Assembly (NCBI RefSeq): GCF_029910095.1
Contig: NZ_CP094526.1
Coordinates: 1,550,001-1,614,000 of the forward strand
Direction of reading: 5' to 3'
Source of the DNA: Bradyrhizobium sp. ISRA464
GTDB taxonomy: Bacteria > Pseudomonadota > Alphaproteobacteria > Rhizobiales > Xanthobacteraceae
Length of the DNA: 64,000 nucleotides
This document shows positions 1 to 64,000 of the stretch, one piece after another. Below the pieces are notes generated by a model. It saw nothing but the letters and a program-made list of their open reading frames with translations, was not told the DNA's origin and did not search any database. How positions within the stretch are numbered: the stretch's first letter is position 1; every line of letters begins with the position of its first letter. Made by a program: the position numbers and the translations under genes.

Positions 1-118
1 TCCGCCGCCCTTTTTGCTTTTACAGGAGGGGGCTCCGCCCGCCGGCCGCAATCAGTGCATCGCTGCCCGGCATCGTCGCGGCAGTCGAAGTCCGCGACAG
101 CGCACCGGCCGACCCTTC

Positions 119-1861
119 TCACACCGCGACCTTGACGGCCTCGCGCAGCGTGAAGCGGTCGCCGTCGCGGACCAGCGCGATATTGCGCTGATGGAACGCG
201 TCCAGCGTCGAGCGGTGGCCGATCGAGACGACGGTGGTCGCCGGCAGCTTTTCGGCGATGAGTTTGTAGAGCGCGGCTTCCGACGGCTCGTCGAGCGAGG
301 CGGTCGCCTCGTCCAGGAACAGGAATTGCGGTGCGTGCAGCAGCGCCCGCGCGATGCCGAGCCGCTGCTGCTCGCCGAGCGACAACATCCGGTTCCAGTG
401 CGCCTCCTCGTTAAGGCGCGCGGCGAGCTGCGGCAGTCCGACCGCGATGAGGACTTCGCGGACCCGCGCCGCATCGAACTGTGCGGCTTCGCCCGGATAG
501 ACGACCGCGTCATGCAGTGATCCGATCGGCAGATACGGGCGCTGCGGCAGCATCATCAGCCGGGCATTGGCCGGGATTTCGATGGCGCCGTTGCCGAACG
601 GCCAGATGCCGGCCACCGCGCGAAACAGCGTCGACTTGCCGGCGCCGGACGGGCCGGTGACGAGCGTGCGCTCGCCCGGGCGGAAGCTGACATGGTCGAC
701 CGAAACCAGTGGCGCGCCGTTCGGAAGCTTGACCAGGAGCTGCGGCAGCGCGATCTCGCGGCCGGAGGCGGGCCTGGCGTGAATCGAGGCGGGATCGGCG
801 GCCAGCTTGTCGGCGCTTGCGATCGAGCCCTCGAAGCCGTCGAGACGGGCGATCACCGCGCGCCATTCGGCCATGGTGCGGTAGGCCGACACGAAGAACG
901 AAAGCGCGTCCTGCACCTTGCCGAAGGCTTCGGCGATCTGGATCAAGGCACCGAGCTGGACCGTCTTGTTGACGAAATAGGCCGGGCCTGCAAGCGCGAA
1001 CGGAAATACCACCGACGCCTGTGCGTAGGATTGCGTGAAGGCGGTAAGCCGCTTGGTCCGGCTCATGATGCCATACCAGTTGGAGACGACGCGGCCGAAC
1101 CGCTCCGACAGGCGCTCGCGCTCGGCGCCCTCGCCCTTGAGCAGTGCGATCTGTTCGGAGTTTTCGCGGACGCGCACCAGGTTGAAGCGGAAATCCGCTT
1201 CCAGGCGCTGCTGGTGGAAGTCGAGGTTGACCAGCGGCGAGCCGATCCACTGCGTCAGCAGCGTGCCGAAGATGGCGTAGACCACCGCGCCCCAGACCAG
1301 GTACCCCGGAAATGAGAAATCGCTGCCGAACAGCAATAGCGGCAGCACTTCCGACAGCCCCCAAAGGATCACCACGAAGGAGGCGAGCGAGACGATCGAG
1401 CTCAGCAGTCCGACGCCGATCGCCAGCGTCTGGGCGACGAACAGCTTGACGTCGTCGGTGATGCGCTGGTCGGGGTTGTCGGCCGCGTCGCCCGCGAGCT
1501 GCATGCGGTAGTGATTGGCGTCGTGCACCCAGTCGCGGAGATATTTGCCGGTCATCCAGTTGCGCCAGCGGATCTGCAGCCACTGGTTCAGATAGAGCTG
1601 GTAGACACCGAGGACGACCGAGACCGTGGCCAGCGCGCAGAACACCAGCATCTCGCGCTTAAAGGTGTCCCAGTCCTTGTTCTGCAGCGCGTTGTAAAAG
1701 CGATTGCGCCACTGGTTGACCAGCACGTCGTTTCCGACGAGCAGCAGCTCAATCGTGATGACCGCTCCAAGCAGCACCCGGCCGGCCCACTTGTCCTCGG
1801 AACTGAAATAGGGCGCAGCGATGCGCCACACGGACGCGAGCGTCGAGCGAATGTTGTTCAC
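119..1861 (-). CDS. SbmA/YddA-type ABC transporter, fused permease and ATPase
   Basis: Inner-membrane half-transporter of about 580 residues with its membrane domain (about 1-340) fused to an ATPase domain. The ATPase has Walker A GPSGAGKST (403-411), Q-loop glutamine near 440, signature LSLGEQQR (493-500) and Walker B FLFLDE (513-518). The membrane half resembles the ABC_membrane_2 group (SbmA, BacA, YddA). Members of that group move peptides, very-long-chain fatty acids or vitamin B12, so the substrate here cannot be stated. The start is a GTG 11 bases after a GGAG. It is divergent from the lactate permease gene and appears to stand alone. Family confidence is high, substrate unknown. Confidence 0.9.
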   Translation of the reverse strand: MNNIRSTLASVWRIAAPYFSSEDKWAGRVLLGAVITIELLLVGNDVLVNQWRNRFYNALQNKDWDTFKREMLVFCALATVSVVLGVYQLYLNQWLQIRWRNWMTGKYLRDWVHDANHYRMQLAGDAADNPDQRITDDVKLFVAQTLAIGVGLLSSIVSLASFVVILWGLSEVLPLLLFGSDFSFPGYLVWGAVVYAIFGTLLTQWIGSPLVNLDFHQQRLEADFRFNLVRVRENSEQIALLKGEGAERERLSERFGRVVSNWYGIMSRTKRLTAFTQSYAQASVVFPFALAGPAYFVNKTVQLGALIQIAEAFGKVQDALSFFVSAYRTMAEWRAVIARLDGFEGSIASADKLAADPASIHARPASGREIALPQLLVKLPNGAPLVSVDHVSFRPGERTLVTGPSGAGKSTLFRAVAGIWPFGNGAIEIPANARLMMLPQRPYLPIGSLHDAVVYPGEAAQFDAARVREVLIAVGLPQLAARLNEEAHWNRMLSLGEQQRLGIARALLHAPQFLFLDEATASLDEPSEAALYKLIAEKLPATTVVSIGHRSTLDAFHQRNIALVRDGDRFTLREAVKVAV

Positions 1862-2167
1862 AGATTATCGTCTCCGGGAGATGGGCCGCAAAGGCCTGAA
1901 AAATCGGGACAATCGGAAGGTTTCAGACGAAAGTCGTAGAACTGGCATGCAAGCGTCGGCTTGTCCCATCGTTCGAGTCAACTCTAGCATGCTCGCAACG
2001 GCGAGGGGCGGGGGACCTTCAGTTTTTCGCGAGGATGTGAGCGATCCTTACCGATCGTTCATTCGCGAGCCGGGGCTCAAGCATTTCAGACGAACTCCCG
2101 CGGTCGCGCCCGGTGCACCCGTCTCACGCAGGCGGCGCGCCGCATAAAACCGTGGGGGGATCCCGAG
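1862..2167. other. Divergent intergenic region, ABC transporter / lldP
   Basis: This 306-base gap must hold the promoters of both divergent genes. I see no open frame with coding character, no strong palindrome and no RNA gene. A purine-rich GGGGGGATCC precedes the lldP start and serves as its ribosome-binding site. Confidence 0.5.
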
Positions 2168-3841
2168 ATGAACGGCACCTGGAATCAAATCTACAATCCG
2201 CTGGGGAATGCGGCGCTGTCGACGATCGCGGCGGCTGTTCCCGTGGTCACGCTGCTGGTCCTGATCGCCAGCGGCCGGGTAAAGGCGCATATCGCGGCCA
2301 TCATCGCCGTGATCGTGACCAATCTGATCGCGATCTTCATCTTCACGATGCCGGCCGGGATGTCGATCCGCGCCTCGCTGCTTGGCGTGGTCTCGGGCTT
2401 CTTCCCGATCGGCTGGATCGTGCTCAACGTCATCTTCCTCTATCAGGTCACCGTGCGGTGCGGGAAGTTCGAGCTCCTGAAGCGCGCCATCGGCGGCGTC
2501 ACCGAGGATCGCCGCCTGCAACTGCTGCTGATCGCGTTCTCCTTCGGCGCCTTCTTCGAGGGCGCCTCGGGGTTCGGCACGCCCGTTGCGATCACCGGCG
2601 CGGTGCTGATCGGTCTCGGCTTCTCGCCGCTCGCGGCCTCCGGCCTGTCGCTGATCGCCAACACCGCGCCGGTCGCCTATGGCGCGCTCGGCACGCCGAT
2701 CCAGGGCCTCGCTTCGGTGACCGGGCTTGATCCCTACATCCTCGGCGCCATGGTCGGCAGGCAATTGCCGCTGTTCTCGCTGATCGTGCCGTTCTGGGTG
2801 GTGTGCGCGTTCGCGGGCTGGCGCGGCATGATGCAGGTGTGGCCGGCCATCCTCGTCACCGGCGTGACGTTTGCGGTCCCGCAATATGTGATCTCGAACT
2901 ACATCAATCCCTGGATCGTCGACATCGGCGCCTCGCTGATCTCGATGGGCAGTCTGATCCTGTTCCTCAGGGTCTGGCAGCCCAAGAAGCTCTGGCTGTC
3001 ACCGGCGCTGCGCGGCCACGATGAATCGGCGGCGACGATGGTGGCGGCGAAGCCGCTCGACAAGACGCCGCTGACGCAGGGCGAGCTGTGGAGCGCATTG
3101 TTGCCGTGGATCATCGTCTGCATCCTGATGCTGATCTGGGGCAACGGCGCGTTCAAGACCTGGGCGAATTCCATCTTCACCTGGAACTACGCCGTTCCCG
3201 ATCTGCACAACATGATCAACAAGGTGCCGCCGGTGGCGGCGAAGCCGACGCCCGAGGGCGCTGTCTTTGCGTTCACCTACCTGTCGTTTACCGGCACGGG
3301 CATGCTGATCGCCGCGATCATTTCCGGGCTCCTGATGGGCGTCTCGCCGGTCGGTCTCGTCAAGGAATATGGCCGCACGATCAGGCTGTGCGCGATCTCG
3401 CTGATCACGATCTCGGCGATGCTGGCGATCGGCACGCTGACCCGGCTCTCCGGTGTCGACGCCACGCTCGGTCTCGCCTTCGCCGCGACCGGCGTGCTCT
3501 ATCCCTTCTTCGGCACGCTGCTCGGCTGGTTGGGCGTGGCGCTGACCGGATCGGATACCGCCTCCAACATCCTGTTCGGCAATCTGCAGAAGATCACCTC
3601 CCAGCAACTCGGCCTGTCGCCGGTGCTGATGGCGGCGGCGAACTCGTCGGGCGGCGTGATGGGCAAGATGATCGACGCGCAATCGATCGTGGTCGCCTCA
3701 ACCGCGACCAACTGGTACGGCCACGAAGGCTCGATCCTGCGCTACGTGTTCCTGCACTCGATCGTGCTGGCCTGCTTGGTCGGCCTGTTCGTGACCTTGC
3801 AGGCCTATGTGTATCCCTTCACCGAGCTGGTTCTGAAATAG
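2168..3841 (+). CDS. lldP: L-lactate permease (LctP family)
   Basis: Polytopic inner-membrane protein of 557 residues, close to the usual length of LldP (about 550). It imports L-lactate, and in relatives D-lactate and glycolate, in symport with protons. The family core FSFGAFFEGASGFGTP (about 122-137) and the late segment ANSSGGVMGKMIDAQS (about 493-508) are both present. Many hydrophobic segments run along its length. No lldD/lldEFG lactate dehydrogenase lies beside it, so oxidation of the imported acid must be encoded elsewhere. A clear intrinsic terminator follows, so it is probably monocistronic. Confidence 0.93.
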   Translation: MNGTWNQIYNPLGNAALSTIAAAVPVVTLLVLIASGRVKAHIAAIIAVIVTNLIAIFIFTMPAGMSIRASLLGVVSGFFPIGWIVLNVIFLYQVTVRCGKFELLKRAIGGVTEDRRLQLLLIAFSFGAFFEGASGFGTPVAITGAVLIGLGFSPLAASGLSLIANTAPVAYGALGTPIQGLASVTGLDPYILGAMVGRQLPLFSLIVPFWVVCAFAGWRGMMQVWPAILVTGVTFAVPQYVISNYINPWIVDIGASLISMGSLILFLRVWQPKKLWLSPALRGHDESAATMVAAKPLDKTPLTQGELWSALLPWIIVCILMLIWGNGAFKTWANSIFTWNYAVPDLHNMINKVPPVAAKPTPEGAVFAFTYLSFTGTGMLIAAIISGLLMGVSPVGLVKEYGRTIRLCAISLITISAMLAIGTLTRLSGVDATLGLAFAATGVLYPFFGTLLGWLGVALTGSDTASNILFGNLQKITSQQLGLSPVLMAAANSSGGVMGKMIDAQSIVVASTATNWYGHEGSILRYVFLHSIVLACLVGLFVTLQAYVYPFTELVLK

Positions 3842-3858
3842 GCGCCATCGCCGACACG

Positions 3859-3896
3859 AAACCCCGCGGGCGAAAAGCCCGCGCGGTTTTGCTTTT
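3859..3896 (+). terminator. Intrinsic terminator of lldP
   Basis: A G+C-rich stem (CCGCGGGC / GCCCGCGCGG, offset by one base) with a GAAA-type loop is flanked by AAACC on the left and GGTTTTGCTTTT on the right. It begins 18 bases after the permease stop codon. The reverse strand also has a partial A/T tract. Confidence 0.85.
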
Positions 3897-4049
3897 CAGG
3901 GGCATTTTCCATCGCAGGCAATCTGGCCAAGCGCATGGGCGTCCAATACAAGGGCGCGCGTTGGACCATGACGCCCGCCGAACGGCGAAGATCGGAACCG
4001 GCGCGGCTGAACAAGGCTCGAATGCGAGCGCGCGATGACAGGGAATGGC

Positions 4050-4463
4050 ATGATGTCAGTCGGACGAATGTTGCGGGGCGTTGCGCTGCCGGTGCTGGCA
4101 AGCACGGTGTTAAGCGCGATCCCGGCCAGAGCGCAGGGGGAATTTCCGTTCGGCTTCGTGATGACGCTGGACGCCGCGCGCATGCCGGGCTCGAAGCGGA
4201 TTCCCTCGATCGAGGTCGGCGACAACGGCGAAGTGTCGCTCGAGCTCTGGTGCGACGGCGGCAAGGGCCAGTTCTCGATCGCCGGCAACACCATCATCTT
4301 CGTCCCCGGCGCGATGGAAAATCGCACCTGCCCGCCGGACCGGGCCCAGGCCGACGGCGATCTGCTCGCTGCGCTCAAGGAAGCGACGACGTGGCGGCGG
4401 CAGGGCGATTTCGTCACGCTGATCGGCAGCAGGCAGCTGCGCTTCCAGATCAACACCAATTGA
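4050..4463 (+). CDS. Secreted META/HslJ-like domain protein
   Basis: Small exported protein of about 137 residues. The N-terminus is a typical signal peptide (MMSVGRMLRGVALPVLAS, cleavage likely after ARA). The rest resembles a META domain: a cysteine-containing strand (LELWCDGG), a CPPD segment, a helix LLAALKEATTW and a closing strand GDFVTLIGSRQLRF. META domains occur in heat-shock protein HslJ and in periplasmic stress proteins; no enzymatic role is known. I chose the ATG at 4050 because AGGGA lies just upstream; an ATG at 4035 is the alternative. The assignment rests on pattern and is moderate. Confidence 0.65.
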   Translation: MMSVGRMLRGVALPVLASTVLSAIPARAQGEFPFGFVMTLDAARMPGSKRIPSIEVGDNGEVSLELWCDGGKGQFSIAGNTIIFVPGAMENRTCPPDRAQADGDLLAALKEATTWRRQGDFVTLIGSRQLRFQINTN

Positions 4464-4480
4464 GATGCCGCCTCGCGCGC

Positions 4481-5146
4481 TTACGGCGTCGCGATCAATC
4501 CGCTTGCGGTGGCGACGATCCAGCGGTTGCCCCAGCGCACGATGGAATCGACCCGCCCGAGCCCGGGAATGACATCGCCGCGGGCGGCCATCCGTACGCC
4601 CTCGGGGCCTTCGAGAACAGCCGTCCCGTCGCGGACCTCGATCACCGACCATCCGGGGATGGTGGTCGGCCGCGTTTCCGGCGCCGGCGCGAGCGGCTGC
4701 TTCATCGCCAGCGCCACGGGGGGCGTGTTCACGGTGGTGGGTACAGCCGCGAGTGCCGGCAGGCGTGAATTGGTCTTTGGGATGCTGCCGGTGACCGATG
4801 GCTCTGATGTTGCGACGGATCGCCGCGGGCCTTCGCTTCTCGGCCTGAGTTCCGCGACGTGGGGCGGGGAGATTTCCCGCCGAGCCGTCGGGCCAACGTG
4901 GGAGGTGCCTGCAAGCTCGTGCCAGCTCACGCCGCCGGCCCATCCCAGTGCGAAGGTTGCCGCCACCACCACCGCCGCGGCAGTGACGATGCGGATGCGA
5001 TCGCGATAGGGCTCGCGCAGCAGCAGGGCGGCATCGTGATTCTCGCCGGAGACATCCCACAGGTCTGCCGACCGCTCCGGCAACCGACCGTCAGCCAGAT
5101 CTGTTGGCCAGATGCTTCCGGGGGGACTCGGCGCGCGGTCTTGCAT
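4481..5146 (-). CDS. Single-pass membrane protein with GspC/PilP-like C-terminal domain
   Basis: Protein of about 221 residues from ATG 5146 (MQDRAPSPPG). It has a cytoplasmic N-terminus of about 50 residues, one transmembrane helix (about 54-75, rich in A and V), a proline- and serine-rich linker, and a C-terminal strand-rich domain of about 55 residues. That domain (SVIEVRDGTAVLEGPEGV ... WIVATASGLI) recalls the homology region of GspC or PilP pilot-type proteins, but no secretion genes surround it. It ends 17 bases from the convergent META gene. Function unknown; the domain comparison is tentative. Confidence 0.6.
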   Translation of the reverse strand: MQDRAPSPPGSIWPTDLADGRLPERSADLWDVSGENHDAALLLREPYRDRIRIVTAAAVVVAATFALGWAGGVSWHELAGTSHVGPTARREISPPHVAELRPRSEGPRRSVATSEPSVTGSIPKTNSRLPALAAVPTTVNTPPVALAMKQPLAPAPETRPTTIPGWSVIEVRDGTAVLEGPEGVRMAARGDVIPGLGRVDSIVRWGNRWIVATASGLIATP

Positions 5147-5335
5147 GGCGTGACCTGTGTTCGGCTGCGCAATGATGATCCTCGAAACTGAATCGAGCCT
5201 TAATGCTTGGTGACCGAACTGCGGCAAACCATGAGCGAATGCGCGGCCCCCGTAGATTGACGGAGCTGTTGTGACGGCCGACAGTTGCGACATGTTGTCC
5301 CGTTGCGCCGATCCTGATCGTGCGCCGCATGGACC

Positions 5336-5815
5336 ATGCCCGAGATGCGCACGCCCGAGATCACGATCTCCCCTGAAGACCCAAGGCAGCCGGAGGTCCG
5401 GCGGCTGATCGCCCTGTCGGACGCCGCCATGCAGGCGCTCTATCCGGCCGAGAGCAATCATCTCGTCGACGCCGATGCGCTTGCCGCGCCCGGCGCGGTA
5501 TTCCTCGTCGCGCGCAGCGGCAGGGAGGTGCTCGGATCGATCGCCTTCCGCATCATCGCACCTGGTCATGCCGAGATGAAGCGGATGTTCGTGCGCGCCG
5601 AGGCGAGGGGAGCCGGGCTCGGCCGGCGCCTGCTCGAAGCCCTCGAGGACGCCGCCCGCCGGCAGCACGTCGACCGCATCAGCCTGGAGACGGGGATCCG
5701 GCAGCCGGAGGCGATCGGGCTCTATCGCGCCTCCGGCTACCGCGAATGTCCTCCGTTCGGCAGCTATGCGGCCGATCCGCTCAGCCTGTTCATGACCAAG
5801 CGCCTCCGGCCTTGA
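5336..5815 (+). CDS. GNAT family N-acetyltransferase
   Basis: About 159 residues with the GNAT core: the MKRMFVRAEARGAGLGRRLLEAL stretch (about 81-103) carries the acetyl-CoA pyrophosphate loop R/Q-x-x-G-x-G/A in the form RGAGLG, followed by the Y-R-A-S-G-Y segment near the C-terminus. It transfers an acetyl group from acetyl-CoA to an amine, but the acceptor is not predictable. The start at 5336 lacks a strong ribosome-binding site, and ATG 5345 is possible. It precedes an Ada-like regulator by about 100 bases. Confidence 0.85.
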   Translation: MPEMRTPEITISPEDPRQPEVRRLIALSDAAMQALYPAESNHLVDADALAAPGAVFLVARSGREVLGSIAFRIIAPGHAEMKRMFVRAEARGAGLGRRLLEALEDAARRQHVDRISLETGIRQPEAIGLYRASGYRECPPFGSYAADPLSLFMTKRLRP

Positions 5816-5916
5816 TCGCGGGCGCCCCGTGACGACTTGCCGCGCAGCGGTCGATTCCGGACGTCGTCTCCGGGAAGCGGGTCGTCACTGCGGCAGGCGG
5901 CCGCTATAGCGGTGAC

Positions 5917-6495
5917 ATGCTCGATTTCGCCGGACAGTATGAAGCCTTTCAACGCCGCGATCCCGCGTGGGACGGCATCGTGTTCGTCGCGGTGAAGACC
6001 ACCGGCGTGTATTGCCGCCCCGTCTGCCGCGTGCGCACGCCGCTGGCGCGCAATGTGACGTTCTACGGCAGCGCCGCATCGGCGGAGCGTGCCGGTTTCC
6101 GGCCCTGCCTACGATGCCGCCCGGAGGCGGCGCCGTTTTGCCCGGCCTGGAAAGGCACCAGGACGACCGTCGAGCGCGCGCTGACGCTTATCGAGCAGGG
6201 GGCGCTCGACCGCGGCACTGTCGAAGCGCTGGCCGATCGGCTCGGCGTCGGCGCGCGGCATCTGTCGCGTCTGTTCGCCGAGCATCTCGATGCCTCGCCG
6301 CTGCAGGTCGCGCTGTCGCTCCGCGTGCAGCGCGCCAAGCGCCTGATCGACGGCAGCGATATTCCGATCCGTCTGGTCGCTCAGCGCGCCGGCTTTTCCA
6401 GCGCCCGGCGCATGAACGCCGCCTTCACCAGGCTCTATGGACGGCCTCCCTCGGCGTTGCGACGGAGGCGATCACCGAACCTCACCCCGCTGTAA
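5917..6495 (+). CDS. Ada-like regulator: metal-binding N-terminal domain plus AraC HTH, no methyltransferase domain
   Basis: About 192 residues. The N-terminal Ada metal-binding domain keeps four cysteines at 33, 37 (CRPVC) and 64, 67 (CLRC). In Ada they hold zinc, and one accepts methyl groups from DNA phosphotriesters. Residues about 85-185 form an AraC-type double helix-turn-helix (ALADRLGVGARHLSRLF, then VAQRAGFSSARRMNAAF). The C-terminal O6-methylguanine methyltransferase of full Ada is missing, as in split AdaA-type or Ada-AlkA-type proteins, and no alkA or ogt lies next to it. Likely a methylation-sensing transcription factor. Confidence 0.88.
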   Translation: MLDFAGQYEAFQRRDPAWDGIVFVAVKTTGVYCRPVCRVRTPLARNVTFYGSAASAERAGFRPCLRCRPEAAPFCPAWKGTRTTVERALTLIEQGALDRGTVEALADRLGVGARHLSRLFAEHLDASPLQVALSLRVQRAKRLIDGSDIPIRLVAQRAGFSSARRMNAAFTRLYGRPPSALRRRRSPNLTPL

Positions 6496-6514
6496 ACTCA
6501 GATGGAGATCAGCA

Positions 6515-6982
6515 ATGGCCAAGACCTACGGCACCGTCAGTGCGGAACGAAAGAAGCAGATGAGCGGGCTCGAATTCGTGCAGGGGCTGGCCAGCGGCGC
6601 ATTGCCGCTCAACACGATCGCGGGGACGCTGGGCTATGACGTTGCGGAAGCCGAGAAGGGCCGCGTCGTCGTCACGCTGGTCCCGACCGACGCGCATCTC
6701 AATCCGGCGGGGACAGTGCATGGCGGCCTCACGGCCACGCTGCTCGACAGTTGCATGGGGCTCGCGGTCCAGTCGACGCTCGACGCCGGGATCAGCCAGA
6801 CCACACTTGAATTCAAGATTTCGTTGGTCCGCCCGATCACGTCGGACACCGGCCCGATCCGGGCGGAAGGGCAGGTTCTCAACTGCGGCCGCCGCGTCGG
6901 CACCGCCGAAGGCAGGGTGACCGACGGCAGGGGGCGTTTGCTCGCGCACGGCACCACGACCTGCCTGATCTTCCCGTCCTGA
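6515..6982 (+). CDS. PaaI-type hotdog thioesterase
   Basis: About 155 residues with one hotdog domain. The acyl-CoA thioesterase signature HLNPAGTVHGGLTATLLDS (about 66-84) contains the HGG motif and the following aspartate of the PaaI/YbgC-related group. It probably hydrolyses an acyl- or aryl-CoA thioester in the cytoplasm. I chose ATG 6515 (MAKTYGTV) because GGAGATC lies 10 bases upstream, which rejects a longer frame overlapping the Ada-like gene. It starts 19 bases after that gene, so co-transcription is likely. Confidence 0.85.
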   Translation: MAKTYGTVSAERKKQMSGLEFVQGLASGALPLNTIAGTLGYDVAEAEKGRVVVTLVPTDAHLNPAGTVHGGLTATLLDSCMGLAVQSTLDAGISQTTLEFKISLVRPITSDTGPIRAEGQVLNCGRRVGTAEGRVTDGRGRLLAHGTTTCLIFPS

Positions 6983-7040
6983 CCGGGCCGCTGCGCCGGC
7001 GATGTCGTCGATATGCCGGCGCAGCGCTGGCCGCTGAACT

Positions 7041-7526
7041 CTACCGTAACGTGCCGCCGGGCGGCGTCGCGGCGCTGTCGGGTTCGGGCAGGCGAATAAG
7101 ACCGAGCTGAAGCATCGCGCTCAGCGCATCCTCCTGTCCCAGTTCCTCGGCGATCCTTCCTTGCTGCAGACGCAGCACCGTCGTGCCGGCGAATCTCATC
7201 TTGCGTCCCGAGGCCGCAGGGATCGAGCCCAGGCGAAAGTCGCTGAACGCCGGGCCCGTATGCGTGCCGCCGCCTTCCCATCGGCCCACCACGTAGTCGC
7301 CGTCTGCAATAAGATCGCCGACGCCCCAGAAGTTGAGATCGGGAAAGGCTTCGCGAAACTCCGTCATGAAGTTCAGGACCTCCGCACGTCCTCGCTTCGG
7401 CTCGTGCATCGGGTAGTGCACGACAATGTCGGCGGTGGCGAGCTCGTCGACGATTCGCGGGTTCCAGGGATTTCCCCAAAACTCCTTGAACCATCGGGCC
7501 ACCACGCTCTTGTTGTCCTCTGACAT
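7041..7526 (-). CDS. SnoaL-like (NTF2-fold) ester cyclase family protein
   Basis: About 161 residues from ATG 7526, preceded by GGAGACG. The pattern VVARWFKEFWGNPWNPRIVDELATADIVVHYP, then FMTEFREAFPDLNF, then GDYVVGRWEGGGTHTGPAF, is typical of SnoaL-like polyketide cyclase or ester-cyclase proteins with the NTF2 fold. These bind or hydrolyse small ligands, and most bacterial members have no known substrate. It converges on the thioesterase gene. A longer reading from further upstream exists but lacks a better ribosome-binding site. Confidence 0.8.
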   Translation of the reverse strand: MSEDNKSVVARWFKEFWGNPWNPRIVDELATADIVVHYPMHEPKRGRAEVLNFMTEFREAFPDLNFWGVGDLIADGDYVVGRWEGGGTHTGPAFSDFRLGSIPAASGRKMRFAGTTVLRLQQGRIAEELGQEDALSAMLQLGLIRLPEPDSAATPPGGTLR

Positions 7527-7883
7527 CGCAACGTCTCCATTCGCGCTTGCCGGTGTCGCGATCATCGCGACCCCTGCGGTTTCGATGCGCGCAGTAAGCA
7601 TTCGGAGACGTGCCTCCCACCACCCGATTCCGGATGAGGCGCGAAGTGATGTCGAGATGAGATTTCGCGTTGCTGCTGCGCCGCTTGGCGTCGCGTGCCG
7701 AACATCGTCGTTCGATCTGAAATCGGGTGGTTCGCCGATCTGCGCCACGCAATCGTGCAACTTCGATGCAAGGAGCTGTTGATCAGAGGCGACCGAATGC
7801 TTCAGTCCAGGCCGGACGTCGCTTCACAACAACAGCGATCGGATAGGGAAGAGGGCAGCATCGTCGCCAAACCGACGCCGGGC
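7527..7883. other. Intergenic region upstream of the SnoaL-like gene
   Basis: This 357-base gap lies between two minus-strand genes and should carry the promoter of the SnoaL-like gene. I see no convincing coding frame, no clear palindrome longer than a few bases, and no recognisable RNA. The piece CACCACCCGATT ... AATCGGGTGGTT (about 7618-7734) forms a distant inverted repeat of about ten bases, possibly by chance. Confidence 0.4.
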
Positions 7884-9080
7884 TCACCTCCACACCGACT
7901 TGTCGGCATCCCAGCGCTGGCCCTTGAACTCCTTGATCAGGGCGTCGATCGAACCGTTGTCGTCCTTCGGTTCGCCGCCCTCCTCGTCGCTGCCGGTGTC
8001 TTCGGTCAGGTTCAGCTTCGCGCCGGCGCTGTCGTCCGTGGTCGAGGTCACGGGGCTCGAAACCCAGAGGATCAGCCGGTCGGAGCTGCCGGGCTTCTCG
8101 GGCGAGACCAGCGCGGTGATCTCGAGATTCTCGGTGAGGCCGAGCGAAGGGTAGATCGGGCTCGGCCGCTTCAGGATCAGCTTCAGCTTGCCGGTGTTGG
8201 CGTTCCATGACGCGGACGCCGGCTTGGCCGACAGGGTTTTTGCCAGCACGCTGGAGATCGCGGTCGCGATCTTGTCCCGGTTGATCTTGTCGCCGTCACG
8301 CCAGTCGGGGGCGGGGAAGCGGATGGTGCGGTCCATCTCGATCACGCCGCTGGTCCAGCCTGCCGCGGTCACGCCGGGCGCGGACTTCGCCTTGGCGAGC
8401 AGCGCTGCCGCGTGCTCGGGATCGACGGTGAGGTTGATGGTCTGCTCGCCGGCGCGCATCGCGTCGCAGGTCACCGCGAGGCTCGAGGTGCTGATCTCGA
8501 CAGCCTCGCCCTTCAGGTTCTTGAGGAATTCCCCCGCGGATTCGAGCTTCACCCGCACGCCGACCGATTCCGGCGAGACGTCGGTGAAATCCTTCGGCTG
8601 CGCCGTGATGGCGTCATCAGTCGCCTGGTTGTCCTGGAATTCCCTCTCGCTGAGATCGGAGTTGTCCGACGAGGCGACCTCGGTCACGTTTTGGCCGACC
8701 GTGATCTGGCCGCGGAACTCGAATGTGTCACCGGTCTGTTTGCGGCTCAGCTTGACGGCAACCGGTTGCTTGTCGACCACGCTCTGCGTGCTGCCGGAGA
8801 GGGTCTGGCCGTTGACGGTGAGATTGGCGATGAAGCGGTCCTTGCGATCGGAGCCCTTTTGGGCGGGATAGCAGACGTCGAGCACGGCCGCGGTGACGGT
8901 CTTGCCTTGGCGGGTCTCCTTGAGGATGACGTCGGCATTGCCGTCCATCAGGCCGTCGATCGCGGTGAAATAGCGCGTCTCGGGTCCGCCGGTCCCCGCC
9001 CTGGGTTGCAGCTTCATCTGGGCAATAGCGGGCGCCGAAGCGGCGACAAGACCGAGCAGCAGGAGCGGGAGCGCGCGCAT
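7884..9080 (-). CDS. Secreted protein of unknown function
   Basis: About 398 residues. A clear signal peptide is present (MRALPLLLLGLVAASAPAIAQ, cleavage after AIA). The mature part is hydrophilic and rich in Asp, Ser and Thr, with two cysteines (DVCYPAQ and VTCDAMR) that could form a disulphide. The C-terminus has an acidic stretch (DTGSDEEGGEPKDDNG) before a final helix. I do not recognise a catalytic motif. It is the last gene before the SnoaL-like gene on this strand and follows the marR terminator, so it probably has its own promoter at about 9081-9140. Confidence 0.75.
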   Translation of the reverse strand: MRALPLLLLGLVAASAPAIAQMKLQPRAGTGGPETRYFTAIDGLMDGNADVILKETRQGKTVTAAVLDVCYPAQKGSDRKDRFIANLTVNGQTLSGSTQSVVDKQPVAVKLSRKQTGDTFEFRGQITVGQNVTEVASSDNSDLSEREFQDNQATDDAITAQPKDFTDVSPESVGVRVKLESAGEFLKNLKGEAVEISTSSLAVTCDAMRAGEQTINLTVDPEHAAALLAKAKSAPGVTAAGWTSGVIEMDRTIRFPAPDWRDGDKINRDKIATAISSVLAKTLSAKPASASWNANTGKLKLILKRPSPIYPSLGLTENLEITALVSPEKPGSSDRLILWVSSPVTSTTDDSAGAKLNLTEDTGSDEEGGEPKDDNGSIDALIKEFKGQRWDADKSVWR

Positions 9081-9142
9081 ACGAAGAGTCCTCGGAGGGC
9101 AGAATCGGTTCCGTCGTAACTAGCAAACCTCTGTGTTATTGG

Positions 9143-9171
9143 CCAAAAAAGAAGGCCACCCGGAGGCGGCC
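9143..9171 (-). terminator. Intrinsic terminator of marR
   Basis: Read on the minus strand this is GGCCGCC-TCCG-GGTGGCC followed by TTCTTTTTT. The stem has one mismatch. It lies 40 bases after the marR stop and is almost identical to the terminator behind groEL at 10432-10462. Confidence 0.8.
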
Positions 9172-9211
9172 ATGGTTCGAATTCCTGATGATGTGAAGTG
9201 CGCCTTTGGCG

Positions 9212-9688
9212 TCAGGCGCGCTCCCTGGAGCTCTCATTGTTCTCCAGCTTCGCGCGCAATGCGCTCATGACACGGCTTGTGGCTTCGATATCCCTCACCG
9301 TAAGCCCGTCGGCGAGAGCGTTCACCCAGGGAAGCTGCAAGCGCATGGCCGCGTCGAAGGCCTGGCGTCCCTTGTCGGTGAGGACGACGAGTTGCGCCCG
9401 GCGGTGATGCGGGTTGGTCTCGAATGCGACGAGCCCATCCCGTTCCAGGTCGTTGACGATCCGCTGCACGTTCTGCCGGTTGGCGCCGAGATCGCGGGCG
9501 AGCCATGCGACCGGCTGCGACCGCTCGGCGACCATGATTGCGCCGAGGATCTGCCAGCGGGCGCTGGTCAGCCCGAGCCGCGCCACCATCCGGTCGCCGG
9601 CTGTGAACAGCAGGCTGTTGAGCCTGAACAGGTCGGGAATGAGGTTGGTCAGGGCTTCGCCGGCCGGGCTTCGCTTGGTCTGCGGCAT
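9212..9688 (-). CDS. MarR family transcriptional regulator
   Basis: About 158 residues with a winged helix-turn-helix of MarR type: recognition region VAWLARDLGANRQNVQRIVNDLERDGLV (about 60-87) and wing FETNPHHRRAQLVVLTDKG. MarR proteins are usually dimeric repressors released by phenolic or oxidised ligands. The gene is divergent from a small monooxygenase gene. Between them lies a perfect 10-base inverted repeat (9705-9728), the likely operator, which would control both genes. Confidence 0.9.
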   Translation of the reverse strand: MPQTKRSPAGEALTNLIPDLFRLNSLLFTAGDRMVARLGLTSARWQILGAIMVAERSQPVAWLARDLGANRQNVQRIVNDLERDGLVAFETNPHHRRAQLVVLTDKGRQAFDAAMRLQLPWVNALADGLTVRDIEATSRVMSALRAKLENNESSRERA

Positions 9689-9704
9689 TTGTCACCATAA
9701 GGGT

Positions 9705-9728
9705 ATATTGACATCATAATGTCAATAT
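9705..9728. promoter_or_regulatory. Probable MarR operator in the divergent region
   Basis: Perfect inverted repeat ATATTGACAT, spacer CATA, ATGTCAATAT. It lies 17 bases upstream of marR and 59 bases upstream of the monooxygenase gene. A partial second copy (TGACATCATA at 9753-9762) repeats the left half plus spacer nearer the monooxygenase start. The A+T-rich character stands out in this G+C-rich window. MarR proteins commonly bind symmetrical sites of this size. Confidence 0.75.
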
Positions 9729-9787
9729 GATCATGTATGCATCATATCGGAATGACATCATAGAACCATATTGGATGGAGCGTCGCC

Positions 9788-10156
9788 ATGTCGCAAATGC
9801 GCCCACTGGATCCTGCATTCCCGATCGAACGCCAACTCGCCGTCGATGCCACGTCAGTCGTGCTCGTGAACCTCTTCACGCTCGACAAGGCCGACGAGGA
9901 TACCTTCCTCAAGGCCTGGCAGGACGACGCCGCCATCATGAAGCGGCAGCCGGGCTTCATCTCGACCCAGCTTCACCGCGCGGTCGGCGAGAGCCCGGCC
10001 TATCTGAATTACGCGGTGTGGGAATCCACCGCTGCCTTCCGGGCGGCGTTCGCGAACCCGGAATTCAGGGCAAAGCTCTCGGCCTATCCGGCCTCGGCCG
10101 TTGCGTCCCCGCATCTGTTCCAGAAGGTCGCGATACCCGGCGTCTGCGTCGCGTAG
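9788..10156 (+). CDS. Antibiotic-biosynthesis-monooxygenase (ABM) domain protein
   Basis: About 122 residues forming a single ferredoxin-like ABM domain (VVLVNLFTLDKADEDTFLKAWQDDAAIMKRQPGFISTQLHRAV ... YLNYAVWES). ABM proteins include quinol- and anthrone-type monooxygenases without a prosthetic group, as well as haem-degrading enzymes. The substrate here is unknown. Divergence from a MarR gene with a shared operator suggests induction by a phenolic or quinone-like compound. Confidence 0.82.
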   Translation: MSQMRPLDPAFPIERQLAVDATSVVLVNLFTLDKADEDTFLKAWQDDAAIMKRQPGFISTQLHRAVGESPAYLNYAVWESTAAFRAAFANPEFRAKLSAYPASAVASPHLFQKVAIPGVCVA

Positions 10157-10203
10157 CTCGCGATGAATGTGGATCGAAGCCGGGCGGCCACAGATTCGGT
10201 TTA

Positions 10204-10380
10204 CCTCTCCCCGACGGGGAGAGGTCGATTTGCGCAGCAAATCGGGTGAGGGGGCCACGGCTCTAACGAGGGACCGTAACCCCTCGCCCGGCGCTACGCC
10301 ATAGCCGAAGCAGCGCTTCGGCGTTCTCTTAAGGACGGCCGCCGAAGGCGGCCTATGCCTCTCCCAAAGGGAGAGGTGAA
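10204..10380. repeat. Mosaic of palindromic intergenic repeats
   Basis: Several hairpins in a row: CCTCTCCCC / GGGGAGAGG (10204-10224), CGATTTGC-GCA-GCAAATCG (10226-10244), GCCGAAGC / GCTTCGGC near 10303-10321, and CTCTCCC / GGGAGAG near 10363-10377. Similar CTCTCC/GGAGAGG units recur near 13515, 25940 and 51955 in this window. They look like the high-copy REP-like elements of Bradyrhizobium genomes rather than a gene. Confidence 0.7.
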
Positions 10381-10431
10381 CCTCGGCTGCCGCGCCAGCT
10401 CAACCCAATCTCATCAGGCTTCAGCTCTCGC

Positions 10432-10462
10432 CAAAAAAGAAGGCCGCCCGGAGGCGGCCTTC
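10432..10462 (-). terminator. Intrinsic terminator of groEL
   Basis: On the minus strand the stem AGGCCGCC-TCCG-GGCGGCCT is perfect and is followed by TCTTTTTTGG. It begins about 29 bases after the groEL stop. Confidence 0.88.
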
Positions 10463-10490
10463 GATCTCGATGCGGATGTGCGGTTGGGGC

Positions 10491-12300
<1,810 letters not shown>

Positions 12301-12335
12301 AGCGGAGGGCGCGGCAACCCTCGGAGTTCACAGCG

Positions 12336-12632
12336 TCAGACCAGGACGCCCATGACGTCGGACTCCTTCATGATCAGGAGTTCCTCGCCGTCGATCTTGA
12401 CCTCGGTGCCCGACCATTTGCCGAACAGCACGCGGTCGCCGGCCTTGAGGTCGATCGGAATCAGCTTGCCGGCCTCGTCGCGGCCGCCCGGGCCGACGGC
12501 GACGACTTCGCCCTGGGAAGGCTTTTCCTTGGCCGTGTCCGGAATGATGATGCCGCCCTTGGACTTCTCCTCGGCATCGATTCGCTTGACCACGACACGG
12601 TCGTGCAGCGGGCGGAATTTGGATTTAGCCAT
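12336..12632 (-). CDS. groES: Co-chaperonin GroES (Hsp10)
   Basis: 98 residues, full length. It forms the seven-subunit lid on GroEL. The mobile loop region (about 17-34, [18 protein letters not shown]) and [13 protein letters not shown] are typical. It is preceded by AAGAGGGAACGTC as ribosome-binding site. It is first gene of the groESL operon, about 95 bases downstream of a CIRCE operator and a promoter on the minus strand. Confidence 0.97.
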
Positions 12633-12726
12633 GACGTTCCCTCTTGGAGGCTGGTTTCAGGTCCGGTTCATCGAGACCGGCGTTGGATGCCGGTCCGGTC
12701 GGAGCCGGGCAGGAGGCCCGACCCAT

Positions 12727-12753
12727 TTAGCAATCATGGTGCTAGAGTGCTAA
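12727..12753. promoter_or_regulatory. CIRCE operator (HrcA binding site)
   Basis: TTAGCAATC, nine-base spacer, GAGTGCTAA. One base in the left arm differs from the consensus TTAGCACTC-N9-GAGTGCTAA. CIRCE is bound by the heat-shock repressor HrcA. Its position between promoter and groES matches other CIRCE-regulated operons. Confidence 0.93.
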
Positions 12754-12764
12754 TTGCGCGCCGG

Positions 12765-12793
12765 GAAATATGGCCTGGCGCTGCTTCTGTCAA
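12765..12793 (-). promoter_or_regulatory. groESL promoter
   Basis: On the minus strand TTGACA (12793-12788) and TATTTC (12770-12765) are 17 bases apart, and the CIRCE element starts 11 bases further on. The same sequence (GCTTGAC ... CCATATTT) also resembles an alphaproteobacterial RpoH promoter, so either sigma factor is possible. Confidence 0.65.
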
Positions 12794-12953
12794 GCAAACC
12801 GGGGTTAAGGCCTTGGTGAGGCCAATATAGGATGGTGATACGGAAACCAAATCGCAACGATGCCGTAATTTCGTCGGACGTCATTGCTCCATCTTAAGTT
12901 TTACGCTTGGCTGCAGGACCGGGTGCGGCTGGGACATAGTTCGGGGGATACAA

Positions 12954-13472
12954 ATGATCAGGTCACTCAACGCGCGATTGGTCGCACGGCTCGCGGCTGT
13001 CTCGGCGCTGACGATAACCCTGGGGGCATGCGGCAACATGAGCCTGCCGTCGCTGTCGTCGAACCCCGCGCCCGCGCCCACCGAACCGGGCATGGCTCCG
13101 GAGATGCCGGCGTCGATCCGGGCCGACGAGATCGTCGGCCGCTGGGGCCTCGCCTCGTACCAGAATCCTGCCGACCGCGCCCGCACCGAGGCCGCCGCGC
13201 GCGCCCAGTGCAAGCAGCCCTACGTGATCGGCGCCGGCCAGAATGGCGGCGTCATCATGCATCTGGCCGACCAGGCCACCCCGCAGGAGCTGCGGCTGAA
13301 GGGGTCCCCGAGCGGCAAGAACTATATCGGCCCGCCCGGCCCGACGCCCGGCGAGCTGGACCGCGAGATCATCTCCTTCGACGGCCGCGTCATGATCACC
13401 CGCTTCGTCGACAAGGACGCCGCCACCCGCTACGGCAACATGGTCTATGTCCGCTGCGCGCCGAGGGCGTAA
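12954..13472 (+). CDS. Putative lipoprotein of unknown function
   Basis: About 172 residues. The N-terminus has a lipoprotein signal (LTITLGAC, lipobox LGAC with the cysteine near residue 26), then a proline-rich linker (NPAPAPTEPGMAPEMP). The C-terminal domain of about 115 residues starts EIVGRWGLASYQNPADR and has two cysteines (ARAQCKQPY and VRCAPRA). It would be anchored in the membrane facing the periplasm. No known domain is certain. It is divergent from groES. Confidence 0.75.
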   Translation: MIRSLNARLVARLAAVSALTITLGACGNMSLPSLSSNPAPAPTEPGMAPEMPASIRADEIVGRWGLASYQNPADRARTEAAARAQCKQPYVIGAGQNGGVIMHLADQATPQELRLKGSPSGKNYIGPPGPTPGELDREIISFDGRVMITRFVDKDAATRYGNMVYVRCAPRA

Positions 13473-13508
13473 CGGCGGCTGAATTCCTGCTCGTCTGGGG
13501 CCGCGCTG

Positions 13509-13800
13509 ACGGTTCGCCTCTCCCCTTGCGGGAGAGGCCGGATCGCATCGGAGATGCGATCCGGGTGAGGGGTTTCTCTCCGCGCGCTCAGATTCACAGA
13601 GACTCGCGGAGAGAGACCCTCAGCCGGCGCTGCGCGCCACCTTCTCCCACAAAAGGAGAAAGAAGGAGCCGTCATTACGAGGAGCGAAGCGACGAAGCAA
13701 TCCATGCTACCGCGTTTGCGGAGGGATGGATTGCTTCGCGGAGCCTGTCATCGGGCGCGCATTCGCGCGACCCGTTGGCTCGCAATGACGGGCGGATAGA
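13509..13800. repeat. Two adjoining intergenic repeat mosaics
   Basis: The first part (13516-13640) has CCTCTCCC ... GGGAGAGG and CGGATCGCATC / GATGCGATCCG hairpins. The second (about 13672-13792) is a long imperfect palindrome bounded by CGTCATTACGAG and CTCGCAATGACG, with GAAGCAATCCAT / ATGGATTGCTTC inside. No coding signal is visible. Both types are dispersed repeats; the arms carry the usual compensated bases. Confidence 0.7.
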
Positions 13801-13808
13801 CCACCGCT

Positions 13809-13846
13809 CAAAAAAACGCCGGCCTTCGTGCCGGCGTTTTTGCTTT
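13809..13846. terminator. Bidirectional intrinsic terminator
   Basis: AAAAAACGCCGGC-CTTCGT-GCCGGCGTTTTTGC: a strong stem with A and T tracts on both sides. It can serve the minus-strand cheZ-like gene 17 bases away and also transcripts from the left. Confidence 0.88.
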
Positions 13847-13862
13847 TGTGTCCGACTTGACC

Positions 13863-14639
13863 TCAATTGAACAGCGCGTCGATGTCGTCCTGCGAGGCGT
13901 GACCGGCGTCGCCGTCGAGCTTGGGGCCGTTGAGCAGGCGGGCGTCGCCCTCGCGGGTGTCGACGATCGGCGGCACGTGCGCCTTGATGGCGTCGACGCC
14001 GCCCCAGATGTTCATCATCTCGTTGATGTGCTGCTCGATGAACTTCATCGTCTGCATCACCTTGCTGATGCGCTGGCCGGTGAGGTCCTGGAAGTTGCAG
14101 GCCTCGAAGATCGAGACCACACGCTCTTGGATATCCTCGCTGAGCCGCTTCTGCTGATCAGGCGTGATATTCTTCGACAGCACGGTCGCGGCCTGGTCGA
14201 TCGCCTCGGTGGCCTCGAGGATCTGCTGGGTGGCCTGTTCGGTGCCGCCGACGACGGCGCCGAGCTCGCCATTGACCTTGGCCATCTCCTCGCCGTTGAA
14301 GCTCTTGCCGTGCAGCACGGCGATCTCGCGCTTGGTGCGGCTGATCGCGTCATGGATCAGGTCGAGCTCGACCTTGAGCTTCTCGCACTGTTCGACCTGG
14401 GCGCGATAGGTCTCGAGCAGCGCATGTGCTTCCGCGACTTCGCGCGCCACGATCGCTTCGGCGGTTTCATTGGCAGTCGCGCGCGGCGCGGCCATCTGCG
14501 CGCGGATCGAGCGCAGCTCGTCCATGATCTCGCGATGCATCGGGCCGATATCGGCGCCTCCGGCAGTCCCTGGCTCCGGCATTGCCACGTCGCCCATCAT
14601 GGCCTGTTCGACACGAAAACGCTTGCGCTTCACCGACAT
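13863..14639 (-). CDS. cheZ: CheZ-like protein phosphatase
   Basis: About 258 residues, mainly helical. The motif FQDLTGQR (183-190) matches the CheZ active site, where D185 and Q189 would correspond to the residues that direct water onto phospho-CheY. The C-terminal ASQDDIDALFN is the short helix by which CheZ binds CheY. It would dephosphorylate a CheY-type regulator in the cytoplasm. No che cluster surrounds it, but a CheY-like protein is encoded at 61228-61623. Alphaproteobacterial CheZ-like proteins usually sit outside chemotaxis operons, and some act in cell-cycle or other signalling. Confidence 0.88.
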   Translation of the reverse strand: MSVKRKRFRVEQAMMGDVAMPEPGTAGGADIGPMHREIMDELRSIRAQMAAPRATANETAEAIVAREVAEAHALLETYRAQVEQCEKLKVELDLIHDAISRTKREIAVLHGKSFNGEEMAKVNGELGAVVGGTEQATQQILEATEAIDQAATVLSKNITPDQQKRLSEDIQERVVSIFEACNFQDLTGQRISKVMQTMKFIEQHINEMMNIWGGVDAIKAHVPPIVDTREGDARLLNGPKLDGDAGHASQDDIDALFN

Positions 14640-14950
14640 GATTTCATTCCCGCCCCTTGTAGTGCACCCGTTCTAGACGGAGCCGATTTAACGTGAGGTT
14701 CACGCGGGAATAGTTTGCCGCGTGCGTCGCGTCGCGCGCTCAAACCGCCGGTTAACCATGCGGCTTGCGCATTCACCCAAAATAAACGCTACCGGACAAA
14801 ACCGCGTGCGCGTGACGACGTGGTGAATCGAAAAGCCCGCCGCGTTTACCAAACCGATGCGGTTTTCATTGCTCATTGACCACGTGCAGCGGCGCATGTC
14901 CCTGGCGCCCTCGTGCAACACGTCACGACGAAACAGTACAGAGTACGTCG
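14640..14950. other. Divergent intergenic region cheZ / L,D-transpeptidase
   Basis: 311 bases holding both promoters. I see no coding frame or RNA gene. GGTTAACCATGCGGCTTGCGCATTC-type sequence and an A+T-rich ACCCAAAATAAACG occur mid-region, but no firm -35/-10 pair can be named. Confidence 0.4.
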
Positions 14951-15775
14951 ATGTTCAAGAAAACCAGTCTCGCGCTGCTTGCCGGCGCCTCTTCGCTCAT
15001 TGCAGCTCCGCATCAGGCCATGGCGATCGACGCGGCGCCGTTCCCCGAGCCCACAGTGATCTACGCCAACCGGCCGGCGCCGCAGCCGCAGATGCGCACC
15101 GCTTACGTGCAGCCGCAGCGCTCCAATCTGGGCGGCGGCTTCATCGAATTCCTGTTCGGCGACGGCCCGGCGGCGCAGTCCTACCAGGAGCAGGTGTATC
15201 AGCAGCAGCCCGTCCATCAGCAGCAGCCGGCCTATTACGGCAACCGCCAGCCGCTGCCGCCGATGGATCCGCAGCAGCAGATGACCTACCAGCAGCAGGA
15301 AGCCGCAGGCGATCCGCGGCTGCGTCCGTTCGATCCGAAATACGAGAAGCAGCTGGTCGACTATCACGGCACCGAACGCGCCGGCACCATCGTCGTCGAT
15401 ACGCCGAACAAGTTCCTCTATCTGGTGCAGGGCGACGGCAAGGCGCTGCGCTATGGCATCGGCGTCGGTCGCCCCGGCTTCACCTGGGCCGGCGTCAAGA
15501 CCATCTCGGCCAAGCGCGAATGGCCGGATTGGACTCCGCCTGCCGAAATGCTGGCGCGCCGTCCCGACCTGCCGCGGCACATGGAGGGCGGGCCGGAGAA
15601 TCCGCTCGGCGCGCGCGCGATGTATCTGGGCTCCTCGCTCTACCGCATCCACGGCTCCAACGAGCCCTGGACCATCGGCACCAACGTGTCCTCAGGCTGC
15701 ATCCGGATGCGCAACGAGGACGTGATCGACCTCTATGGCCGCGTCAATGTCGGCGCCAAGGTCGTCGTGATGTGA
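14951..15775 (+). CDS. L,D-transpeptidase (YkuD domain), secreted
   Basis: About 274 residues from ATG 14951. A signal peptide (MFKKTSLALLAGASSLIAAP...AMA) precedes a Q- and P-rich linker (about 75-125, many QQQ) and a C-terminal YkuD domain. The catalytic pattern is H234-G-S ... S-S-G-C250-I-R-M. Such enzymes cross-link peptidoglycan meso-diaminopimelate stems, or attach lipoproteins and outer-membrane proteins to the wall, in the periplasm. In Rhizobiales they help polar growth. Its terminator at 15797-15826 is the site of a group II intron insertion. Confidence 0.92.
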   Translation: MFKKTSLALLAGASSLIAAPHQAMAIDAAPFPEPTVIYANRPAPQPQMRTAYVQPQRSNLGGGFIEFLFGDGPAAQSYQEQVYQQQPVHQQQPAYYGNRQPLPPMDPQQQMTYQQQEAAGDPRLRPFDPKYEKQLVDYHGTERAGTIVVDTPNKFLYLVQGDGKALRYGIGVGRPGFTWAGVKTISAKREWPDWTPPAEMLARRPDLPRHMEGGPENPLGARAMYLGSSLYRIHGSNEPWTIGTNVSSGCIRMRNEDVIDLYGRVNVGAKVVVM

Positions 15776-15796
15776 TCGCGATCCTCGCAAAAACAA

Positions 15797-15826
15797 AACG
15801 GCCGCTCGACGGGAGCGGCCGTTTTT
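15797..15826 (+). terminator. Intrinsic terminator of the L,D-transpeptidase, intron target
   Basis: AACGGCCGCTC-GACG-GGAGCGGCCGTTTTTC: nearly perfect stem with a T tract. The group IIC intron begins two or four bases after it, the usual site choice of this intron class. Confidence 0.9.
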
Positions 15827-16250
15827 CGTGTGTGCCGAGTATGAACGACAGCTTGGAGGTGGAAGTCCTCTATCCAGCCTGATGACGGCGAAGGATTAGC
15901 GAAGCGCAAGGGCGTGACCGCGAGGAGGCGTCTGAAGAAAGCGTGGAGCAAAACCGCGGCCTGATGGACAAGAACCGGATAACGAGGCCTACCCGGCCCG
16001 GACGAGCGAGCACGTGATCGCGAAGTCCATGGTCATCAAGGGTCGGGGTGGTAAATCCGGCGGGCGTGCGGCGAAGGCGGTTGGTCTTACCTCGGGAGGT
16101 CTGCGCTGTGTCCCGGCAACGGGACTGAGGCCGTCGCAAGGTGGCCTGACCGCAGCGCAGAAGTCAGCCGAGGGCATAGTAGGCGGCAGCGCGCCGCCGA
16201 AGGCCCGAACGGTGGAAGTGGTTAGTAGAGCGGTCCATCTCGCGCGAGCC

Positions 16251-17627
16251 ATGCGGCAGAAGAATCAGATCGAGCTGAACTCGGGCACCGGAGCGGAGGG
16301 TGAAGCCCCGAGCGCCGCCGCCCGAGAGACCGAAGCAAGCGCGACGAAGGCTAGTCTTGAACGCCCGGCGGTCGCAGGGCCGTCGATGGAAGCAGTGGTC
16401 GAGCGTGAGAATCTGAAGAAAGCGTTGGCGCAAGTGAAGCGCAACAAGGGGGCGGCGGGCGTCGACGGGATGACCGTCGGCGAGCTGCCGACCCACCTGA
16501 AGGAGCACTGGCTCACGATCCGCGCCCAGTTGCTTGACGGCACCTACAAGCCACAGCCGGTGAGGCGGGTGGAGATACCGAAGGCATCGGGCGGCCTGCG
16601 GCCGCTCGGCATCCCGACGGTACTCGACCGCTTTGTCCAGCAAGCGGTGATGCAGGTGTTGCAGGCAGATTGGGACGGAACGTTCTCCGAGGCGAGCTTC
16701 GGCTTCCGGCCGACCCGCTCGGCGCATCAGGCGGTGGAACGGGCGCAGATCTACATTGCGTCCGGGCACGCCGTCGTCGTGGACATCGATCTGGAAAAGT
16801 TCTTCGACCGGGTCAACCACGACATCCTGATGGGGCTGGTTGCCAAGCGGGTCACTGACAAGCGCCTCCTGAAGTTGATCCGCGGCTTTCTGACCGCGGG
16901 CGTTCTGGAGGGAGGGCTGGTCAGTCCGACGGAAGAGGGCACGCCGCAGGGCGGCCCGCTCTCGCCGCTGTTGTCGAATCTGATGCTGGATGTGCTGGAC
17001 AAGGAATTGGAGAAGCGCGGCCACCGCTTCGTGCGCTACGCCGATGACTGCAACATTTATGTGCGCAGTCATCGGGCGGGTGAGCGGGCGCTGGCGGGCA
17101 TCGAGAAGTTCCTCGAAAAGCGCCTCAAGCTTAAGGTCAACAAGGCCAAGAGCGCGGTTGCCAGACCGAGTGTTCGTAAATTCCTGGGCTTCAGCTTCAC
17201 CGGCGGGACAGAACCGCGGCGGCGCATCGCGCCGCAGGCGCTCGCCCGCTTCAAGGCGAGAGTTCGGGAACTGACGCGACGCACGTGCGGCCGAAGCCTG
17301 GCACAGACCGCCAAGGAGCTGTCCGTCTATCTCAAGGGATGGCGCGGCTACTTTGGCTTCTGTCAAACGCCGTCGGTGTTGCGGACACTTGATGAGTGGA
17401 CCAGGCGGCGGTTGCGCGCCATCGCCTGGAAGCAATGGAAGCGTGGAAGCACTCGCTTCGCCGAGCTGCGACGCCGCGGCGTCGGCCGGGATCTGGCGGC
17501 ACAAACCGTCGGCAACCCACATGGCCCCTGGCGGCTCGCGAACAGCCCCGCACTCACCATCGCTCTGCCAAACGGCTTCTTCGCCTCACTCGGCTTGGCT
17601 TCTGTCGCGACACAGCGACCCGCATAA
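16251..17627 (+). CDS. ltrA: Group II intron-encoded reverse transcriptase/maturase
   Basis: About 458 residues from ATG 16251 (MRQKNQIELN). It helps the intron fold and splice and copies it into DNA. The reverse-transcriptase core is complete: NKGAAGVDGMT, ASFGFRPTRSAHQAV, EEGTPQGGPLSPLLSN and the catalytic YADD (263-266). The maturase X domain ends YLKGWRGYFGFCQTPSVLRTLDEWTRRRLR...WKQWKR. There is no HNH endonuclease domain, as expected for class C. A longer frame from 16014 is open but would translate structured intron RNA. Confidence 0.95.
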   Translation: MRQKNQIELNSGTGAEGEAPSAAARETEASATKASLERPAVAGPSMEAVVERENLKKALAQVKRNKGAAGVDGMTVGELPTHLKEHWLTIRAQLLDGTYKPQPVRRVEIPKASGGLRPLGIPTVLDRFVQQAVMQVLQADWDGTFSEASFGFRPTRSAHQAVERAQIYIASGHAVVVDIDLEKFFDRVNHDILMGLVAKRVTDKRLLKLIRGFLTAGVLEGGLVSPTEEGTPQGGPLSPLLSNLMLDVLDKELEKRGHRFVRYADDCNIYVRSHRAGERALAGIEKFLEKRLKLKVNKAKSAVARPSVRKFLGFSFTGGTEPRRRIAPQALARFKARVRELTRRTCGRSLAQTAKELSVYLKGWRGYFGFCQTPSVLRTLDEWTRRRLRAIAWKQWKRGSTRFAELRRRGVGRDLAAQTVGNPHGPWRLANSPALTIALPNGFFASLGLASVATQRPA

Positions 17628-17633
17628 TCCGCC

Positions 17634-17667
17634 GAACCGCCGGATACGGACCCGTATGTCCGGTGGT
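17634..17667 (+). ncRNA. Group II intron domain V
   Basis: 34 bases: lower stem ACCGCCGGA (17636-17644) with TCCGGTGGT (17659-17667), two-base bulge TG (17657-17658), upper stem TACG/CGTA with loop GACC. This is the catalytic core hairpin of group II introns; the triad appears to be CGC, as in many class C introns. Confidence 0.9.
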
Positions 17668-17726
17668 GTGGGAGGGGCGACGTCGCGAGGCGTCCCCCTA
17701 TCCCGATTTCAAAAGATCGATATCGA

Positions 17727-18578
17727 TCAGGCGTAGTCGCTGCCGTTGTCGCCGCCGTCGTCGAACCCGCCGTCATCATCGTCGCCGTCGGAGTCGTGAT
17801 CATTGTCGGCGTAGTTGTCGTCGTCGTTATTGTTGTTCGACGCCTGGTCGAACAGGCCGGCGCGCGAGTTGTCATTGTCGCGGCCGGACGAGCCGATGTC
17901 GTTGATCCCGGCGTCGCGCGCGAGATCGCTCGACGACTGGTCGCCGCCCCACGGGCGCGCGCCGCTGCCGAGGCCGCCCGCGTCGGCAAAGGCCTGGTGG
18001 CCGCCCATCAAGCCGCGGATGCTGCTCATCAACAGCGAGCCGCCGACCACGCCGGCCGCGGCTGCGGCCGCGGTGCCGAGGAACGAGCCGCCACCGCCGA
18101 ACGCCGGCTGCTGCGGCGCGCCATAGGGCTGTCCATAGGGTTGCGACTGGCCGTAGGGTTGAGGCTGGCCGTAGCCGCCGCCCGCCTGCGCCTCACGCAT
18201 CGCCTGACCCGAGTTCCAGACCGGGCGGCTGCCCGGATCCCGGCTGCCCATGTCGGGGGCGCGCACCGGCGGCACCGAGCCCTGCGGCTGGTTCTGTCCG
18301 AAGATCGCGTCGCGCATCGAATCGAGGAAGCCGCCGGATTGCTGCTGGCCGCCCTGCTGCTGACCGACCGCGGCCTCCAGTTCCTGGATGCGATCGTGGG
18401 CACGCTTCAGCGCCTCGTCCTGCACCAGCGCCGTCTGCACCAGCGCGTAGACCGCGTTCGGCGCGTTGCGCAGTCCCTGCATGATCGCGGACATGGCTTC
18501 GTTGTCGCGTGGGGCATTCTCCAGCTTGGCGAGCCGGTCGAAGAGGTCGTCGATCAGTTGGCGTTCTTGCGGTGTCAT
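17727..18578 (-). CDS. DUF2076 family protein
   Basis: About 283 residues starting MTPQERQLIDDLFDRLAKLE, the hallmark of DUF2076 (a periplasmic ligand-binding-sensor-like family of unknown role). A helical N-terminus of about 90 residues is followed by a low-complexity middle rich in G, Q, P and Y (PYGQSQPYGQPYG) and a small alanine-rich hydrophobic stretch (AAAAAAGVVGGSLLMSSI). The C-terminal tail is very acidic (NNNNDDDNYADNDHDSDGD). ATG 18578 has GGAGAACGCC in front. It ends 20 bases from the intron's 3' border. Confidence 0.85.
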   Translation of the reverse strand: MTPQERQLIDDLFDRLAKLENAPRDNEAMSAIMQGLRNAPNAVYALVQTALVQDEALKRAHDRIQELEAAVGQQQGGQQQSGGFLDSMRDAIFGQNQPQGSVPPVRAPDMGSRDPGSRPVWNSGQAMREAQAGGGYGQPQPYGQSQPYGQPYGAPQQPAFGGGGSFLGTAAAAAAGVVGGSLLMSSIRGLMGGHQAFADAGGLGSGARPWGGDQSSSDLARDAGINDIGSSGRDNDNSRAGLFDQASNNNNDDDNYADNDHDSDGDDDDGGFDDGGDNGSDYA

Positions 18579-18710
18579 GGCGTTCTCCATCGCGTCGAAA
18601 GACTTCGAAGCGCGCCCGTGATGTAGGCGGGTTTTGTGGCGCAAGGAGTGGGGGCGCGGATTAAATTTACGTATGCGACAAAAGGGACCGGCCCGTTGTC
18701 CTGAGCCACG

Positions 18711-19553
18711 TCAGGCCAGTGTAACTTTGTTCAGGGCGAGCAGGTCAGGGAAAGCGTCGCCGGCGAGATAGGCGTGTTCCTTCTCGCGCTGCGTGGTCAG
18801 CGGATCGAGGCCTTTCAGCGTCTCGTCGACGAAGCCGGGATGGCACATCACGAGGCCGTCCTCCGGCATGCCGTCGAGGAAGCCGCGCATCAGTGTGCCG
18901 AAGTCCGGCGCGCGCGCAAAATCATAGGCGCCGTCGAAGGCCGGATTGAAGCGCAGGCCGAGTTTCGCCGCCTTGCTGCGGAACTGCGCGCTGAGCATAT
19001 CGAGCACCAGCGCTTTCGGCGCGGCGAGCCGCTGCGCGAGCGGGCCGTTGCGTCCGCCCTGGCGCACCCAGGCGTCGGGGGCGCGCTCCCTCACCGCGCG
19101 CAAGAATCCGTCGCGCACCTGCGGGAACAGCTGCGCGTGCTGATGGCCATCGACGAAGTCGGGCGCGCGGCCGAACAGCTCGCGGAAGGCATCGAGCTGC
19201 GCCAGCACTTCGGCGTGGATCAGCTCGGCATCGAGCCGTCGCAACAGCCCGCCGCGAAACAGCTTCGGGAAGGGCAGGAACATGTCGCCGTCGAGCGGGC
19301 GAAAATGCAGCGTCAGCGGCCGGAACGGCGCGGTCAGCGTCACGTGCAGGCCGATCGCGCAGCGCGGGCTCTTCGTCACGGAGGCCTGCAGCGCGGCCGC
19401 GGCGTCGCGGCCGATCGCGGGCGTCACCATCATCACCGACGTCGCATTGAGCCGGCCGCGCTCGATCAGCTCGCGGATCGCGCGGTTGACGCCGTCGCTC
19501 AGTCCGTAATCGTCGGCACACAGCCAGACACGACGCAGTGGAGCATCGCTCAT
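18711..19553 (-). CDS. ChbG/HpnK (YdjC-like) carbohydrate deacetylase
   Basis: About 280 residues. Metal-site motifs of the YdjC family are present: CADDYGLS (12-19) and DGHQHAQ (about 134-140). The family removes N-acetyl groups from sugars such as chitooligosaccharides, or from the hopanoid glycoside precursor in the case of HpnK. No hopanoid genes are here. It overlaps the upstream glycosyltransferase gene by four bases (ATGA), so the two should act together, perhaps on a lipid-linked sugar. Confidence 0.88.
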   Translation of the reverse strand: MSDAPLRRVWLCADDYGLSDGVNRAIRELIERGRLNATSVMMVTPAIGRDAAAALQASVTKSPRCAIGLHVTLTAPFRPLTLHFRPLDGDMFLPFPKLFRGGLLRRLDAELIHAEVLAQLDAFRELFGRAPDFVDGHQHAQLFPQVRDGFLRAVRERAPDAWVRQGGRNGPLAQRLAAPKALVLDMLSAQFRSKAAKLGLRFNPAFDGAYDFARAPDFGTLMRGFLDGMPEDGLVMCHPGFVDETLKGLDPLTTQREKEHAYLAGDAFPDLLALNKVTLA

Positions 19554-20596
19554 TCGGCGGCGGTCCGCGTTGTGGCACTATCGGCCGCCGTGCCGTCGGG
19601 GTGCTTCTCGGTGTGCTCGGCGACGAAGTAGATCGGCCGCGCCTTCAGCTCGGAGAGGATCTTGCCGATATATTCGCCGACGATGCCGATCATGATCAGC
19701 TGCACGCCGCCGATCGTCATCAGGCCGACCACCAGCGAGGGATAGCCGGGCACCTGCTTGCCGGTGGTCCACACCTCCCACACGATCGACAAGCCGAACA
19801 GGAACGCGCCGAAGGCGAGCAGCGCGCCGAGCAGGCTTGCGAAGCGCAGCGGCGCCACCGAGAACGAGGTCAGGCCCTCGATCGACAGGCCGATCAGCCG
19901 GCCGGCGTTGAACGTGGTGACGCCATGCGCGCGCGGCGCCGGCTCGTAGTCGACGCGGATCTGCTTAAAGCCGATCCAGCTCGCCAGGCCCTTGAAGAAG
20001 CGGTTGCGCTCCGGCAATTGCCGCAGCGCCGCGGCCGCGCGCGGCGACAGCAGGCGGAAGTCGCCGGCATCCTCCGGGATCTTCTGCCGCGCGCCCCAGT
20101 TGATCAGTGCGTAGAAGCCGCGCACGGCAAACCGCCGCGCCGCCGATTCATTGTCGCGATTGGCCTTCGCCGTGTAGACCACGTCATAGCCGTCGTCGAT
20201 CCAGTGCGCGACGAGCTTTTCCACCAGATCGGGCGAATGCTGGCCGTCGCCGTCCATGAACAGCACCGCGCCGCGGCGGGCGTGGTCGAGGCCGGCCATC
20301 AGCGCCGCCTCCTTGCCGAAATTGCGCGACAGCGACACCACCTGCACGTCGAGCGTATCGGCAGGCAATCCGTGCGCGACCGCGAGCGTCGAGTCCTTGC
20401 TGCCGTCGTCGACATAGACCACTTCGCAAGCCAGGCCGTAGCGGGCGCGCAGCGTCCTGGCGAGCGCGATCAGCCGCTGGTGCAGCGCCGCAAGTCCCGC
20501 GGCCTCGTTGTAGGCGGGCACGACGATGGACAATCCCTGCGCGGCAGCGGTTTTGGCGGTCGTGGTCAGGCCGGAGACGTCAGAGCCCAGCATCAT
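19550..20596 (-). CDS. Family 2 glycosyltransferase with two C-terminal membrane helices
   Basis: About 348 residues. The GT-A domain (about 20-240) carries LSIVVPAYNEA, VYVDDGSKDST, SRNFGKEAALMAG and FMDGDGQHSPD. Two hydrophobic helices follow (about 256-283 and 295-325). This is the layout of ArnC/GtrB/DPM1-like polyprenyl-phosphate glycosyltransferases, which load a sugar onto undecaprenyl phosphate at the inner membrane. Its partner is the overlapping YdjC-type deacetylase. In ArnC pathways a deformylase (ArnD) plays a comparable follow-on role. The sugar is unknown. It follows hisG by 80 bases. Confidence 0.9.
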   Translation of the reverse strand: MMLGSDVSGLTTTAKTAAAQGLSIVVPAYNEAAGLAALHQRLIALARTLRARYGLACEVVYVDDGSKDSTLAVAHGLPADTLDVQVVSLSRNFGKEAALMAGLDHARRGAVLFMDGDGQHSPDLVEKLVAHWIDDGYDVVYTAKANRDNESAARRFAVRGFYALINWGARQKIPEDAGDFRLLSPRAAAALRQLPERNRFFKGLASWIGFKQIRVDYEPAPRAHGVTTFNAGRLIGLSIEGLTSFSVAPLRFASLLGALLAFGAFLFGLSIVWEVWTTGKQVPGYPSLVVGLMTIGGVQLIMIGIVGEYIGKILSELKARPIYFVAEHTEKHPDGTAADSATTRTAAE

Positions 20597-20676
20597 CGAT
20601 CAGGTTCCAGAAATATCCCTTTAGCAGAATATGGTACCGCCGTCCGGCTGTCGCCAACATGAACAGCCTTGCCTGC

Positions 20677-21654
20677 TCATTGTCGCAGGAACGCCTCAAG
20701 CTTGGCGAACAGCGGGTTCTCGCGATCGAACACATAGTCGAGCGACACCACCGACACCGTATCGGCGCCGTGGTCGCGCAGGAAGCTGCCGAGCGCGTAG
20801 AGCTTGCCCGGTGGGCAGTGCAGCGTGAGCATGCCGGAGGAGGTCGGCCCGCCGAACGGGGCGACCACGCCGAAGCGGTTATGCGCCTCGGAAAGCAGTG
20901 CATCGTTGCAGCCGGCGAAGCGGGTGCGGACCTCGCGATACTTGTTGGCGCGGGCGCGTGCGGCGATGTGGTCGAGGATGATGCGCGCGGTCTCGCGCGC
21001 GCCGTCCGACCAGTCGGCGTCCTTCGAGGCGACCAGATTGGCCTGGCTGCGCAGGATCACGCCGTCGTCCAGCACCTTCAGCCCGTTGGCGGCGAGCGTC
21101 GCGCCCGTCGTGGTGATGTCGACGATCAGTTCCGCAGAGCCTGCGGCGGGCGCGCCCTCGGTGGCACCGGCGCTTTCGACGATGCGGTAGTCGCCGACGC
21201 CGTGCTTGGCGAAGAAGCCCCGCGTCAGGTTGATGTATTTGGTCGCCACCCGCATGCGGTGATTGTGCTGCTCGCGGAAGCCGGAGGCGACGTCGTCGAG
21301 ATCGGCCATGGTGCGAACGTCGATCCAGGCCTGCGGCACCGCGACCACGACATTGGCGCTGCCGAAGCCGAGCCCGTCGATCAGCAGCACGCGCCGGTCC
21401 GCATCAGGAATGCTCTCGCGCACCAGATCCTCTCCGGTGACGCCGAGATGCACCGCGCCGCGCGCCAGATTGGCCGCGATCTCGCTCGCCGAGAGATAGG
21501 CGATCTCGACATTGTCGAGGCCGGCGATGGTGCCGCGATAGTCGCGCGCGCCGCCGGGTTTCGACAGGCTCAGCCCGGCGCGGGCGAAGAAGCCTTCCGC
21601 GTTTTCCTGCAAGCGCCCCTTGGAGGGAACGGCGACGACGAAGGGCGTGCTCAT
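20677..21654 (-). CDS. hisG: ATP phosphoribosyltransferase
   Basis: About 325 residues from ATG 21654. It catalyses the first step of histidine synthesis (ATP + PRPP). The phosphoribosyl-binding segment [19 protein letters not shown] (about 175-193) is intact. The protein is longer than the short HisG (about 200-230 residues) that needs HisZ, and has a C-terminal part ([29 protein letters not shown]) that looks like the regulatory domain of long HisG. Nevertheless hisZ overlaps it by four bases upstream (ATGA). The pairing is noted as a finding. Confidence 0.95.
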
Positions 21655-22826
21655 GCGGCGCCTCCGTTGGCGGCGGCCTTGCCGTGCTTGGTCATCGCCT
21701 CGATCCACACCGAGAAGCCGACGGCGGGAATCGGGGTGGCCGAACCCAGCTGCGTCATCAACCCGTCATAGCGGCCGCCGGCGATCAGCGGCTCGGCGCC
21801 ATTGCCCTTGGCGTGCAACTCGAACTCGAAGCCGGTGTAGTAGTCGAGGCCGCGGCCGAACGAGGTTGAGAACCGCGTCTTGTGGGTATCGATGCCGCGC
21901 GCGGCCATGAAGCCGACGCGGCTCTCGAACTGATCGATCGCGGTGGTGAGGTTGAGCCTGGCGTCATCGGCCAGCGCGCGCAGCTGCGCGACGGCATCGT
22001 CGGGATCGCCCGCGATCGACAGGAAGCGCTTGATGACATCGACCGCATCGCGCGGCAGCGCGCCGCCCTTCAGCGTCGATTGCTCGAGGAAGCGGTCGGC
22101 GATCTCGGCCACCGTGCGGCCGCCGACATTGGTGGTGCCGGCGATCGACATCAGATCGGTGACCAGCGCCAGCGCCGCCTTGCGGTCGGAGCCGGCGAGC
22201 GCGGCGAGCACGCCTTCATATTCGTTGCGGCCGGGCGCGGTCGCGAGCGTCAGGCGCTCGATGTCGTCGGTCAGCGAGACCTTGCGGTTGAAATCCTTGA
22301 TCAGCCGCCGCCGCCACACCGGGTAAAGATCGAGTGCCTCGAGCAGCGCGTTGAACAGCGCGACGTCGCCGGTGCGGATCTCGACATCGGTCAGCCCGAA
22401 CGCGGTGGTCGCCTCCAGCGCCAGCGCCAGCATCTCGGCGTCGGCCGCGGCGCGGTCCTGTCGGCCGAAGGATTCGATGCCGGCCTGCAGGAACTCGCTG
22501 GGCCGGCCCCAGCGATAGCGGAACACGGCGCCGAGATAGCTGAAGCCCGCCGGCTGGCCGGCTCTGTCGGAGGCGAGGTAGTCGCGCGCCACGGGAATCG
22601 TGAGGTCCGGGCGCAGACAGAGCTCCTCGCCGGTCGCGTCCGTCGTCAGATAGAGGCTCTTGCGGATGTCCTCGCCGGACAGGTCGAGGAACGGCTCGGC
22701 CGGCTGCAGGATGGCGGGCTCGGCCCGGAGATAGCCGGCCTGCGCGAACGAGGCCAGCAGCGCATCCGCCCAGGAGGCGGATCCGGCGGCGGATCCGGTC
22801 GTGCGTGTCGCGGCAGCTTCGGTCAT
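21651..22826 (-). CDS. hisZ: ATP phosphoribosyltransferase regulatory subunit
   Basis: About 391 residues. It is a catalytically silent paralogue of histidyl-tRNA synthetase: motif-2-like [16 protein letters not shown] and [19 protein letters not shown], and late [15 protein letters not shown] and [10 protein letters not shown] are all recognisable. It lacks the C-terminal anticodon-binding domain, as expected for HisZ. ATG 22826 is preferred over a TTG four codons upstream. It is the first gene of the hisZ-hisG run, with the promoter probably in 22827-23030. Confidence 0.95.
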
Positions 22827-23039
22827 CTTACGGTCCAAACGGTGCGGAATTTGGGTTCCGGCTCGGGGTTCCAGGTTGGTTTGGCGCAGCCCTTACCATG
22901 GCCCAAGTGAGGTTTCGACAGGGATCGGCCAAGTGGCTTAATGGGCGGCTTAATGATTGGGTGCGTTAACGATTTTACGACGGCTTGGCTAGGGGCAGAT
23001 GCCGCTGGGGGCGGCCCGTCACCGATTTATGGATTGCAA

Positions 23040-23085
23040 GCCCCATCATCCTTGAGGTGCGAGCGGAGCGAGCCTCAGGATGACG
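23040..23085. repeat. Short palindromic repeat overlapping the rsmE 3' end
   Basis: CATCCTTGAGG-TGCGAGCGGAGCGAG-CCTCAGGATG forms a hairpin of about ten pairs with one bulge. It is a common dispersed repeat of this bacterial group. The rsmE stop codon (23075-23077, complementary strand) lies inside it, so the last residues of that protein are repeat-derived. Confidence 0.7.
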
Positions 23086-23851
23086 GTAACGAAGTGCGCA
23101 TCCCATTTCCCTTCCAATCCCCCAGCGCCGCCTGCACCAGAGTCAGCGCCGCCACGCCGGCGGTGTCCGCCCGCAGGATGCGCGGGCCGAGCGCCAGGCG
23201 GAGGATGTTGGGCTGGCGCAGCAGAACGGCGCGCTCTTCCTCGGCAAATCCGCCCTCCGGCCCGATCAGGACGTCGATCCCGCCATTTGCGGCCGTTGCC
23301 GCCTGCAGCGCCCGCATGGGATCGGCCACCTCGGCGGCCTCGTCGCAAAACACCAGCAGGCGCGCCTGCTCGCGGCCGGCGAGGAAACGATCGAGCGCGA
23401 CGGGATCGGCCACCTCGGCGAGCGAGATGATCCCGCATTGCTCGGCCGCCTCGATCACATTGGCGCGCATCCGCTCGCTATTGACCCGCGAGACCTGGGT
23501 AAAGCGCGTCAGCACCGGCTGCAGCCGCGCGGCGCCCATCTCGACCGCCTTCTGCACCATGTAGTCGAGCCGCGCATGCTTCAGCGGGGCGAACACATAG
23601 GCGATGTCGGGCAGGCGGTCCTGCGCACGGGTCTGTGTGTCGATCGTCAAGATATCGGCCCGCTTGCGGCCGGAGATCGCGGCGCGCCATTCGCCGTCGC
23701 GACCGTTGAACACCCGCACCGTGTCGCCTGCGGCAAGCCGCAGCACATTGCCGAGATAGTTGCTCTGGTTGCGGTCCAATTCGACCGTCTGGCCGGCGCG
23801 CAATGGCGCGTCGACGAACAGCCGCGGGCTGCGGAAATTGAGTTCAGGCAT
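23075..23851 (-). CDS. rsmE: 16S rRNA (uracil-1498-N3)-methyltransferase
   Basis: About 258 residues from ATG 23851 (MPELNFRSPRLFV). It has an N-terminal PUA-like domain and a SPOUT methyltransferase domain with the knot signatures VLIGPEGGFAEEE (about 197-209) and LRLALGPRILRADTA (about 217-231). It methylates U1498 of 16S rRNA in assembled small subunits. The C-terminus runs into the repeat at 23040-23085. It stands alone between divergent regions. Confidence 0.93.
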   Translation of the reverse strand: MPELNFRSPRLFVDAPLRAGQTVELDRNQSNYLGNVLRLAAGDTVRVFNGRDGEWRAAISGRKRADILTIDTQTRAQDRLPDIAYVFAPLKHARLDYMVQKAVEMGAARLQPVLTRFTQVSRVNSERMRANVIEAAEQCGIISLAEVADPVALDRFLAGREQARLLVFCDEAAEVADPMRALQAATAANGGIDVLIGPEGGFAEEERAVLLRQPNILRLALGPRILRADTAGVAALTLVQAALGDWKGNGMRTSLPSS

Positions 23852-24059
23852 AGTTGATGGTCCGCTTTGGCTGCGCTTGTAGCCTAAAGGCTTAGAATCC
23901 GGGAACAATTTAATGCAGCGGGCGCGGCCCTACGCCGCGCTGTCGCCCAAATCCACGGGTTGTTAAGGCGTCACAGGAATCGTAAAACGCCCCCGAATTT
24001 CGTTGCTTCGTTTTGATGCGCTGGGGTTGCCTGGACCTTTTGCCGGAGAAACGCCCTCG

Positions 24060-24770
24060 ATGATCCGCCGCCTGATCGTGCTGACCGTTGCCGCGACCGC
24101 CCTCTGCGGAGGACAGGCCGTGGCCCAAGGCGCCTTTCCGGCCCCATTGCCTAATCAGGTTGGCACCGCCTCGGACCCGGCGTTTCCGCCGGTCAATGGC
24201 GGGCGTGCCGGCACCGCCTCCGATCCCGCGTTTCCGCCCGTCAACGGCGTTCCGGCCGCCAGAGTTGGCGTGGCGCCGTCGCCATTCCCGAGCAACGGTG
24301 CGGCGCCGATCGCCGGCGGCGGGCTCTCGTCGCCGCCACCGCCCGGTGCCGCGGCCGGTGGTCCCAGCGACGCCTGTATGAAGAACTTCGTTCCGCTGCG
24401 CGAGGAAGCTGAAAAGCGCGGCAAAATGATCAAGGCGGCGAGCGATCGGCATGCCGGGCCTGACGAGGCCTGCAAGCTGATCCGCAATTACAGTCAGGCC
24501 GAGGTCAAGATGATCAAATATGTCGAGACCAACGCCACCAAGTGCGGAATCCCGTCGCAGATCGCCGACCAGCTCAAGGCCGGCCACAAGAACACCGAAG
24601 GTCTTCTGACCAAGGTCTGCAACGCTGCGCAGCAGGCGCAGGCGCGCGGACCGGCGGGCCCGACGCTCAGCGACGTGCTGGGCTCCTCGGCCTCGGTGCC
24701 GGAGGCAACGCCGACCAAGCGGGGCGGCAGCACCTTCGATACGCTGAACGGCAACGTTCTCACCCGATGA
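24060..24770 (+). CDS. Secreted protein with N-terminal tandem repeat, function unknown
   Basis: About 236 residues from ATG 24060. A signal peptide (MIRRLIVLTVAATALCGGQAVAQ) is followed by two copies of GTASDPAFPPVNG, a P/G-rich linker, and a helical domain (about 105-195) with four cysteines: DACMKNF, DEACKLI, TKCGIPS and KVCNAA. The four-cysteine helical core suggests two disulphides in the periplasm. I do not know its role. It ends 10 bases before ubiA and may be co-transcribed with it. Confidence 0.78.
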   Translation: MIRRLIVLTVAATALCGGQAVAQGAFPAPLPNQVGTASDPAFPPVNGGRAGTASDPAFPPVNGVPAARVGVAPSPFPSNGAAPIAGGGLSSPPPPGAAAGGPSDACMKNFVPLREEAEKRGKMIKAASDRHAGPDEACKLIRNYSQAEVKMIKYVETNATKCGIPSQIADQLKAGHKNTEGLLTKVCNAAQQAQARGPAGPTLSDVLGSSASVPEATPTKRGGSTFDTLNGNVLTR

Positions 24771-24780
24771 TCGATCGCCC

Positions 24781-25713
24781 ATGAGCGACCTCAGCGCCCG
24801 CGTTGCCGACTCCACAGGCAACTGGGTCGATACGCATGCGCCGGCATGGACGCGGCCGTATCTGCGGCTCGCCCGGTTCGACCGACCGATCGGATCGTGG
24901 CTGCTGTTGATGCCGTGCTGGTGGTCGGCGGCGCTCGCCGCCGGCGTTGCGGATGACGTCAGGTCATTGCCGCTCGTGGTCGTGTTGTTCTTCATCGGCG
25001 CCTTCGTGATGCGCGGCGCCGGCTGCACCTGGAACGACATCACCGATCGCGATCTCGATGCGAGGGTCGAGCGCACGCGGTCGCGGCCGATCCCGGCCGG
25101 GCAGGTGACGGTGACGCAGGCGGTGGTCTTCATGATCCTGCAGGCGCTGGTCGGACTCGCGGTGCTCCTGCAGTTCAACCGCTTCGCGGTGTTGACCGGC
25201 ATCGCCTCGCTTCTGATCGTCGCGATCTATCCCTTCATGAAGCGCATCACCTGGTGGCCGCAGGTCGTGCTGGGCCTCGCCTTCTCCTACGGCGCGCTGA
25301 TGGGATTTGCGGTGACGTTTGCGCGGATCGATGCAACCGCGCTTGCGCTCTATGCCGGATCGATCGCCTGGGTGATCGCCTACGACACCATCTACGCGCA
25401 TCAGGACGCCGAGGACGACGCGCTGATCGGCGTCAAATCCACCGCGCGGCTGTTCGGCGCGCGCACCCATCGCGCGCTTGTGCTGTTCTACGGCCTTGCC
25501 GTGCTCCTGATCGGCGTGGCGTTCGGTCTCGCGAGCGTGCACTGGCCGGCCTGGATCGGGCTTGCGGCCTTTGCGCTGCATCTCGCCTGGCAGATCCGGC
25601 GGCTCGACATCAGCAACCCCGCGCTCTGCCTGCGCATCTTCAAATCCAACCGCGACGCCGGCCTCATCCTGTTCGCGAGCCTGGTCGTCGATGCGGTGCT
25701 GCGCGCGGCGTGA
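24781..25713 (+). CDS. ubiA: 4-hydroxybenzoate polyprenyltransferase
   Basis: About 310 residues with multiple membrane helices. It joins the polyprenyl chain to 4-hydroxybenzoate in ubiquinone synthesis. Both aspartate-rich motifs are present: NDITDRDLD (85-93) and DTIYAHQDAEDD (about 203-214); they bind Mg-pyrophosphate. The preceding RxxR segment RPIGSWLLLMP is typical of UbiA. It starts 10 bases after the secreted-protein gene. Next comes an accessory, repeat-rich region. Confidence 0.94.
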   Translation: MSDLSARVADSTGNWVDTHAPAWTRPYLRLARFDRPIGSWLLLMPCWWSAALAAGVADDVRSLPLVVVLFFIGAFVMRGAGCTWNDITDRDLDARVERTRSRPIPAGQVTVTQAVVFMILQALVGLAVLLQFNRFAVLTGIASLLIVAIYPFMKRITWWPQVVLGLAFSYGALMGFAVTFARIDATALALYAGSIAWVIAYDTIYAHQDAEDDALIGVKSTARLFGARTHRALVLFYGLAVLLIGVAFGLASVHWPAWIGLAAFALHLAWQIRRLDISNPALCLRIFKSNRDAGLILFASLVVDAVLRAA

Positions 25714-25745
25714 CGTGTTGATATGCGTGGCGCGACGTCTTCGTA

Positions 25746-25836
25746 CGTGAGGTGAGCACGCTACTTAGGCTCCTTCCCCCTGGTGGGGGCCGAGGCGAGC
25801 AAAGCTCGCTCTAGAGGTTGGGGAGAGGGGTAAGCC
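25746..25836 (+). repeat. Dispersed repeat, copy 1
   Basis: Bounded by CGTGAGGTGAGCACGCT (25746-25762) and GGGGAGAGGGGTAAGCC (ending 25836), with AGGCTCC between. The same borders occur at 51931-51997 in the same direction with a shorter centre. Copy 1 contains an extra piece with GGCGAGCAAAGCTCGCTCT. Confidence 0.75.
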
Positions 25837-25935
25837 GCGGGCCGAGCTGAGCGATGAGGATGATGAGGATATCGTCGTCCCAATCTTCGTTCGCGTGTCG
25901 CCGTCACGAATATGGAGAGGGCACGTCGTGTGGCA

Positions 25936-25974
25936 CCCCTCTCCCTAACCCTCTCCCGCAAGGGGAGAGGGAAC
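25936..25974. repeat. CTCTCC/GGAGAGG palindromic repeat
   Basis: CCCTCTCCCTAACCCTCTCCC-GCAA-GGGGAGAGGG: the right arm can pair with either of two left arms. Same family as units at 10204, 13516 and 51955. The rest of 25714-26160 shows no coding signal. Confidence 0.65.
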
Positions 25975-26159
25975 CCTTCCGCCGGTGCGGCCCTGACTTG
26001 CCAATCACTGAGTTGCCCGACGTGGCAAGCCCCCGCAGCAAAAATATTTCTGTTTTCCAGAAGTGCAACTCGGTCTATGATCCGCCCGTCTCACCCGCCT
26101 GAGGGGCGCTTCGCGATCGTCACGAGTGTTGGGTTGGGATGCGGTGGACGCCTCACGTG

Positions 26160-26450
26160 CAACTGACGAGTGCGCATGAGGCGGACGGTGAAGTCGTGCA
26201 GGCCTGACGCCCTAGTGGCAGGTGTCTCATCAGCAAGAGGCAAGACCTCTCGCTGATGACGGTGACAACAAAGCCCAGTCTCGCCGGGGAGAGCACGTAT
26301 AAGCCGTAAAACCATCGCGCAGGGAAAGCCGGAGTGTTTTCCGGTTTCACCTGTGGTCCTACCCCTGTGCTTTTTTTGTTGCACAGGGCCCATGGGTGCG
26401 ATCGGCACCCGGCTTTCCCTGCGCCCTCTGTTAAGGGAGAGGGCGAAATG
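26160..26450. repeat. Structured intergenic element with large palindrome
   Basis: About 290 bases of non-coding character between ubiA and the insertion sequence. Its core (26317-26424) is bounded by perfect 16-base arms GCGCAGGGAAAGCCGG and CCGGCTTTCCCTGCGC. Inside are the hairpin CCCTGTGC / GCACAGGG (26363-26388) with a T-rich loop, and GGGTGC / GGCACCC. A second hairpin region upstream (CATCAGC...GCTGATG, about 26229-26258) adds to it. I recognise the sequence type as one often miscalled as short ORFs in Bradyrhizobium genomes. Any RNA role is unproven. Confidence 0.6.
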
Positions 26451-26528
26451 AGATGCAAACCTCGGACGCATCGCGCCGCGAGAATGCGGATGTACGACTC
26501 ACAGAATGCGCTACACACACACGGCGTC

Positions 26529-26548
26529 GTCCTGGCGAAAGCCAGGAC
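26529..26548. repeat. REP-like hairpin, intact copy
   Basis: GTCCTGGC-GAAA-GCCAGGAC, a perfect 8-base stem with tetraloop. An inverted, interrupted copy lies about 80 bases further right (26624-26635 plus 28183-28194), with a shared central segment, so together they form a two-hairpin unit. Confidence 0.85.
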
Positions 26549-26635
26549 CCATTACCCCAAATATTGATTGTTGCGCGACGCTGGGGCCACGATCCCGTTC
26601 ATCTGCAACTGTGGTGGTTATGGGTCCTGGCTTTC

Positions 26636-28182
26636 CAGGCCGTGCAAAAATGTCGGCGCGGTGCCTGGAGCTGAGAACGAGGAGGGCACCCTCAAGCTGG
26701 ACAGGGCCGGAGCGCCTTGAGCAGAGCGGGTACGCTCTTGATGGCAATCAGTCTCTTGAGGTTGTAGGCGATGATGCTGAGCGCCAGTTCGGCTTTGGCT
26801 TTGCGCAATCCGCGGACGAGGAAGCGCGGGGTTCCCATCAACCATTTGATGGTCGCGAACGGATGCTCGGCGACTTCGCGGCGGAGCCTCATCCAGCTTG
26901 GATCGGCGATCGCCCGCTGATGCATGGCCTCGCGGTCATCGTCATGGAAGCCGCGCACGATGATCCGCTGCGCCGCCTCGGTGCATTGCGATTTCAGCGG
27001 ACAGGCCGGGCAGGCTTGCGTCCGATATTCCTTCTTCTGTTTGGTGTGGGAGGTCTTGAAGAGTTGGAGGACCTCACCGGCAGGGCAACCCCAGCTGTCG
27101 CTCTCTCGGGCGTAGCTGAACTGATCGCGGCTGAAGTATTGCTTGCCCTTCGGATTGACCCGCTCGCCATGCGGTACGATCGCGGTGATCCCGTCCTGCT
27201 CACATTGCTTGCCGTGCGCGCCGTTGGCATAGCCGGTATCGGCAACGACGCTCACCTGATCGGCGCCGACGGCCGCCTTGCCCTGCCGGGCCATCGGGTG
27301 GAGTTGCTGCAGATCGTTGCCCTCGTTGGTCAGATCGAACGCAACGATCATGTCATGCTGGGCATCGACCGCGATCTGTGCATTGTAGGCAACCTGATGG
27401 CCGCGCGGCGTGCGCATGAGCTTGGCCTCAGGCTCACCCAGCACCTTCTGCTTGAGCCCTTCCTGAACCAGCTGTTCGGCCTGCTGCTGCAATTCAGCCC
27501 GCTGAGCCCTCAACGCGGCAAGGGCTGCAGCCACGTCGGTCTTGGTCGGCTCAAGCGGCGTCTCCTCGGCGTCGGCCTCATCCATCGCCGTCAGGTAGTC
27601 GGCGATCTTGCGCTCGATCGCCGCATCCCGCTCCGCAAGCTTCGCCTTGGTGATCACCTGCTTGCGGCTCGCCGCCGCAGCAATCTTGCTCCCGTCGATC
27701 GCCAGGACTTCGCCTCCAAACACCGATTGCTCGCGGCAGAACTTTATAAAGGCCCGGCAGACCCCGGCAATCGCCTCAGGATAGTCCTTGCGGAAGTCCG
27801 CAATGGTCTTGAACACCGGCCTCACCCGGTTGATCAGCCAGAACACTTCGACATTGCGCCGAGCCTCACGCTCAAGCCGCCGGCTCGAACGCATCTGGTT
27901 CAGATACCCGTAGACATAAAGCTTCAACAGATCGCGCGGATCGTAAGGCGGCCGCCCCGTCGCCTCCGCCTCAACGTTCGAGAAACCCAGCCCGGCAAGG
28001 TCCAGGCTGTCCACAAAACCGTCAATGACGCGCACCGCGCTGTCTGCCGCGATCACCTCGTCCAACGTCTCGGGATACAACGTCGCCTGATAGCGCGATT
28101 GGCCAACGATGTGTGCCATCCTGCCCCCGAATCCGTCTCTGCCTCCCAAATCCAACATCAGACCGTGGTTTTTGCACGGCCT
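26636..28182 (-). mobile_element. IS1182-type insertion sequence, complete
   Basis: 1,547 bases with perfect 15-base terminal inverted repeats: CAGGCCGTGCAAAAA (26636-26650) and TTTTTGCACGGCCTG (28168-28182). The flanks carry a 4-base duplication TTTC (26632-26635 and 28183-28186). The flanks joined without the element read GTCCTGGC-TTTC-GCCAGGAC, a hairpin like the one at 26529, so the element entered the tetraloop. It has one intact transposase gene. The family name rests on the transposase; boundaries are read directly. Confidence 0.9.
26692..28119 (-). CDS. IS1182 family transposase
   Basis: About 475 residues from ATG 28119 (MAHIVGQSRYQ). It cuts and joins the element ends. DDE residues fit D142 (VLAIDGSKI), D294 (VVADTGYANG) and E418 (VAEHPFATIKW). 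A coiled-coil insertion lies at about 160-225, and four cysteines (345, 370, 373, 379) could bind zinc, as in other IS1182 transposases. The N-terminal domain has the YDPRDLLKLYVYGYLNQMRSSRRLE helix-turn-helix. No frameshift or internal stop is seen, so it may be functional. Confidence 0.93.
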   Translation of the reverse strand: MAHIVGQSRYQATLYPETLDEVIAADSAVRVIDGFVDSLDLAGLGFSNVEAEATGRPPYDPRDLLKLYVYGYLNQMRSSRRLEREARRNVEVFWLINRVRPVFKTIADFRKDYPEAIAGVCRAFIKFCREQSVFGGEVLAIDGSKIAAAASRKQVITKAKLAERDAAIERKIADYLTAMDEADAEETPLEPTKTDVAAALAALRAQRAELQQQAEQLVQEGLKQKVLGEPEAKLMRTPRGHQVAYNAQIAVDAQHDMIVAFDLTNEGNDLQQLHPMARQGKAAVGADQVSVVADTGYANGAHGKQCEQDGITAIVPHGERVNPKGKQYFSRDQFSYARESDSWGCPAGEVLQLFKTSHTKQKKEYRTQACPACPLKSQCTEAAQRIIVRGFHDDDREAMHQRAIADPSWMRLRREVAEHPFATIKWLMGTPRFLVRGLRKAKAELALSIIAYNLKRLIAIKSVPALLKALRPCPA

Positions 28183-28297
28183 GTTTCGCCAGGACGACGA
28201 ACGACGAGTCCAGTTCACAACACAAGCCGCGGAGTATGGATCCCGGCCTGCGCCAGGACGACCGCGATTGCGAGCGCGCGGCGTGCAAGCCGTGAAC

Positions 28298-28822
28298 TCA
28301 ATCCCGCGCGATGATCTCGCGCTCACCGCGATGCACGCGGGGTTCGTTGAGCTGGACGCCGGCGCGGCGGCGGACCAGGAATTTCGGGCGGCGGCTGCGG
28401 ATCGCATTACGGCGGCGGCGGCGCGGGGCCGGATCGCGCGGTGCTTCCTCGGTCAGTTGCGGAAGACCGAAGATGTCGCTCCACATCTGCCAGGCGGAGG
28501 CGATCTCGTCGGCGTCCGAACTGGTGCCGAGTGGAATCGCGAGCGAAGGATCGCGGTGAACCAGCACCAGCATCTGCGCGTCGTCGATGCCGCGCACCGC
28601 GACGCCGAGAAAGTCGCTGACGCGAACGTTGACGGCCATCCGCATGCCTTTGACGGCACGGCGTAGCACGACGTGTTCGCGATGAAGCTCGACCTGCCGC
28701 GTGCCGCCGTCCGCGCGCGTGTCCTGCGCGTGGAAGCTGAGCGGAAGGGAAAGAGGGTCGAGCCGCAGTGCACGGCTCGACCCGGCGGAGTTGATCCCGC
28801 CTGTTGGTGTTTGACGCCTCAC
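28298..28822 (-). CDS. DUF6101 family protein
   Basis: About 174 residues from GTG 28822. The central domain (SSRALRLDPLSLPLSF ... HVVLRRAVKGMRMAVNVRVSDFLGVAVR ... QMLVLVHRDPSLAIPL) fits DUF6101, a family confined mainly to Bradyrhizobium relatives. The C-terminus is strongly basic (APRRRRRNAIRSRRPKFLVRRR), which may bind nucleic acid or membrane. Function unknown. The insertion sequence lies 115 bases past its stop and does not touch the gene. Confidence 0.75.
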   Translation of the reverse strand: MRRQTPTGGINSAGSSRALRLDPLSLPLSFHAQDTRADGGTRQVELHREHVVLRRAVKGMRMAVNVRVSDFLGVAVRGIDDAQMLVLVHRDPSLAIPLGTSSDADEIASAWQMWSDIFGLPQLTEEAPRDPAPRRRRRNAIRSRRPKFLVRRRAGVQLNEPRVHRGEREIIARD

Positions 28823-29105
28823 GGCTTTATCTCCCCGCCGGGATTATGTTCCCGGTCGATGCGTGAGACCTTAGCCGAACGATTTCCGTTTCAGCTTAAA
28901 AAGCCTGGTTAACCCGATGTCACCAGCGCTGCTTCTGCCGCCATGATTGACAAGAGGTTGGCCCGGATGATTGACGAAGCCTTGCCGCGATTGCGAGAAT
29001 CTTTGCCGTTGCCGGGGTAAACCGCTTGAATTCCCTGTGAATCCGGCACATCTGGTGGGTTCGTCGACCTCGTTCCGACCCCGTCCAATCCGCAGGAATT
29101 TGTTC

Positions 29106-30497
29106 GTGAACCCTTCACCATTTGCATCGTCGCGACACGGTGATACCTCCGATCTGTTTGATCAATCGGGCTTGAGCAAGCTCGCGCAGCGTCTGGTCGA
29201 CGCAGCCAAGCGCGCGGGCGCCGATGCCGCCGACGCGGTCGCGGTGCGCGGCGTCTCGCAGGGCGTCGAGGTGCGCGACGGCCGGGTCGAGGAAACCGAG
29301 CGTTCGGAAGGCGACGACGTCGGGTTGCGCGTGTTCGTCGGCCAGCGCCAGGCGGTGGTGTCGACCAATGACGTCAGCGGTGACGGTGTCGCGAAGCTCG
29401 CCGAGCGCGCGGTCGCGATGGCGCGCGTGGCGCCCGACGACAAATATGTCGGGCTAGCCGATCCGGCGCTGCTTGCGCATGATTTCCCCGATCTCGATCT
29501 GCTCGACCGCAAGGTTCCTTCCACCGCCGAGCTGGAGCAGCGCGCGATGGAGGCGGAGGCCGCGGCGCTCGCGGTCAAGGGCGTCACCAAATCAGGCGGT
29601 GCGTCGGCTTCGACCGGGATCGGCGGCATGGTGCTGGTGACCTCGACCGGCTTCCACGGCTCCTATTTGCGTTCCAGCCAAAGCATCTCGACGACGGCGA
29701 TTTCAGGCGAAGGCACCGGCATGGAGCGCGACTACGATTTCACCAGCGCGCTGCATGCGTCAGATCTCGATTCGCCCGCTACCGTCGGCCGCAAGGCCGG
29801 CGAGCGCGCGGTGGCGCGGTCCAATCCGCGCAAGGTCGAAACCTGCAAGGTGCCGGTGATCTACGACCCGCGGGTTGCGGGCTCGATCATCGGCCATCTC
29901 GTCGGCGCCATCAACGGCGCCTCGATCGCGCGCAAGACCAGCTTCCTGAAGGACCGGCTCGGCGAGCAGCTGTTCTCGAAGACCATCCGCATCATCGACG
30001 ATCCGTTGCGGGTGCGTGGCCTGCGCTCGCAGACCTTCGATGCCGAGGGCGTCAAGGTGAAGAAAACAGCGCTGATCGATGATGGCGTGCTGACAACATG
30101 GATTCTGGACTCCGCGACCGCGCGCGAGCTTGGCCTCGTCACGACCGGCCACGCCCATCGCGGCGTGTCGTCCTCACCCTCGCCGGGATCATACAATTTG
30201 CATCTCGAGCCCGGCACGGTGACTCCGAAGGAGCTGATCTCCGACATCAAGCAGGGCTTCTATGTGACAGATTTGATCGGATCCGGTGTCAACGGCGTGA
30301 CGGGCGACTACAGCCGCGGCGCGTCCGGCTTCTGGATCGAGAATGGCGAGATCACCTATCCGGTCAGCGAGGTGACCATCGCGGGCCATCTGCTGCCGAT
30401 GTTCAAGTCGCTGGTTGCGGCCAACGATCTGGAATTCCGCTACGGCGTCAACGCGCCGACGCTGCGCATCGAGGGCCTGACGCTTGGCGGACGCTGA
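29106..30497 (+). CDS. pmbA: PmbA/TldE metallopeptidase-family protein
   Basis: About 463 residues from GTG 29106, which AGGA precedes by ten bases. In E. coli PmbA (TldE) pairs with TldD to process microcin B17 and CcdA; TldE is the subunit without the HExxxH zinc motif, and none is seen here. Typical PmbA segments: GVEVRDGRVEETERSEGDDVGLRVFVG, YDFTSALHASDLDSPATVGRKAGERAV, and a C-terminus GASGFWIENGEITYPVSEVTIAGHLL. It opens the run pmbA-cysQ-DUF4170-DUF374-waaA-lpxK and overlaps the next gene by 14 bases. Confidence 0.92.
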   Translation: MNPSPFASSRHGDTSDLFDQSGLSKLAQRLVDAAKRAGADAADAVAVRGVSQGVEVRDGRVEETERSEGDDVGLRVFVGQRQAVVSTNDVSGDGVAKLAERAVAMARVAPDDKYVGLADPALLAHDFPDLDLLDRKVPSTAELEQRAMEAEAAALAVKGVTKSGGASASTGIGGMVLVTSTGFHGSYLRSSQSISTTAISGEGTGMERDYDFTSALHASDLDSPATVGRKAGERAVARSNPRKVETCKVPVIYDPRVAGSIIGHLVGAINGASIARKTSFLKDRLGEQLFSKTIRIIDDPLRVRGLRSQTFDAEGVKVKKTALIDDGVLTTWILDSATARELGLVTTGHAHRGVSSSPSPGSYNLHLEPGTVTPKELISDIKQGFYVTDLIGSGVNGVTGDYSRGASGFWIENGEITYPVSEVTIAGHLLPMFKSLVAANDLEFRYGVNAPTLRIEGLTLGGR

Positions 30498-31293
30498 TAC
30501 GGACGACTGGATCAAGGCCCGCGACGCGGCATTGCTGACCAAGACGGTGCACGAGGCGGGACGGCTGGCGCTGTCGCTGTTCCGGACCGAGCTGAAGAAC
30601 TGGATCAAGGGTGCCTCGTCGCCGGTCTCCGAAGCCGACATCGCGGTGAACGACCTGCTGGAGGAGCGGCTGCGCGCGGCAACGCCGGATTACGGCTGGT
30701 TGTCGGAGGAAAGCGCCGATGACGAGACGAGGCTCGGCAAGCGCCTGACCTGGATCGTCGATCCGATCGACGGCACCCGCGCCTATCTCGCCGGTCGCGA
30801 GGACTGGTGCGTCAGCGTGGCGCTGGTTGAGAAGGCGTCGCCGTTGCTCGCGGCGGTGTATGCACCGGCCTCCGATGAATTCTTTTTCGCCGCGCGCGGG
30901 CAGGGGGCGACCCGCAACGACATCGCCGTGCACGCGACCGCCGGCACCGATTTCGACTTTCTGCGTATGGCGGGGCCAAAGCCCCTCGTGCAACGGCTCG
31001 GTCCGACGTCGGGCGAGATCACGCTCTATCCGCGAATCGGATCGTTGGCCTTGCGGCTGTGCCGGGTCGCACAAGGTCATCTTGACGCGGCCTTCGCGGG
31101 TGGGCAAAGCCGCGACTGGGATCTTGCCGCGGCGAATTTGATCGTGCAGGAAGCGGATGGTAAGATGACTGCGCTCTCGGGGGATGCGATTGAGTACAAT
31201 CGCCGGGAGGTATCGCATGGGGTGCTGGTGGCAGCGGGACGTGATCGTCATGCACGCATTGTCGAGCATTTTCGTAACCGTCCATTGCCCTGA
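30484..31293 (+). CDS. Inositol-monophosphatase / CysQ-family phosphatase
   Basis: About 269 residues, apparently starting at TTG 30484 inside the pmbA end. The Li-sensitive phosphatase signature is complete: EES (about 75-77), WIVDPIDGTRAYL (about 95-107, metal-binding D-x-I-D-G-T) and RDWDLAAANLIVQEA (about 211-225). Members hydrolyse inositol phosphate, 3'-phosphoadenosine 5'-phosphate or related compounds. The gene position suggests a 3'(2'),5'-bisphosphate nucleotidase, but the substrate cannot be fixed from sequence. Confidence 0.88.
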   Translation: MADADTDDWIKARDAALLTKTVHEAGRLALSLFRTELKNWIKGASSPVSEADIAVNDLLEERLRAATPDYGWLSEESADDETRLGKRLTWIVDPIDGTRAYLAGREDWCVSVALVEKASPLLAAVYAPASDEFFFAARGQGATRNDIAVHATAGTDFDFLRMAGPKPLVQRLGPTSGEITLYPRIGSLALRLCRVAQGHLDAAFAGGQSRDWDLAAANLIVQEADGKMTALSGDAIEYNRREVSHGVLVAAGRDRHARIVEHFRNRPLP

Positions 31294-31408
31294 AGCTCCA
31301 TCGATCCGCACCGCGCATTCGACGAGCACGACCAGTCCTGTGACGACCAGACCCGTGAAGACCACGCTCCAACTTGCTTGCCGGGCATCCCGTTAGGAAA
31401 AGGCCATC

Positions 31409-31657
31409 ATGTCAGACAATGCCCAGCCGCAACTGCTCCACCTCGTCATCGGTGGCGAGTTGACCGATCTCGAGCACAACACCTTCAAGAACCTGGACGA
31501 AGTCGACATCGTCGGGGTGTACCCGAACTATGCGACTGCTTACGCGGCCTGGAAGGCGAAGGCGCAGCAGACGGTGGACAACGCCCAGATGCGCTATTTC
31601 GTTGTTCACCTCCACCGGTTGCTCGATCCTGAGCAGGACGCAAAGCACTCCCATTGA
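31409..31657 (+). CDS. DUF4170 family protein
   Basis: 82 residues from ATG 31409. The pattern LLHLVIGGELTDLEHNTFKNLDEVDIVGVYPNYATAYAAWKAKAQQTVDNAQMRYFVVHLHRLLDP matches DUF4170, a small alphaproteobacterial family that often sits just before lipid A genes. No cysteine, no membrane segment. Its stop TGA overlaps the TTG start of the next gene. The job is unknown; context points to lipopolysaccharide synthesis. Confidence 0.88.
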   Translation: MSDNAQPQLLHLVIGGELTDLEHNTFKNLDEVDIVGVYPNYATAYAAWKAKAQQTVDNAQMRYFVVHLHRLLDPEQDAKHSH

Positions 31658-32367
31658 AACGTTTTTTTCGCGATTTGCTGCGCAGCGCCTTCGTGCAGCG
31701 CGCGCTGGGTGTGCTTGCGGCCGAGTACTTGCGGCTGGTCTGGCTCACCAACCGCTTCAGCTACGACCCGCCGGATGTCTATGAGCAGGTCGAGCCGATG
31801 ATGCCGGCGATTTTCGTGTTCTGGCACGGCCAGCACCTGATGACGCCGTTCGTCAAGATCAAGGAGAGCTATCGCGCCAAGGTGCTGATCTCCCGGCACC
31901 CCGACGGCGAGTTCAACGCGATCGCGGCCGAGCGGCTCGGGATCGGCACCATCCGCGGTTCCGGCGACCACTCCGGCGCCTTCAACCGCAAGGGCGGCGT
32001 CGGTGCCTTCAAGGAGATGGGACGGGCACTGGAAGATGGCTGGAATGTCGCGACCACGGCCGATGTGCCGAAGCGGGCGCGGGTGGCAGGCCTCGGTCCT
32101 GTGATGCTGGCGCGGGAGACCGGCCGGCCGATCCTCGCTTTGGCGATGGTCACCAGCCGTTTCATCCGGTTGAAAAACTGGGATTCCACCACCATCAATT
32201 TGCCATTCGGGCGAGGCGCAGTGGTAGGTATTGAGCCGGTTTACGTGCCGCCCGATGCCGATGCCGCGACCATGGAAAAGCTTCGGCAGCACGTGGAGTT
32301 TCTTCTGAACGAAGCGACCCGACGCGCCTATGCCGCGGTCGGGCGGCCGGAGGCAGCGCTTGGCTAG
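31654..32367 (+). CDS. DUF374 lysophospholipid acyltransferase-family protein
   Basis: About 237 residues from TTG 31654, overlapping the previous stop as TTGA. The motif VFWHGQHLMTPF (about 55-66) replaces the usual HX4D of acyltransferases, and SRHPDGEFNA and GIGTIRGSGDHSG complete the DUF374 pattern. In alphaproteobacteria such proteins lie next to waaA and lpxK and are thought to add an acyl chain to lipid A. The reaction here is inferred from family and position. It overlaps waaA by eight bases if that starts at 32360. Confidence 0.85.
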   Translation: MKRFFRDLLRSAFVQRALGVLAAEYLRLVWLTNRFSYDPPDVYEQVEPMMPAIFVFWHGQHLMTPFVKIKESYRAKVLISRHPDGEFNAIAAERLGIGTIRGSGDHSGAFNRKGGVGAFKEMGRALEDGWNVATTADVPKRARVAGLGPVMLARETGRPILALAMVTSRFIRLKNWDSTTINLPFGRGAVVGIEPVYVPPDADAATMEKLRQHVEFLLNEATRRAYAAVGRPEAALG

Positions 32368-33664
32368 CTCGCTCCCGATGACGTTGCGCGTGTATCGCAA
32401 GCTGTCGTCTGCGATGGTGCCGCTCGCGCCTGCTTTGATCAAACGACGCTTGAGGCTCGGCAAGGAAGATCCCGCACGGGTCGGCGAGCGGCGCGGCATG
32501 AGCGACGACGTCCGGCCGCACGGCCCGCTGGTCTGGATCCACGGCGCGAGCGTCGGCGAGGTGCTGGCGGCCGCGGCGCTGATCGAGCGCCTGCGCGCGT
32601 TCAATCTGCGCATCCTCCTCACCTCGGGCACGGTGACCTCGGCCGCGATCGTGGCGAAACGTTTCCCGCCTGACGTGATCCACCAGTACGTGCCGTATGA
32701 CTCGCCGCGCTATGTCGCGCGCTTCCTCGATCACTGGCGGCCCTCGCTGGCGCTGTTCATCGAGTCAGATCTGTGGCCGAACCTGATCCTGTCGAGCGCC
32801 GCCCGGCGGCTGCCGATGGTGCTGATCAACGGGCGGATGTCACAGCGCTCGTTCCCGCGCTGGCGCCGCGTCTCCAACACCATTTCCGCGCTGCTCGGCC
32901 GGTTCGATATCTGCCTTGCCCAATCGGATACCGATGCCGAACGCTTCGCCGCGCTCGGCAGCCGCCGCGTCGTCACCACGGGCAATCTCAAGCTCGACGT
33001 GCCGGCGCCGCCGGCCGATCCCGCCAAGCTGGAGCGGCTGATGTCGGTGACGCGCGGCCGCCCGATCGCGGTCTCGGCCTCCACCCATCCGGGCGAGGAA
33101 GAGATCCTGATCGAGACGCACAAGACGCTCTCGGGCTTCTTCCCCGGACTGCTCACGGTGATCGTGCCGCGCCACGCCGATCGCGGCGAATCGGTCGCGC
33201 GGCTCGTCACCGCCGCGGGCCTGCGCCCCGGCCTGCGCTCGCATGAGGACCTGCCGGTCGCGACCACCGACATCTATGTCGCCGATACGATGGGCGAGCT
33301 CGGCTTGTTCTATCGGCTGGCACCAATCGTGTTCATGGGCGGCTCGCTGGTCCCGCATGGCGGCCAGAATCCGATCGAGGCCATCAAGCTCGGCGCCGCG
33401 ATCGTGCATGGTCCGCATGTCTTCAATTTCACCGACGTCTATGAGGCGCTGGATCGCTCCGGCGGCGCGAGGCGCGCCGATGATCGGGAAGCGTTGGTCA
33501 AGCAGCTCGGCCAGTTCCTGGCCGACCCCGCTGCGCGCGACGCTTCGCTCGCGGCATCGGAGCGCGTCGTCGAGCAGCTTGGCGGCGCGCTGGAGCGCAC
33601 GCTGACGGCGCTCGAGCCCTATCTGTTGCAGCTGCGGCTCGAGATGGGAGCCGCCAATGCGTGA
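32360..33664 (+). CDS. waaA: 3-deoxy-D-manno-octulosonic acid (Kdo) transferase
   Basis: About 434 residues, GT30 family. It moves Kdo from CMP-Kdo onto lipid IVA at the inner membrane. Visible features: N-terminal hydrophobic helix, LVWIHGASVGEVLAA (about 57-71) with the catalytic glutamate, PRHADRGE, and MGGSLVPHGGQNPIEA (about 327-342). TTG 32360 gives an 8-base overlap with the gene before; ATG 32378 is the alternative start. It overlaps lpxK by eight bases. Confidence 0.94.
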   Translation: MASSLPMTLRVYRKLSSAMVPLAPALIKRRLRLGKEDPARVGERRGMSDDVRPHGPLVWIHGASVGEVLAAAALIERLRAFNLRILLTSGTVTSAAIVAKRFPPDVIHQYVPYDSPRYVARFLDHWRPSLALFIESDLWPNLILSSAARRLPMVLINGRMSQRSFPRWRRVSNTISALLGRFDICLAQSDTDAERFAALGSRRVVTTGNLKLDVPAPPADPAKLERLMSVTRGRPIAVSASTHPGEEEILIETHKTLSGFFPGLLTVIVPRHADRGESVARLVTAAGLRPGLRSHEDLPVATTDIYVADTMGELGLFYRLAPIVFMGGSLVPHGGQNPIEAIKLGAAIVHGPHVFNFTDVYEALDRSGGARRADDREALVKQLGQFLADPAARDASLAASERVVEQLGGALERTLTALEPYLLQLRLEMGAANA

Positions 33665-34679
33665 GCCGGCCTTCTGGTACCGGCCTTCGTCTTGGATATC
33701 GCATCTGTTGAGACCGCTCGCCGCGCTTTACGGCGCGATCGCCGCGCAGCGCATGCAGCGCGTCGGCGCGGATGCCGGCATTCCGGTCTTTTGCATCGGC
33801 AATTATCACGTCGGCGGCGCCGGCAAGACGCCGACCGTGCTGGCGCTCGCGAAGCTGCTGCGTGAGCTCGACGAGCGGCCGGTGGTGCTCAGCCGTGGCT
33901 ATGGCGGCAGGCTGCGTGGCCCGGTCAAGGTCGATCCCGACAGCCACACTGCGGCGGATGTCGGCGACGAGCCGCTGATGATGGCGTCGACGCTGCCGGT
34001 CGTGGTTTCGCGCGCGCGCGCCGAGGGCCTCGCGCTGGCACGGGCCCAGGACGCGAGCGTGATCCTCATGGACGACGGCTTCCAGAATCCGTCGGTGGTC
34101 AAGGATGCTTCATTCATCGTCATCGACGGCAAGCGCGGGCTCGGAAATGGTCGTGTCTTTCCGGCCGGACCCCTGCGCGCGCCGCTGCCGCCGCAGCTGG
34201 CGCGGACCGACGCGCTGATCGTGGTCGGCGAGGGGAATGCGGCGCAAAAGATCGCGGCCGAGCTCGCGTCGCGCGGCAAGCCCGTGCTCCCGGCGCGGCT
34301 GAAGCCGGATGAAGCTTCGCTCGCAGCGTTGCGCGACAAACGCGCGCTCGCCTTTGCCGGCATCGGCGATCCCGCGCGCTTCTTCAACACGCTGCGGACC
34401 AGCGGTGTCGAGGTCGTGCAGGGCCGCGCCTTCGCCGATCACCACGCCTTTACGAAGGCTGAGATCGACGCGCTCGTTGCGGAGGCGCGCCGCGACGGCT
34501 TGGCGCTGGTGACAACGGAAAAGGATCTTGCGCGGTTGCGCGCCGCGGGCGGGATACCGGCCTGGGCGCAGGCGATCGTGCCGTTCGCCGTCACGCTGCA
34601 GTTCGCGGATGCGTCAGCGCTGCGGCGCTTCGTGACCGATCAGCTGTTCAAGGCAAGGCAGAGGAGATTGAGCAAGTGA
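33657..34679 (+). CDS. lpxK: Tetraacyldisaccharide 4'-kinase
   Basis: About 340 residues. It phosphorylates the 4' position of the lipid A disaccharide. The P-loop GNYHVGGAGKTP (48-59) and the following LSRGYGG (about 78-84), DVGDEPLM (about 100-107) and MDDGFQNPSV (about 138-147) are all present. An N-terminal amphipathic/hydrophobic helix anchors it in the membrane. Last gene of the operon; it ends two bases before the convergent DUF2093 gene. Confidence 0.95.
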   Translation: MREPAFWYRPSSWISHLLRPLAALYGAIAAQRMQRVGADAGIPVFCIGNYHVGGAGKTPTVLALAKLLRELDERPVVLSRGYGGRLRGPVKVDPDSHTAADVGDEPLMMASTLPVVVSRARAEGLALARAQDASVILMDDGFQNPSVVKDASFIVIDGKRGLGNGRVFPAGPLRAPLPPQLARTDALIVVGEGNAAQKIAAELASRGKPVLPARLKPDEASLAALRDKRALAFAGIGDPARFFNTLRTSGVEVVQGRAFADHHAFTKAEIDALVAEARRDGLALVTTEKDLARLRAAGGIPAWAQAIVPFAVTLQFADASALRRFVTDQLFKARQRRLSK

Positions 34680-34681
34680 GC

Positions 34682-34909
34682 CTAGCCTTGCGGCTTCAGT
34701 GCGTCGGGGAAATGCCGCTGCAGCACGGCGCCCGGGGTGGCGTAGGCTTCCTGCAGGTCGACGCTCCAGTACTTGAGTTCGTCGAGCGGGATCCGTGAGT
34801 CCGTGATCGCGCAGCGCACGAAGGTGCCGGGCGAGATCACGCGGAAATCGCCGTCCAGATACTGCACCTGCGCCTCGCCGTGGCCCGAGGGACCGAACTT
34901 GTTCAGCAC
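34682..34909 (-). CDS. DUF2093 family protein
   Basis: 75 residues. The pattern VQYLDGDFRVISPGTFVRCAITDSRIPLDELKYWSVDLQEAYATP is that of DUF2093, a short alphaproteobacterial family of unknown role. The single conserved cysteine is in FVRCAIT. It converges on lpxK with a gap of two bases, so the two transcripts must overlap. Confidence 0.85.
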   Translation of the reverse strand: MLNKFGPSGHGEAQVQYLDGDFRVISPGTFVRCAITDSRIPLDELKYWSVDLQEAYATPGAVLQRHFPDALKPQG

Positions 34910-35095
34910 GATTGAACTCTCCGCCTTGCCTCACATGAGGCTTACTGGATGTTCATGAAGCCGTCTATCACAGATAGGGCGGCATGTCCGTCCATTAAAC
35001 CACCGACTTGTGATGATTTGGCGGCAGACGCGCATGGTAGCCTTGCGCGCATGGTTCGCTGTGTTTTCAGCACTATAACGAGCCGGCCGGATCGG

Positions 35096-35929
35096 ATGCA
35101 CTTCAAGTCGGTTTTCATGTTTCTGGCGATGTTTGCCGCGCCGGTCGCGGCCGCGACGCCGCTTCCAGCCCCCCATCAGGTCGAGATCCCCGAAGGCAGC
35201 GTCACGCTGCATGCGCAGCTTTATCGGCCCACCGGGGACGGCCCGTTCCCGACCGTGATCGCGCTGCATGGCTGCGGCGGCCTCGCCAGCCGCACCGAGC
35301 CGGTGCTGCCGCGCTATCGCGATTGGGCCGAGCAGCTGCTGACCACCGGTCACGCGGTCCTGCTGCCGGACAGCTACGGCTCGCGCGAGCTCGGCCCACA
35401 GTGCCGCGCCAAGGAGCATCAGGTCCAGATCCGCCGCCAGCGGGTCGCCGACATCAATGCCGCGCGGCAGTGGCTGGTGCAGCAGAAATGGGTGGCGCGC
35501 AAACGCATCAGCCTGGTGGGCTGGGGCAGCGGCGCCGGCGCCTTGCTGTGGGCGGTGCGGCCGCAATTGTGGTCGCGCACCATCGATCCGGATTTTCGCT
35601 CGGCGATCGCATTCTATCCGGATTGCCGGACCTCCTTCGGCCTCGGCTGGAGTGCGCGGGTTCCGACGCTGGTCCTGATCGGCGGGCGCGACGACGTCTC
35701 TTCGGCTTTGGCCTGCCATCAGATGGTCGACGGCGCGCGCGGCCGCAGCGCGCTCGCCAGGATCGTGGTCTATCCCGAGGCCTATCACGGCTTCGATCGC
35801 GCCAACCTGCCGGGGCGCGCGATCGGTGTCTCGTCCGATGCTGCGACCATCGAGCACGGTCACGTCGGAACCGATGCGAATGCGCGCAAGGACGCGCAAA
35901 AGCGCGTCGCCGAATGGCTGGCGCGTTAA
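35096..35929 (+). CDS. Secreted dienelactone-hydrolase-like alpha/beta hydrolase
   Basis: About 277 residues from ATG 35096 (MHFKSVFMFLAMFAAPVAAATP, signal peptide). Alpha/beta-hydrolase features: VIALHGCGGLA oxyanion loop, nucleophile serine in GWGSGAG, acid near GGRDDVSS and histidine in AYHGFD. Dienelactone hydrolases normally use Cys, so the serine places this with the broader DLH-like group. Four extra cysteines (HGCGG, GPQCRA, YPDCRT, ALACHQ) suggest disulphides in the periplasm. Substrate unknown. Confidence 0.85.
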   Translation: MHFKSVFMFLAMFAAPVAAATPLPAPHQVEIPEGSVTLHAQLYRPTGDGPFPTVIALHGCGGLASRTEPVLPRYRDWAEQLLTTGHAVLLPDSYGSRELGPQCRAKEHQVQIRRQRVADINAARQWLVQQKWVARKRISLVGWGSGAGALLWAVRPQLWSRTIDPDFRSAIAFYPDCRTSFGLGWSARVPTLVLIGGRDDVSSALACHQMVDGARGRSALARIVVYPEAYHGFDRANLPGRAIGVSSDAATIEHGHVGTDANARKDAQKRVAEWLAR

Positions 35930-35931
35930 AG

Positions 35932-36042
35932 CGTTCTCGAGCGAAGTGGACACCGGTTCGCGTGAAGAAAGCGCGTCAAGAAACGCGTCAAGACAGGAAT
36001 CTGGAGCTATCGGTTCTGATTCAATCTGAACCGATAGCTCTA
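35932..36042. repeat. Dispersed repeat ending in a palindrome over the xseA stop
   Basis: Starts AAGCGTTCTCGAGCGAAGTGG, contains CGCGTGAAGAAAGCGCGTCAAGAAACGCGTCAAGA-like repeats (broken here), and ends with GAGCTATCGGTTC (36004-36016) and GAACCGATAGCTC (36028-36040), perfect 13-base arms. The xseA stop codon shares base 36040. It can act as an xseA terminator hairpin, but without a clear T tract. Confidence 0.7.
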
Positions 36043-37659
36043 GAACAGACTGCCCTGATCGACCGGCTTTGCGGTGCGCTTGGGCGCCGCGGGCTTGGTC
36101 TCGCGTGGCGCCTTGGGCTCGCTTGCGGGCGCCGCCGTCGCCGGTGGCCGATCGGGATCGGCGGTGGCGGCGACGCGGCCGTCGGCGAACTCGATCGAGA
36201 GACTGGCGCCCGGGCTCACGGCGGCAGCCGAGTGAACCGCATGGCCGCGTTCGTCGCGCACCAGCGCAAAGCCGCGCGCCAGCACGCCGCGATAGGACAG
36301 TGCCGACAGCAACTGGCCGCTATGCGCGACGCGCGCCTCGAGGCGCTGCATCGCGGTTGCCAGCGCGCGGCGGGCGCGTTCGGCAAGGCGGTGGGTGCGC
36401 TCGAGGTCTCGCGCGATCGCGTTGCGCTGGGCCTGCGCATTGGCGAGCTTCGAGGCCTTCAGCCGGATCTCGAGCCCGGCAAACCGCTCGCGCCGGCTGC
36501 GCAGCAGCGAGCGCGCCGACAGGTCGATGCGTTCACCCGAGACGGTCAGCCGCTGCCGCGCATGCGCGACCTGGCCGCGCAGCACGCCGATGGTGAGCCG
36601 CGCGCTGCTTGCGGCGAAGCGGCGAAAATGTGCATGGGTGTTGGCCCTCAGCCCGCGCGGCAGCGCCGCGCCGAGGTGATCGAGCCGCTGGCTCGGGATC
36701 GCGAGCAATTCGCTCGCCGCCGGCAGCGCGCGCGCCGCGGCACGCAGCTCGTTGCGGCGGGCCTCCTGGCCGCGCTGCCAGCACACCATGACGCGGCGCG
36801 CGAGCGCAGTGACCTCGACGAACAGCTCGCTCCGCACCGGCACCGCCATTTCGGCGGCCGCCGTCGGCGTCGGCGCGCGCTTGTCGGCGACAAAGTCGAT
36901 CAGCGTGATGTCGGTCTCGTGGCCGACCGCAGAGATCAGCGGGATATGGCTTTCGGCCGCGGCGCGGACCACGATCTCCTCGTTGAACGACCAGAGGTCC
37001 TCCAGCGATCCGCCGCCGCGCGCGACGATCAGCAGATCGGGCCGCGGAACCCGACCGCCCTCGGGCAGCGCGTTGAAGCCGCGAATCGCGGCGGCGACCT
37101 GCTCGGCGGAGCCTTCGCCCTGCACCTTGACGGGCCAGACCAGCACATGGCGGGGAAAGCGGTCTTCCAGGCGGTGCAGGATGTCGCGGATCACGGCGCC
37201 GGTCGGCGAGGTGACGACGCCGATCACCTCCGGCAGCCAGGGCAGGAGCTGCTTGCGCGCCTCGTCGAACAAACCTTCGGCCGCGAGCTTCTTCTTGCGT
37301 TCCTCCATCAGCGCCATCAGCGCGCCGACGCCGGCCGGCTCCAGCGATTCGATGACGATCTGGTATTTCGAGGAGTTCGGATAGGTCGTCAGCTTGCCGG
37401 TTGCGATGACCTCGAGCCCTTCCTGCGGCTTGAAGCGCATCCGGGTGTAGGCGAACTTCCAGATCACCGCCTCGATCTTGGCGCTCTCATCCTTCAACGC
37501 GAAATAGCAGTGGCCGGACGAGTGCGGTCCGCGAAAACCGGAGATTTCACCGCGGACGCGGACATGGCCGAACCGGTCCTCCACCGTCCGCTTCAGGGCG
37601 GAGGAGAGTTCCGAGACGGTGAATTCAGGCGCGTTGACGAGATTCGGAGCGGCGGTCAT
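36040..37659 (-). CDS. xseA: Exodeoxyribonuclease VII large subunit
   Basis: About 539 residues, slightly longer than E. coli XseA because of a low-complexity P/A/K-rich tail ([27 protein letters not shown]). It degrades single-stranded DNA together with XseB. The N-terminal OB domain ([26 protein letters not shown]) and the catalytic core ([60 protein letters not shown]) are intact, followed by a long coiled-coil. xseB is not adjacent. Divergent from purD. Confidence 0.95.
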
Positions 37660-37823
37660 TCAACTGATAGAATCGGGGTTTTCGACCCCGTGTGCAAGGT
37701 CCGGACGCCCCATTTCAGGCGTCGAATCACATATCCACATCTGATCGAACCACGCATTGCTGCGGTCCGCCGCCGTGCTAAACCGAACAAAATGGCGTTA
37801 CAACCCCTCAACCGGCGATCCAC

Positions 37824-39107
37824 ATGAACATCCTCCTGCTCGGTTCCGGCGGCCGCGAACATGCGCTGGCGTGGAAGATCGCAGCGTCCCCCCTGGTGAC
37901 AAAACTCTGGTGCGCGCCGGGTAATGCCGGGATGGCGCGCGAGGCCGAATGCGTCGCGCTCAATGTCGCCGACCATGCGGCGGTGATCGAATTCTGCACG
38001 CGCAATGCGGTGGACCTGGTTGTCGTCGGGCCGGAGACGCCGCTCGCCGCCGGCATCGTCGACGATCTTGCCGCCGTGGGTATCAAGGCGTTCGGGCCGC
38101 GCAAGCAGGCCGCCCAGCTCGAGGGCTCGAAGGGATTTACGAAGGATCTCTGCCACGAGTTCAACATTCCGACCGGCGCCTATCGCCGCTTCGACAATGC
38201 GCAGGATGCGCTGGCCTATGTCCGCGCGCACGGCACGCCGATCGTGGTCAAGGCGGATGGCCTTGCCGCCGGCAAGGGCGTCGTGGTGGCGAAGACGCTG
38301 GCTGAGGCCGAGGCCGCGATCGCCATGATGTTCGAGGGCGCGTTCGGCTCCGCCGGCGCCGAGGTCGTGATCGAGGAATTCTTGTCGGGCCGCGAGATCA
38401 GCTTCTTCGCGCTGTGCGACGGCGAGACCGCGATTCCGCTGGCGTCAGCGCAGGACCACAAGCGGGTGTTCGATCACGACGAAGGCCCGAACACCGGCGG
38501 CATGGGCGCCTATTCGCCGACGCCGTTCGTGACCCCAGACGTCCACGACCAGATCATGGCGCGGATCATCCTGCCGACGGTCGCCGGAATGAAGAGCCGC
38601 GGCACGCCGTTCAAGGGCGTGCTCTATGCCGGCGTGATGCTGACTGCGCAGGGCCCAAAACTGTTCGAATACAATGTCCGCTTCGGCGATCCCGAATGCC
38701 AGGTGCTGATGCTGCGGATGATGTCGGACATCGTGCCGGCGTTCCTTGCCGCCTGCGACGGGCAACTGAAGAATTTCGATCTGCGCTGGTATCCCGAGCC
38801 CGCGCTCACCGTGGTGATGGCGGCGAAGGGCTATCCCGGCGACTACGCCAAGGGCACGCGGATCGACGGGCTCGATGATGCCGCCAAGGTCGAGGGCGTC
38901 GAGATCTTCCACGCCGGCACGGTCGCGACGGACGGCGCGATCCTCGCCAATGGCGGGCGCGTGCTGAACGTCTGCGCGATGGGCAAAACCGTCACCGAGG
39001 CACGGGACCGCGCTTATCAGGCCGTCGATCGCATCAAGTGGTCGGACGGCTTCTGCCGGCGCGACATCGCCTGGCAAGCGGTGGAGGCGGAAAAGGCGAG
39101 GGGCTAG
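37824..39107 (+). CDS. purD: Phosphoribosylamine-glycine ligase
   Basis: About 427 residues, standard length. It makes glycinamide ribonucleotide in purine synthesis. N-terminal [21 protein letters not shown]-grasp loop [16 protein letters not shown] (about 141-156), [24 protein letters not shown], and metal-site [13 protein letters not shown] are all intact. A dispersed repeat follows the stop. Confidence 0.97.
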
Positions 39108-39130
39108 GTTGTTCCGCTCTCCCAAGGCGT

Positions 39131-39222
39131 CATGCGCGGGCTTGACCCGCGCATCCATCGTCTTCGGAAGGGTCTTTTTGCGCGACGGATTGCCGGGTCA
39201 AGCCTGGTCAAGCCCGGCAATG
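39131..39222. repeat. CGGGCTTGACCCG-type palindromic repeat
   Basis: ATGCGCGGG-CTTGA-CCCGCGCAT (39132-39154) and ATTGCCGGG ... CCCGGCAAT (39189-39221), separated by GATGGA-rich sequence. The second arm set encloses a duplicated GTCAAGCC. Same family as the element in the groES-groEL spacer. It lies between convergent purD and the acyl-CoA dehydrogenase gene. Confidence 0.75.
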
Positions 39223-39245
39223 ACGATGGAGTACGCGGGGCGCAG

Positions 39246-40478
39246 TTACAGCAAATCCCCACCCGCGGCCGACGCAGTGGTGCCGTGCTCGCGGAACGCC
39301 TTGATGACGTTCTTGCCGATCTTCCACTTGTGGATCTCGTCGGGACCGTCGACCAGCCGCTGCGAGCGCACCTGCGTGTACCATTTCGCGAGCGGCGTAT
39401 CCTGGCTGTAGCCGAGCGCGCCGTGAAGCTGGATCGCGGTGTCGATCACCTTGTGCACCATATGCGCATGGAAGATCTTCGCGATCGAGTTTTCCTGCCT
39501 GATATCGAGGCCCTTCTCCGCCTTGTAGGCGATGTGCAGCAGCATCAGCCGGCCGATATAGAGCTCGCTTGCGCAGTCGGCGAGCATGAACTGCACGGCC
39601 TGGCGGTCGGCCAAGGGCGAGCCGAAGGTCGAGCGCTTGGTGACGTGGGCGACCGCCATGTCGAGCGCGCGCTGCGCCTTGGCGACGTTGTGCATGCCGT
39701 GGCGCAGCCGGCCGTAGGCGAGGCGGTGCTGGCCCATGTTGAAACCGTTGCCCTCGCCGCCGAGCAGATTGTCCGCGGGCACCTTCAGATCCCTGATCTC
39801 GATCTCGGAATGGCCGCCATGGATCACGTCGTCATGCGGCCCCTCGATCGCCATGTTCGGCACGTTGCGCTTGATGCGGTAGCCGGGGTTGGGCAACTCG
39901 ACGATGAAGGTGGAGTACTGCTTGTGGCGCGGCGCGTTCGGATCGGTCTTCGCCATCACCAGCGCGAGGTCGGCGACACTCGCCGACGAGGAGAACCATT
40001 TCTCGCCGTTGAGGACGTAATTCTCGTTGCCGTCCTTCACCGCGGTGGTCTGCATGCCGGTGGCGTCGGCGCCGGCGGCCTTCTCCGTCATCGAGAAGCA
40101 GATGCGCTTTTCGCCGTTCAGCAGGGGTTTTAGGAACTTCTCCTTCTGGTACTCCGTGCCGTGCGCCAGGATCGTCATCATCGAGGCGTCATCCGGACCC
40201 TGCGTGTTCAGCGCCAACGCACCGAGCATGCTTTCGCCGAGCTCCATCTGCACCAGCGCGTTCGCCAGCGGCCCGAGCCCCATACCGCCGTACTCCTTCG
40301 GCACGAACGGGCACCACAGCCCTTGCGCGCGGGCTTTCCTCCGCAGCGGGGCGAGCACGTCGGCGAGCGGCCTGGTGTCCAGCTCCTTTTCCGCGGGAAT
40401 GCACTCGTCGTGCACGAATTTGCGAACTTTCTCGCGGATCGCCTTGGCCTCGGCCGGAATCTCGAAATCGATCGACAT
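39246..40478 (-). CDS. Acyl-CoA dehydrogenase
   Basis: About 410 residues. It would oxidise an acyl-CoA to its enoyl-CoA with FAD. Signature segments: [17 protein letters not shown] (FAD and substrate binding, about 128-144), [43 protein letters not shown], and the C-terminal [32 protein letters not shown]. The form resembles ACAD10/11-like enzymes of uncertain chain length. It is divergent from the haloacetate dehalogenase homologue with 124 bases between. Confidence 0.92.
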
Positions 40479-40602
40479 GGCACTTCCTCGTTTTCGCGTT
40501 GTTGTTGCTTGGGCTCGGGGATGGCATAAACCCCGCTTGGGCCAGCGGCAACGCCAAACAAAGTTTGAAGCAGCACGTGCCGCGAGAGGGAAGGAGCCAC
40601 CG

Positions 40603-41508
40603 ATGCCTGATCTCGCTGATCTTTTTCCCGGCTATGCCTCCGAATGGATCAACACCTCGCAGGGCCGCATCTTCGCCCGCGTCGGCGGCAAGGGGCCGCC
40701 GCTGTTGCTGCTGCATGGATTCTCGTCGACGCATGTGATGTGGCATCCCGTCGCGCCTGATCTCGACGACAATTTCACGCTGATCATCGCCGACCTGCCG
40801 GGCTACGGGTGGTCCGACATGCCCGACAGCGACAGGGACCATACGCCCTACACCAAGCGCGCGATGGCCAGGACAATGATCGAAGCGATGGAGAAGCTCG
40901 GTCATGTGCATTTCGCGCTCGCCGGCCACGACCGCGGCGGCCGCGTGTCCTACCGGCTCGCGCTCGATCATCCCGGCCGGCTGTCGAAGCTCGCCGTGCT
41001 CGATATCGCGCCGACCTATGATTACTGGCAGAAGCTGAATCGGCTGTCTGCGCTGAAGATCTACCATTGGGCCTTCCTGGCGCAGCCCTATCCGCTGCCG
41101 GAGACGCTGATCTCGGGCCATGGCGAGTTCTTCCTGAAGGAGAAGATGGCGAGCCAGACCAAGAGCAAGACGCTCGATGCCATCGATCCGCGCGCGCTTG
41201 AGCATTATCTCGCGCCGTTCCGCGATCCCGCCCGCGTGCACGCGATGTGCGAGGACTATCGCGCCGGCGCCTATGCCGACTATGAGATCGACAAGGCCGA
41301 TTTCGACGCCGGCAAGAAGATCACGATCCCGATGCTGGCGCTGTGGGGCGATGCCGGGGTTGCCAGCGCCGCAACCACGCCGCTCGACACCTGGAAGAAC
41401 TGGGCCACCAATGTCAGCGGTGCGCCGGTGGACTGCGGGCATTTTCTCACCGAGGAAGCTCCGGATGCGACGGCAAAGCTGCTGCGGGAGTTTTTCCTGG
41501 CGGCGTAG
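40603..41508 (+). CDS. Fluoroacetate/haloacetate dehalogenase-like alpha/beta hydrolase
   Basis: About 301 residues from ATG 40603 (AAGGAG upstream). As I recall the Rhodopseudomonas palustris fluoroacetate dehalogenase RPA1163, the key residues keep the same numbers: nucleophile D110, carboxylate-binding R111 and R114, acid D134, halide-binding H155, W156 and Y219, and base H280 ([10 protein letters not shown]). The expected reaction is hydrolytic removal of halide from a short 2-haloacid. One tunnel residue differs: Trp185 of RPA1163 is Gln185 here. The natural substrate might differ. The numbering comparison is from memory. Confidence 0.85.
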
Positions 41509-41681
41509 CGCAACTCGTCGCCCGTCACCCCCGCGCAACGGCTATGCCGTTGTCGCTGGAGGAGCCCGCATAGCGGGTGTCTCGAAGGGCGACGGCCCGA
41601 CTGTGGCCGTGCATCCCTCGAGGCTCGCCCAGCGGCGCAAATGCGCCGCAAGGATCACACCTCAGTATGACGGATCAGCAG

Positions 41682-41767
41682 CGTAGCCCGGATGGAGCTC
41701 CGCGAAATCCGGGATGGTTTCCGCAGAGGAATTTCCCCGGATTGCGCGGCGCTTCATCCGGGCTACG
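41682..41767. repeat. CGTAGCCCGGATG palindromic repeat
   Basis: Perfect 13-base outer arms CGTAGCCCGGATG (41682-41694) and CATCCGGGCTACG (41755-41767), with GAAATCCGGG and CCCCGGATT as inner arms. This widespread proteobacterial repeat lies between the dehalogenase and tadA and ends two bases from the tadA stop. The stretch before it (41510-41668) is another repeat mosaic (CATAGCGGGTG, CTCGAGG) without coding signs. Confidence 0.8.
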
Positions 41768-41769
41768 GG

Positions 41770-42216
41770 TCACCGCCGCGCCCGGAAAAAATCCTTCAGC
41801 AGCGCCGCGGCCTCGGTCTCGCCGACCGCGCCATAGACCTCGGGCACGTGGTGGCAGGTCGGCTGCGCGAAGAATCGCACGCCGGACTCGACCGCGCCGC
41901 CCTTGGGGTCGGCGGCGCCGTAATAGAGCCGGCGGATGCGGGCAAAGGAGATCGCGCCCGCGCACATGGTGCAGGGCTCAAGCGTGACGTAGAGGTCGCA
42001 GTCGACCAGCCGCTCGGTGCCGATTGCCTCGGCAGCCTGCCGGATCGCCAGGATTTCCGCATGCGCCGTCGGGTCGCGATCGGTCAGCGTGCGGTTGCCG
42101 GCCTTGGCGATCACCTCGTAGCCCCGCACAATCACGCATCCGATCGGAACTTCGCCCGCTTTTCCGGCATTTTCGGCGGTTTCCAGCGCCAAATCCATGA
42201 AAGAAGGGGCTGACAT
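41770..42216 (-). CDS. tadA: tRNA-specific adenosine deaminase
   Basis: About 148 residues from ATG 42216 (MSAPSFMDLAL). It converts the wobble A34 of tRNA-Arg(ACG) to inosine. Zinc and catalytic residues: H52-A-E54 (TAHAEILAIR) and P81-C82-T-M-C85. Typical C-terminal helix (EAAALLKDFFRARR). The gene is divergent from the pseudouridine synthase gene, 140 bases apart; the gap at about 42240-42290 carries a piece of dispersed repeat (AAAGTGGATGCCGGTTTTGCG). Confidence 0.95.
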   Translation of the reverse strand: MSAPSFMDLALETAENAGKAGEVPIGCVIVRGYEVIAKAGNRTLTDRDPTAHAEILAIRQAAEAIGTERLVDCDLYVTLEPCTMCAGAISFARIRRLYYGAADPKGGAVESGVRFFAQPTCHHVPEVYGAVGETEAAALLKDFFRARR

Positions 42217-42356
42217 GCCTCGTATCATCCGAAGAAACCTGCTAGTACCGTCGCCTTCAGCAAAAGTGGATGCCGGTTTTGCGCCAGTCGCGCCCCAAAT
42301 GGCGCGCGTATCGCCCGGTTGCCCCGCTCCAATAGAACCTTCAGGCGAGACCATTC

Positions 42357-44396
42357 ATGCCCCGCGACAGCGACAAACACAACGACTCCCCGCGCGGCCG
42401 GCGTGATCGAGGCGGCCCCGGCAAGGGCCGCTCTGCTGGCCGTGGCGGCTCCGACAAGCCGTTCGGCAAGCGCAGCTTTGGCGGCAAGGGTGATCGCGAC
42501 AAGCGGTCGTTCGGCGACAAGGGCGAAGGCCGGCCGTTCCGCCGCCGCGAGGACGGTGATGCGCCGCGCCGCGATTACGGCGACCGGCCGCGCTTCAAGC
42601 GCGACGACCGCGGGCGCGACGATAGCGAGAAGCGCGCGTTCAAGCCACGCGGCGAGCGGCGCGACTCTGATCGTGACGATCGGGCCCCGCGCGGCGAACG
42701 CGGTGGACGGCCCGCGGGACGCTTCTCCGACAAGAAGTTCGGCGACGAGCGCCGCTATGGCGATCGCGACCGCGAGAAGCGGCCCTATACGCCGCGTGGT
42801 GAACGCGACGGCGAGAAGCGCTCCTACACGCCGCGCGGCGAACGCGCGGAGCGCAAATTCGACGACAGGAAGTTTTCGCGGGGCGATCGCGACAAGCGCT
42901 CATTCGGCGACAAGCCCGAGGGGCGGCCGTTCCGCCGCCGCGAGGATGGCGATGCGCCGCGTCGCGATTTCGGCGACCGGCCGCGTTTCAAGCGCGATCG
43001 CGAGTTCGAGGGCCGCGACCGCAGCGACGAGAAGCCCTGGCAGAAGCGCGAGCGTAAGCCACGCGACGATCGCGGCGGCGACGAGCGGCCGCGCTTTTCA
43101 AGGTCTCGCGACGACCGCGAGCAGGGCGACCGTTCGTTCCGCGAGCGGCCGAAGTTCAGCCGGCCGCGCTGGGATCGTAAGGGCGGCTCCGGAAATCGCG
43201 ATGAAGAGGGCGGCCCACGCAGGCGCGAGCGGCCCGAAGGCCGCATGGACTGGCAGGAGCATCCGCGCAGCGAGGGCCGCTTCTCCGACCGTCCGCGCCG
43301 CGACAATGAGGATGACAGCAAGATTTTCGCGAAACGCCCGGCCTTCGGTGGACGCGGTGCGTATCGCGAGCGATCCTTCGACGACCGGCGCAGCCGTCCC
43401 GAGCCGAAGCCGAAGAAATCCGGCGAGCGCATCGCAAAGGTGCTGGCCCGCGCCGGTCTCGCCTCGCGCCGCGACGCCGAGGAGATGGTGACGCAAGGCC
43501 GCGTTACCGTGAACGGACGCGTGATCAATTCACCGGCGCTCGATGTCACGGCCAACGATGTCGTGGCGGTGGACGGAACGCCGTTGCCGCCGCGCGAGCG
43601 GACGCGGCTGTTCCTCTATCACAAGCCGCGCGGGCTGATGACGACGCATGCCGATCCCGAGGGGCGGCCGACCGTGTTCGACAATCTGCCGGAAGGCCTG
43701 CCGCGGTTGATCTCGATCGGCCGGCTCGACTTCAACACCGAGGGCCTGCTGCTGCTCACCAACGACGGCGGCCTGGCGCGGACGCTGGAATTGCCCGACA
43801 CCGGATGGCTGCGGCGCTATCGCGTGCGCGCGCATGGCGAGGTGACGCAGGCGCAACTCGACGAGCTGAAGAAGGGGGTCGAGGTCGACGGCGTCAAATA
43901 CGGGCCGATCGATGCGACGCTGGAGCGCGACCAGGGCGCCAATGTCTGGGTGGTGTTTGCGATCCGCGAGGGCAAGAACCGTGAGGTGCGCAACGTGATG
44001 GCGCATCTCGGCCTCGAGGTGAACCGGTTGATCCGGGTGTCTTACGGTCCGTTCCAGCTTGGCGAGATCGAGGAGGGCCAGGTCGAGGAAGTCAAGACGC
44101 GGGTGCTGCGCGAGCAGCTCGGCGAGAAGGTCGCCAAGCTTGCGGGCGCCGATTTCACCCGGCCGGAGCAGCGCGAGGCCGGCGACGACGGCGCGCCGGG
44201 CGGCAAGAAGCCGTTCAAGCCGGCGGCCAAGAGGGCCGTGATCAACGACCGCAAGGGCCGCCGCGTGCTGGTGCAGCGCACCGGCAGCGAGGAGGCGCGC
44301 GCCCGCAACGAGGACGAGGCCAATGGTTACGGCCCGCCACGCCGTCCCAAGCGCGGCTATCACGGCAAGCGCGATCTGACGCCGCGGGACGAGTAG
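42357..44396 (+). CDS. RluB/RsuA-family rRNA pseudouridine synthase with long disordered N-terminus
   Basis: About 679 residues. The C-terminal half is a standard enzyme: S4 RNA-binding domain (about 354-400, AKVLARAGLASRRDAEEMVTQG) and pseudouridine synthase domain with IGRLDFNTEGLLLLT, catalytic D458. It probably modifies 23S rRNA, as RluB does. The first 350 residues are low-complexity and rich in R, D, K, G, with repeated units such as DKRSFGDK-GEGRPFRRREDGDAPRRD near 48-75 and again near 181-208. The tail (about 595-679) is also basic. The charged extension probably binds RNA. Confidence 0.9.
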   Translation: MPRDSDKHNDSPRGRRDRGGPGKGRSAGRGGSDKPFGKRSFGGKGDRDKRSFGDKGEGRPFRRREDGDAPRRDYGDRPRFKRDDRGRDDSEKRAFKPRGERRDSDRDDRAPRGERGGRPAGRFSDKKFGDERRYGDRDREKRPYTPRGERDGEKRSYTPRGERAERKFDDRKFSRGDRDKRSFGDKPEGRPFRRREDGDAPRRDFGDRPRFKRDREFEGRDRSDEKPWQKRERKPRDDRGGDERPRFSRSRDDREQGDRSFRERPKFSRPRWDRKGGSGNRDEEGGPRRRERPEGRMDWQEHPRSEGRFSDRPRRDNEDDSKIFAKRPAFGGRGAYRERSFDDRRSRPEPKPKKSGERIAKVLARAGLASRRDAEEMVTQGRVTVNGRVINSPALDVTANDVVAVDGTPLPPRERTRLFLYHKPRGLMTTHADPEGRPTVFDNLPEGLPRLISIGRLDFNTEGLLLLTNDGGLARTLELPDTGWLRRYRVRAHGEVTQAQLDELKKGVEVDGVKYGPIDATLERDQGANVWVVFAIREGKNREVRNVMAHLGLEVNRLIRVSYGPFQLGEIEEGQVEEVKTRVLREQLGEKVAKLAGADFTRPEQREAGDDGAPGGKKPFKPAAKRAVINDRKGRRVLVQRTGSEEARARNEDEANGYGPPRRPKRGYHGKRDLTPRDE

Positions 44397-44515
44397 GGGG
44401 CCGGTATGAGCCACGCGTTTTTTGCCGCGGTGATTGCTGAGTGGCACGCTGTGCCACCTTCCCCACAAGGGAGGAGGGAACGCACCGCCCGTGCCGCCTC
44501 AATGTGGGCATTCTA

Positions 44516-45070
44516 ATGCGCATCGTTGGGGGACGACTGAAGGGCCGCAATCTCGCCGCGCCATCGGGCCGCGAGATCCGGCCGACCGCGGACCGGCTGC
44601 GCGAGTCCGTGTTCAACATCCTCATCCACGCTTACGACAACCCGATTGAGGACACGCGCGTGCTCGACCTGTTCGCCGGCACCGGTGCGCTCGGCATCGA
44701 GGCGGTATCACGCGGGGCAAAGTTCACGCTGTTCGTCGACAACGGTGCCGAGGCGCGCGCGTTGTTGCGCAACAATGTCGAGTCGCTGGGGCTTGGCGGT
44801 GTCACAAGAGTCTACCGTCGCGACGCCACCGATCTCGGCCCGGCGCATCCGATCGAGCCGTTCTCGCTGGTGTTCCTCGATCCGCCCTATGGCAAGGCGC
44901 TGGCGGAGAAAGCGCTCGCCTCGCTGCGCGACGGCGGCTGGCTGACGCCGGGCGCGTTGCTCGTGGTCGAGGAGGCAAAGGCCGCGGCGTTCGCGGCGCC
45001 CGAGGGTTTTGAGGAGCTCGAGCGGCGCGCGTATGATGACACCGAGTTCGTGTTCTTGCGAAAGGCGTAA
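44516..45070 (+). CDS. rsmD: 16S rRNA (guanine-966-N2)-methyltransferase
   Basis: About 184 residues from ATG 44516 (MRIVGGRLKGR). It methylates G966 of 16S rRNA. RPTADRLRESVFNIL, the AdoMet loop VLDLFAGTGALGIEA (about 44-58) and catalytic DPPYG (about 121-125) are all present. It lies about 120 bases after the pseudouridine synthase, and the pair may share a theme of rRNA modification. A repeat follows. Confidence 0.94.
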   Translation: MRIVGGRLKGRNLAAPSGREIRPTADRLRESVFNILIHAYDNPIEDTRVLDLFAGTGALGIEAVSRGAKFTLFVDNGAEARALLRNNVESLGLGGVTRVYRRDATDLGPAHPIEPFSLVFLDPPYGKALAEKALASLRDGGWLTPGALLVVEEAKAAAFAAPEGFEELERRAYDDTEFVFLRKA

Positions 45071-45091
45071 TGTTGCCGTCTGTTGTGCTGT

Positions 45092-45190
45092 CGTCACCCG
45101 CGAATGCGGGTGATCCAGTACGCCGAGGCCTCTCATGTGATCACAACGGCTGCGGCGTACTGGATCGCCCGATCAAGCCGGGCGATGACA
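45092..45190. repeat. Triple palindromic repeat between rsmD and mutL
   Basis: Outer unit CACCCGC-GAAT-GCGGGTG, then perfect 14-base arms GATCCAGTACGCCG (45112-45125) and CGGCGTACTGGATC (45153-45166), then GCCCG-ATCAAG-CCGGGC (about 45167-45183). Forms three hairpins in either strand and separates convergent rsmD and mutL. Confidence 0.8.
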
Positions 45191-45206
45191 GTTGCGGATG
45201 GGGTTG

Positions 45207-47018
45207 CTACCTCCGCCCGAACAGCTTCTCGATATCGCTTAGTTTCAATTCGACATAGGTCGGGCGGCCATGGTTGCACTGGCCGGAGTTCGGCGTGTCT
45301 TCCATCTCGCGCAGGAGCGCATTCATCTCTTCCGGCTTGAGACGCCGGCCGGCGCGCACCGAGCCGTGGCAGGCCATGGTGGCGGCGACATGCATCAGGC
45401 GCCGCTCGAGCGGCAGCGCCTCATCCCACTCCGCCATGTGCTCGGCGAGATCGCGCAACAGGCCGGCCGCATTGGTCTTGCCGAGCAGCGAGGGCGTTTC
45501 GCGAACGGCGACCGCGCCCGGACCGAAGGATTCGATCGCGAGCCCGAACGACGCCAGCTCTTCGGCCCGATCGAGCAGCTTCTCGACGGTGGCCTCGTCG
45601 AGCTCGACGATCTCGGGGATCAAGAGGATCTGCCGCTGCACGCCGTTCTTCGCGAGCGAAGCCTTCAGCCTCTCATAGACGATGCGCTCATGGGCGGCAT
45701 GCTGATCCACCACGATGAGGCCGTCGCGGGTCTGCGAGACGATGTAGGTCTCGTGGATCTGGGTGCGCGCAGCTCCGAGTGGACGGTCGAGCAGATCCGG
45801 CGTGGGCGCTGCCTCGAAGCGCACATCGGCGGTCGGCGCGCCGACGTCGAAGGCGGCCTGGCCCGGCTCGGCGAAGGCAGTGGCCGCACCGTCGAACGCG
45901 CGCATCGGATTGACCGGGAACGACGGCGAACTGCGCCAGTCCCAATTGCTCGGGCGAGGCGGTGTGAAGACTGGGCGAAACGCTGACAGCGCCGCGCCGT
46001 CGGAGTTGGCTGCCGTGCGCTTGCCTTCGCGGGCGAGGCCATCCTTCAAAGCGTGCACGATCAGGGCGCGGACCAGACCGGCGTTGCGGAAGCGCACCTC
46101 GGTCTTGGCCGGATGCACGTTGGCGTCGACCTCCTGCGGGTCGCAGGTCACTAACAGCGCGACGACTGGATGGCGATCACGCGGCAGATAGTCGGAATAG
46201 GCGGCGCGCACCGCGCCGAGGATCAGCTTGTCGCGGACCGGACGGCCATTGACGAACAGATATTGCCCGAGCGCATTGGCGCGGGTGAGCGAGGGGGCGG
46301 CGGCAAAGCCTTCGACCACGACGCCCTCGCGCTCGGAACGCACCTCGATGGCGCAACTGCGGAAGTCGGCGCCGAGGATGTCGCCGAGCCGCGACAGCCG
46401 GCCCGCCGCGCCGGGCAGCGCGGCGGCCCAGGTGACCGGCGCGCGCTCCTCGCCGGCGAGCGTAAAGGCGACGTCGGGCCGCGCCATCGCCAGGCGCCGC
46501 ACCACCTCGCGGATCGCTTCCGCCTCGGTGCGGTCGGTCTTGAGGAATTTCAGCCGCGCCGGCGTTGCATAGAAGAGATCGTTGACCTCGACGCGGGTGC
46601 CCTGGCCGAGCGCGGCCGGCATGATCGGCGACTTCTCGCCGCCTTCGACCGACAGCGACCAGGCATGCGGCTCGCTGGCATGGCGCGTGGTGATGCCGAG
46701 TTTTGCGACGGCGCCGATGGACGGCAACGCCTCGCCGCGGAATCCGAGCGTCCGGATGCGGAGCAGGTCCTCGTCGTCGAGCTTGGAGGTCGCATGGCGA
46801 TCGACCGCAAGCGCAAGATCGCTGCGCGTCATGCCGCTGCCGTCGTCGGTGATGCCGATCCGGCGCCGCCCACCGCCATCGGTGAAGATGTCGATCCGGC
46901 TGGCGCCCGCGTCGATCGCGTTCTCGACCAGCTCCTTGACCACGCTCGCGGGGCGTTCGACCACCTCGCCGGCGGCAATGCGGTTGACGAGCTGTTCGGG
47001 AAGCTGGCGGACGGGCAT
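45207..47018 (-). CDS. mutL: DNA mismatch repair protein MutL
   Basis: About 603 residues. The N-terminal GHKL ATPase has VVKELVENAIDAGA, DDGSGM, LGFRGEALPSI and the GTRVEVNDLFYATPAR segment. The C-terminal domain has DQHAAHERIVYE (about 438-449), the metal-binding motif of endonuclease-type MutL, and a CNHGRP variant of the CPHGRP motif near the end. So this MutL should nick DNA itself, as expected for bacteria without MutH. A Q/P-poor variable linker lies at about 335-405. Confidence 0.96.
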   Translation of the reverse strand: MPVRQLPEQLVNRIAAGEVVERPASVVKELVENAIDAGASRIDIFTDGGGRRRIGITDDGSGMTRSDLALAVDRHATSKLDDEDLLRIRTLGFRGEALPSIGAVAKLGITTRHASEPHAWSLSVEGGEKSPIMPAALGQGTRVEVNDLFYATPARLKFLKTDRTEAEAIREVVRRLAMARPDVAFTLAGEERAPVTWAAALPGAAGRLSRLGDILGADFRSCAIEVRSEREGVVVEGFAAAPSLTRANALGQYLFVNGRPVRDKLILGAVRAAYSDYLPRDRHPVVALLVTCDPQEVDANVHPAKTEVRFRNAGLVRALIVHALKDGLAREGKRTAANSDGAALSAFRPVFTPPRPSNWDWRSSPSFPVNPMRAFDGAATAFAEPGQAAFDVGAPTADVRFEAAPTPDLLDRPLGAARTQIHETYIVSQTRDGLIVVDQHAAHERIVYERLKASLAKNGVQRQILLIPEIVELDEATVEKLLDRAEELASFGLAIESFGPGAVAVRETPSLLGKTNAAGLLRDLAEHMAEWDEALPLERRLMHVAATMACHGSVRAGRRLKPEEMNALLREMEDTPNSGQCNHGRPTYVELKLSDIEKLFGRR

Positions 47019-47250
47019 GGAGGTCGGGTGCAGGAGGAGATTCGAGCCTTCCCCCCATTCTAGAGGGACGCGCCGGCAAATGCATGGGGTGGGCTGCGAA
47101 TGGCTGCCTTTAGCTGGGGATGGAGCCGGCCTATCGTCTTGAAGACGCTCACTTTCGCCGTCCCATCGGGTACGTCCTACGTGGCGATTGTGGGGGCAGA
47201 CGCGCAGGTATATCGTTTAGAAAAATTATAATCCGACTGGGAGGATAGCC

Positions 47251-47562
47251 ATGTGCCATTTGTTCTCGCACCAGCCGCAGCGCAATTATGAATCGCAGAC
47301 CCGGTCACTGCGAATTGGCGGCCATTGCACCTCGATCCGGCTCGAAATGTCGTTCTGGGACACGCTGGAGGAGATTGCCGCGAAGGAGGGGATGAGCCTC
47401 GCGAAATTCCTCACCACACTCTATGACGAAGTCCTCAACCATCATGGCGAGGTCAATAATTTCGCCTCGCTGCTGCGCTGCTGTTGCCTGATCTATCGCT
47501 CGCAGGGCGCAACGACGGTCCCCGAATTTCGAGGCCAGCCTATTCTCGACGCCGCCGAATAG
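47251..47562 (+). CDS. Ribbon-helix-helix domain protein
   Basis: About 103 residues from ATG 47251, with GGGAGG upstream. The stretch HCTSIRLEMSFWDTLEEIAAKEGMSLAKFLTTLYDEVLNHHGEVNNFASLLRCCCLIY fits the RHH family found in Rhizobiales (strand, two helices), a likely DNA-binding dimer. An unusual CCC triplet lies near residue 73. The preceding 50 bases are A+T-rich (TATATCGTTTAGAAAAATTATAATCC) with a possible -10. A terminator follows. No toxin gene is beside it. Confidence 0.82.
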   Translation: MCHLFSHQPQRNYESQTRSLRIGGHCTSIRLEMSFWDTLEEIAAKEGMSLAKFLTTLYDEVLNHHGEVNNFASLLRCCCLIYRSQGATTVPEFRGQPILDAAE

Positions 47563-47588
47563 GTTCTTGGACGCATCCCGCAAAAATG

Positions 47589-47620
47589 AACGGCCTTGTC
47601 CAGGGAAGACAAGGCCGTTT
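47589..47620. terminator. Bidirectional terminator between RHH gene and GMC operon
   Basis: AACGGCCTTGTC-CAGGGAA-GACAAGGCCGTTT: 12-base perfect stem between convergent genes. T tract is short on the plus strand; the minus strand continues GTTCATTTTTG. Confidence 0.8.
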
Positions 47621-47634
47621 GAGTTCAGAGGGAA

Positions 47635-49203
47635 CTAGATCTCCTTACGCTGCATCGCGCCGGCGATGGTGTCGGCTTGCCGGATCGCCAGCGACACGAT
47701 CGTCAGCGTCGGATTGCAGGCCGCGCCAGAGGTGAACTGGCTGCCATCCGAGATGAACAGGTTCTTGATGTCGTGGGTCTGGCCGAACTTGTTGACCACG
47801 CCGTCCCGCGGCTTCTCGCTCATCCGGTTGGTGCCCATGTTGTGAGTACTGGGATAGGGCGGGGTCGGGTAGGTCACGGTGGCGCCGACGGCCTCGTAGA
47901 CGGCGGCACCCTGCTTGTAGGCGTGCTCGCGCATCGCGATGTCGTTCGGATGATCGTCGAAATGCACGCTCGCGACCGGCATGCCGAACTTGTCCTTGAT
48001 CTTCGGGTCCAGCGTGACGCGGTTGGTCTCCTGCGGCATGTCTTCGCCGACCAGCCACATGCCGGTCATCCGCGGGTAGCCTTCCATCGCGCTGGTGAAG
48101 GTGCGTCCCCATGCGCCGGGATTGAGGAACGCCGCCATGAACGGCAGGCCGAGCGACAGAGTCTCCATCTCGTAGCCGCCGACGAAGCCGCGTTTCGGAT
48201 CGTTCTTCGCCTCGTCGCGGATGATGCCGGCCATCGTGGTGCCGCGATACATGTGCACCGACTTCTCGAAGACGGCATAGACGCTTCCGGTCATGTGCCG
48301 CATGTAGTTGCGCCCGACCTGGCCGGATGAGTTGGCGAGCCCGTCCGGGAACATGTTGGAGGCGCTGTTGAGCAGCAGCCGTGGGCTCTCGATCGAGTTG
48401 CCGGCGACCGCGACCACCCGGGCCTTCTGGCGCTGCATCGCGCCGGTGGCGTCGGCATAGACCACGCCGGTGACCTTGCCGGATTGATCGTGCTCGATCT
48501 TGATCACCATGCTGCTGGGACGCACCTCGAGATTGCCGGTGGCCTCGCCCTTCGGAATCTCGGTGTAGAGCGTCGACCATTTGGCGCCGGACTTGCAGCC
48601 CTGGAAGCAGAAGCCGATCTGCTGGCAGGACCCGCGGCCATCGCGCGGCTGGCTGTTGATTGCCATCCGCCCGGTGTGGACTTCCTGGTAGCCGAGCTTC
48701 TTCGCGCCGGCCTCCAGCACCTTGAAATTATTGTTGCCGGGCAATCCCGGGATGCCGTTGGTCCGCGTCACGCCCATCTTGTCTTCGGCCTTGGCGTAAT
48801 ACGGCTCCATCTCGGCGAGCGTGATCGGCCAATCCAGCAGATTGGCACCGGGGATATTGCCGTAGGCCGACTTGATCTTGAACTCGTGTTCGTCGAAGCG
48901 CAGTGAGGCGCCGGCCCAGTGAACGGTGGAGCCGCCGACCGCCTTCACGATCCAGGCCGGAATGTTCGGAAAGTCCTTGTGGACGCGCCAGCTTCCGGAG
49001 GTCGTGCGCATGTCCGACCAGGCGAGCTGGCTGAAGCTATCCCATTCGTCGTTGATGAAATCCTGATTCTCGATGCGCGGGCCGGCCTCCAGGATCACGA
49101 CCTTGATGCCCTTCTGCGCCAACTCATTGCCGAGCGTTCCGCCGCCGGCGCCCGAACCGACGATCACGACAACGCCGCTGTCGTTCAAATCGAATTTTGC
49201 CAT
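47635..49203 (-). CDS. GMC-family FAD-dependent oxidoreductase
   Basis: About 522 residues. FAD dinucleotide fold VVIVGSGAGGGTLG (about 12-25), VVILEAGPRIE, the KAVGGSTVHWAGAS loop, and the C-terminal GMC region with THNMGTNRMSEKPRDGVVN and SDGSQFTSGAACNPTLTIVSLAIR. It has a cluster of three cysteines in GSCQQIGFCFQGCKSG (about 192-207), as in membrane gluconate/2-keto-gluconate and sorbitol dehydrogenase large subunits. It lacks its own export signal, so it probably rides with the Tat-exported subunit encoded just upstream. Substrate unknown, likely a sugar, polyol or alcohol. Confidence 0.9.
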   Translation of the reverse strand: MAKFDLNDSGVVVIVGSGAGGGTLGNELAQKGIKVVILEAGPRIENQDFINDEWDSFSQLAWSDMRTTSGSWRVHKDFPNIPAWIVKAVGGSTVHWAGASLRFDEHEFKIKSAYGNIPGANLLDWPITLAEMEPYYAKAEDKMGVTRTNGIPGLPGNNNFKVLEAGAKKLGYQEVHTGRMAINSQPRDGRGSCQQIGFCFQGCKSGAKWSTLYTEIPKGEATGNLEVRPSSMVIKIEHDQSGKVTGVVYADATGAMQRQKARVVAVAGNSIESPRLLLNSASNMFPDGLANSSGQVGRNYMRHMTGSVYAVFEKSVHMYRGTTMAGIIRDEAKNDPKRGFVGGYEMETLSLGLPFMAAFLNPGAWGRTFTSAMEGYPRMTGMWLVGEDMPQETNRVTLDPKIKDKFGMPVASVHFDDHPNDIAMREHAYKQGAAVYEAVGATVTYPTPPYPSTHNMGTNRMSEKPRDGVVNKFGQTHDIKNLFISDGSQFTSGAACNPTLTIVSLAIRQADTIAGAMQRKEI

Positions 49204-49230
49204 GATGTTCCTCCCCTTCGTTCCTGGCGC

Positions 49231-49779
49231 CTAGACCTTCGGCAGCCAGTCGATGTCGGCGAAGCCGCGCTTGATGTAGCCGCCATACTCCGCGGAGGAG
49301 CCCTCGTAGCCGAATTTCGGCCAGACCTCCTTCTGGTTGTAGAGCGAGACGATGAGGTCGCCGCGGATCTTCTGGAAGAAGTCGCTGTGCTCGATCCGCT
49401 GCAGCAGCGCGACGCGCTCGTTCTCCCAGGGGACATTGATGTAGGGGACCTTGTGGCGCTCGTTGGCTTCCTGGTCGAGCCTGGCGACGCCGTCATTGAT
49501 GAGCGATTTCACGGCCGGGTCCTTCGCCGCCTTGCCATCCCACGGCTTGACCGCCGTGATGTAGTAGCTGTCGGCGAGGATATCGTGCGGATAGATGTCG
49601 CGCGCCATCCGGAGCAACGTCTTCATCGTTGCCGGCGTCAGCGTCGATGCCTCGTCGGCCCACGCATCGGTGACACCAAGTCCCGTAGAGGTCGCGATCG
49701 CGACCGCCGGTGCGGTTGCGGTCGCACCTTTGAGAAAGACACGCCGGTCATACTTGCTGCGTCGATCGACTTCTCTCAT
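49231..49779 (-). CDS. Gluconate 2-dehydrogenase subunit 3-like protein, Tat-exported
   Basis: About 182 residues. The ATG at 49779 is chosen since GGAGGAAACC directly precedes it. Twin-arginine signal YDRRVFLKGATATAPAVAIATS (about 10-31, DRRVFLKGA). The mature part (LTPATMKTLLRMARDIYPHDILADSYY ...) matches the small third subunit of flavin dehydrogenases. It likely carries the flavoprotein across the membrane and helps it mature. It sits 27 bases before the GMC gene. Confidence 0.9.
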   Translation of the reverse strand: MREVDRRSKYDRRVFLKGATATAPAVAIATSTGLGVTDAWADEASTLTPATMKTLLRMARDIYPHDILADSYYITAVKPWDGKAAKDPAVKSLINDGVARLDQEANERHKVPYINVPWENERVALLQRIEHSDFFQKIRGDLIVSLYNQKEVWPKFGYEGSSAEYGGYIKRGFADIDWLPKV

Positions 49780-49819
49780 GGTTTCCTCCGTCAATTTATA
49801 TCTGTGTCATTGCTGTGCT

Positions 49820-50215
49820 CTAACCGAACCGCCCGCCGCGCTGGATCACCTCGATCTTGTAGCCGTCGGGATCGGAGACGAAGAAGAAGCGCGCCAGCGT
49901 CTTGCCGTCATGCTTGAAGTCGCGCAGCGGCCCGGGCGACAGTTTCTCCTTCTCGAAGCGCGCGTGCTCGGCATCGACGTCGTCGACGACGATGGCGAGA
50001 TGGCCGTAGCCGTCGCCGAGCGCGTAGGGCTCCTTGCGATCGAAATTGACCGTGAGCTCGACCTCGAAGGGCGAGGAGGGATGGCGCAGGTAGATCAGTG
50101 CGAAGTCGGGGAAGCTCAGATTGTCCGCGATCTCGAGACCGAAGGCGCGCTTGTAGAAGTCGAGCGATTTCGCCTCGTCGAACACGCGGATCATCGAGTG
50201 CACGGGTTTCGCCAT
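49820..50215 (-). CDS. VOC family protein, glyoxalase I-like
   Basis: About 131 residues: two vicinal-oxygen-chelate repeats, VHSMIRVFDEAKSLDFYKRAFGLEI and GHLAIVVDDVDAEHARFEKEKL. Candidate metal ligands are His6, Glu52 (SSPFEVELTV), His72 (GYGHLAIV) and Glu122 (YKIEVIQ), the glyoxalase I pattern. It could detoxify methylglyoxal or a related 2-oxo aldehyde with glutathione. Its place inside a dehydrogenase operon suggests it handles a reactive aldehyde product. It begins directly after the cytochrome stop. Confidence 0.86.
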   Translation of the reverse strand: MAKPVHSMIRVFDEAKSLDFYKRAFGLEIADNLSFPDFALIYLRHPSSPFEVELTVNFDRKEPYALGDGYGHLAIVVDDVDAEHARFEKEKLSPGPLRDFKHDGKTLARFFFVSDPDGYKIEVIQRGGRFG

Positions 50216-50611
50216 TCAGTTCAGCTCCTTCAGATAGGCGATGATCATGGCGCGGATCTCGGGCCTGGCCTGCCGGTAGGCCATCACGGCGCCGGGGATC
50301 ACCTCTTGCGGATTGGTCAGCCAGGCGTTGAGTCTTGCGTCGTCCCAGACGAAATCGGCCTTCGCGAAGCCCGCGGAATATTTGAAGCCGTCGGCCTTGC
50401 CGGCATGGCGGCCGATGATTCTGTAGAGCGACGGCCCTTGCCGGACGGGATCAGTGGTGTTGGTGGTGTGGCATGTCGCGCATTGCTGCTTGAACAGCGT
50501 CGGACCGTCAGGCGGCTTGGCGGCGGGTAAGGGCATTTGCGCAGCGGCGATTTGCACTGCAAGCAACGCGCTGCAAAATCCCAGTCCGACGGTCCACCCC
50601 GAGTGCCGCAT
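50216..50611 (-). CDS. Periplasmic class I cytochrome c
   Basis: About 131 residues from ATG 50611 (a GTG at 50626 is possible). Signal peptide (VGLGFCSALLAVQIAAAQ), then one haem motif C44-A-T-C47-H48 and a likely axial Met in GAVMAYR. Typical GPSLYRIIGRHAGKADGFKYS mitochondrial-type core. It should take electrons from the GMC dehydrogenase towards the terminal oxidase. First gene of the operon; its promoter lies in 50612-50934. Confidence 0.93.
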   Translation of the reverse strand: MRHSGWTVGLGFCSALLAVQIAAAQMPLPAAKPPDGPTLFKQQCATCHTTNTTDPVRQGPSLYRIIGRHAGKADGFKYSAGFAKADFVWDDARLNAWLTNPQEVIPGAVMAYRQARPEIRAMIIAYLKELN

Positions 50612-50934
50612 CGCCGTTGTTCCCACGCGTCGCGCGGACTGTAGGGCGGGGCCAACGGGCGGTGGTAGTAGCCGGCTGTTTCATGCGAACAAAGCGCGGC
50701 TCGCTTGTCGGTGAGACGACAAGAAGATGGCGGCGGCGGCGATCGCGCCGCATATGTGAAGCGCAATTCCGCGAAATGGTCGCGAAAATCCTGCACGATC
50801 TCCACACGACGCAGTTTGCATGGCGCACGCGTCGTTTGCGACATCGTCAATACGCGCAAGGGATAGGTGCGGCGCAGCAGACGGCGCTGAGAACCGCCGA
50901 ACCGTTCCGCGCGAGCAATATCCAGGAGCAATGG
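50612..50934. other. Divergent intergenic region cytochrome c / small secreted protein
   Basis: 323 bases with promoters for both sides. It holds open frames on both strands but none with a ribosome-binding site and coding look. CATGGCGCACGCGTCG and GCGATCGCGCCG are local palindromes of little weight. No RNA gene recognised. Confidence 0.4.
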
Positions 50935-51246
50935 ATGAAATTAGCGAAGACATTCGCGGTCGCGTTTGCCGTGTCGGCACTTTTTGCCGGCTCGGCACTG
51001 GCACAGGGCATGTCGACCCAGAGCCAGACCGGCGCCGGCATGCAAGGCCGCAGCCCCGGCACGATGCAGGGTGCACCATCGGGCGCCGGTGCAGCCGACG
51101 AGGAGCTCAACGCGCGGACGGGCGCAGGGACCGAGAAGGGCGGCGTCGCTGCCAAGAGCGGCACCCGGGGCACAGTCGGTGCAGGCACCAGTGGACACAA
51201 GGCGACCGGTTCCGGGGCTGCGGCGCCGGGAACCAAGAAGTACTAA
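50935..51246 (+). CDS. Small secreted Gly/Ala/Thr-rich protein
   Basis: About 103 residues from ATG 50935, after AGGAGC. Signal peptide MKLAKTFAVAFAVSALFAGSALAQ (residues 1-24), then a mature chain of about 80 residues with almost no hydrophobic core: G, A, T, S and K dominate (SGTRGTVGAGTSGHKATGSG). Probably disordered in the periplasm. No known domain. Another ATG at 50931 is out of frame. Function unknown. Confidence 0.7.
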   Translation: MKLAKTFAVAFAVSALFAGSALAQGMSTQSQTGAGMQGRSPGTMQGAPSGAGAADEELNARTGAGTEKGGVAAKSGTRGTVGAGTSGHKATGSGAAAPGTKKY

Positions 51247-51340
51247 AGCATGATCCGAAGGTGTTTAGCGGTCTTTCGAAAAGATCTTGCCTGAGCACGA
51301 AGCTGAAACGTGATGACGACTCATCCGAGTCTCATCACGT
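51247..51340. repeat. Dispersed repeat ending in bulged hairpin
   Basis: Starts AAGCATGATCCGAAGGTG, continues CTTTCGAAAAGATC, and ends in ACGTGATGA-C-GACTC-ATCC-GAGTC-TCATCACGT (51308-51340), a 14-pair stem with one bulged C. It belongs to the group of repeats that begin AAGCATGATCC in Bradyrhizobium genomes. Could serve as terminator for the gene before, but lacks a T tract. Confidence 0.7.
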
Positions 51341-51399
51341 CTTGGCGCACGATCACCGGATGCAGCGCGCCTTGCGTGCGCTGCATCCGGTCGCGCCGT

Positions 51400-51819
51400 T
51401 CACTCGTCGAAGCCGCGGGCGCCGCGACGCGCCTTGATGTCGCTGCGCCGCTTCTTGCCTTCGAGCCGGCGCTGTTTGGAGCCGAGCGTCGGCTTGGTCG
51501 GCCGCCGCGGCGTCGGCCGTACCAGCGCCTCCTTCAACATCTCGATCAGCCGCTCGATCGCATCCGCCCGGTTTCGCTCCTGCGTCCGAAAGCGATAGGC
51601 CTGGATCACGATCTCGCCGTCCTTGGTCATGCGGCTGCCGGCCAGCCGCGCCAGCCGCTGCGCGGCATCCGGCGGCAGCGCGATCTTGCGCGTGTCGAAG
51701 CGGAGCTGGGCTGCGGTCGAGACCTTGTTGACGTTTTGCCCGCCCGGACCGGAGGCGCGGACGAAGACGATCTCGATGTCGTTCTCATCGATCGAGAGGT
51801 CGCGGGAAACCCGCAGCAT
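51400..51819 (-). CDS. arfB: Alternative ribosome-rescue factor / peptidyl-tRNA hydrolase ArfB
   Basis: About 139 residues from ATG 51819 (MLRVSRDL). It hydrolyses peptidyl-tRNA on stalled ribosomes. Catalytic GGQ lies at 26-28 (SGPGGQNVNK), and the basic C-terminal tail (RPTPRRPTKPTLGSKQRRLEGKKRRSDIKARRG), which enters the empty mRNA channel, is intact. A TTG frame six codons longer is less likely. It stands alone. Confidence 0.94.
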   Translation of the reverse strand: MLRVSRDLSIDENDIEIVFVRASGPGGQNVNKVSTAAQLRFDTRKIALPPDAAQRLARLAGSRMTKDGEIVIQAYRFRTQERNRADAIERLIEMLKEALVRPTPRRPTKPTLGSKQRRLEGKKRRSDIKARRGARGFDE

Positions 51820-51930
51820 GGCATCACCCGTGAGCAAGATTCGGCGGGCGCAGGATAGCGGGTTTAGGTTGCGCGTGCTTGGGTGGTGTTACAGATATCT
51901 CAGTTGCCTCAAGAGTTCGCAGTGACGCGA

Positions 51931-51997
51931 CGTGAGGTGAGCACGCTTTCAGGCTCCCTCCCCCCTTGCGGGGGAGGGGTGGGGAGAGGGGTAAGCC
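51931..51997 (+). repeat. Dispersed repeat, copy 2
   Basis: CGTGAGGTGAGCACGCT (51931-51947), AGGCTCCCTCCCCCCTTGC..., then GGGGAGAGGGGTAAGCC. Same borders as 25746-25836. It contains CTCCCCC-CTTGC-GGGGGAG as hairpin. It lies between the arfB start and the M16 gene end. Confidence 0.75.
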
Positions 51998-52042
51998 ACA
52001 GCAGAAGTGTGTATGAAAAAATAGACGCGCGTCGAAAGCGCC

Positions 52043-53407
52043 TCAGTTCGCCTTCGGCGGCGCCGACACCGGCTGGGCGGCCGCCTGCGGGACGCGACCG
52101 ACGATCACGGTGAGCAAGCCGTCGCCCCAGAGCTTCTTGGCGACCCGCTTGGTATCCTCAAGCGTCACTGCATCGACGATGGCGTTGCGCTTCTCGATAT
52201 AGTCGATCGGCAGCTTGTCGAGCTGATACTGCAGCATTGCCTGTGCCAGCTTGGAGGACGTGTCGAGTGCGAGCATTTGCGAGCCCTTCAGATAGGACTT
52301 CGCCTCGTCGAGCTCCTGCTGCGTCGGGCCTTCCTCGGCAATCCGGCGGACCTCGGCTTCGAGCGCGTCGACGGTCTCGCCGGCGCGATCGGCGCGGGTG
52401 CCGGTATTACCGATGAACAGCGCGGAGTGATCCATCCAGATCAGCGCTTCGTAGATCGTATAGGCCAGGCCGCGCTTCTCGCGCACCTCCTTGTAGAGCC
52501 GCGACGACAGCCCGCCGCCGCCGAGGATGTGGTTCACCACATAAGCCGCCATGAAGTCCGGATCGTGCCGGCGGATGCCGGGCCCGCCGAAGGTGACGAC
52601 GGTCTGCGGCACGTCGAGCGGGACGAGGGCGCGCTGCGGCGGCTTGGTTGCCGTGACATCGGGAACCGGGGTCAGCTCGGCCTTGGCCGGCAAGCTGCCG
52701 AAGGTCTTGTCGAGCAGCTTGCCGAGCGTGTCAGGGTCGACGTCACCGACAACGGCGATGCGCAGCGTGTCCCTGGCGATGACACGGCGCGTGTAATCCT
52801 TCAGATCCGCTATCTCGATCTTCGGCACGCTCTCGAGCGTGCCAGTTGCGACCCTGCCATAGGGGTGATCGCCGAACGCGACTTCGAGGAACTTGCGGCC
52901 GGCCAGCGAGGATGGATAGGTCGATTCGCGCCGCAGTGTCGAGATGACCTGGGCACGGATGCGTTCGACGTCGGCCGGCTCGAAGTGCGGCGAGGTCAGC
53001 GCCATCCGCAACAGGTCGTAGGCCTCGTCCTTGTTGTCCTTGAGCATGCGAAGCGAACCGCGAAAGTGATCGCGGGTCGCCTGGAAGCTGAGCTCGATCG
53101 CGCGACGGTCGAGCCGCTCATGGTAGGTCTTGGAATCGAGATCGCCGGAGCCTTCGTCGAGCAGGTCGGCGACCAAATTGCCCACGCCGGGCTTGGCGGT
53201 CGGATCCTGGCTTGCCCCGCCGCTGAAGGCATACTCCATCGCGATCAGGGGGACGGTCGCGTCCTGCACAAACCAGGCCTCGATGCCGCCGGGCGACACC
53301 ACGCGCTGGATCTTCGCGGCAGCCTGCGAGGGCGCAGATGACAGCGCCAACAACGCTGTGCAGGCGCTGCCGATCAACGCGGCGCGGCGGGTGATGGTAT
53401 AGGTCAC
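52043..53407 (-). CDS. M16-family protein lacking the zinc motif (non-catalytic partner)
   Basis: About 454 residues from GTG 53407, which overlaps the previous stop (GTGA). Signal peptide (TRRAALIGSACTALLALSSAPSQA). Two M16 half-domains are clear, including LGGGGLSSRLYKEVREKRGLAYTIY (about 291-315). The HxxEH zinc motif is missing; the matching stretch reads GVGNLVADLLDEGS. It therefore resembles the regulatory half of M16 pairs such as mitochondrial processing peptidase alpha. It should pair with the catalytic protein encoded just upstream in the periplasm. Confidence 0.92.
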   Translation of the reverse strand: MTYTITRRAALIGSACTALLALSSAPSQAAAKIQRVVSPGGIEAWFVQDATVPLIAMEYAFSGGASQDPTAKPGVGNLVADLLDEGSGDLDSKTYHERLDRRAIELSFQATRDHFRGSLRMLKDNKDEAYDLLRMALTSPHFEPADVERIRAQVISTLRRESTYPSSLAGRKFLEVAFGDHPYGRVATGTLESVPKIEIADLKDYTRRVIARDTLRIAVVGDVDPDTLGKLLDKTFGSLPAKAELTPVPDVTATKPPQRALVPLDVPQTVVTFGGPGIRRHDPDFMAAYVVNHILGGGGLSSRLYKEVREKRGLAYTIYEALIWMDHSALFIGNTGTRADRAGETVDALEAEVRRIAEEGPTQQELDEAKSYLKGSQMLALDTSSKLAQAMLQYQLDKLPIDYIEKRNAIVDAVTLEDTKRVAKKLWGDGLLTVIVGRVPQAAAQPVSAPPKAN

Positions 53408-54795
53408 GAGCGCTTCTCCTCGCGTTTCGGGGCAGCATCCTTGATCAAATAGCCGGTGACCGACCGCTTCTTGTCCAGCCATTTGGCTGCGGCAGCGCGC
53501 ACCTGCTCGGCGGTGACGGCGCGGATGCGATCCGGCCAGCTCCTGATATCGTCGATGCTCAGGCCCGTGGTCAGTGCCCCGCCATACCAGCGTGCCAGCG
53601 TCGCCTGATTGTCCTGGGCATAGATCGCTTCCGCTATGAGCTGGGTCTTGACCCGCTCGAGGTCCTCGGCCTTGGCAGTGTTCTGCGCGAGGTCGGCGAT
53701 CACCTTGTCGATCGCTTCTTCGATCTGTGCAAACTCGACGCCGGGCTTCGGCGTCACCGAGATCGAGAATTGGGACGGGTCGAGCGCCGTGCCCTGGTAG
53801 CCTGCCCCGGTGCTGATCGCCAGCCCATGGTCGATCACCAGCGAACGGTAGAGATAGGAGTTCGCTCCGCCGCCCATCAACTGCGCGAGCACGTCGAGCG
53901 CGGGACTTTCGCCGGCCGCCGCCGTCGTGGCCGACGGCACCAGATAGTAGCGGCGCAGGCTGGGTTGCTCGACGCGCGGATCGGACAGCGTGACGGTGCG
54001 CGGCGCCGCCGGCGTCGGCTCCTGCGGCCGGATCCGCTTCTCGGCGATCGAATGCTGGGCCGGGATCTGGCCGAAATTCTTTTCCACCAGCGGGCGGACA
54101 TCCTTGACGTCGACGTCGCCGGCGATGATCAGGATCGCGTTGTTCGGCGCGTAGAAGCGCTTGTAGAAAGCGAGCGCATCCTTGCGGTCGAGCTTTTCGA
54201 TCTCCTGGTGCCAGCCGATCACCGGGCGACCATAGGGATGGTTGAGGTAGAGCGCGGCCATGATCTGCTCGGTCAGCCGCGCGTCGGGATTGTTGGCGAC
54301 GCGCATGTTGTATTCTTCGAGCACCACGTCGCGCTCGGGCAGCACGTTCTCGTCCTTGAGGATGAGGCCGGTCATGCGGTCGGCCTCGAACTCCATCATG
54401 GTGGGAAGCTGCTCGCGCGGCACGCGCTGGAAGTAGCCGGTGTAGTCGAACGAGGTGAACGCGTTCTCATTGCCGCCGACCCGCAGCACCGTCTGCGAAA
54501 ACTCGCCGGCCGGATGCTTGGCGGTGCCCTTGAACATCAGGTGCTCGAGGAAATGCGCGAGCCCGGATTTGCCCGGCGTCTCGTCGGCGGAGCCGACCTT
54601 GTACCAGATCATCTGCGTGACGACGGGCGTGCGGTGATCGGGGATCACCACGACCTGCAGGCCGTTGTCGAGTGTGAAGCTGGCGGGACGTTCCGAGGTG
54701 ACCGTGGTCTGGGCGTGGAGGCCGCTGCCCGGCAACGAGATGGTCGAAATAAGCGTGGCAGCGAGAAGGGCGATCGATCTACGTGAGGGCATCAT
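53404..54795 (-). CDS. M16 zinc metallopeptidase, secreted (catalytic partner)
   Basis: About 463 residues from ATG 54795 (AAGGATC upstream). Signal peptide (RRSIALLAATLISTISLPGSGLHA). Zinc motif H81-F-L-E84-H85 (SGLAHFLEHLMFKGT) with the further glutamate in VVLEEYN about 75 residues on. Gly-rich loop GGGANSYLYRSLVIDHGLA in the second half. It likely degrades small peptides or signal fragments in the periplasm with the overlapping partner. Translation of the two is probably coupled. Confidence 0.94.
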   Translation of the reverse strand: MMPSRRSIALLAATLISTISLPGSGLHAQTTVTSERPASFTLDNGLQVVVIPDHRTPVVTQMIWYKVGSADETPGKSGLAHFLEHLMFKGTAKHPAGEFSQTVLRVGGNENAFTSFDYTGYFQRVPREQLPTMMEFEADRMTGLILKDENVLPERDVVLEEYNMRVANNPDARLTEQIMAALYLNHPYGRPVIGWHQEIEKLDRKDALAFYKRFYAPNNAILIIAGDVDVKDVRPLVEKNFGQIPAQHSIAEKRIRPQEPTPAAPRTVTLSDPRVEQPSLRRYYLVPSATTAAAGESPALDVLAQLMGGGANSYLYRSLVIDHGLAISTGAGYQGTALDPSQFSISVTPKPGVEFAQIEEAIDKVIADLAQNTAKAEDLERVKTQLIAEAIYAQDNQATLARWYGGALTTGLSIDDIRSWPDRIRAVTAEQVRAAAAKWLDKKRSVTGYLIKDAAPKREEKRS

Positions 54796-54958
54796 GATCC
54801 TTATGGAAACCCGGACACACGGTCGGGGCGCGAAAGCACGCCATCGTACACGGGACTGCCCGTGCCGTTCGTCACGAAGCGGAGAGACAAGCGTCACTCC
54901 GCATTAAGCTTTGCTCATGTGAGGCCCAGCGGCCGACGCCACGCAATTATTGGATTGA

Positions 54959-55687
54959 TTATTGGACTGGCTTTCCGGTCATGACGTCGTACTGGCCCTC
55001 TTTCGCCAGCGGCTTCTGCGGCCCGGTGCCATAGGCATAGTTCGACGATGGCGTCTGGTAACCCGGAGGCGGCTCGGTCAACGTTTCGCGGGTCGGCTCG
55101 CCCTTGAACGGTTTGGACTCGCTGCTGTTGCCCTTGAACATGCCCAGCAGTCCGCCGGTATAGCCGAGCTGGTCCGGCATCAGCGACGGATTCTTGGTCA
55201 CGCCGGGCTCGATCGGCTCCTTGCTGTCGGTTGCCGTCTGCTGCTTTCGGCCAGCCTCGATCTCAGCCTGTGTCAGCGGCACAGCCTCCTGCCACGGCTC
55301 TTTCTTGACCTCCTTCTTGCGCGCCGCGATCATCGCCTTGCGCTTCGCAACATCGGGGTCCTTCGGCCAGTTCGGCGCGTCGGCTTGCTGCGCGGAGGCC
55401 GGTGGAGGCAGGTCGAGGTTCGGCGGAACCACCAGTGGGGAGCGTTCGCGGTAGTCGATGCCCTTGCTGGCCGCGCTCTTGGCGCCCAGGCCGGTCATCA
55501 AATTGTCGATGATCCGTTCTTCGAACGTCAGTCCGTCGTCACCGTCATCGTCACCATCGCCGGCGCGCACGGGGCCCGTCATCATGACAAAGCCGATCCC
55601 GGCTGCAACAAGTGCCAGATGCAGGCCGCGCAGCAGCGCCGGCCGGGACGTCTGGATCAGGTAATCGCGGGCTCTGGTGTTGCGCAT
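54959..55687 (-). CDS. Exported or membrane-anchored protein of unknown function
   Basis: About 242 residues from ATG 55687. N-terminal hydrophobic segment (ALLRGLHLALVAAGIGFVMMTGPVRA), followed by an acidic patch (GDGDDDGDDG) and FEERIIDNLMTGLGAK. The remainder is proline-rich and charged, with helices KRKAMIAARKKEVKKEPW and LTQAEIEAGRKQQ, and no known domain. It lies between lspA and the M16 pair on the same strand, so it may be the third gene of an ileS-lspA transcript. Function unknown. Confidence 0.72.
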   Translation of the reverse strand: MRNTRARDYLIQTSRPALLRGLHLALVAAGIGFVMMTGPVRAGDGDDDGDDGLTFEERIIDNLMTGLGAKSAASKGIDYRERSPLVVPPNLDLPPPASAQQADAPNWPKDPDVAKRKAMIAARKKEVKKEPWQEAVPLTQAEIEAGRKQQTATDSKEPIEPGVTKNPSLMPDQLGYTGGLLGMFKGNSSESKPFKGEPTRETLTEPPPGYQTPSSNYAYGTGPQKPLAKEGQYDVMTGKPVQ

Positions 55688-55790
55688 CGCGCTCTTCCCA
55701 TCTGAAAAATTCGGCAAAGCGTTCACTGGCTTAGGCACAGTTCCGCTGCATGCTGCCTGTCTGCCGCCGACCGGCTCCTATCGGCCGTGA

Positions 55791-56288
55791 TCAGGGCGCT
55801 TTTGCGGCGGGTACCCCCAACACGGAATCATACAATAGCACTGCCACGCCGACAACGATGGCCACATCCGCGAGGTTAAATACGTACCAATTGAAGATTT
55901 TCTCGCCGATCTGGATATGAAACAGGGCAAAATCGACCACGGCGCCGTAGGCGAAGCGGTCGATCCCGTTACCGATCGCGCCGCCGATGATCAGGCCGAG
56001 CGCCACCGTGGCAAGCCAGGTCCGCGAGCGCGCCATCCAGACCGCCAGCGCGATCACCGCCGCCGCCTTGACCGCCATCAGGACGATCTGGGCCGCGGGA
56101 CTTTCGCTCTGGAACCAGCCGAAGCTGATCCCGGGATTCCAGGCGAGAACCAGGTCGAAGAACGGCGTCACCGACACAACGCCGCGGTGGGCGATGTCGA
56201 ACACGTGCAGCAGCCAGAGCTTCGAGGCCTGGTCGGCGATCAGCGTCGCGATCGCCGCGAGCACGCCGGCGCGAACGGGAGAGCTCAA
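55791..56288 (-). CDS. lspA: Lipoprotein signal peptidase
   Basis: About 165 residues with four membrane helices. It removes signal peptides from prolipoproteins. Aspartyl active-site motifs: [14 protein letters not shown] (about 110-123) and FNLADVAI (about 138-145). I place the start at TTG 56288, which overlaps the ileS stop (TTGA) and has GGGAG eight bases before; a GTG at 56312 is the alternative. Coupled to ileS, as in many proteobacteria. Confidence 0.95.
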
Positions 56289-59284
56289 GCGGTAACTCCC
56301 AAGGCCTTCCACTCACGCAGCGCCTGCGCGTCGCGCGGCGAGACGTCGGGATATTCAGGGTCGGCGCCGACATCGGGCAGGATCTTCCACGAGCGTGCGC
56401 ATTTGATGCCGACCGCCTTCTCGACCACCACGGCGACGCCGGGGACGGCATCGAGACGGAACGCGCCGGCCGGCGCCTCGCCCTCGCGCACCTCATAGTT
56501 CGAGGTGATGCAGACTTCGGCCAGGTCGACATCGAACAGCGTTGTCAGCGTGTCCCTGTCAGCAACGTAAATGATCGGCGACGCCTCCAGCGACGAGCCG
56601 ATCTTCTTGGCTGCGCGTTCGAGCTCGAGCGCACCGGTGACGACGCGGCGCACGTTGCGGATGGTCTCCCACTTCGCGGCGAGCTTGTCGTCGCGGAACT
56701 GCTCGAGACCGTCCGGAAACTGTGTCAGGTGCACCGACGGTTCGGCCTTCGGCCGGTACATCCGCCAGGCTTCGTCGGTCGTGAAGCTCAGCACCGGCGC
56801 CAGCCATTTCAGGATCGCATCGCACAGCATGTCGATCGTGGTCAGCGCCGCCTTGCGCGCCACCGAGGACGGCGGATCGCAATACAGTGTGTCCTTCCGG
56901 ATATCGAAATAGAAGGCCGACAACTCGGCGTTCATGAAGGCCGACAGGCTTGCAACCACGGTCTTGTAGTCGAATTCGGTATAGGCCCTGCGGACGATCT
57001 CGGCCTGGCCGGCGAGTTCGTGCAGCATCAGCCGCTCGAGCTCGGGCATGTCGGCATAGGGGACCTGCTCAGCTTGCTTGAAGTGGTGCAGCGTACCGAG
57101 CATCCAGCGGATCGTGTTGCGCAGCTTGCGATAGGTCTCGATGGTGTTCTTCAGAATTTCGGGGCCGATGCGCTGGTCGTCGGCATAGTCGGTGGCGCAG
57201 ACCCACAGGCGCAGGATGTCGGCGCCGGAATCCTTGATCACCTTCTGCGGCTCGACCGTGTTGCCGAGCGACTTCGACATCTTGCGGCCGTTCTCGTCGA
57301 GCGTGAAGCCGTGGGTGAGCACGATGTCGTAAGGCGCCCGTCCGCGCGTGCCGGCGCTCTCCAGCAGCGAGGAGTGGAACCAGCCGCGATGCTGGTCGCT
57401 TCCTTCCAGATACATCACGGTGTCGTTGCCGCCGTCGACCTTGCGCACGATGTGGCCGAGCGTCGGGAAGTTCTGGCGGTCCTCCAGCACGAAAGCGTGC
57501 GTCGAGCCGGAATCGAACCAGACGTCGAGGATGTCGTCGATCTTCTTCCAGTCCTCGTTGGCGCGCGAGCCGAGAAAGCGCTCGCGGGCGCCTTCCATGT
57601 ACCAGGCGTCGGCGCCTTCCTCCATGAAGGCCTCGGTGATGCGCTGGTTGACCACCTCGTCCTGCAGGATCTCGGCCGAGCCGTCAGCCTTCTCGCGCAC
57701 GAACACGGCGATCGGCACGCCCCAGGCGCGCTGGCGCGAGATCACCCAGTCGGGGCGGTTGGCGATCATGCCGTTGATGCGGTTTTCGCCCGCCGGCGGC
57801 ACCCATTGGGTGACTGAGATCGCATGCAGCGCGCGGGCGCGCAGCGTGTCGCCCTTCTTGGCATGGCCGTTCGTGGCGATGTCCTTGTCCATCGCGATGA
57901 ACCATTGCGGCGTGTTGCGAAAGATCACCGGCTTCTTGGAGCGCCAGGAATGCGGATATTGATGCTTCAGCCGGCCGCGCGCGAGCAGCTTCCCGGCCTC
58001 GATGAGCGCCTTGATCACGGCGTCGTTGGCGTCGCCCTTCTCGCCCTTGTCGTTGAGCACGCGCTTTCCGGTGAGGCCGGGGGCCTGCGCGGTGTAGGCG
58101 CCATTCTCGTCGACGGTGTAGGGGATCGCAGTCGGGATGCCGCGGGCGTCGAGCTCGCGGGTATTGGCCGTCCAGACGTCGAAGTCCTCGCGGCCGTGGC
58201 TCGGCGCGGTGTGCACGAAGCCGGTACCGGTGTCGTCGGTGACATGCTCGCCGGCGAGCAGCGGCACGGCGAACTCGTAGCCGCCGTTGAACCCGCGCAG
58301 CGGGTGGGCGCATTCCACGGCATCCAGCGTGTCGCCCGGAATGTCGCGTACCTTCTCATAGGCCGTGACGCGCGCCTGCTTGAACACTTCCGCGGCGAGC
58401 GTGTCGGCCAGGATCAGGAGATCGCCGGTCTTCGCCCAATTGTCCGTCGGCGCGTCGGTCACCCTGTAGAGGCCGTAGGCGATCTTCGGCGAGAAGGAGA
58501 TGGCGCGGTTGCCGGGCAGCGTCCACGGCGTGGTGGTCCAGATCACCACGGAGGCATTGGCGAGCGCGCCATGCGCCGGCGAGGTGATCGGGAATTTCAC
58601 CCACACCATGTCCGAGGTGTAATCATCGTACTCGACCTCGGCCTCGGCGAGCGCAGTCTTCTCGACCACGCTCCACATCACCGGCTTGGAGCCGCGATAG
58701 AGCGTGCCGTTGGCGGCGAACTTCATCAGCTCGCGGGCGATCTGGGCTTCCGCCGGATAGCTCATCGTCTGGTAGGGATGGTCCCAGTCGCCGATGATGC
58801 CGAGCCGCTTGAACTCCTCGCGCTGCACGTTGATCCAGTGCGTCGCATAGGCGCGGCACTCCTTGCGGAACGCCACCATCGCGGTGGAATCGCGGAAATT
58901 GGGCTTCTGCCTGCCCTTGGAGCGGTAGTTCTCCTCCTCGATCTTCCATTCGATCGGCAGGCCGTGGCAATCCCAGCCCGGGACGTAATTGGAGTCGAAG
59001 CCGAGCATCTGCTGGCTCTTGGTCACGACGTCCTTGAGGATCTTGTTCAGCGCGTGCCCGATATGGATGTTGCCGTTGGCATAGGGCGGGCCGTCATGCA
59101 GCACGAACTTGGCGCGGCCCTGGGCGGTCTGGCGCAGCTTCTCGTAGAGGCCGATCTCGTTCCAGTATTTCAGGATTTCCGGCTCGCGCTGCGGCAGGCC
59201 GGCGCGCATCGGGAAATCCGTCTGCGGCAAATAGAGGGTTTTTGAATAATCGGCAGTGACGGTCTTTTGCGGCTTGTCGGACAT
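56285..59284 (-). CDS. ileS: Isoleucyl-tRNA synthetase
   Basis: About 999 residues. It charges tRNA-Ile and edits valine. HIGH ([11 protein letters not shown], about 72-82) and KMSKS ([10 protein letters not shown]) are intact. The editing domain carries [13 protein letters not shown] and [12 protein letters not shown]. The C-terminal part does not show the four-cysteine zinc site of E. coli IleRS, which is common in this clade. No T-box or other leader is visible in 59285-59497. Followed by overlapping lspA. Confidence 0.97.
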
Positions 59285-59497
59285 AAAGGCTCTGATTTGG
59301 CTCGGAAGGGCGCGGATACGCGATCAATCGCGGGTGAAACGGCGAAGTCCCGGTCTTGCGCCGAGCCTTCAGGCTCAGGCGGAAGCCGGGCCGCTAATCC
59401 GTATGATGCGCCGCGAAAACATGGGGTTTCCATAGCAGCCGGAGCGGCAAATCGCAAAGCCCCCGGGGTACCCTCAGGCCGGACCTCCTGGACGCCG

Positions 59498-60049
59498 CTA
59501 ACCCGGCCGCGGCCGGGCCGGATTGCCCGCCACGGTCGCGCCGGGCGCGACGTCCCGCGTCACCACGCTGCCGGCGCCGATCAGGGCGCCGTCGCCGATG
59601 GTCACGCCGGGCAGGATGATGGCACCGCCGCCGATCCAGACGTCGCTGCCGATCCGGATCGGGCGGCCGAATTCCAGTCCGGCGCGCCGGGTTGCGGCGT
59701 CGCGCGGATGGTCGGCGGTATAGATCTGGACCGCAGGGCCGATCTGGGTGCGATCGCCGATCGTCACCTCGACGACGTCGAGGATCACGCAATTGAAGTT
59801 GAGGAACACGCCCTCACCGAGGCTGATATTGGTGCCGTAATCGCAGAAGAACGGCGGCCGGATCACGGCATCCCTGCCGACGCTGCGGAAGCGCTCTGCG
59901 AGCAGCGCATGGAGTTCGGCAGCCTGCGCTGCGCCTGAAGCATTGTAACGCGCCATCCATTGTTCGGCGGCGGTGTGGTCGGCGGCGAGCTCTGCATCCG
60001 GGCGATAAAGTTCGCCCGCGAGCATTTTCTGCTTTTCGGTCTTGTTCAA
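59498..60049 (-). CDS. maa: Maltose/galactoside O-acetyltransferase family protein
   Basis: About 183 residues with N-terminal Mac domain (EKQKMLAGELYRPDAELAADHTAAEQWMARYN) and left-handed beta-helix of hexapeptide repeats (VIRPPFFCDYGTNISLGEGVFLNFNCVILD ... IGGGAIILPGVTIGDGALIGAGSVVTRDV). Catalytic His is in YTADHPRD (about 114). It acetylates sugars at a hydroxyl using acetyl-CoA. TTG 60049 overlaps the ribF stop as TTGA; an in-frame ATG at 60025 is the alternative. Natural substrate unknown. Confidence 0.9.
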   Translation of the reverse strand: MNKTEKQKMLAGELYRPDAELAADHTAAEQWMARYNASGAAQAAELHALLAERFRSVGRDAVIRPPFFCDYGTNISLGEGVFLNFNCVILDVVEVTIGDRTQIGPAVQIYTADHPRDAATRRAGLEFGRPIRIGSDVWIGGGAIILPGVTIGDGALIGAGSVVTRDVAPGATVAGNPARPRPG

Positions 60050-61017
60050 CCAATCACTCCGAGCCTCGGGAACGCGTCCGGCGCCGCGGCCAATGCCGCG
60101 CGCGCCTTGGCGCTGTCGTCATCCATCTGGCGTATCAACGCCTCGATGCTGTCGAATTTCAGCTCGTCGCGAATGAAACTGATGAATGCGACATCAAGGA
60201 CCTTGCCGTAGAGGTCGCCCTTGAAATCGAACAGGAACACTTCGAGCAGCGGCGCGCCATTGTCGAAGGTCGGACGGCGGCCGAAGCTCGCGACGCCATC
60301 GAAGCGTTCAGACCCGCGGCCGACCCGCACCGCATAGATGCCGTGCTTCAGCCCGCAATGCTTGTCGAGGCGGATATTGGCGGTCGGGTAGCCGAGATCG
60401 CGGCCGCGCTTCTCGCCGTGGAGCACCTCGCCGGTGACGAACCATGGTGCGCCCAGCATGGTGGTGGCGTCGGCGATCTGGCCTTCGGCGAGCGCCATGC
60501 GGATCGCGCTCGAGGACACCGGACGCTCCTCGATGTCGACATGCGCCTGCACGTCGACCTCGATGCCGAGCCGCGGCGCCTCGCTGACGAGGAGGCTCGG
60601 CGAGCCGACCCGGCCCTTGCCGAAATGGAAGTCGTAGCCGACCGCTATCCCGCTGATGCCGAGCCGCTCGATCAGGTCGTGGTGAATGAAGTCGTGTGCC
60701 GAGGTGCCGGCACGCGCCTTGTCGAAGGTCATGATCACGGCACCGGCAAGTCCGGTCCCGGCGAGCAATCGCAGCTTGTTGGTCTCGTCCGTGAGACGGA
60801 ATTGCGGGCTGTTCGGGCTGAAGAAGCTGCGAGGATGCGGCTCGAAGGTCACCGCCAGCGCCGGCTTGCCGTGGGCTTTGCCCATCGCCAGCGCCGCGCC
60901 GATCACGGCGCGGTGGCCGAGATGGACGCCATCGAAATTGCCCATTGCGACCACGGCGCCCCTCGGGATCGCGCTCGCTGGGGTGTTGTCGCGGATAACG
61001 GTAAAGCCGGTGCTCAT
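60046..61017 (-). CDS. ribF: Bifunctional riboflavin kinase/FAD synthetase
   Basis: About 323 residues. It phosphorylates riboflavin to FMN and adenylates it to FAD. The N-terminal adenylyltransferase has GNFDGVHLGHRAV (about 27-39) and VSSSAIRMAL; the kinase domain has GYPTANIRLD (about 211-220) and FDFKGDLYGK. It is first in the run ribF-maa-ileS-lspA, with the promoter in 61018-61200. No FMN riboswitch seen. Confidence 0.96.
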   Translation of the reverse strand: MSTGFTVIRDNTPASAIPRGAVVAMGNFDGVHLGHRAVIGAALAMGKAHGKPALAVTFEPHPRSFFSPNSPQFRLTDETNKLRLLAGTGLAGAVIMTFDKARAGTSAHDFIHHDLIERLGISGIAVGYDFHFGKGRVGSPSLLVSEAPRLGIEVDVQAHVDIEERPVSSSAIRMALAEGQIADATTMLGAPWFVTGEVLHGEKRGRDLGYPTANIRLDKHCGLKHGIYAVRVGRGSERFDGVASFGRRPTFDNGAPLLEVFLFDFKGDLYGKVLDVAFISFIRDELKFDSIEALIRQMDDDSAKARAALAAAPDAFPRLGVIG

Positions 61018-61227
61018 TTCGGAGATTCTTCAAGCATTCTTAAGCATGATCGTTGCGGGCCGCACCGTGACGTGTCCGCGGCTTGGAAGTCAAGCGGGCG
61101 AAGATTGCATCAAATCCGTAACAATCCGGTTCCGGCCGGTTAACGCGCTGTTTAAGGCCTGCTGTTAGTCGTTGCCGGAGAGCTGCGGGTCGCGCAGAAG
61201 CGTAATTTGCGTCGTTTGGGGGAAGAG

Positions 61228-61623
61228 ATGGCGGTTGATTTGTCCATGCCGGTTCTGGTGGTTGATGACTACAACACCATGATCCGCATCATCCGGAATC
61301 TTCTCAAACAGCTCGGCTTCGAGAACATCGACGATGCCTCCGACGGCTCGGCTGCGCTGAACAAGATGCGCGGCAAGAAATACGGCCTGATTATTTCCGA
61401 CTGGAATATGGAGCCGATGACCGGCTACGACCTGCTCAAGGAAGTCCGCGCCGATCCCAATCTCGCCACCACGCCCTTCATCATGATCACGGCGGAATCC
61501 AAGACCGAGAACGTGATCGCGGCCAAGAAGGCCGGCGTGAACAATTACATCGTCAAGCCGTTCAACGCCGCCACGCTGAAGACCAAGATCGAGGCGGTCT
61601 TCCCGGACATGGCGACGGCGTAA
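61228..61623 (+). CDS. cheY: CheY-type single-domain response regulator
   Basis: About 131 residues from ATG 61228 (GGGGGAAGAG upstream). Receiver residues: D13 and D14, phosphorylation site D58 (IISDWNMEPM), T88 and K110. The ...LLKQLGFENIDDASDGSAALNKMRGKKYGLIISDWNMEPMTGYDLL pattern is close to chemotaxis CheY. No kinase or other che gene is nearby. A CheZ-like phosphatase is encoded 47 kb away on this window and is a possible partner. A strong terminator follows, so it is monocistronic. Confidence 0.93.
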   Translation: MAVDLSMPVLVVDDYNTMIRIIRNLLKQLGFENIDDASDGSAALNKMRGKKYGLIISDWNMEPMTGYDLLKEVRADPNLATTPFIMITAESKTENVIAAKKAGVNNYIVKPFNAATLKTKIEAVFPDMATA

Positions 61624-61644
61624 GCGTCCGAGATTTCATTGAAA

Positions 61645-61677
61645 CAAAAATGCCCGGGGCGACCCGGGCATTTTTTG
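61645..61677. terminator. Bidirectional terminator between cheY and HAD gene
   Basis: CAAAAATGCCCGGG-GCGA-CCCGGGCATTTTTTG: perfect 8-base G+C stem with extended A/T pairs on both sides, shared by the convergent genes. Confidence 0.92.
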
Positions 61678-61683
61678 TTTCGG

Positions 61684-62538
61684 CTACCAGCGGAGCTCGC
61701 GCATCAACGCGCGGGGCGGATGACCGAACAGCTCCTTCACCGAGGCCGGGTCGAGCTGCTCGATGCCCTCGAATTCCTCGGAATGGATGCCCCGCGTGAT
61801 GAACAGGAGGTCGATGCCGAAGCCATGCGCGCCGGTAAGATCTGTGCGTACGGAATCGCCGATCGCCAGCACCCGTGAGCGTTCGGCCGGCCTGCCCCGG
61901 CGCTCGGCGGCCAGCGCCATGGCGCGCTCATAGATCGGCCGGTGCGGCTTGCCGTAGAAGATCACCTCGCCGCCGAGCTCGCGATAGAGTTCGGCGATCG
62001 CTCCGGCGCAATAGATCAGGCGGTCGCCACGCTCGACCACGATATCCGGATTGGCGCAGACCAGCGTCAGCTTGCGCTCGAGCGCCTTCATCAGCGTCTC
62101 GCGATAATCTTCGGCGGATTCCGTCTCGTCGTCGAACAGGCCGGTGCAGATGATGTAGTCCGCCTGCTCCAGCGGCACCAGGGTGGCGTCGAGGCCGCGA
62201 TGGATCGAGCTGTCGCGCTCCGGGCCGATCCAGAAGATCTGCTGGCCGGGATGGTCGGCCACGAAATGCCGCGTCAGGTCGCCTGAAGACACGATGGCGT
62301 CGTAGGTCTCGTCGGCGACGCCGAGCTTGCGCAGCTGCCGCTGCACGGAATCGGCCGGCCGCGGCGCGTTGGTGATCAGGATGACGGTGCCGCCCTTCTG
62401 GCGGAAGGTGTGCAACGCCTCGCAGGCCTCGGGAAAGGATTCGAGTCCGTTATGCACGACGCCCCAGATGTCCGACAGTACGACGTCAACATCGTCGACG
62501 AGGTCGCGCAGCCGCTCTACGAAGCGCAGCGAGGTCAT
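61684..62538 (-). CDS. HAD-superfamily hydrolase, class IIA (TIGR01459-like)
   Basis: About 284 residues. HAD motifs: DVVLSDIWGVVHNG (about 18-31; the nucleophile Asp22 pattern is DIWG rather than DxD), VILITNAPRP (motif II), and motif III/IV FYGKPHRPIYERAM ... VLAIGDSVRTDLTGAHGFGID. Class IIA members dephosphorylate sugar or nucleotide monophosphates, as NagD does. The replacement of the second Asp of DxDG by Trp in DIWG is shared by this subgroup. It is 15 bases from the EAL gene. Confidence 0.88.
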   Translation of the reverse strand: MTSLRFVERLRDLVDDVDVVLSDIWGVVHNGLESFPEACEALHTFRQKGGTVILITNAPRPADSVQRQLRKLGVADETYDAIVSSGDLTRHFVADHPGQQIFWIGPERDSSIHRGLDATLVPLEQADYIICTGLFDDETESAEDYRETLMKALERKLTLVCANPDIVVERGDRLIYCAGAIAELYRELGGEVIFYGKPHRPIYERAMALAAERRGRPAERSRVLAIGDSVRTDLTGAHGFGIDLLFITRGIHSEEFEGIEQLDPASVKELFGHPPRALMRELRW

Positions 62539-62553
62539 GACGCGGACTGCCGG

Positions 62554-63966
62554 TTAGCTTGGGCCGACCGCGCGGCGCGCCAGCGCGGCATTGCCGGTCG
62601 CGCGCGGCGGCGCTGCGGGACTTGAAACGGTTGCTGAATTGCTGGCGCCATCGAGATCCTGCGGCTTGGTCTGAGAAGCCTCGGCGGTAGCAGATGCCCC
62701 CTCCGGCCGCAACGGCCGCGGCGGCGCGAACAGGAAGCCCTGACCGAACCGGACATCGTAATCGAGCAGGTCGACCACAGCGCGCTCGCCCTCGATCCGT
62801 TCAGCGATCAGGTCGATGCCGTAGCGGCCGAGCAGGTCGGACAGATCCGATGGATGGATGTCGGTGCTTGCGGCCTGCCCGGCGTCGAGCAGCAGCGCGG
62901 CCGGCACCTTGATGAAACGCACGCCGCGATCGGCGAGTTCGCGCGGCTCGAGGCGGAGGTCGCTGACATGGTCGATCGAGAAACGGTATCCGCGTTGCGC
63001 CAGCGCCGCGAGGTTTTCGCTCTCGGTCGGGCCGAGATTGCGGAACGTCGACTGCTTGAACTCGAGCACCAGGGAGGGCGCCAGCGCGCGGTTGGCCTCG
63101 AGGAAATCGAGGCACTGGGCGAAACTGGCCGGATTGGCCAGCGTCGCCGACGAGACGTTGCAGAACACGCCGACATCCTTGTTGCGCACCATCAGGCGGC
63201 GCAGCACCTGGACGCAGCGGAACATCACCGTGTAGTCGATGCGGCCGATCAAGCCGCCGGCCTCGGCGACGCCGATGAAATCGTCGGCGGCCAGAATCTG
63301 GTCCTGCTCGTCGCGCAGCCGGATCACCGCCTCATAGTAGCGCACCTTGCGCTGCGGCAGCGTCACCATCGGCTGCAGGTAGACGTCGAGGCGGTTCTCC
63401 TCGATCGCGTTTTTCACCGCGCCCAGGAGCTGGCTTTGGTTTCTTGGAATTGCAGCGGCCGGCGCCGCAGGCGGCTGGGTCGCCATGGCGACGGCCAGGG
63501 CCTGTGGTTGCGGCTGCAGCAGATTGTCTCGCGGCGCAGCCGGTGGCTGCGTCACCGGACCGGCCGCCAACAGGTCGTCGTGATGGGCGACGGACGCGGC
63601 TAGCTGCTTCACCAGCCCGCCAAGCTCGTTGATCTCGCCGGCCATGGCCTGCATCCGGTCGCTGCCAGTCGAATTGGCCGAAGCGACGCGGCCCTCGATC
63701 GCGGCCAGCCGCCGGCCGAATTCGGCGACCTGACGGGCAAGGTCCGCGGTGCCGCGCGACAGATCGGCGATCTGGTTGCCGACGTCGCCGCGATCGCGCA
63801 GCCGCATCGAGACTGCGTTGTAGAGGATCAGGAAGGTGAGGGCGGTGAGCGCCACGATCGCCGATTCCGATCCGCTGATACCCGCCACCGAATACAGCAC
63901 AAAGCCGAGCGACGCTACGACCAGCACCATGCAGATAGCGATGAAGATCGTCGAAATGCGAATCAT
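62554..63966 (-). CDS. Membrane-anchored degenerate EAL-domain protein, TipF-like
   Basis: About 470 residues. Two membrane helices (about 4-26 and 35-54), a coiled coil (about 60-130), a P/Q/A-rich linker and a C-terminal EAL domain (about 175-415). The signature is EAV (212-214) in place of EAL. N270, E302, K353, E389 and Q409 are kept, but the DDFG motif reads D332-H333-V-S, losing the second metal-binding aspartate. It probably binds c-di-GMP without cleaving it. Architecture and size match TipF of Caulobacter, a c-di-GMP receptor that sets flagellar pole identity. It is followed closely by the HAD gene. Confidence 0.87.
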   Translation of the reverse strand: MIRISTIFIAICMVLVVASLGFVLYSVAGISGSESAIVALTALTFLILYNAVSMRLRDRGDVGNQIADLSRGTADLARQVAEFGRRLAAIEGRVASANSTGSDRMQAMAGEINELGGLVKQLAASVAHHDDLLAAGPVTQPPAAPRDNLLQPQPQALAVAMATQPPAAPAAAIPRNQSQLLGAVKNAIEENRLDVYLQPMVTLPQRKVRYYEAVIRLRDEQDQILAADDFIGVAEAGGLIGRIDYTVMFRCVQVLRRLMVRNKDVGVFCNVSSATLANPASFAQCLDFLEANRALAPSLVLEFKQSTFRNLGPTESENLAALAQRGYRFSIDHVSDLRLEPRELADRGVRFIKVPAALLLDAGQAASTDIHPSDLSDLLGRYGIDLIAERIEGERAVVDLLDYDVRFGQGFLFAPPRPLRPEGASATAEASQTKPQDLDGASNSATVSSPAAPPRATGNAALARRAVGPS

Positions 63967-64000
63967 GCCGCGCGCCCGCGCCCTCTGTTCGAGCTTCCCC

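Follow-up and report, generated by a model that had tools for sequence, protein, structure and literature searches.

All seven full copies of an IS1182-family insertion sequence (IS) in the genome of Bradyrhizobium sp. ISRA464 sit in the loop of one and the same family of repeated hairpins, which is broken at the same point each time. The stems are retained at all seven sites, and at six of them the IS is flanked by a perfect 4-bp duplication. This suggests that mirror-image form is at least part of what the transposase selects in a target, and from the sequence comparisons we consider it rather probable that a DDE-type transposase of the IS1182 family inserts here on the axis of two-fold symmetry in a palindrome. 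The copy with which the analysis began lies in a stretch of 64,000 nucleotides, referred to below as the window. Its features are as follows (read from the sequence unless another basis is given).

26529 to 26548, plus strand: intact first hairpin of a double-hairpin repeat, GTCCTGGC-GAAA-GCCAGGAC, that is, GTCCTGGCGAAAGCCAGGAC
26624 to 26631, plus strand: left arm GTCCTGGC of the second hairpin, which is split by the IS; pairs with 28188 to 28195
26632 to 26635, plus strand: left-hand TTTC of the loop duplication; the orthologous empty site has a single TTTC
26636 to 28183, minus strand: IS1182-family insertion sequence, 1548 bp long, with its transposase encoded on the minus strand (from its ends, its length and the seven genome copies)
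26636 to 26650, plus strand: inverted repeat CAGGCCGTGCAAAAA at the low-coordinate end
26692 to 28119, minus strand: transposase of 475 amino acids (NCBIfam NF033551; Pfam DDE_Tnp_1_6, DUF772 and DDE_Tnp_1; translation)
28169 to 28183, plus strand: inverted repeat TTTTTGCACGGCCTG at the high-coordinate end
28184 to 28187, plus strand: right-hand TTTC of the loop duplication
28188 to 28195, plus strand: right arm GCCAGGAC of the second hairpin

The terminal inverted repeats match at 15 of 15 bp, and the IS splits the loop of GTCCTGGC-TTTC-GCCAGGAC, leaving TTTC on each flank. This is what a sequence-only reading of the window had described, and it can be read directly from the letters; of the span given there, 26624 to 28194, the start is right, while the right arm runs one base further, to 28195. 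The intact hairpin is separated by 75 bases from the start of the split one, and without the IS the whole double-hairpin repeat measures about 123 bp (26525 to 26635 plus 28188 to 28199). Its paired hairpins resemble a BIME. A 16-bp perfect inverted repeat is also present in the window, at 26317 to 26332 and 26409 to 26424. The transposase, in addition to its Pfam matches, scores 372.4 bits against the IS1182 model NF033551 (cut-off, 270), so the family assignment made at the outset holds. It carries the motifs AIDGSK at 140, VADTGYANG at 292 and EHPFATIKWL at 418, which we take to be its putative DDE catalytic motifs.

The seven copies, all 100% identical after rounding, are distributed over a one-contig genome of 8.46 Mb, and their near-identity points to recent spread or activity. 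The six matched duplications are, in locus orientation, GAAG, GAAA, CTTC, TTTC, TTTC and TTTC; the seventh copy (L007) has TGTC on its left and GAAA on its right. Read relative to the IS, the loops of the six (L001 to L006) are CTTC, GAAA, CTTC, TTTC, GAAA and TTTC, i.e., both orientations occur. The genome contains 61 matches to the unsplit pattern GTCNYGGCN4GCCRNGAC and no match to the reversed pattern used as a control, and since all seven IS copies sit at the loop of this repeat, their association with it is beyond chance. The proposed specificity for a repeated hairpin loop is thus shared by every copy, and the unrelated flanks that had been named as evidence against it were looked for and not found at the other copies of this IS. 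The repeats had also been viewed as safe targets, which they may be: no open reading frame of at least 120 amino acids spans the joined site at three of the seven loci, and frames of 156 to 202 amino acids span it at the other four.

We then examined the orthologous loci in related genomes. At one of them (L185, genome G004) the whole double hairpin is present with a single TTTC and no IS, and the orthologous site in G010 is likewise free of the IS, with a different loop. The left flank of the unequal copy, L007, has a counterpart in all nine relatives searched. Next to that counterpart the right flank gave only short repeat matches, and in three relatives it matches solely as a dispersed repeat. 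Because the left flank is found in relatives while the right one does not adjoin it there and is a dispersed repeat, recombination between IS copies would be a fair explanation for the unequal flanks. Recombination has also been proposed in PMC1525189 for three ISRm22 copies with unequal duplications. The dispersed repeat, up to about 380 bp long (L007, 3200 to 3590), has 13 to 18 matches in each of G003, G004 and G010, and judged by eye the window at 26300 to 26430 resembles it.

At E <= 1e-135 relatives of the window element occurred in 3 of the 265 genomes of the genus, its own genome counted, and a class-level search of 385 genomes gave a match in its own genome alone; at looser limits a relative was present in 22 genomes of 248 at family level (E <= 1e-60) and in 20 of 297 at order level (E <= 1e-80). 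A search of the window protein against genome contigs and viral contigs confirmed no relative. The relative in G110 (89% identity) splits GTCCCTGC-GAAC-GCAGGCAC, with five contiguous pairs and seven of eight overall. That in G1155 (68%) is cut at a contig end, and the side that can be read has GTCCCTGC-GAAG; the readable side of a fragment in G149 has CTTC-GCCAGGAC. The single readable side of each of the two truncated relatives (L306 and L032), which are out of sample, thus fits. Of the two copies in G286 (66%), one lies in GATGCCCGC-GGTC-GCGGGCAT and the other at GTCC with no clear stem, while both copies in G479 (59%) lie in CCTTCTCCC-loop-GGGAGAAGG, with the loops GAGC and GCAT. Locus L178 has a perfect duplication yet fails the stem test. 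Within the window clade, stems of at least 6 bp were found in 10 of 13 rows (17% with permuted flanks), the rows being non-independent because seven of them are copies in one repeat family.

A more distant clade comes from Pseudomonas; it is about 45% identical to the window protein and was gathered from plasmids and genome contigs. At 14 of its 19 distinct readable sites the duplication lies at the centre of a perfect stem (6 bp or longer), compared with only 6% when flanks were permuted among the sites; the mean stem was 8.16 versus 2.91, and none of 2,000 permutations reached as high. Many of these hairpins are terminator-like, with A and T tracts, and unrelated to the repeat of the window; their arms vary between sites and are complementary within a site. 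L250, L255, L259, L263 and L272 have perfect duplications and failed the stem test, the stem of L259 being bulged. The idea that the arrangement would recur in relatives therefore stands for several split loops and not for these 5 of 19 sites or for one of the two G286 copies. An acidobacterial element (L276) splits a perfect hairpin, its ends being readable in two ways, and the terminator-like site L079, with a duplication of 7 or 5 bp, has a strict stem score of just 3. These counts come from 65 partly overlapping loci, those that were too short (nine) or without credible ends (many) being outside them; 30 of the 49 loci of one set were examined, the remaining 19 being mostly partial matches. 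In the site table, the rows for L231 and L245 were joined to those of L224 and L232, which represent the same sites, and L028 and L029 to other rows of their element (IS2, below); L262 and L136 have no usable ends.

The length of the duplication can differ between hairpins. For a single IS, of whose 1585 bases the 1546 that were compared are identical, the duplication is CATG at one hairpin and ATATT at a second. Among 12 Pseudomonas-clade hairpin sites with intact duplications, all six 4-nucleotide loops gave 4 bp, and the six odd loops gave 5 bp in three cases and 4 bp in three. A rule that the duplication equals the loop length was thus borne out only weakly, the odd loops being evenly split. 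Some loop copies are unequal: those of L251 differ by one base, whereas L261 has CCTC and TTAG and L304 has TACG and CGAG around stems that pair, the latter with one mismatch. Recombination between copies fits L007, whose possible partners lie in targets of one stem sequence, better than these Pseudomonas-type cases with their diverse stems; another reading of L261 and L304 is entry into an 8-nucleotide loop without duplication.

The same genome contains further IS1182-family elements. Two of them (L157 to L167, with eight and three copies) duplicate CTAG amid unrelated flanks and were used as a control: none of the 11 copies is surrounded by a stem. Another element, IS2 (L008 to L030; 1683 bp, 23 copies), targets a different short repeat, TTGCCC-GAC-GG(C)GCAA, and duplicates GAC/GTC. 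It was considered as a loop case and rejected, because this site pairs only with a bulge; in the test for uninterrupted stems none of its 21 rows reached 6, and permuted flanks scored higher in 1,983 of 2,000 runs. At L016/L017, L022/L023 and L026 the outer copies of its duplication read GTC at one end and GAC at the opposite end. IS2 also forms five head-to-tail tandem pairs (near 221798, 2144830, 2530766, 3839050 and 3898648), with a spacing of 1686 bp, one 3-bp spacer and a 1103-amino-acid open frame running through both copies. Finally, a single divergent IS1182-like element (L168, 5706371 to 5711690) is flanked by AGCT duplications, with AGCT at the centre of a larger palindrome whose outer arms are AATGCGAC and GTCGCATT.

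When target types were labelled by hand on a 51-row tree, the loop type required 5 changes, compared with a mean of 14.9 after shuffling, and the CTAG and GAC types each formed one clade; the tree has several long branches and its deep forks are unsure. Loop targeting is real and common to several clades. It is not family-wide, because the CTAG relatives scored 0 of 11.

The observations made directly are insertion in the loop, a duplication of that loop, 4 bp long or, at some sites in relatives, 5 bp, retention of the stems and the occurrence of both orientations. A mechanism that would produce them starts with paired IS ends capturing a palindrome able to extrude as a hairpin or cruciform. 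The two strands would be joined near the borders between stem and loop, and gap repair would copy the loop while the stem remains. The transposase would additionally read a C-loop-G context, and the window element would be further confined to the GTCCYGGC/GCCRGGAC repeat family, i.e., to dozens of landing sites. Extended to several IS1182 clades (this one, the Pseudomonas one and perhaps the acidobacterial one), the proposal is a tentative one, to which we give somewhat less than even weight: their DDE transposases would recognise extruded hairpins, integrate near the stem-loop borders and duplicate the loop, so that an identical element leaves 4 or 5 bp depending on the hairpin, and sister clades would have turned the dyad into GGTC, GAC and CTAG sites.

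The strongest competitor, which we regard as unlikely though a serious contender, is that a symmetric duplex sequence, a C-N4-G core with half-sites, is read without extrusion, the hairpins being incidental to the symmetry. In the loop-splitting clades the loop is preceded by C at 31 of 31 sites and followed by G at 28 of 31, hairpin or not, while 3 of the 11 background hairpins in the vicinity of the Pseudomonas copies have such a C-G closure. Sequence is therefore read as well. The restriction of the window IS to one repeat family agrees with a duplex reading too: the window has 10 perfect hairpins (stem of at least 8 bp, 4-nucleotide loop), and despite the nine outside the target repeat all seven copies use that single family. 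In the GGTC sister clade (18 loci, e.g., L080, L082 and L100), the sites, which were picked for a GGTC or GACC duplication, have a degenerate palindromic consensus of approximately ATGTCCGCTTTG-GGTC-AAAAGCGG. This consensus is a dyad, with a mean pairing of 0.37 in register versus 0.19 to 0.28 when slid, and yet within single sites the two flanks are no more complementary than permuted ones (690 of 5,000), as a duplex reading would have it. The C-G context, the choice of a single repeat and the GGTC clade speak against a purely structural rule. Evidence in the other direction comes from the Pseudomonas clade: arms that change from site to site and still complement each other favour recognition of the palindrome as such, as far as sequence can tell.

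A folded single-stranded substrate was the suggestion of the sequence-only reading, and the use of single-stranded hairpins, for example on the lagging-strand template and in the manner of IS200/IS605, would account for a hairpin being the target. We now think it very improbable. Elements of the IS200/IS605 family have an HUH transposase, no inverted ends and no target duplication, whereas the window IS has DDE-type domains, perfect inverted ends and a 4-bp loop duplication, and the presence of the loop in both orientations relative to the IS disfavours strand-specific use. Less probable still is that the IS and the repeat form a composite mobile unit that includes the hairpin halves. All seven copies are indeed flanked by the same repeat halves, but this reading is contradicted by the empty orthologous repeat, and the 61 IS-free repeat places, the variable loops and outer flanks among the copies and the unrelated stems in relatives stand against it as well. 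Least probable of all is random insertion with survival only in harmless hairpins, since repeats and terminators, mostly extragenic as they are, could shelter an IS, but selection would not fix copies at a single nucleotide of the dyad, and CTAG-type relatives in the same genome show no such placement.

Insertion at the symmetry axis with retention of the stem can be compared with several known systems. IS1272/TnSha1 of staphylococci, also of the IS1182 family, target inverted repeats or hairpins of varied sequence, often terminators, as the window IS targets inverted repeats; they remove the stem-loop wholly or partly and leave no duplication (PMC5678879, PMC4923244), in contrast to the kept stems and duplications seen here. 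Loop duplication does appear, as one conceivable pathway, in the legend to Fig. 13 of PMC5678879. Siguier et al. 2015, as cited in both papers, state that palindromes are the targets of some IS1182 members, and according to PMC5678879 they did so without detailed data. ISPsy8 (IS3 family) and ISRm22 (IS4 family) are REP-specific; their insertions lie on the symmetry axis and produce short duplications, which resembles the window IS, but they have transposases of other families and duplications of 3 and 6 bp (PMC1525189). The IS110-family elements ISPa11, ISPpu9, ISPpu10 and ISRm19 insert specifically into repeated extragenic palindromes; their transposases are unrelated, and the first three insert within the first bases of the REP (PMC1525189). 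Copies of the type 1 REP-specific IS of that paper interrupt one repeat at an identical position, and so do those of the window IS. An IS1182 element with a direct repeat of 4 bp appears in a table of PMC3196728, and nothing on hairpin targets was found in the passages covered. In the portions of the open-licence literature available, no report of loop duplication by an IS1182 element was found.

Hairpin targeting is thus known for the family from IS1272, and on the sources available the stem-keeping, loop-duplicating mode is a new variant. If true, the element would be a conservative counterpart to IS1272, keeping the stem and duplicating the loop, and palindrome targeting would be tied to several clades of one family of DDE transposases. 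As the seven near-identical copies point to recent activity, shape-based choice of target by a DDE transposase is directly testable here. Such a choice may also account for the limited harm that these elements do as they spread, by way of repeated hairpins and terminators.
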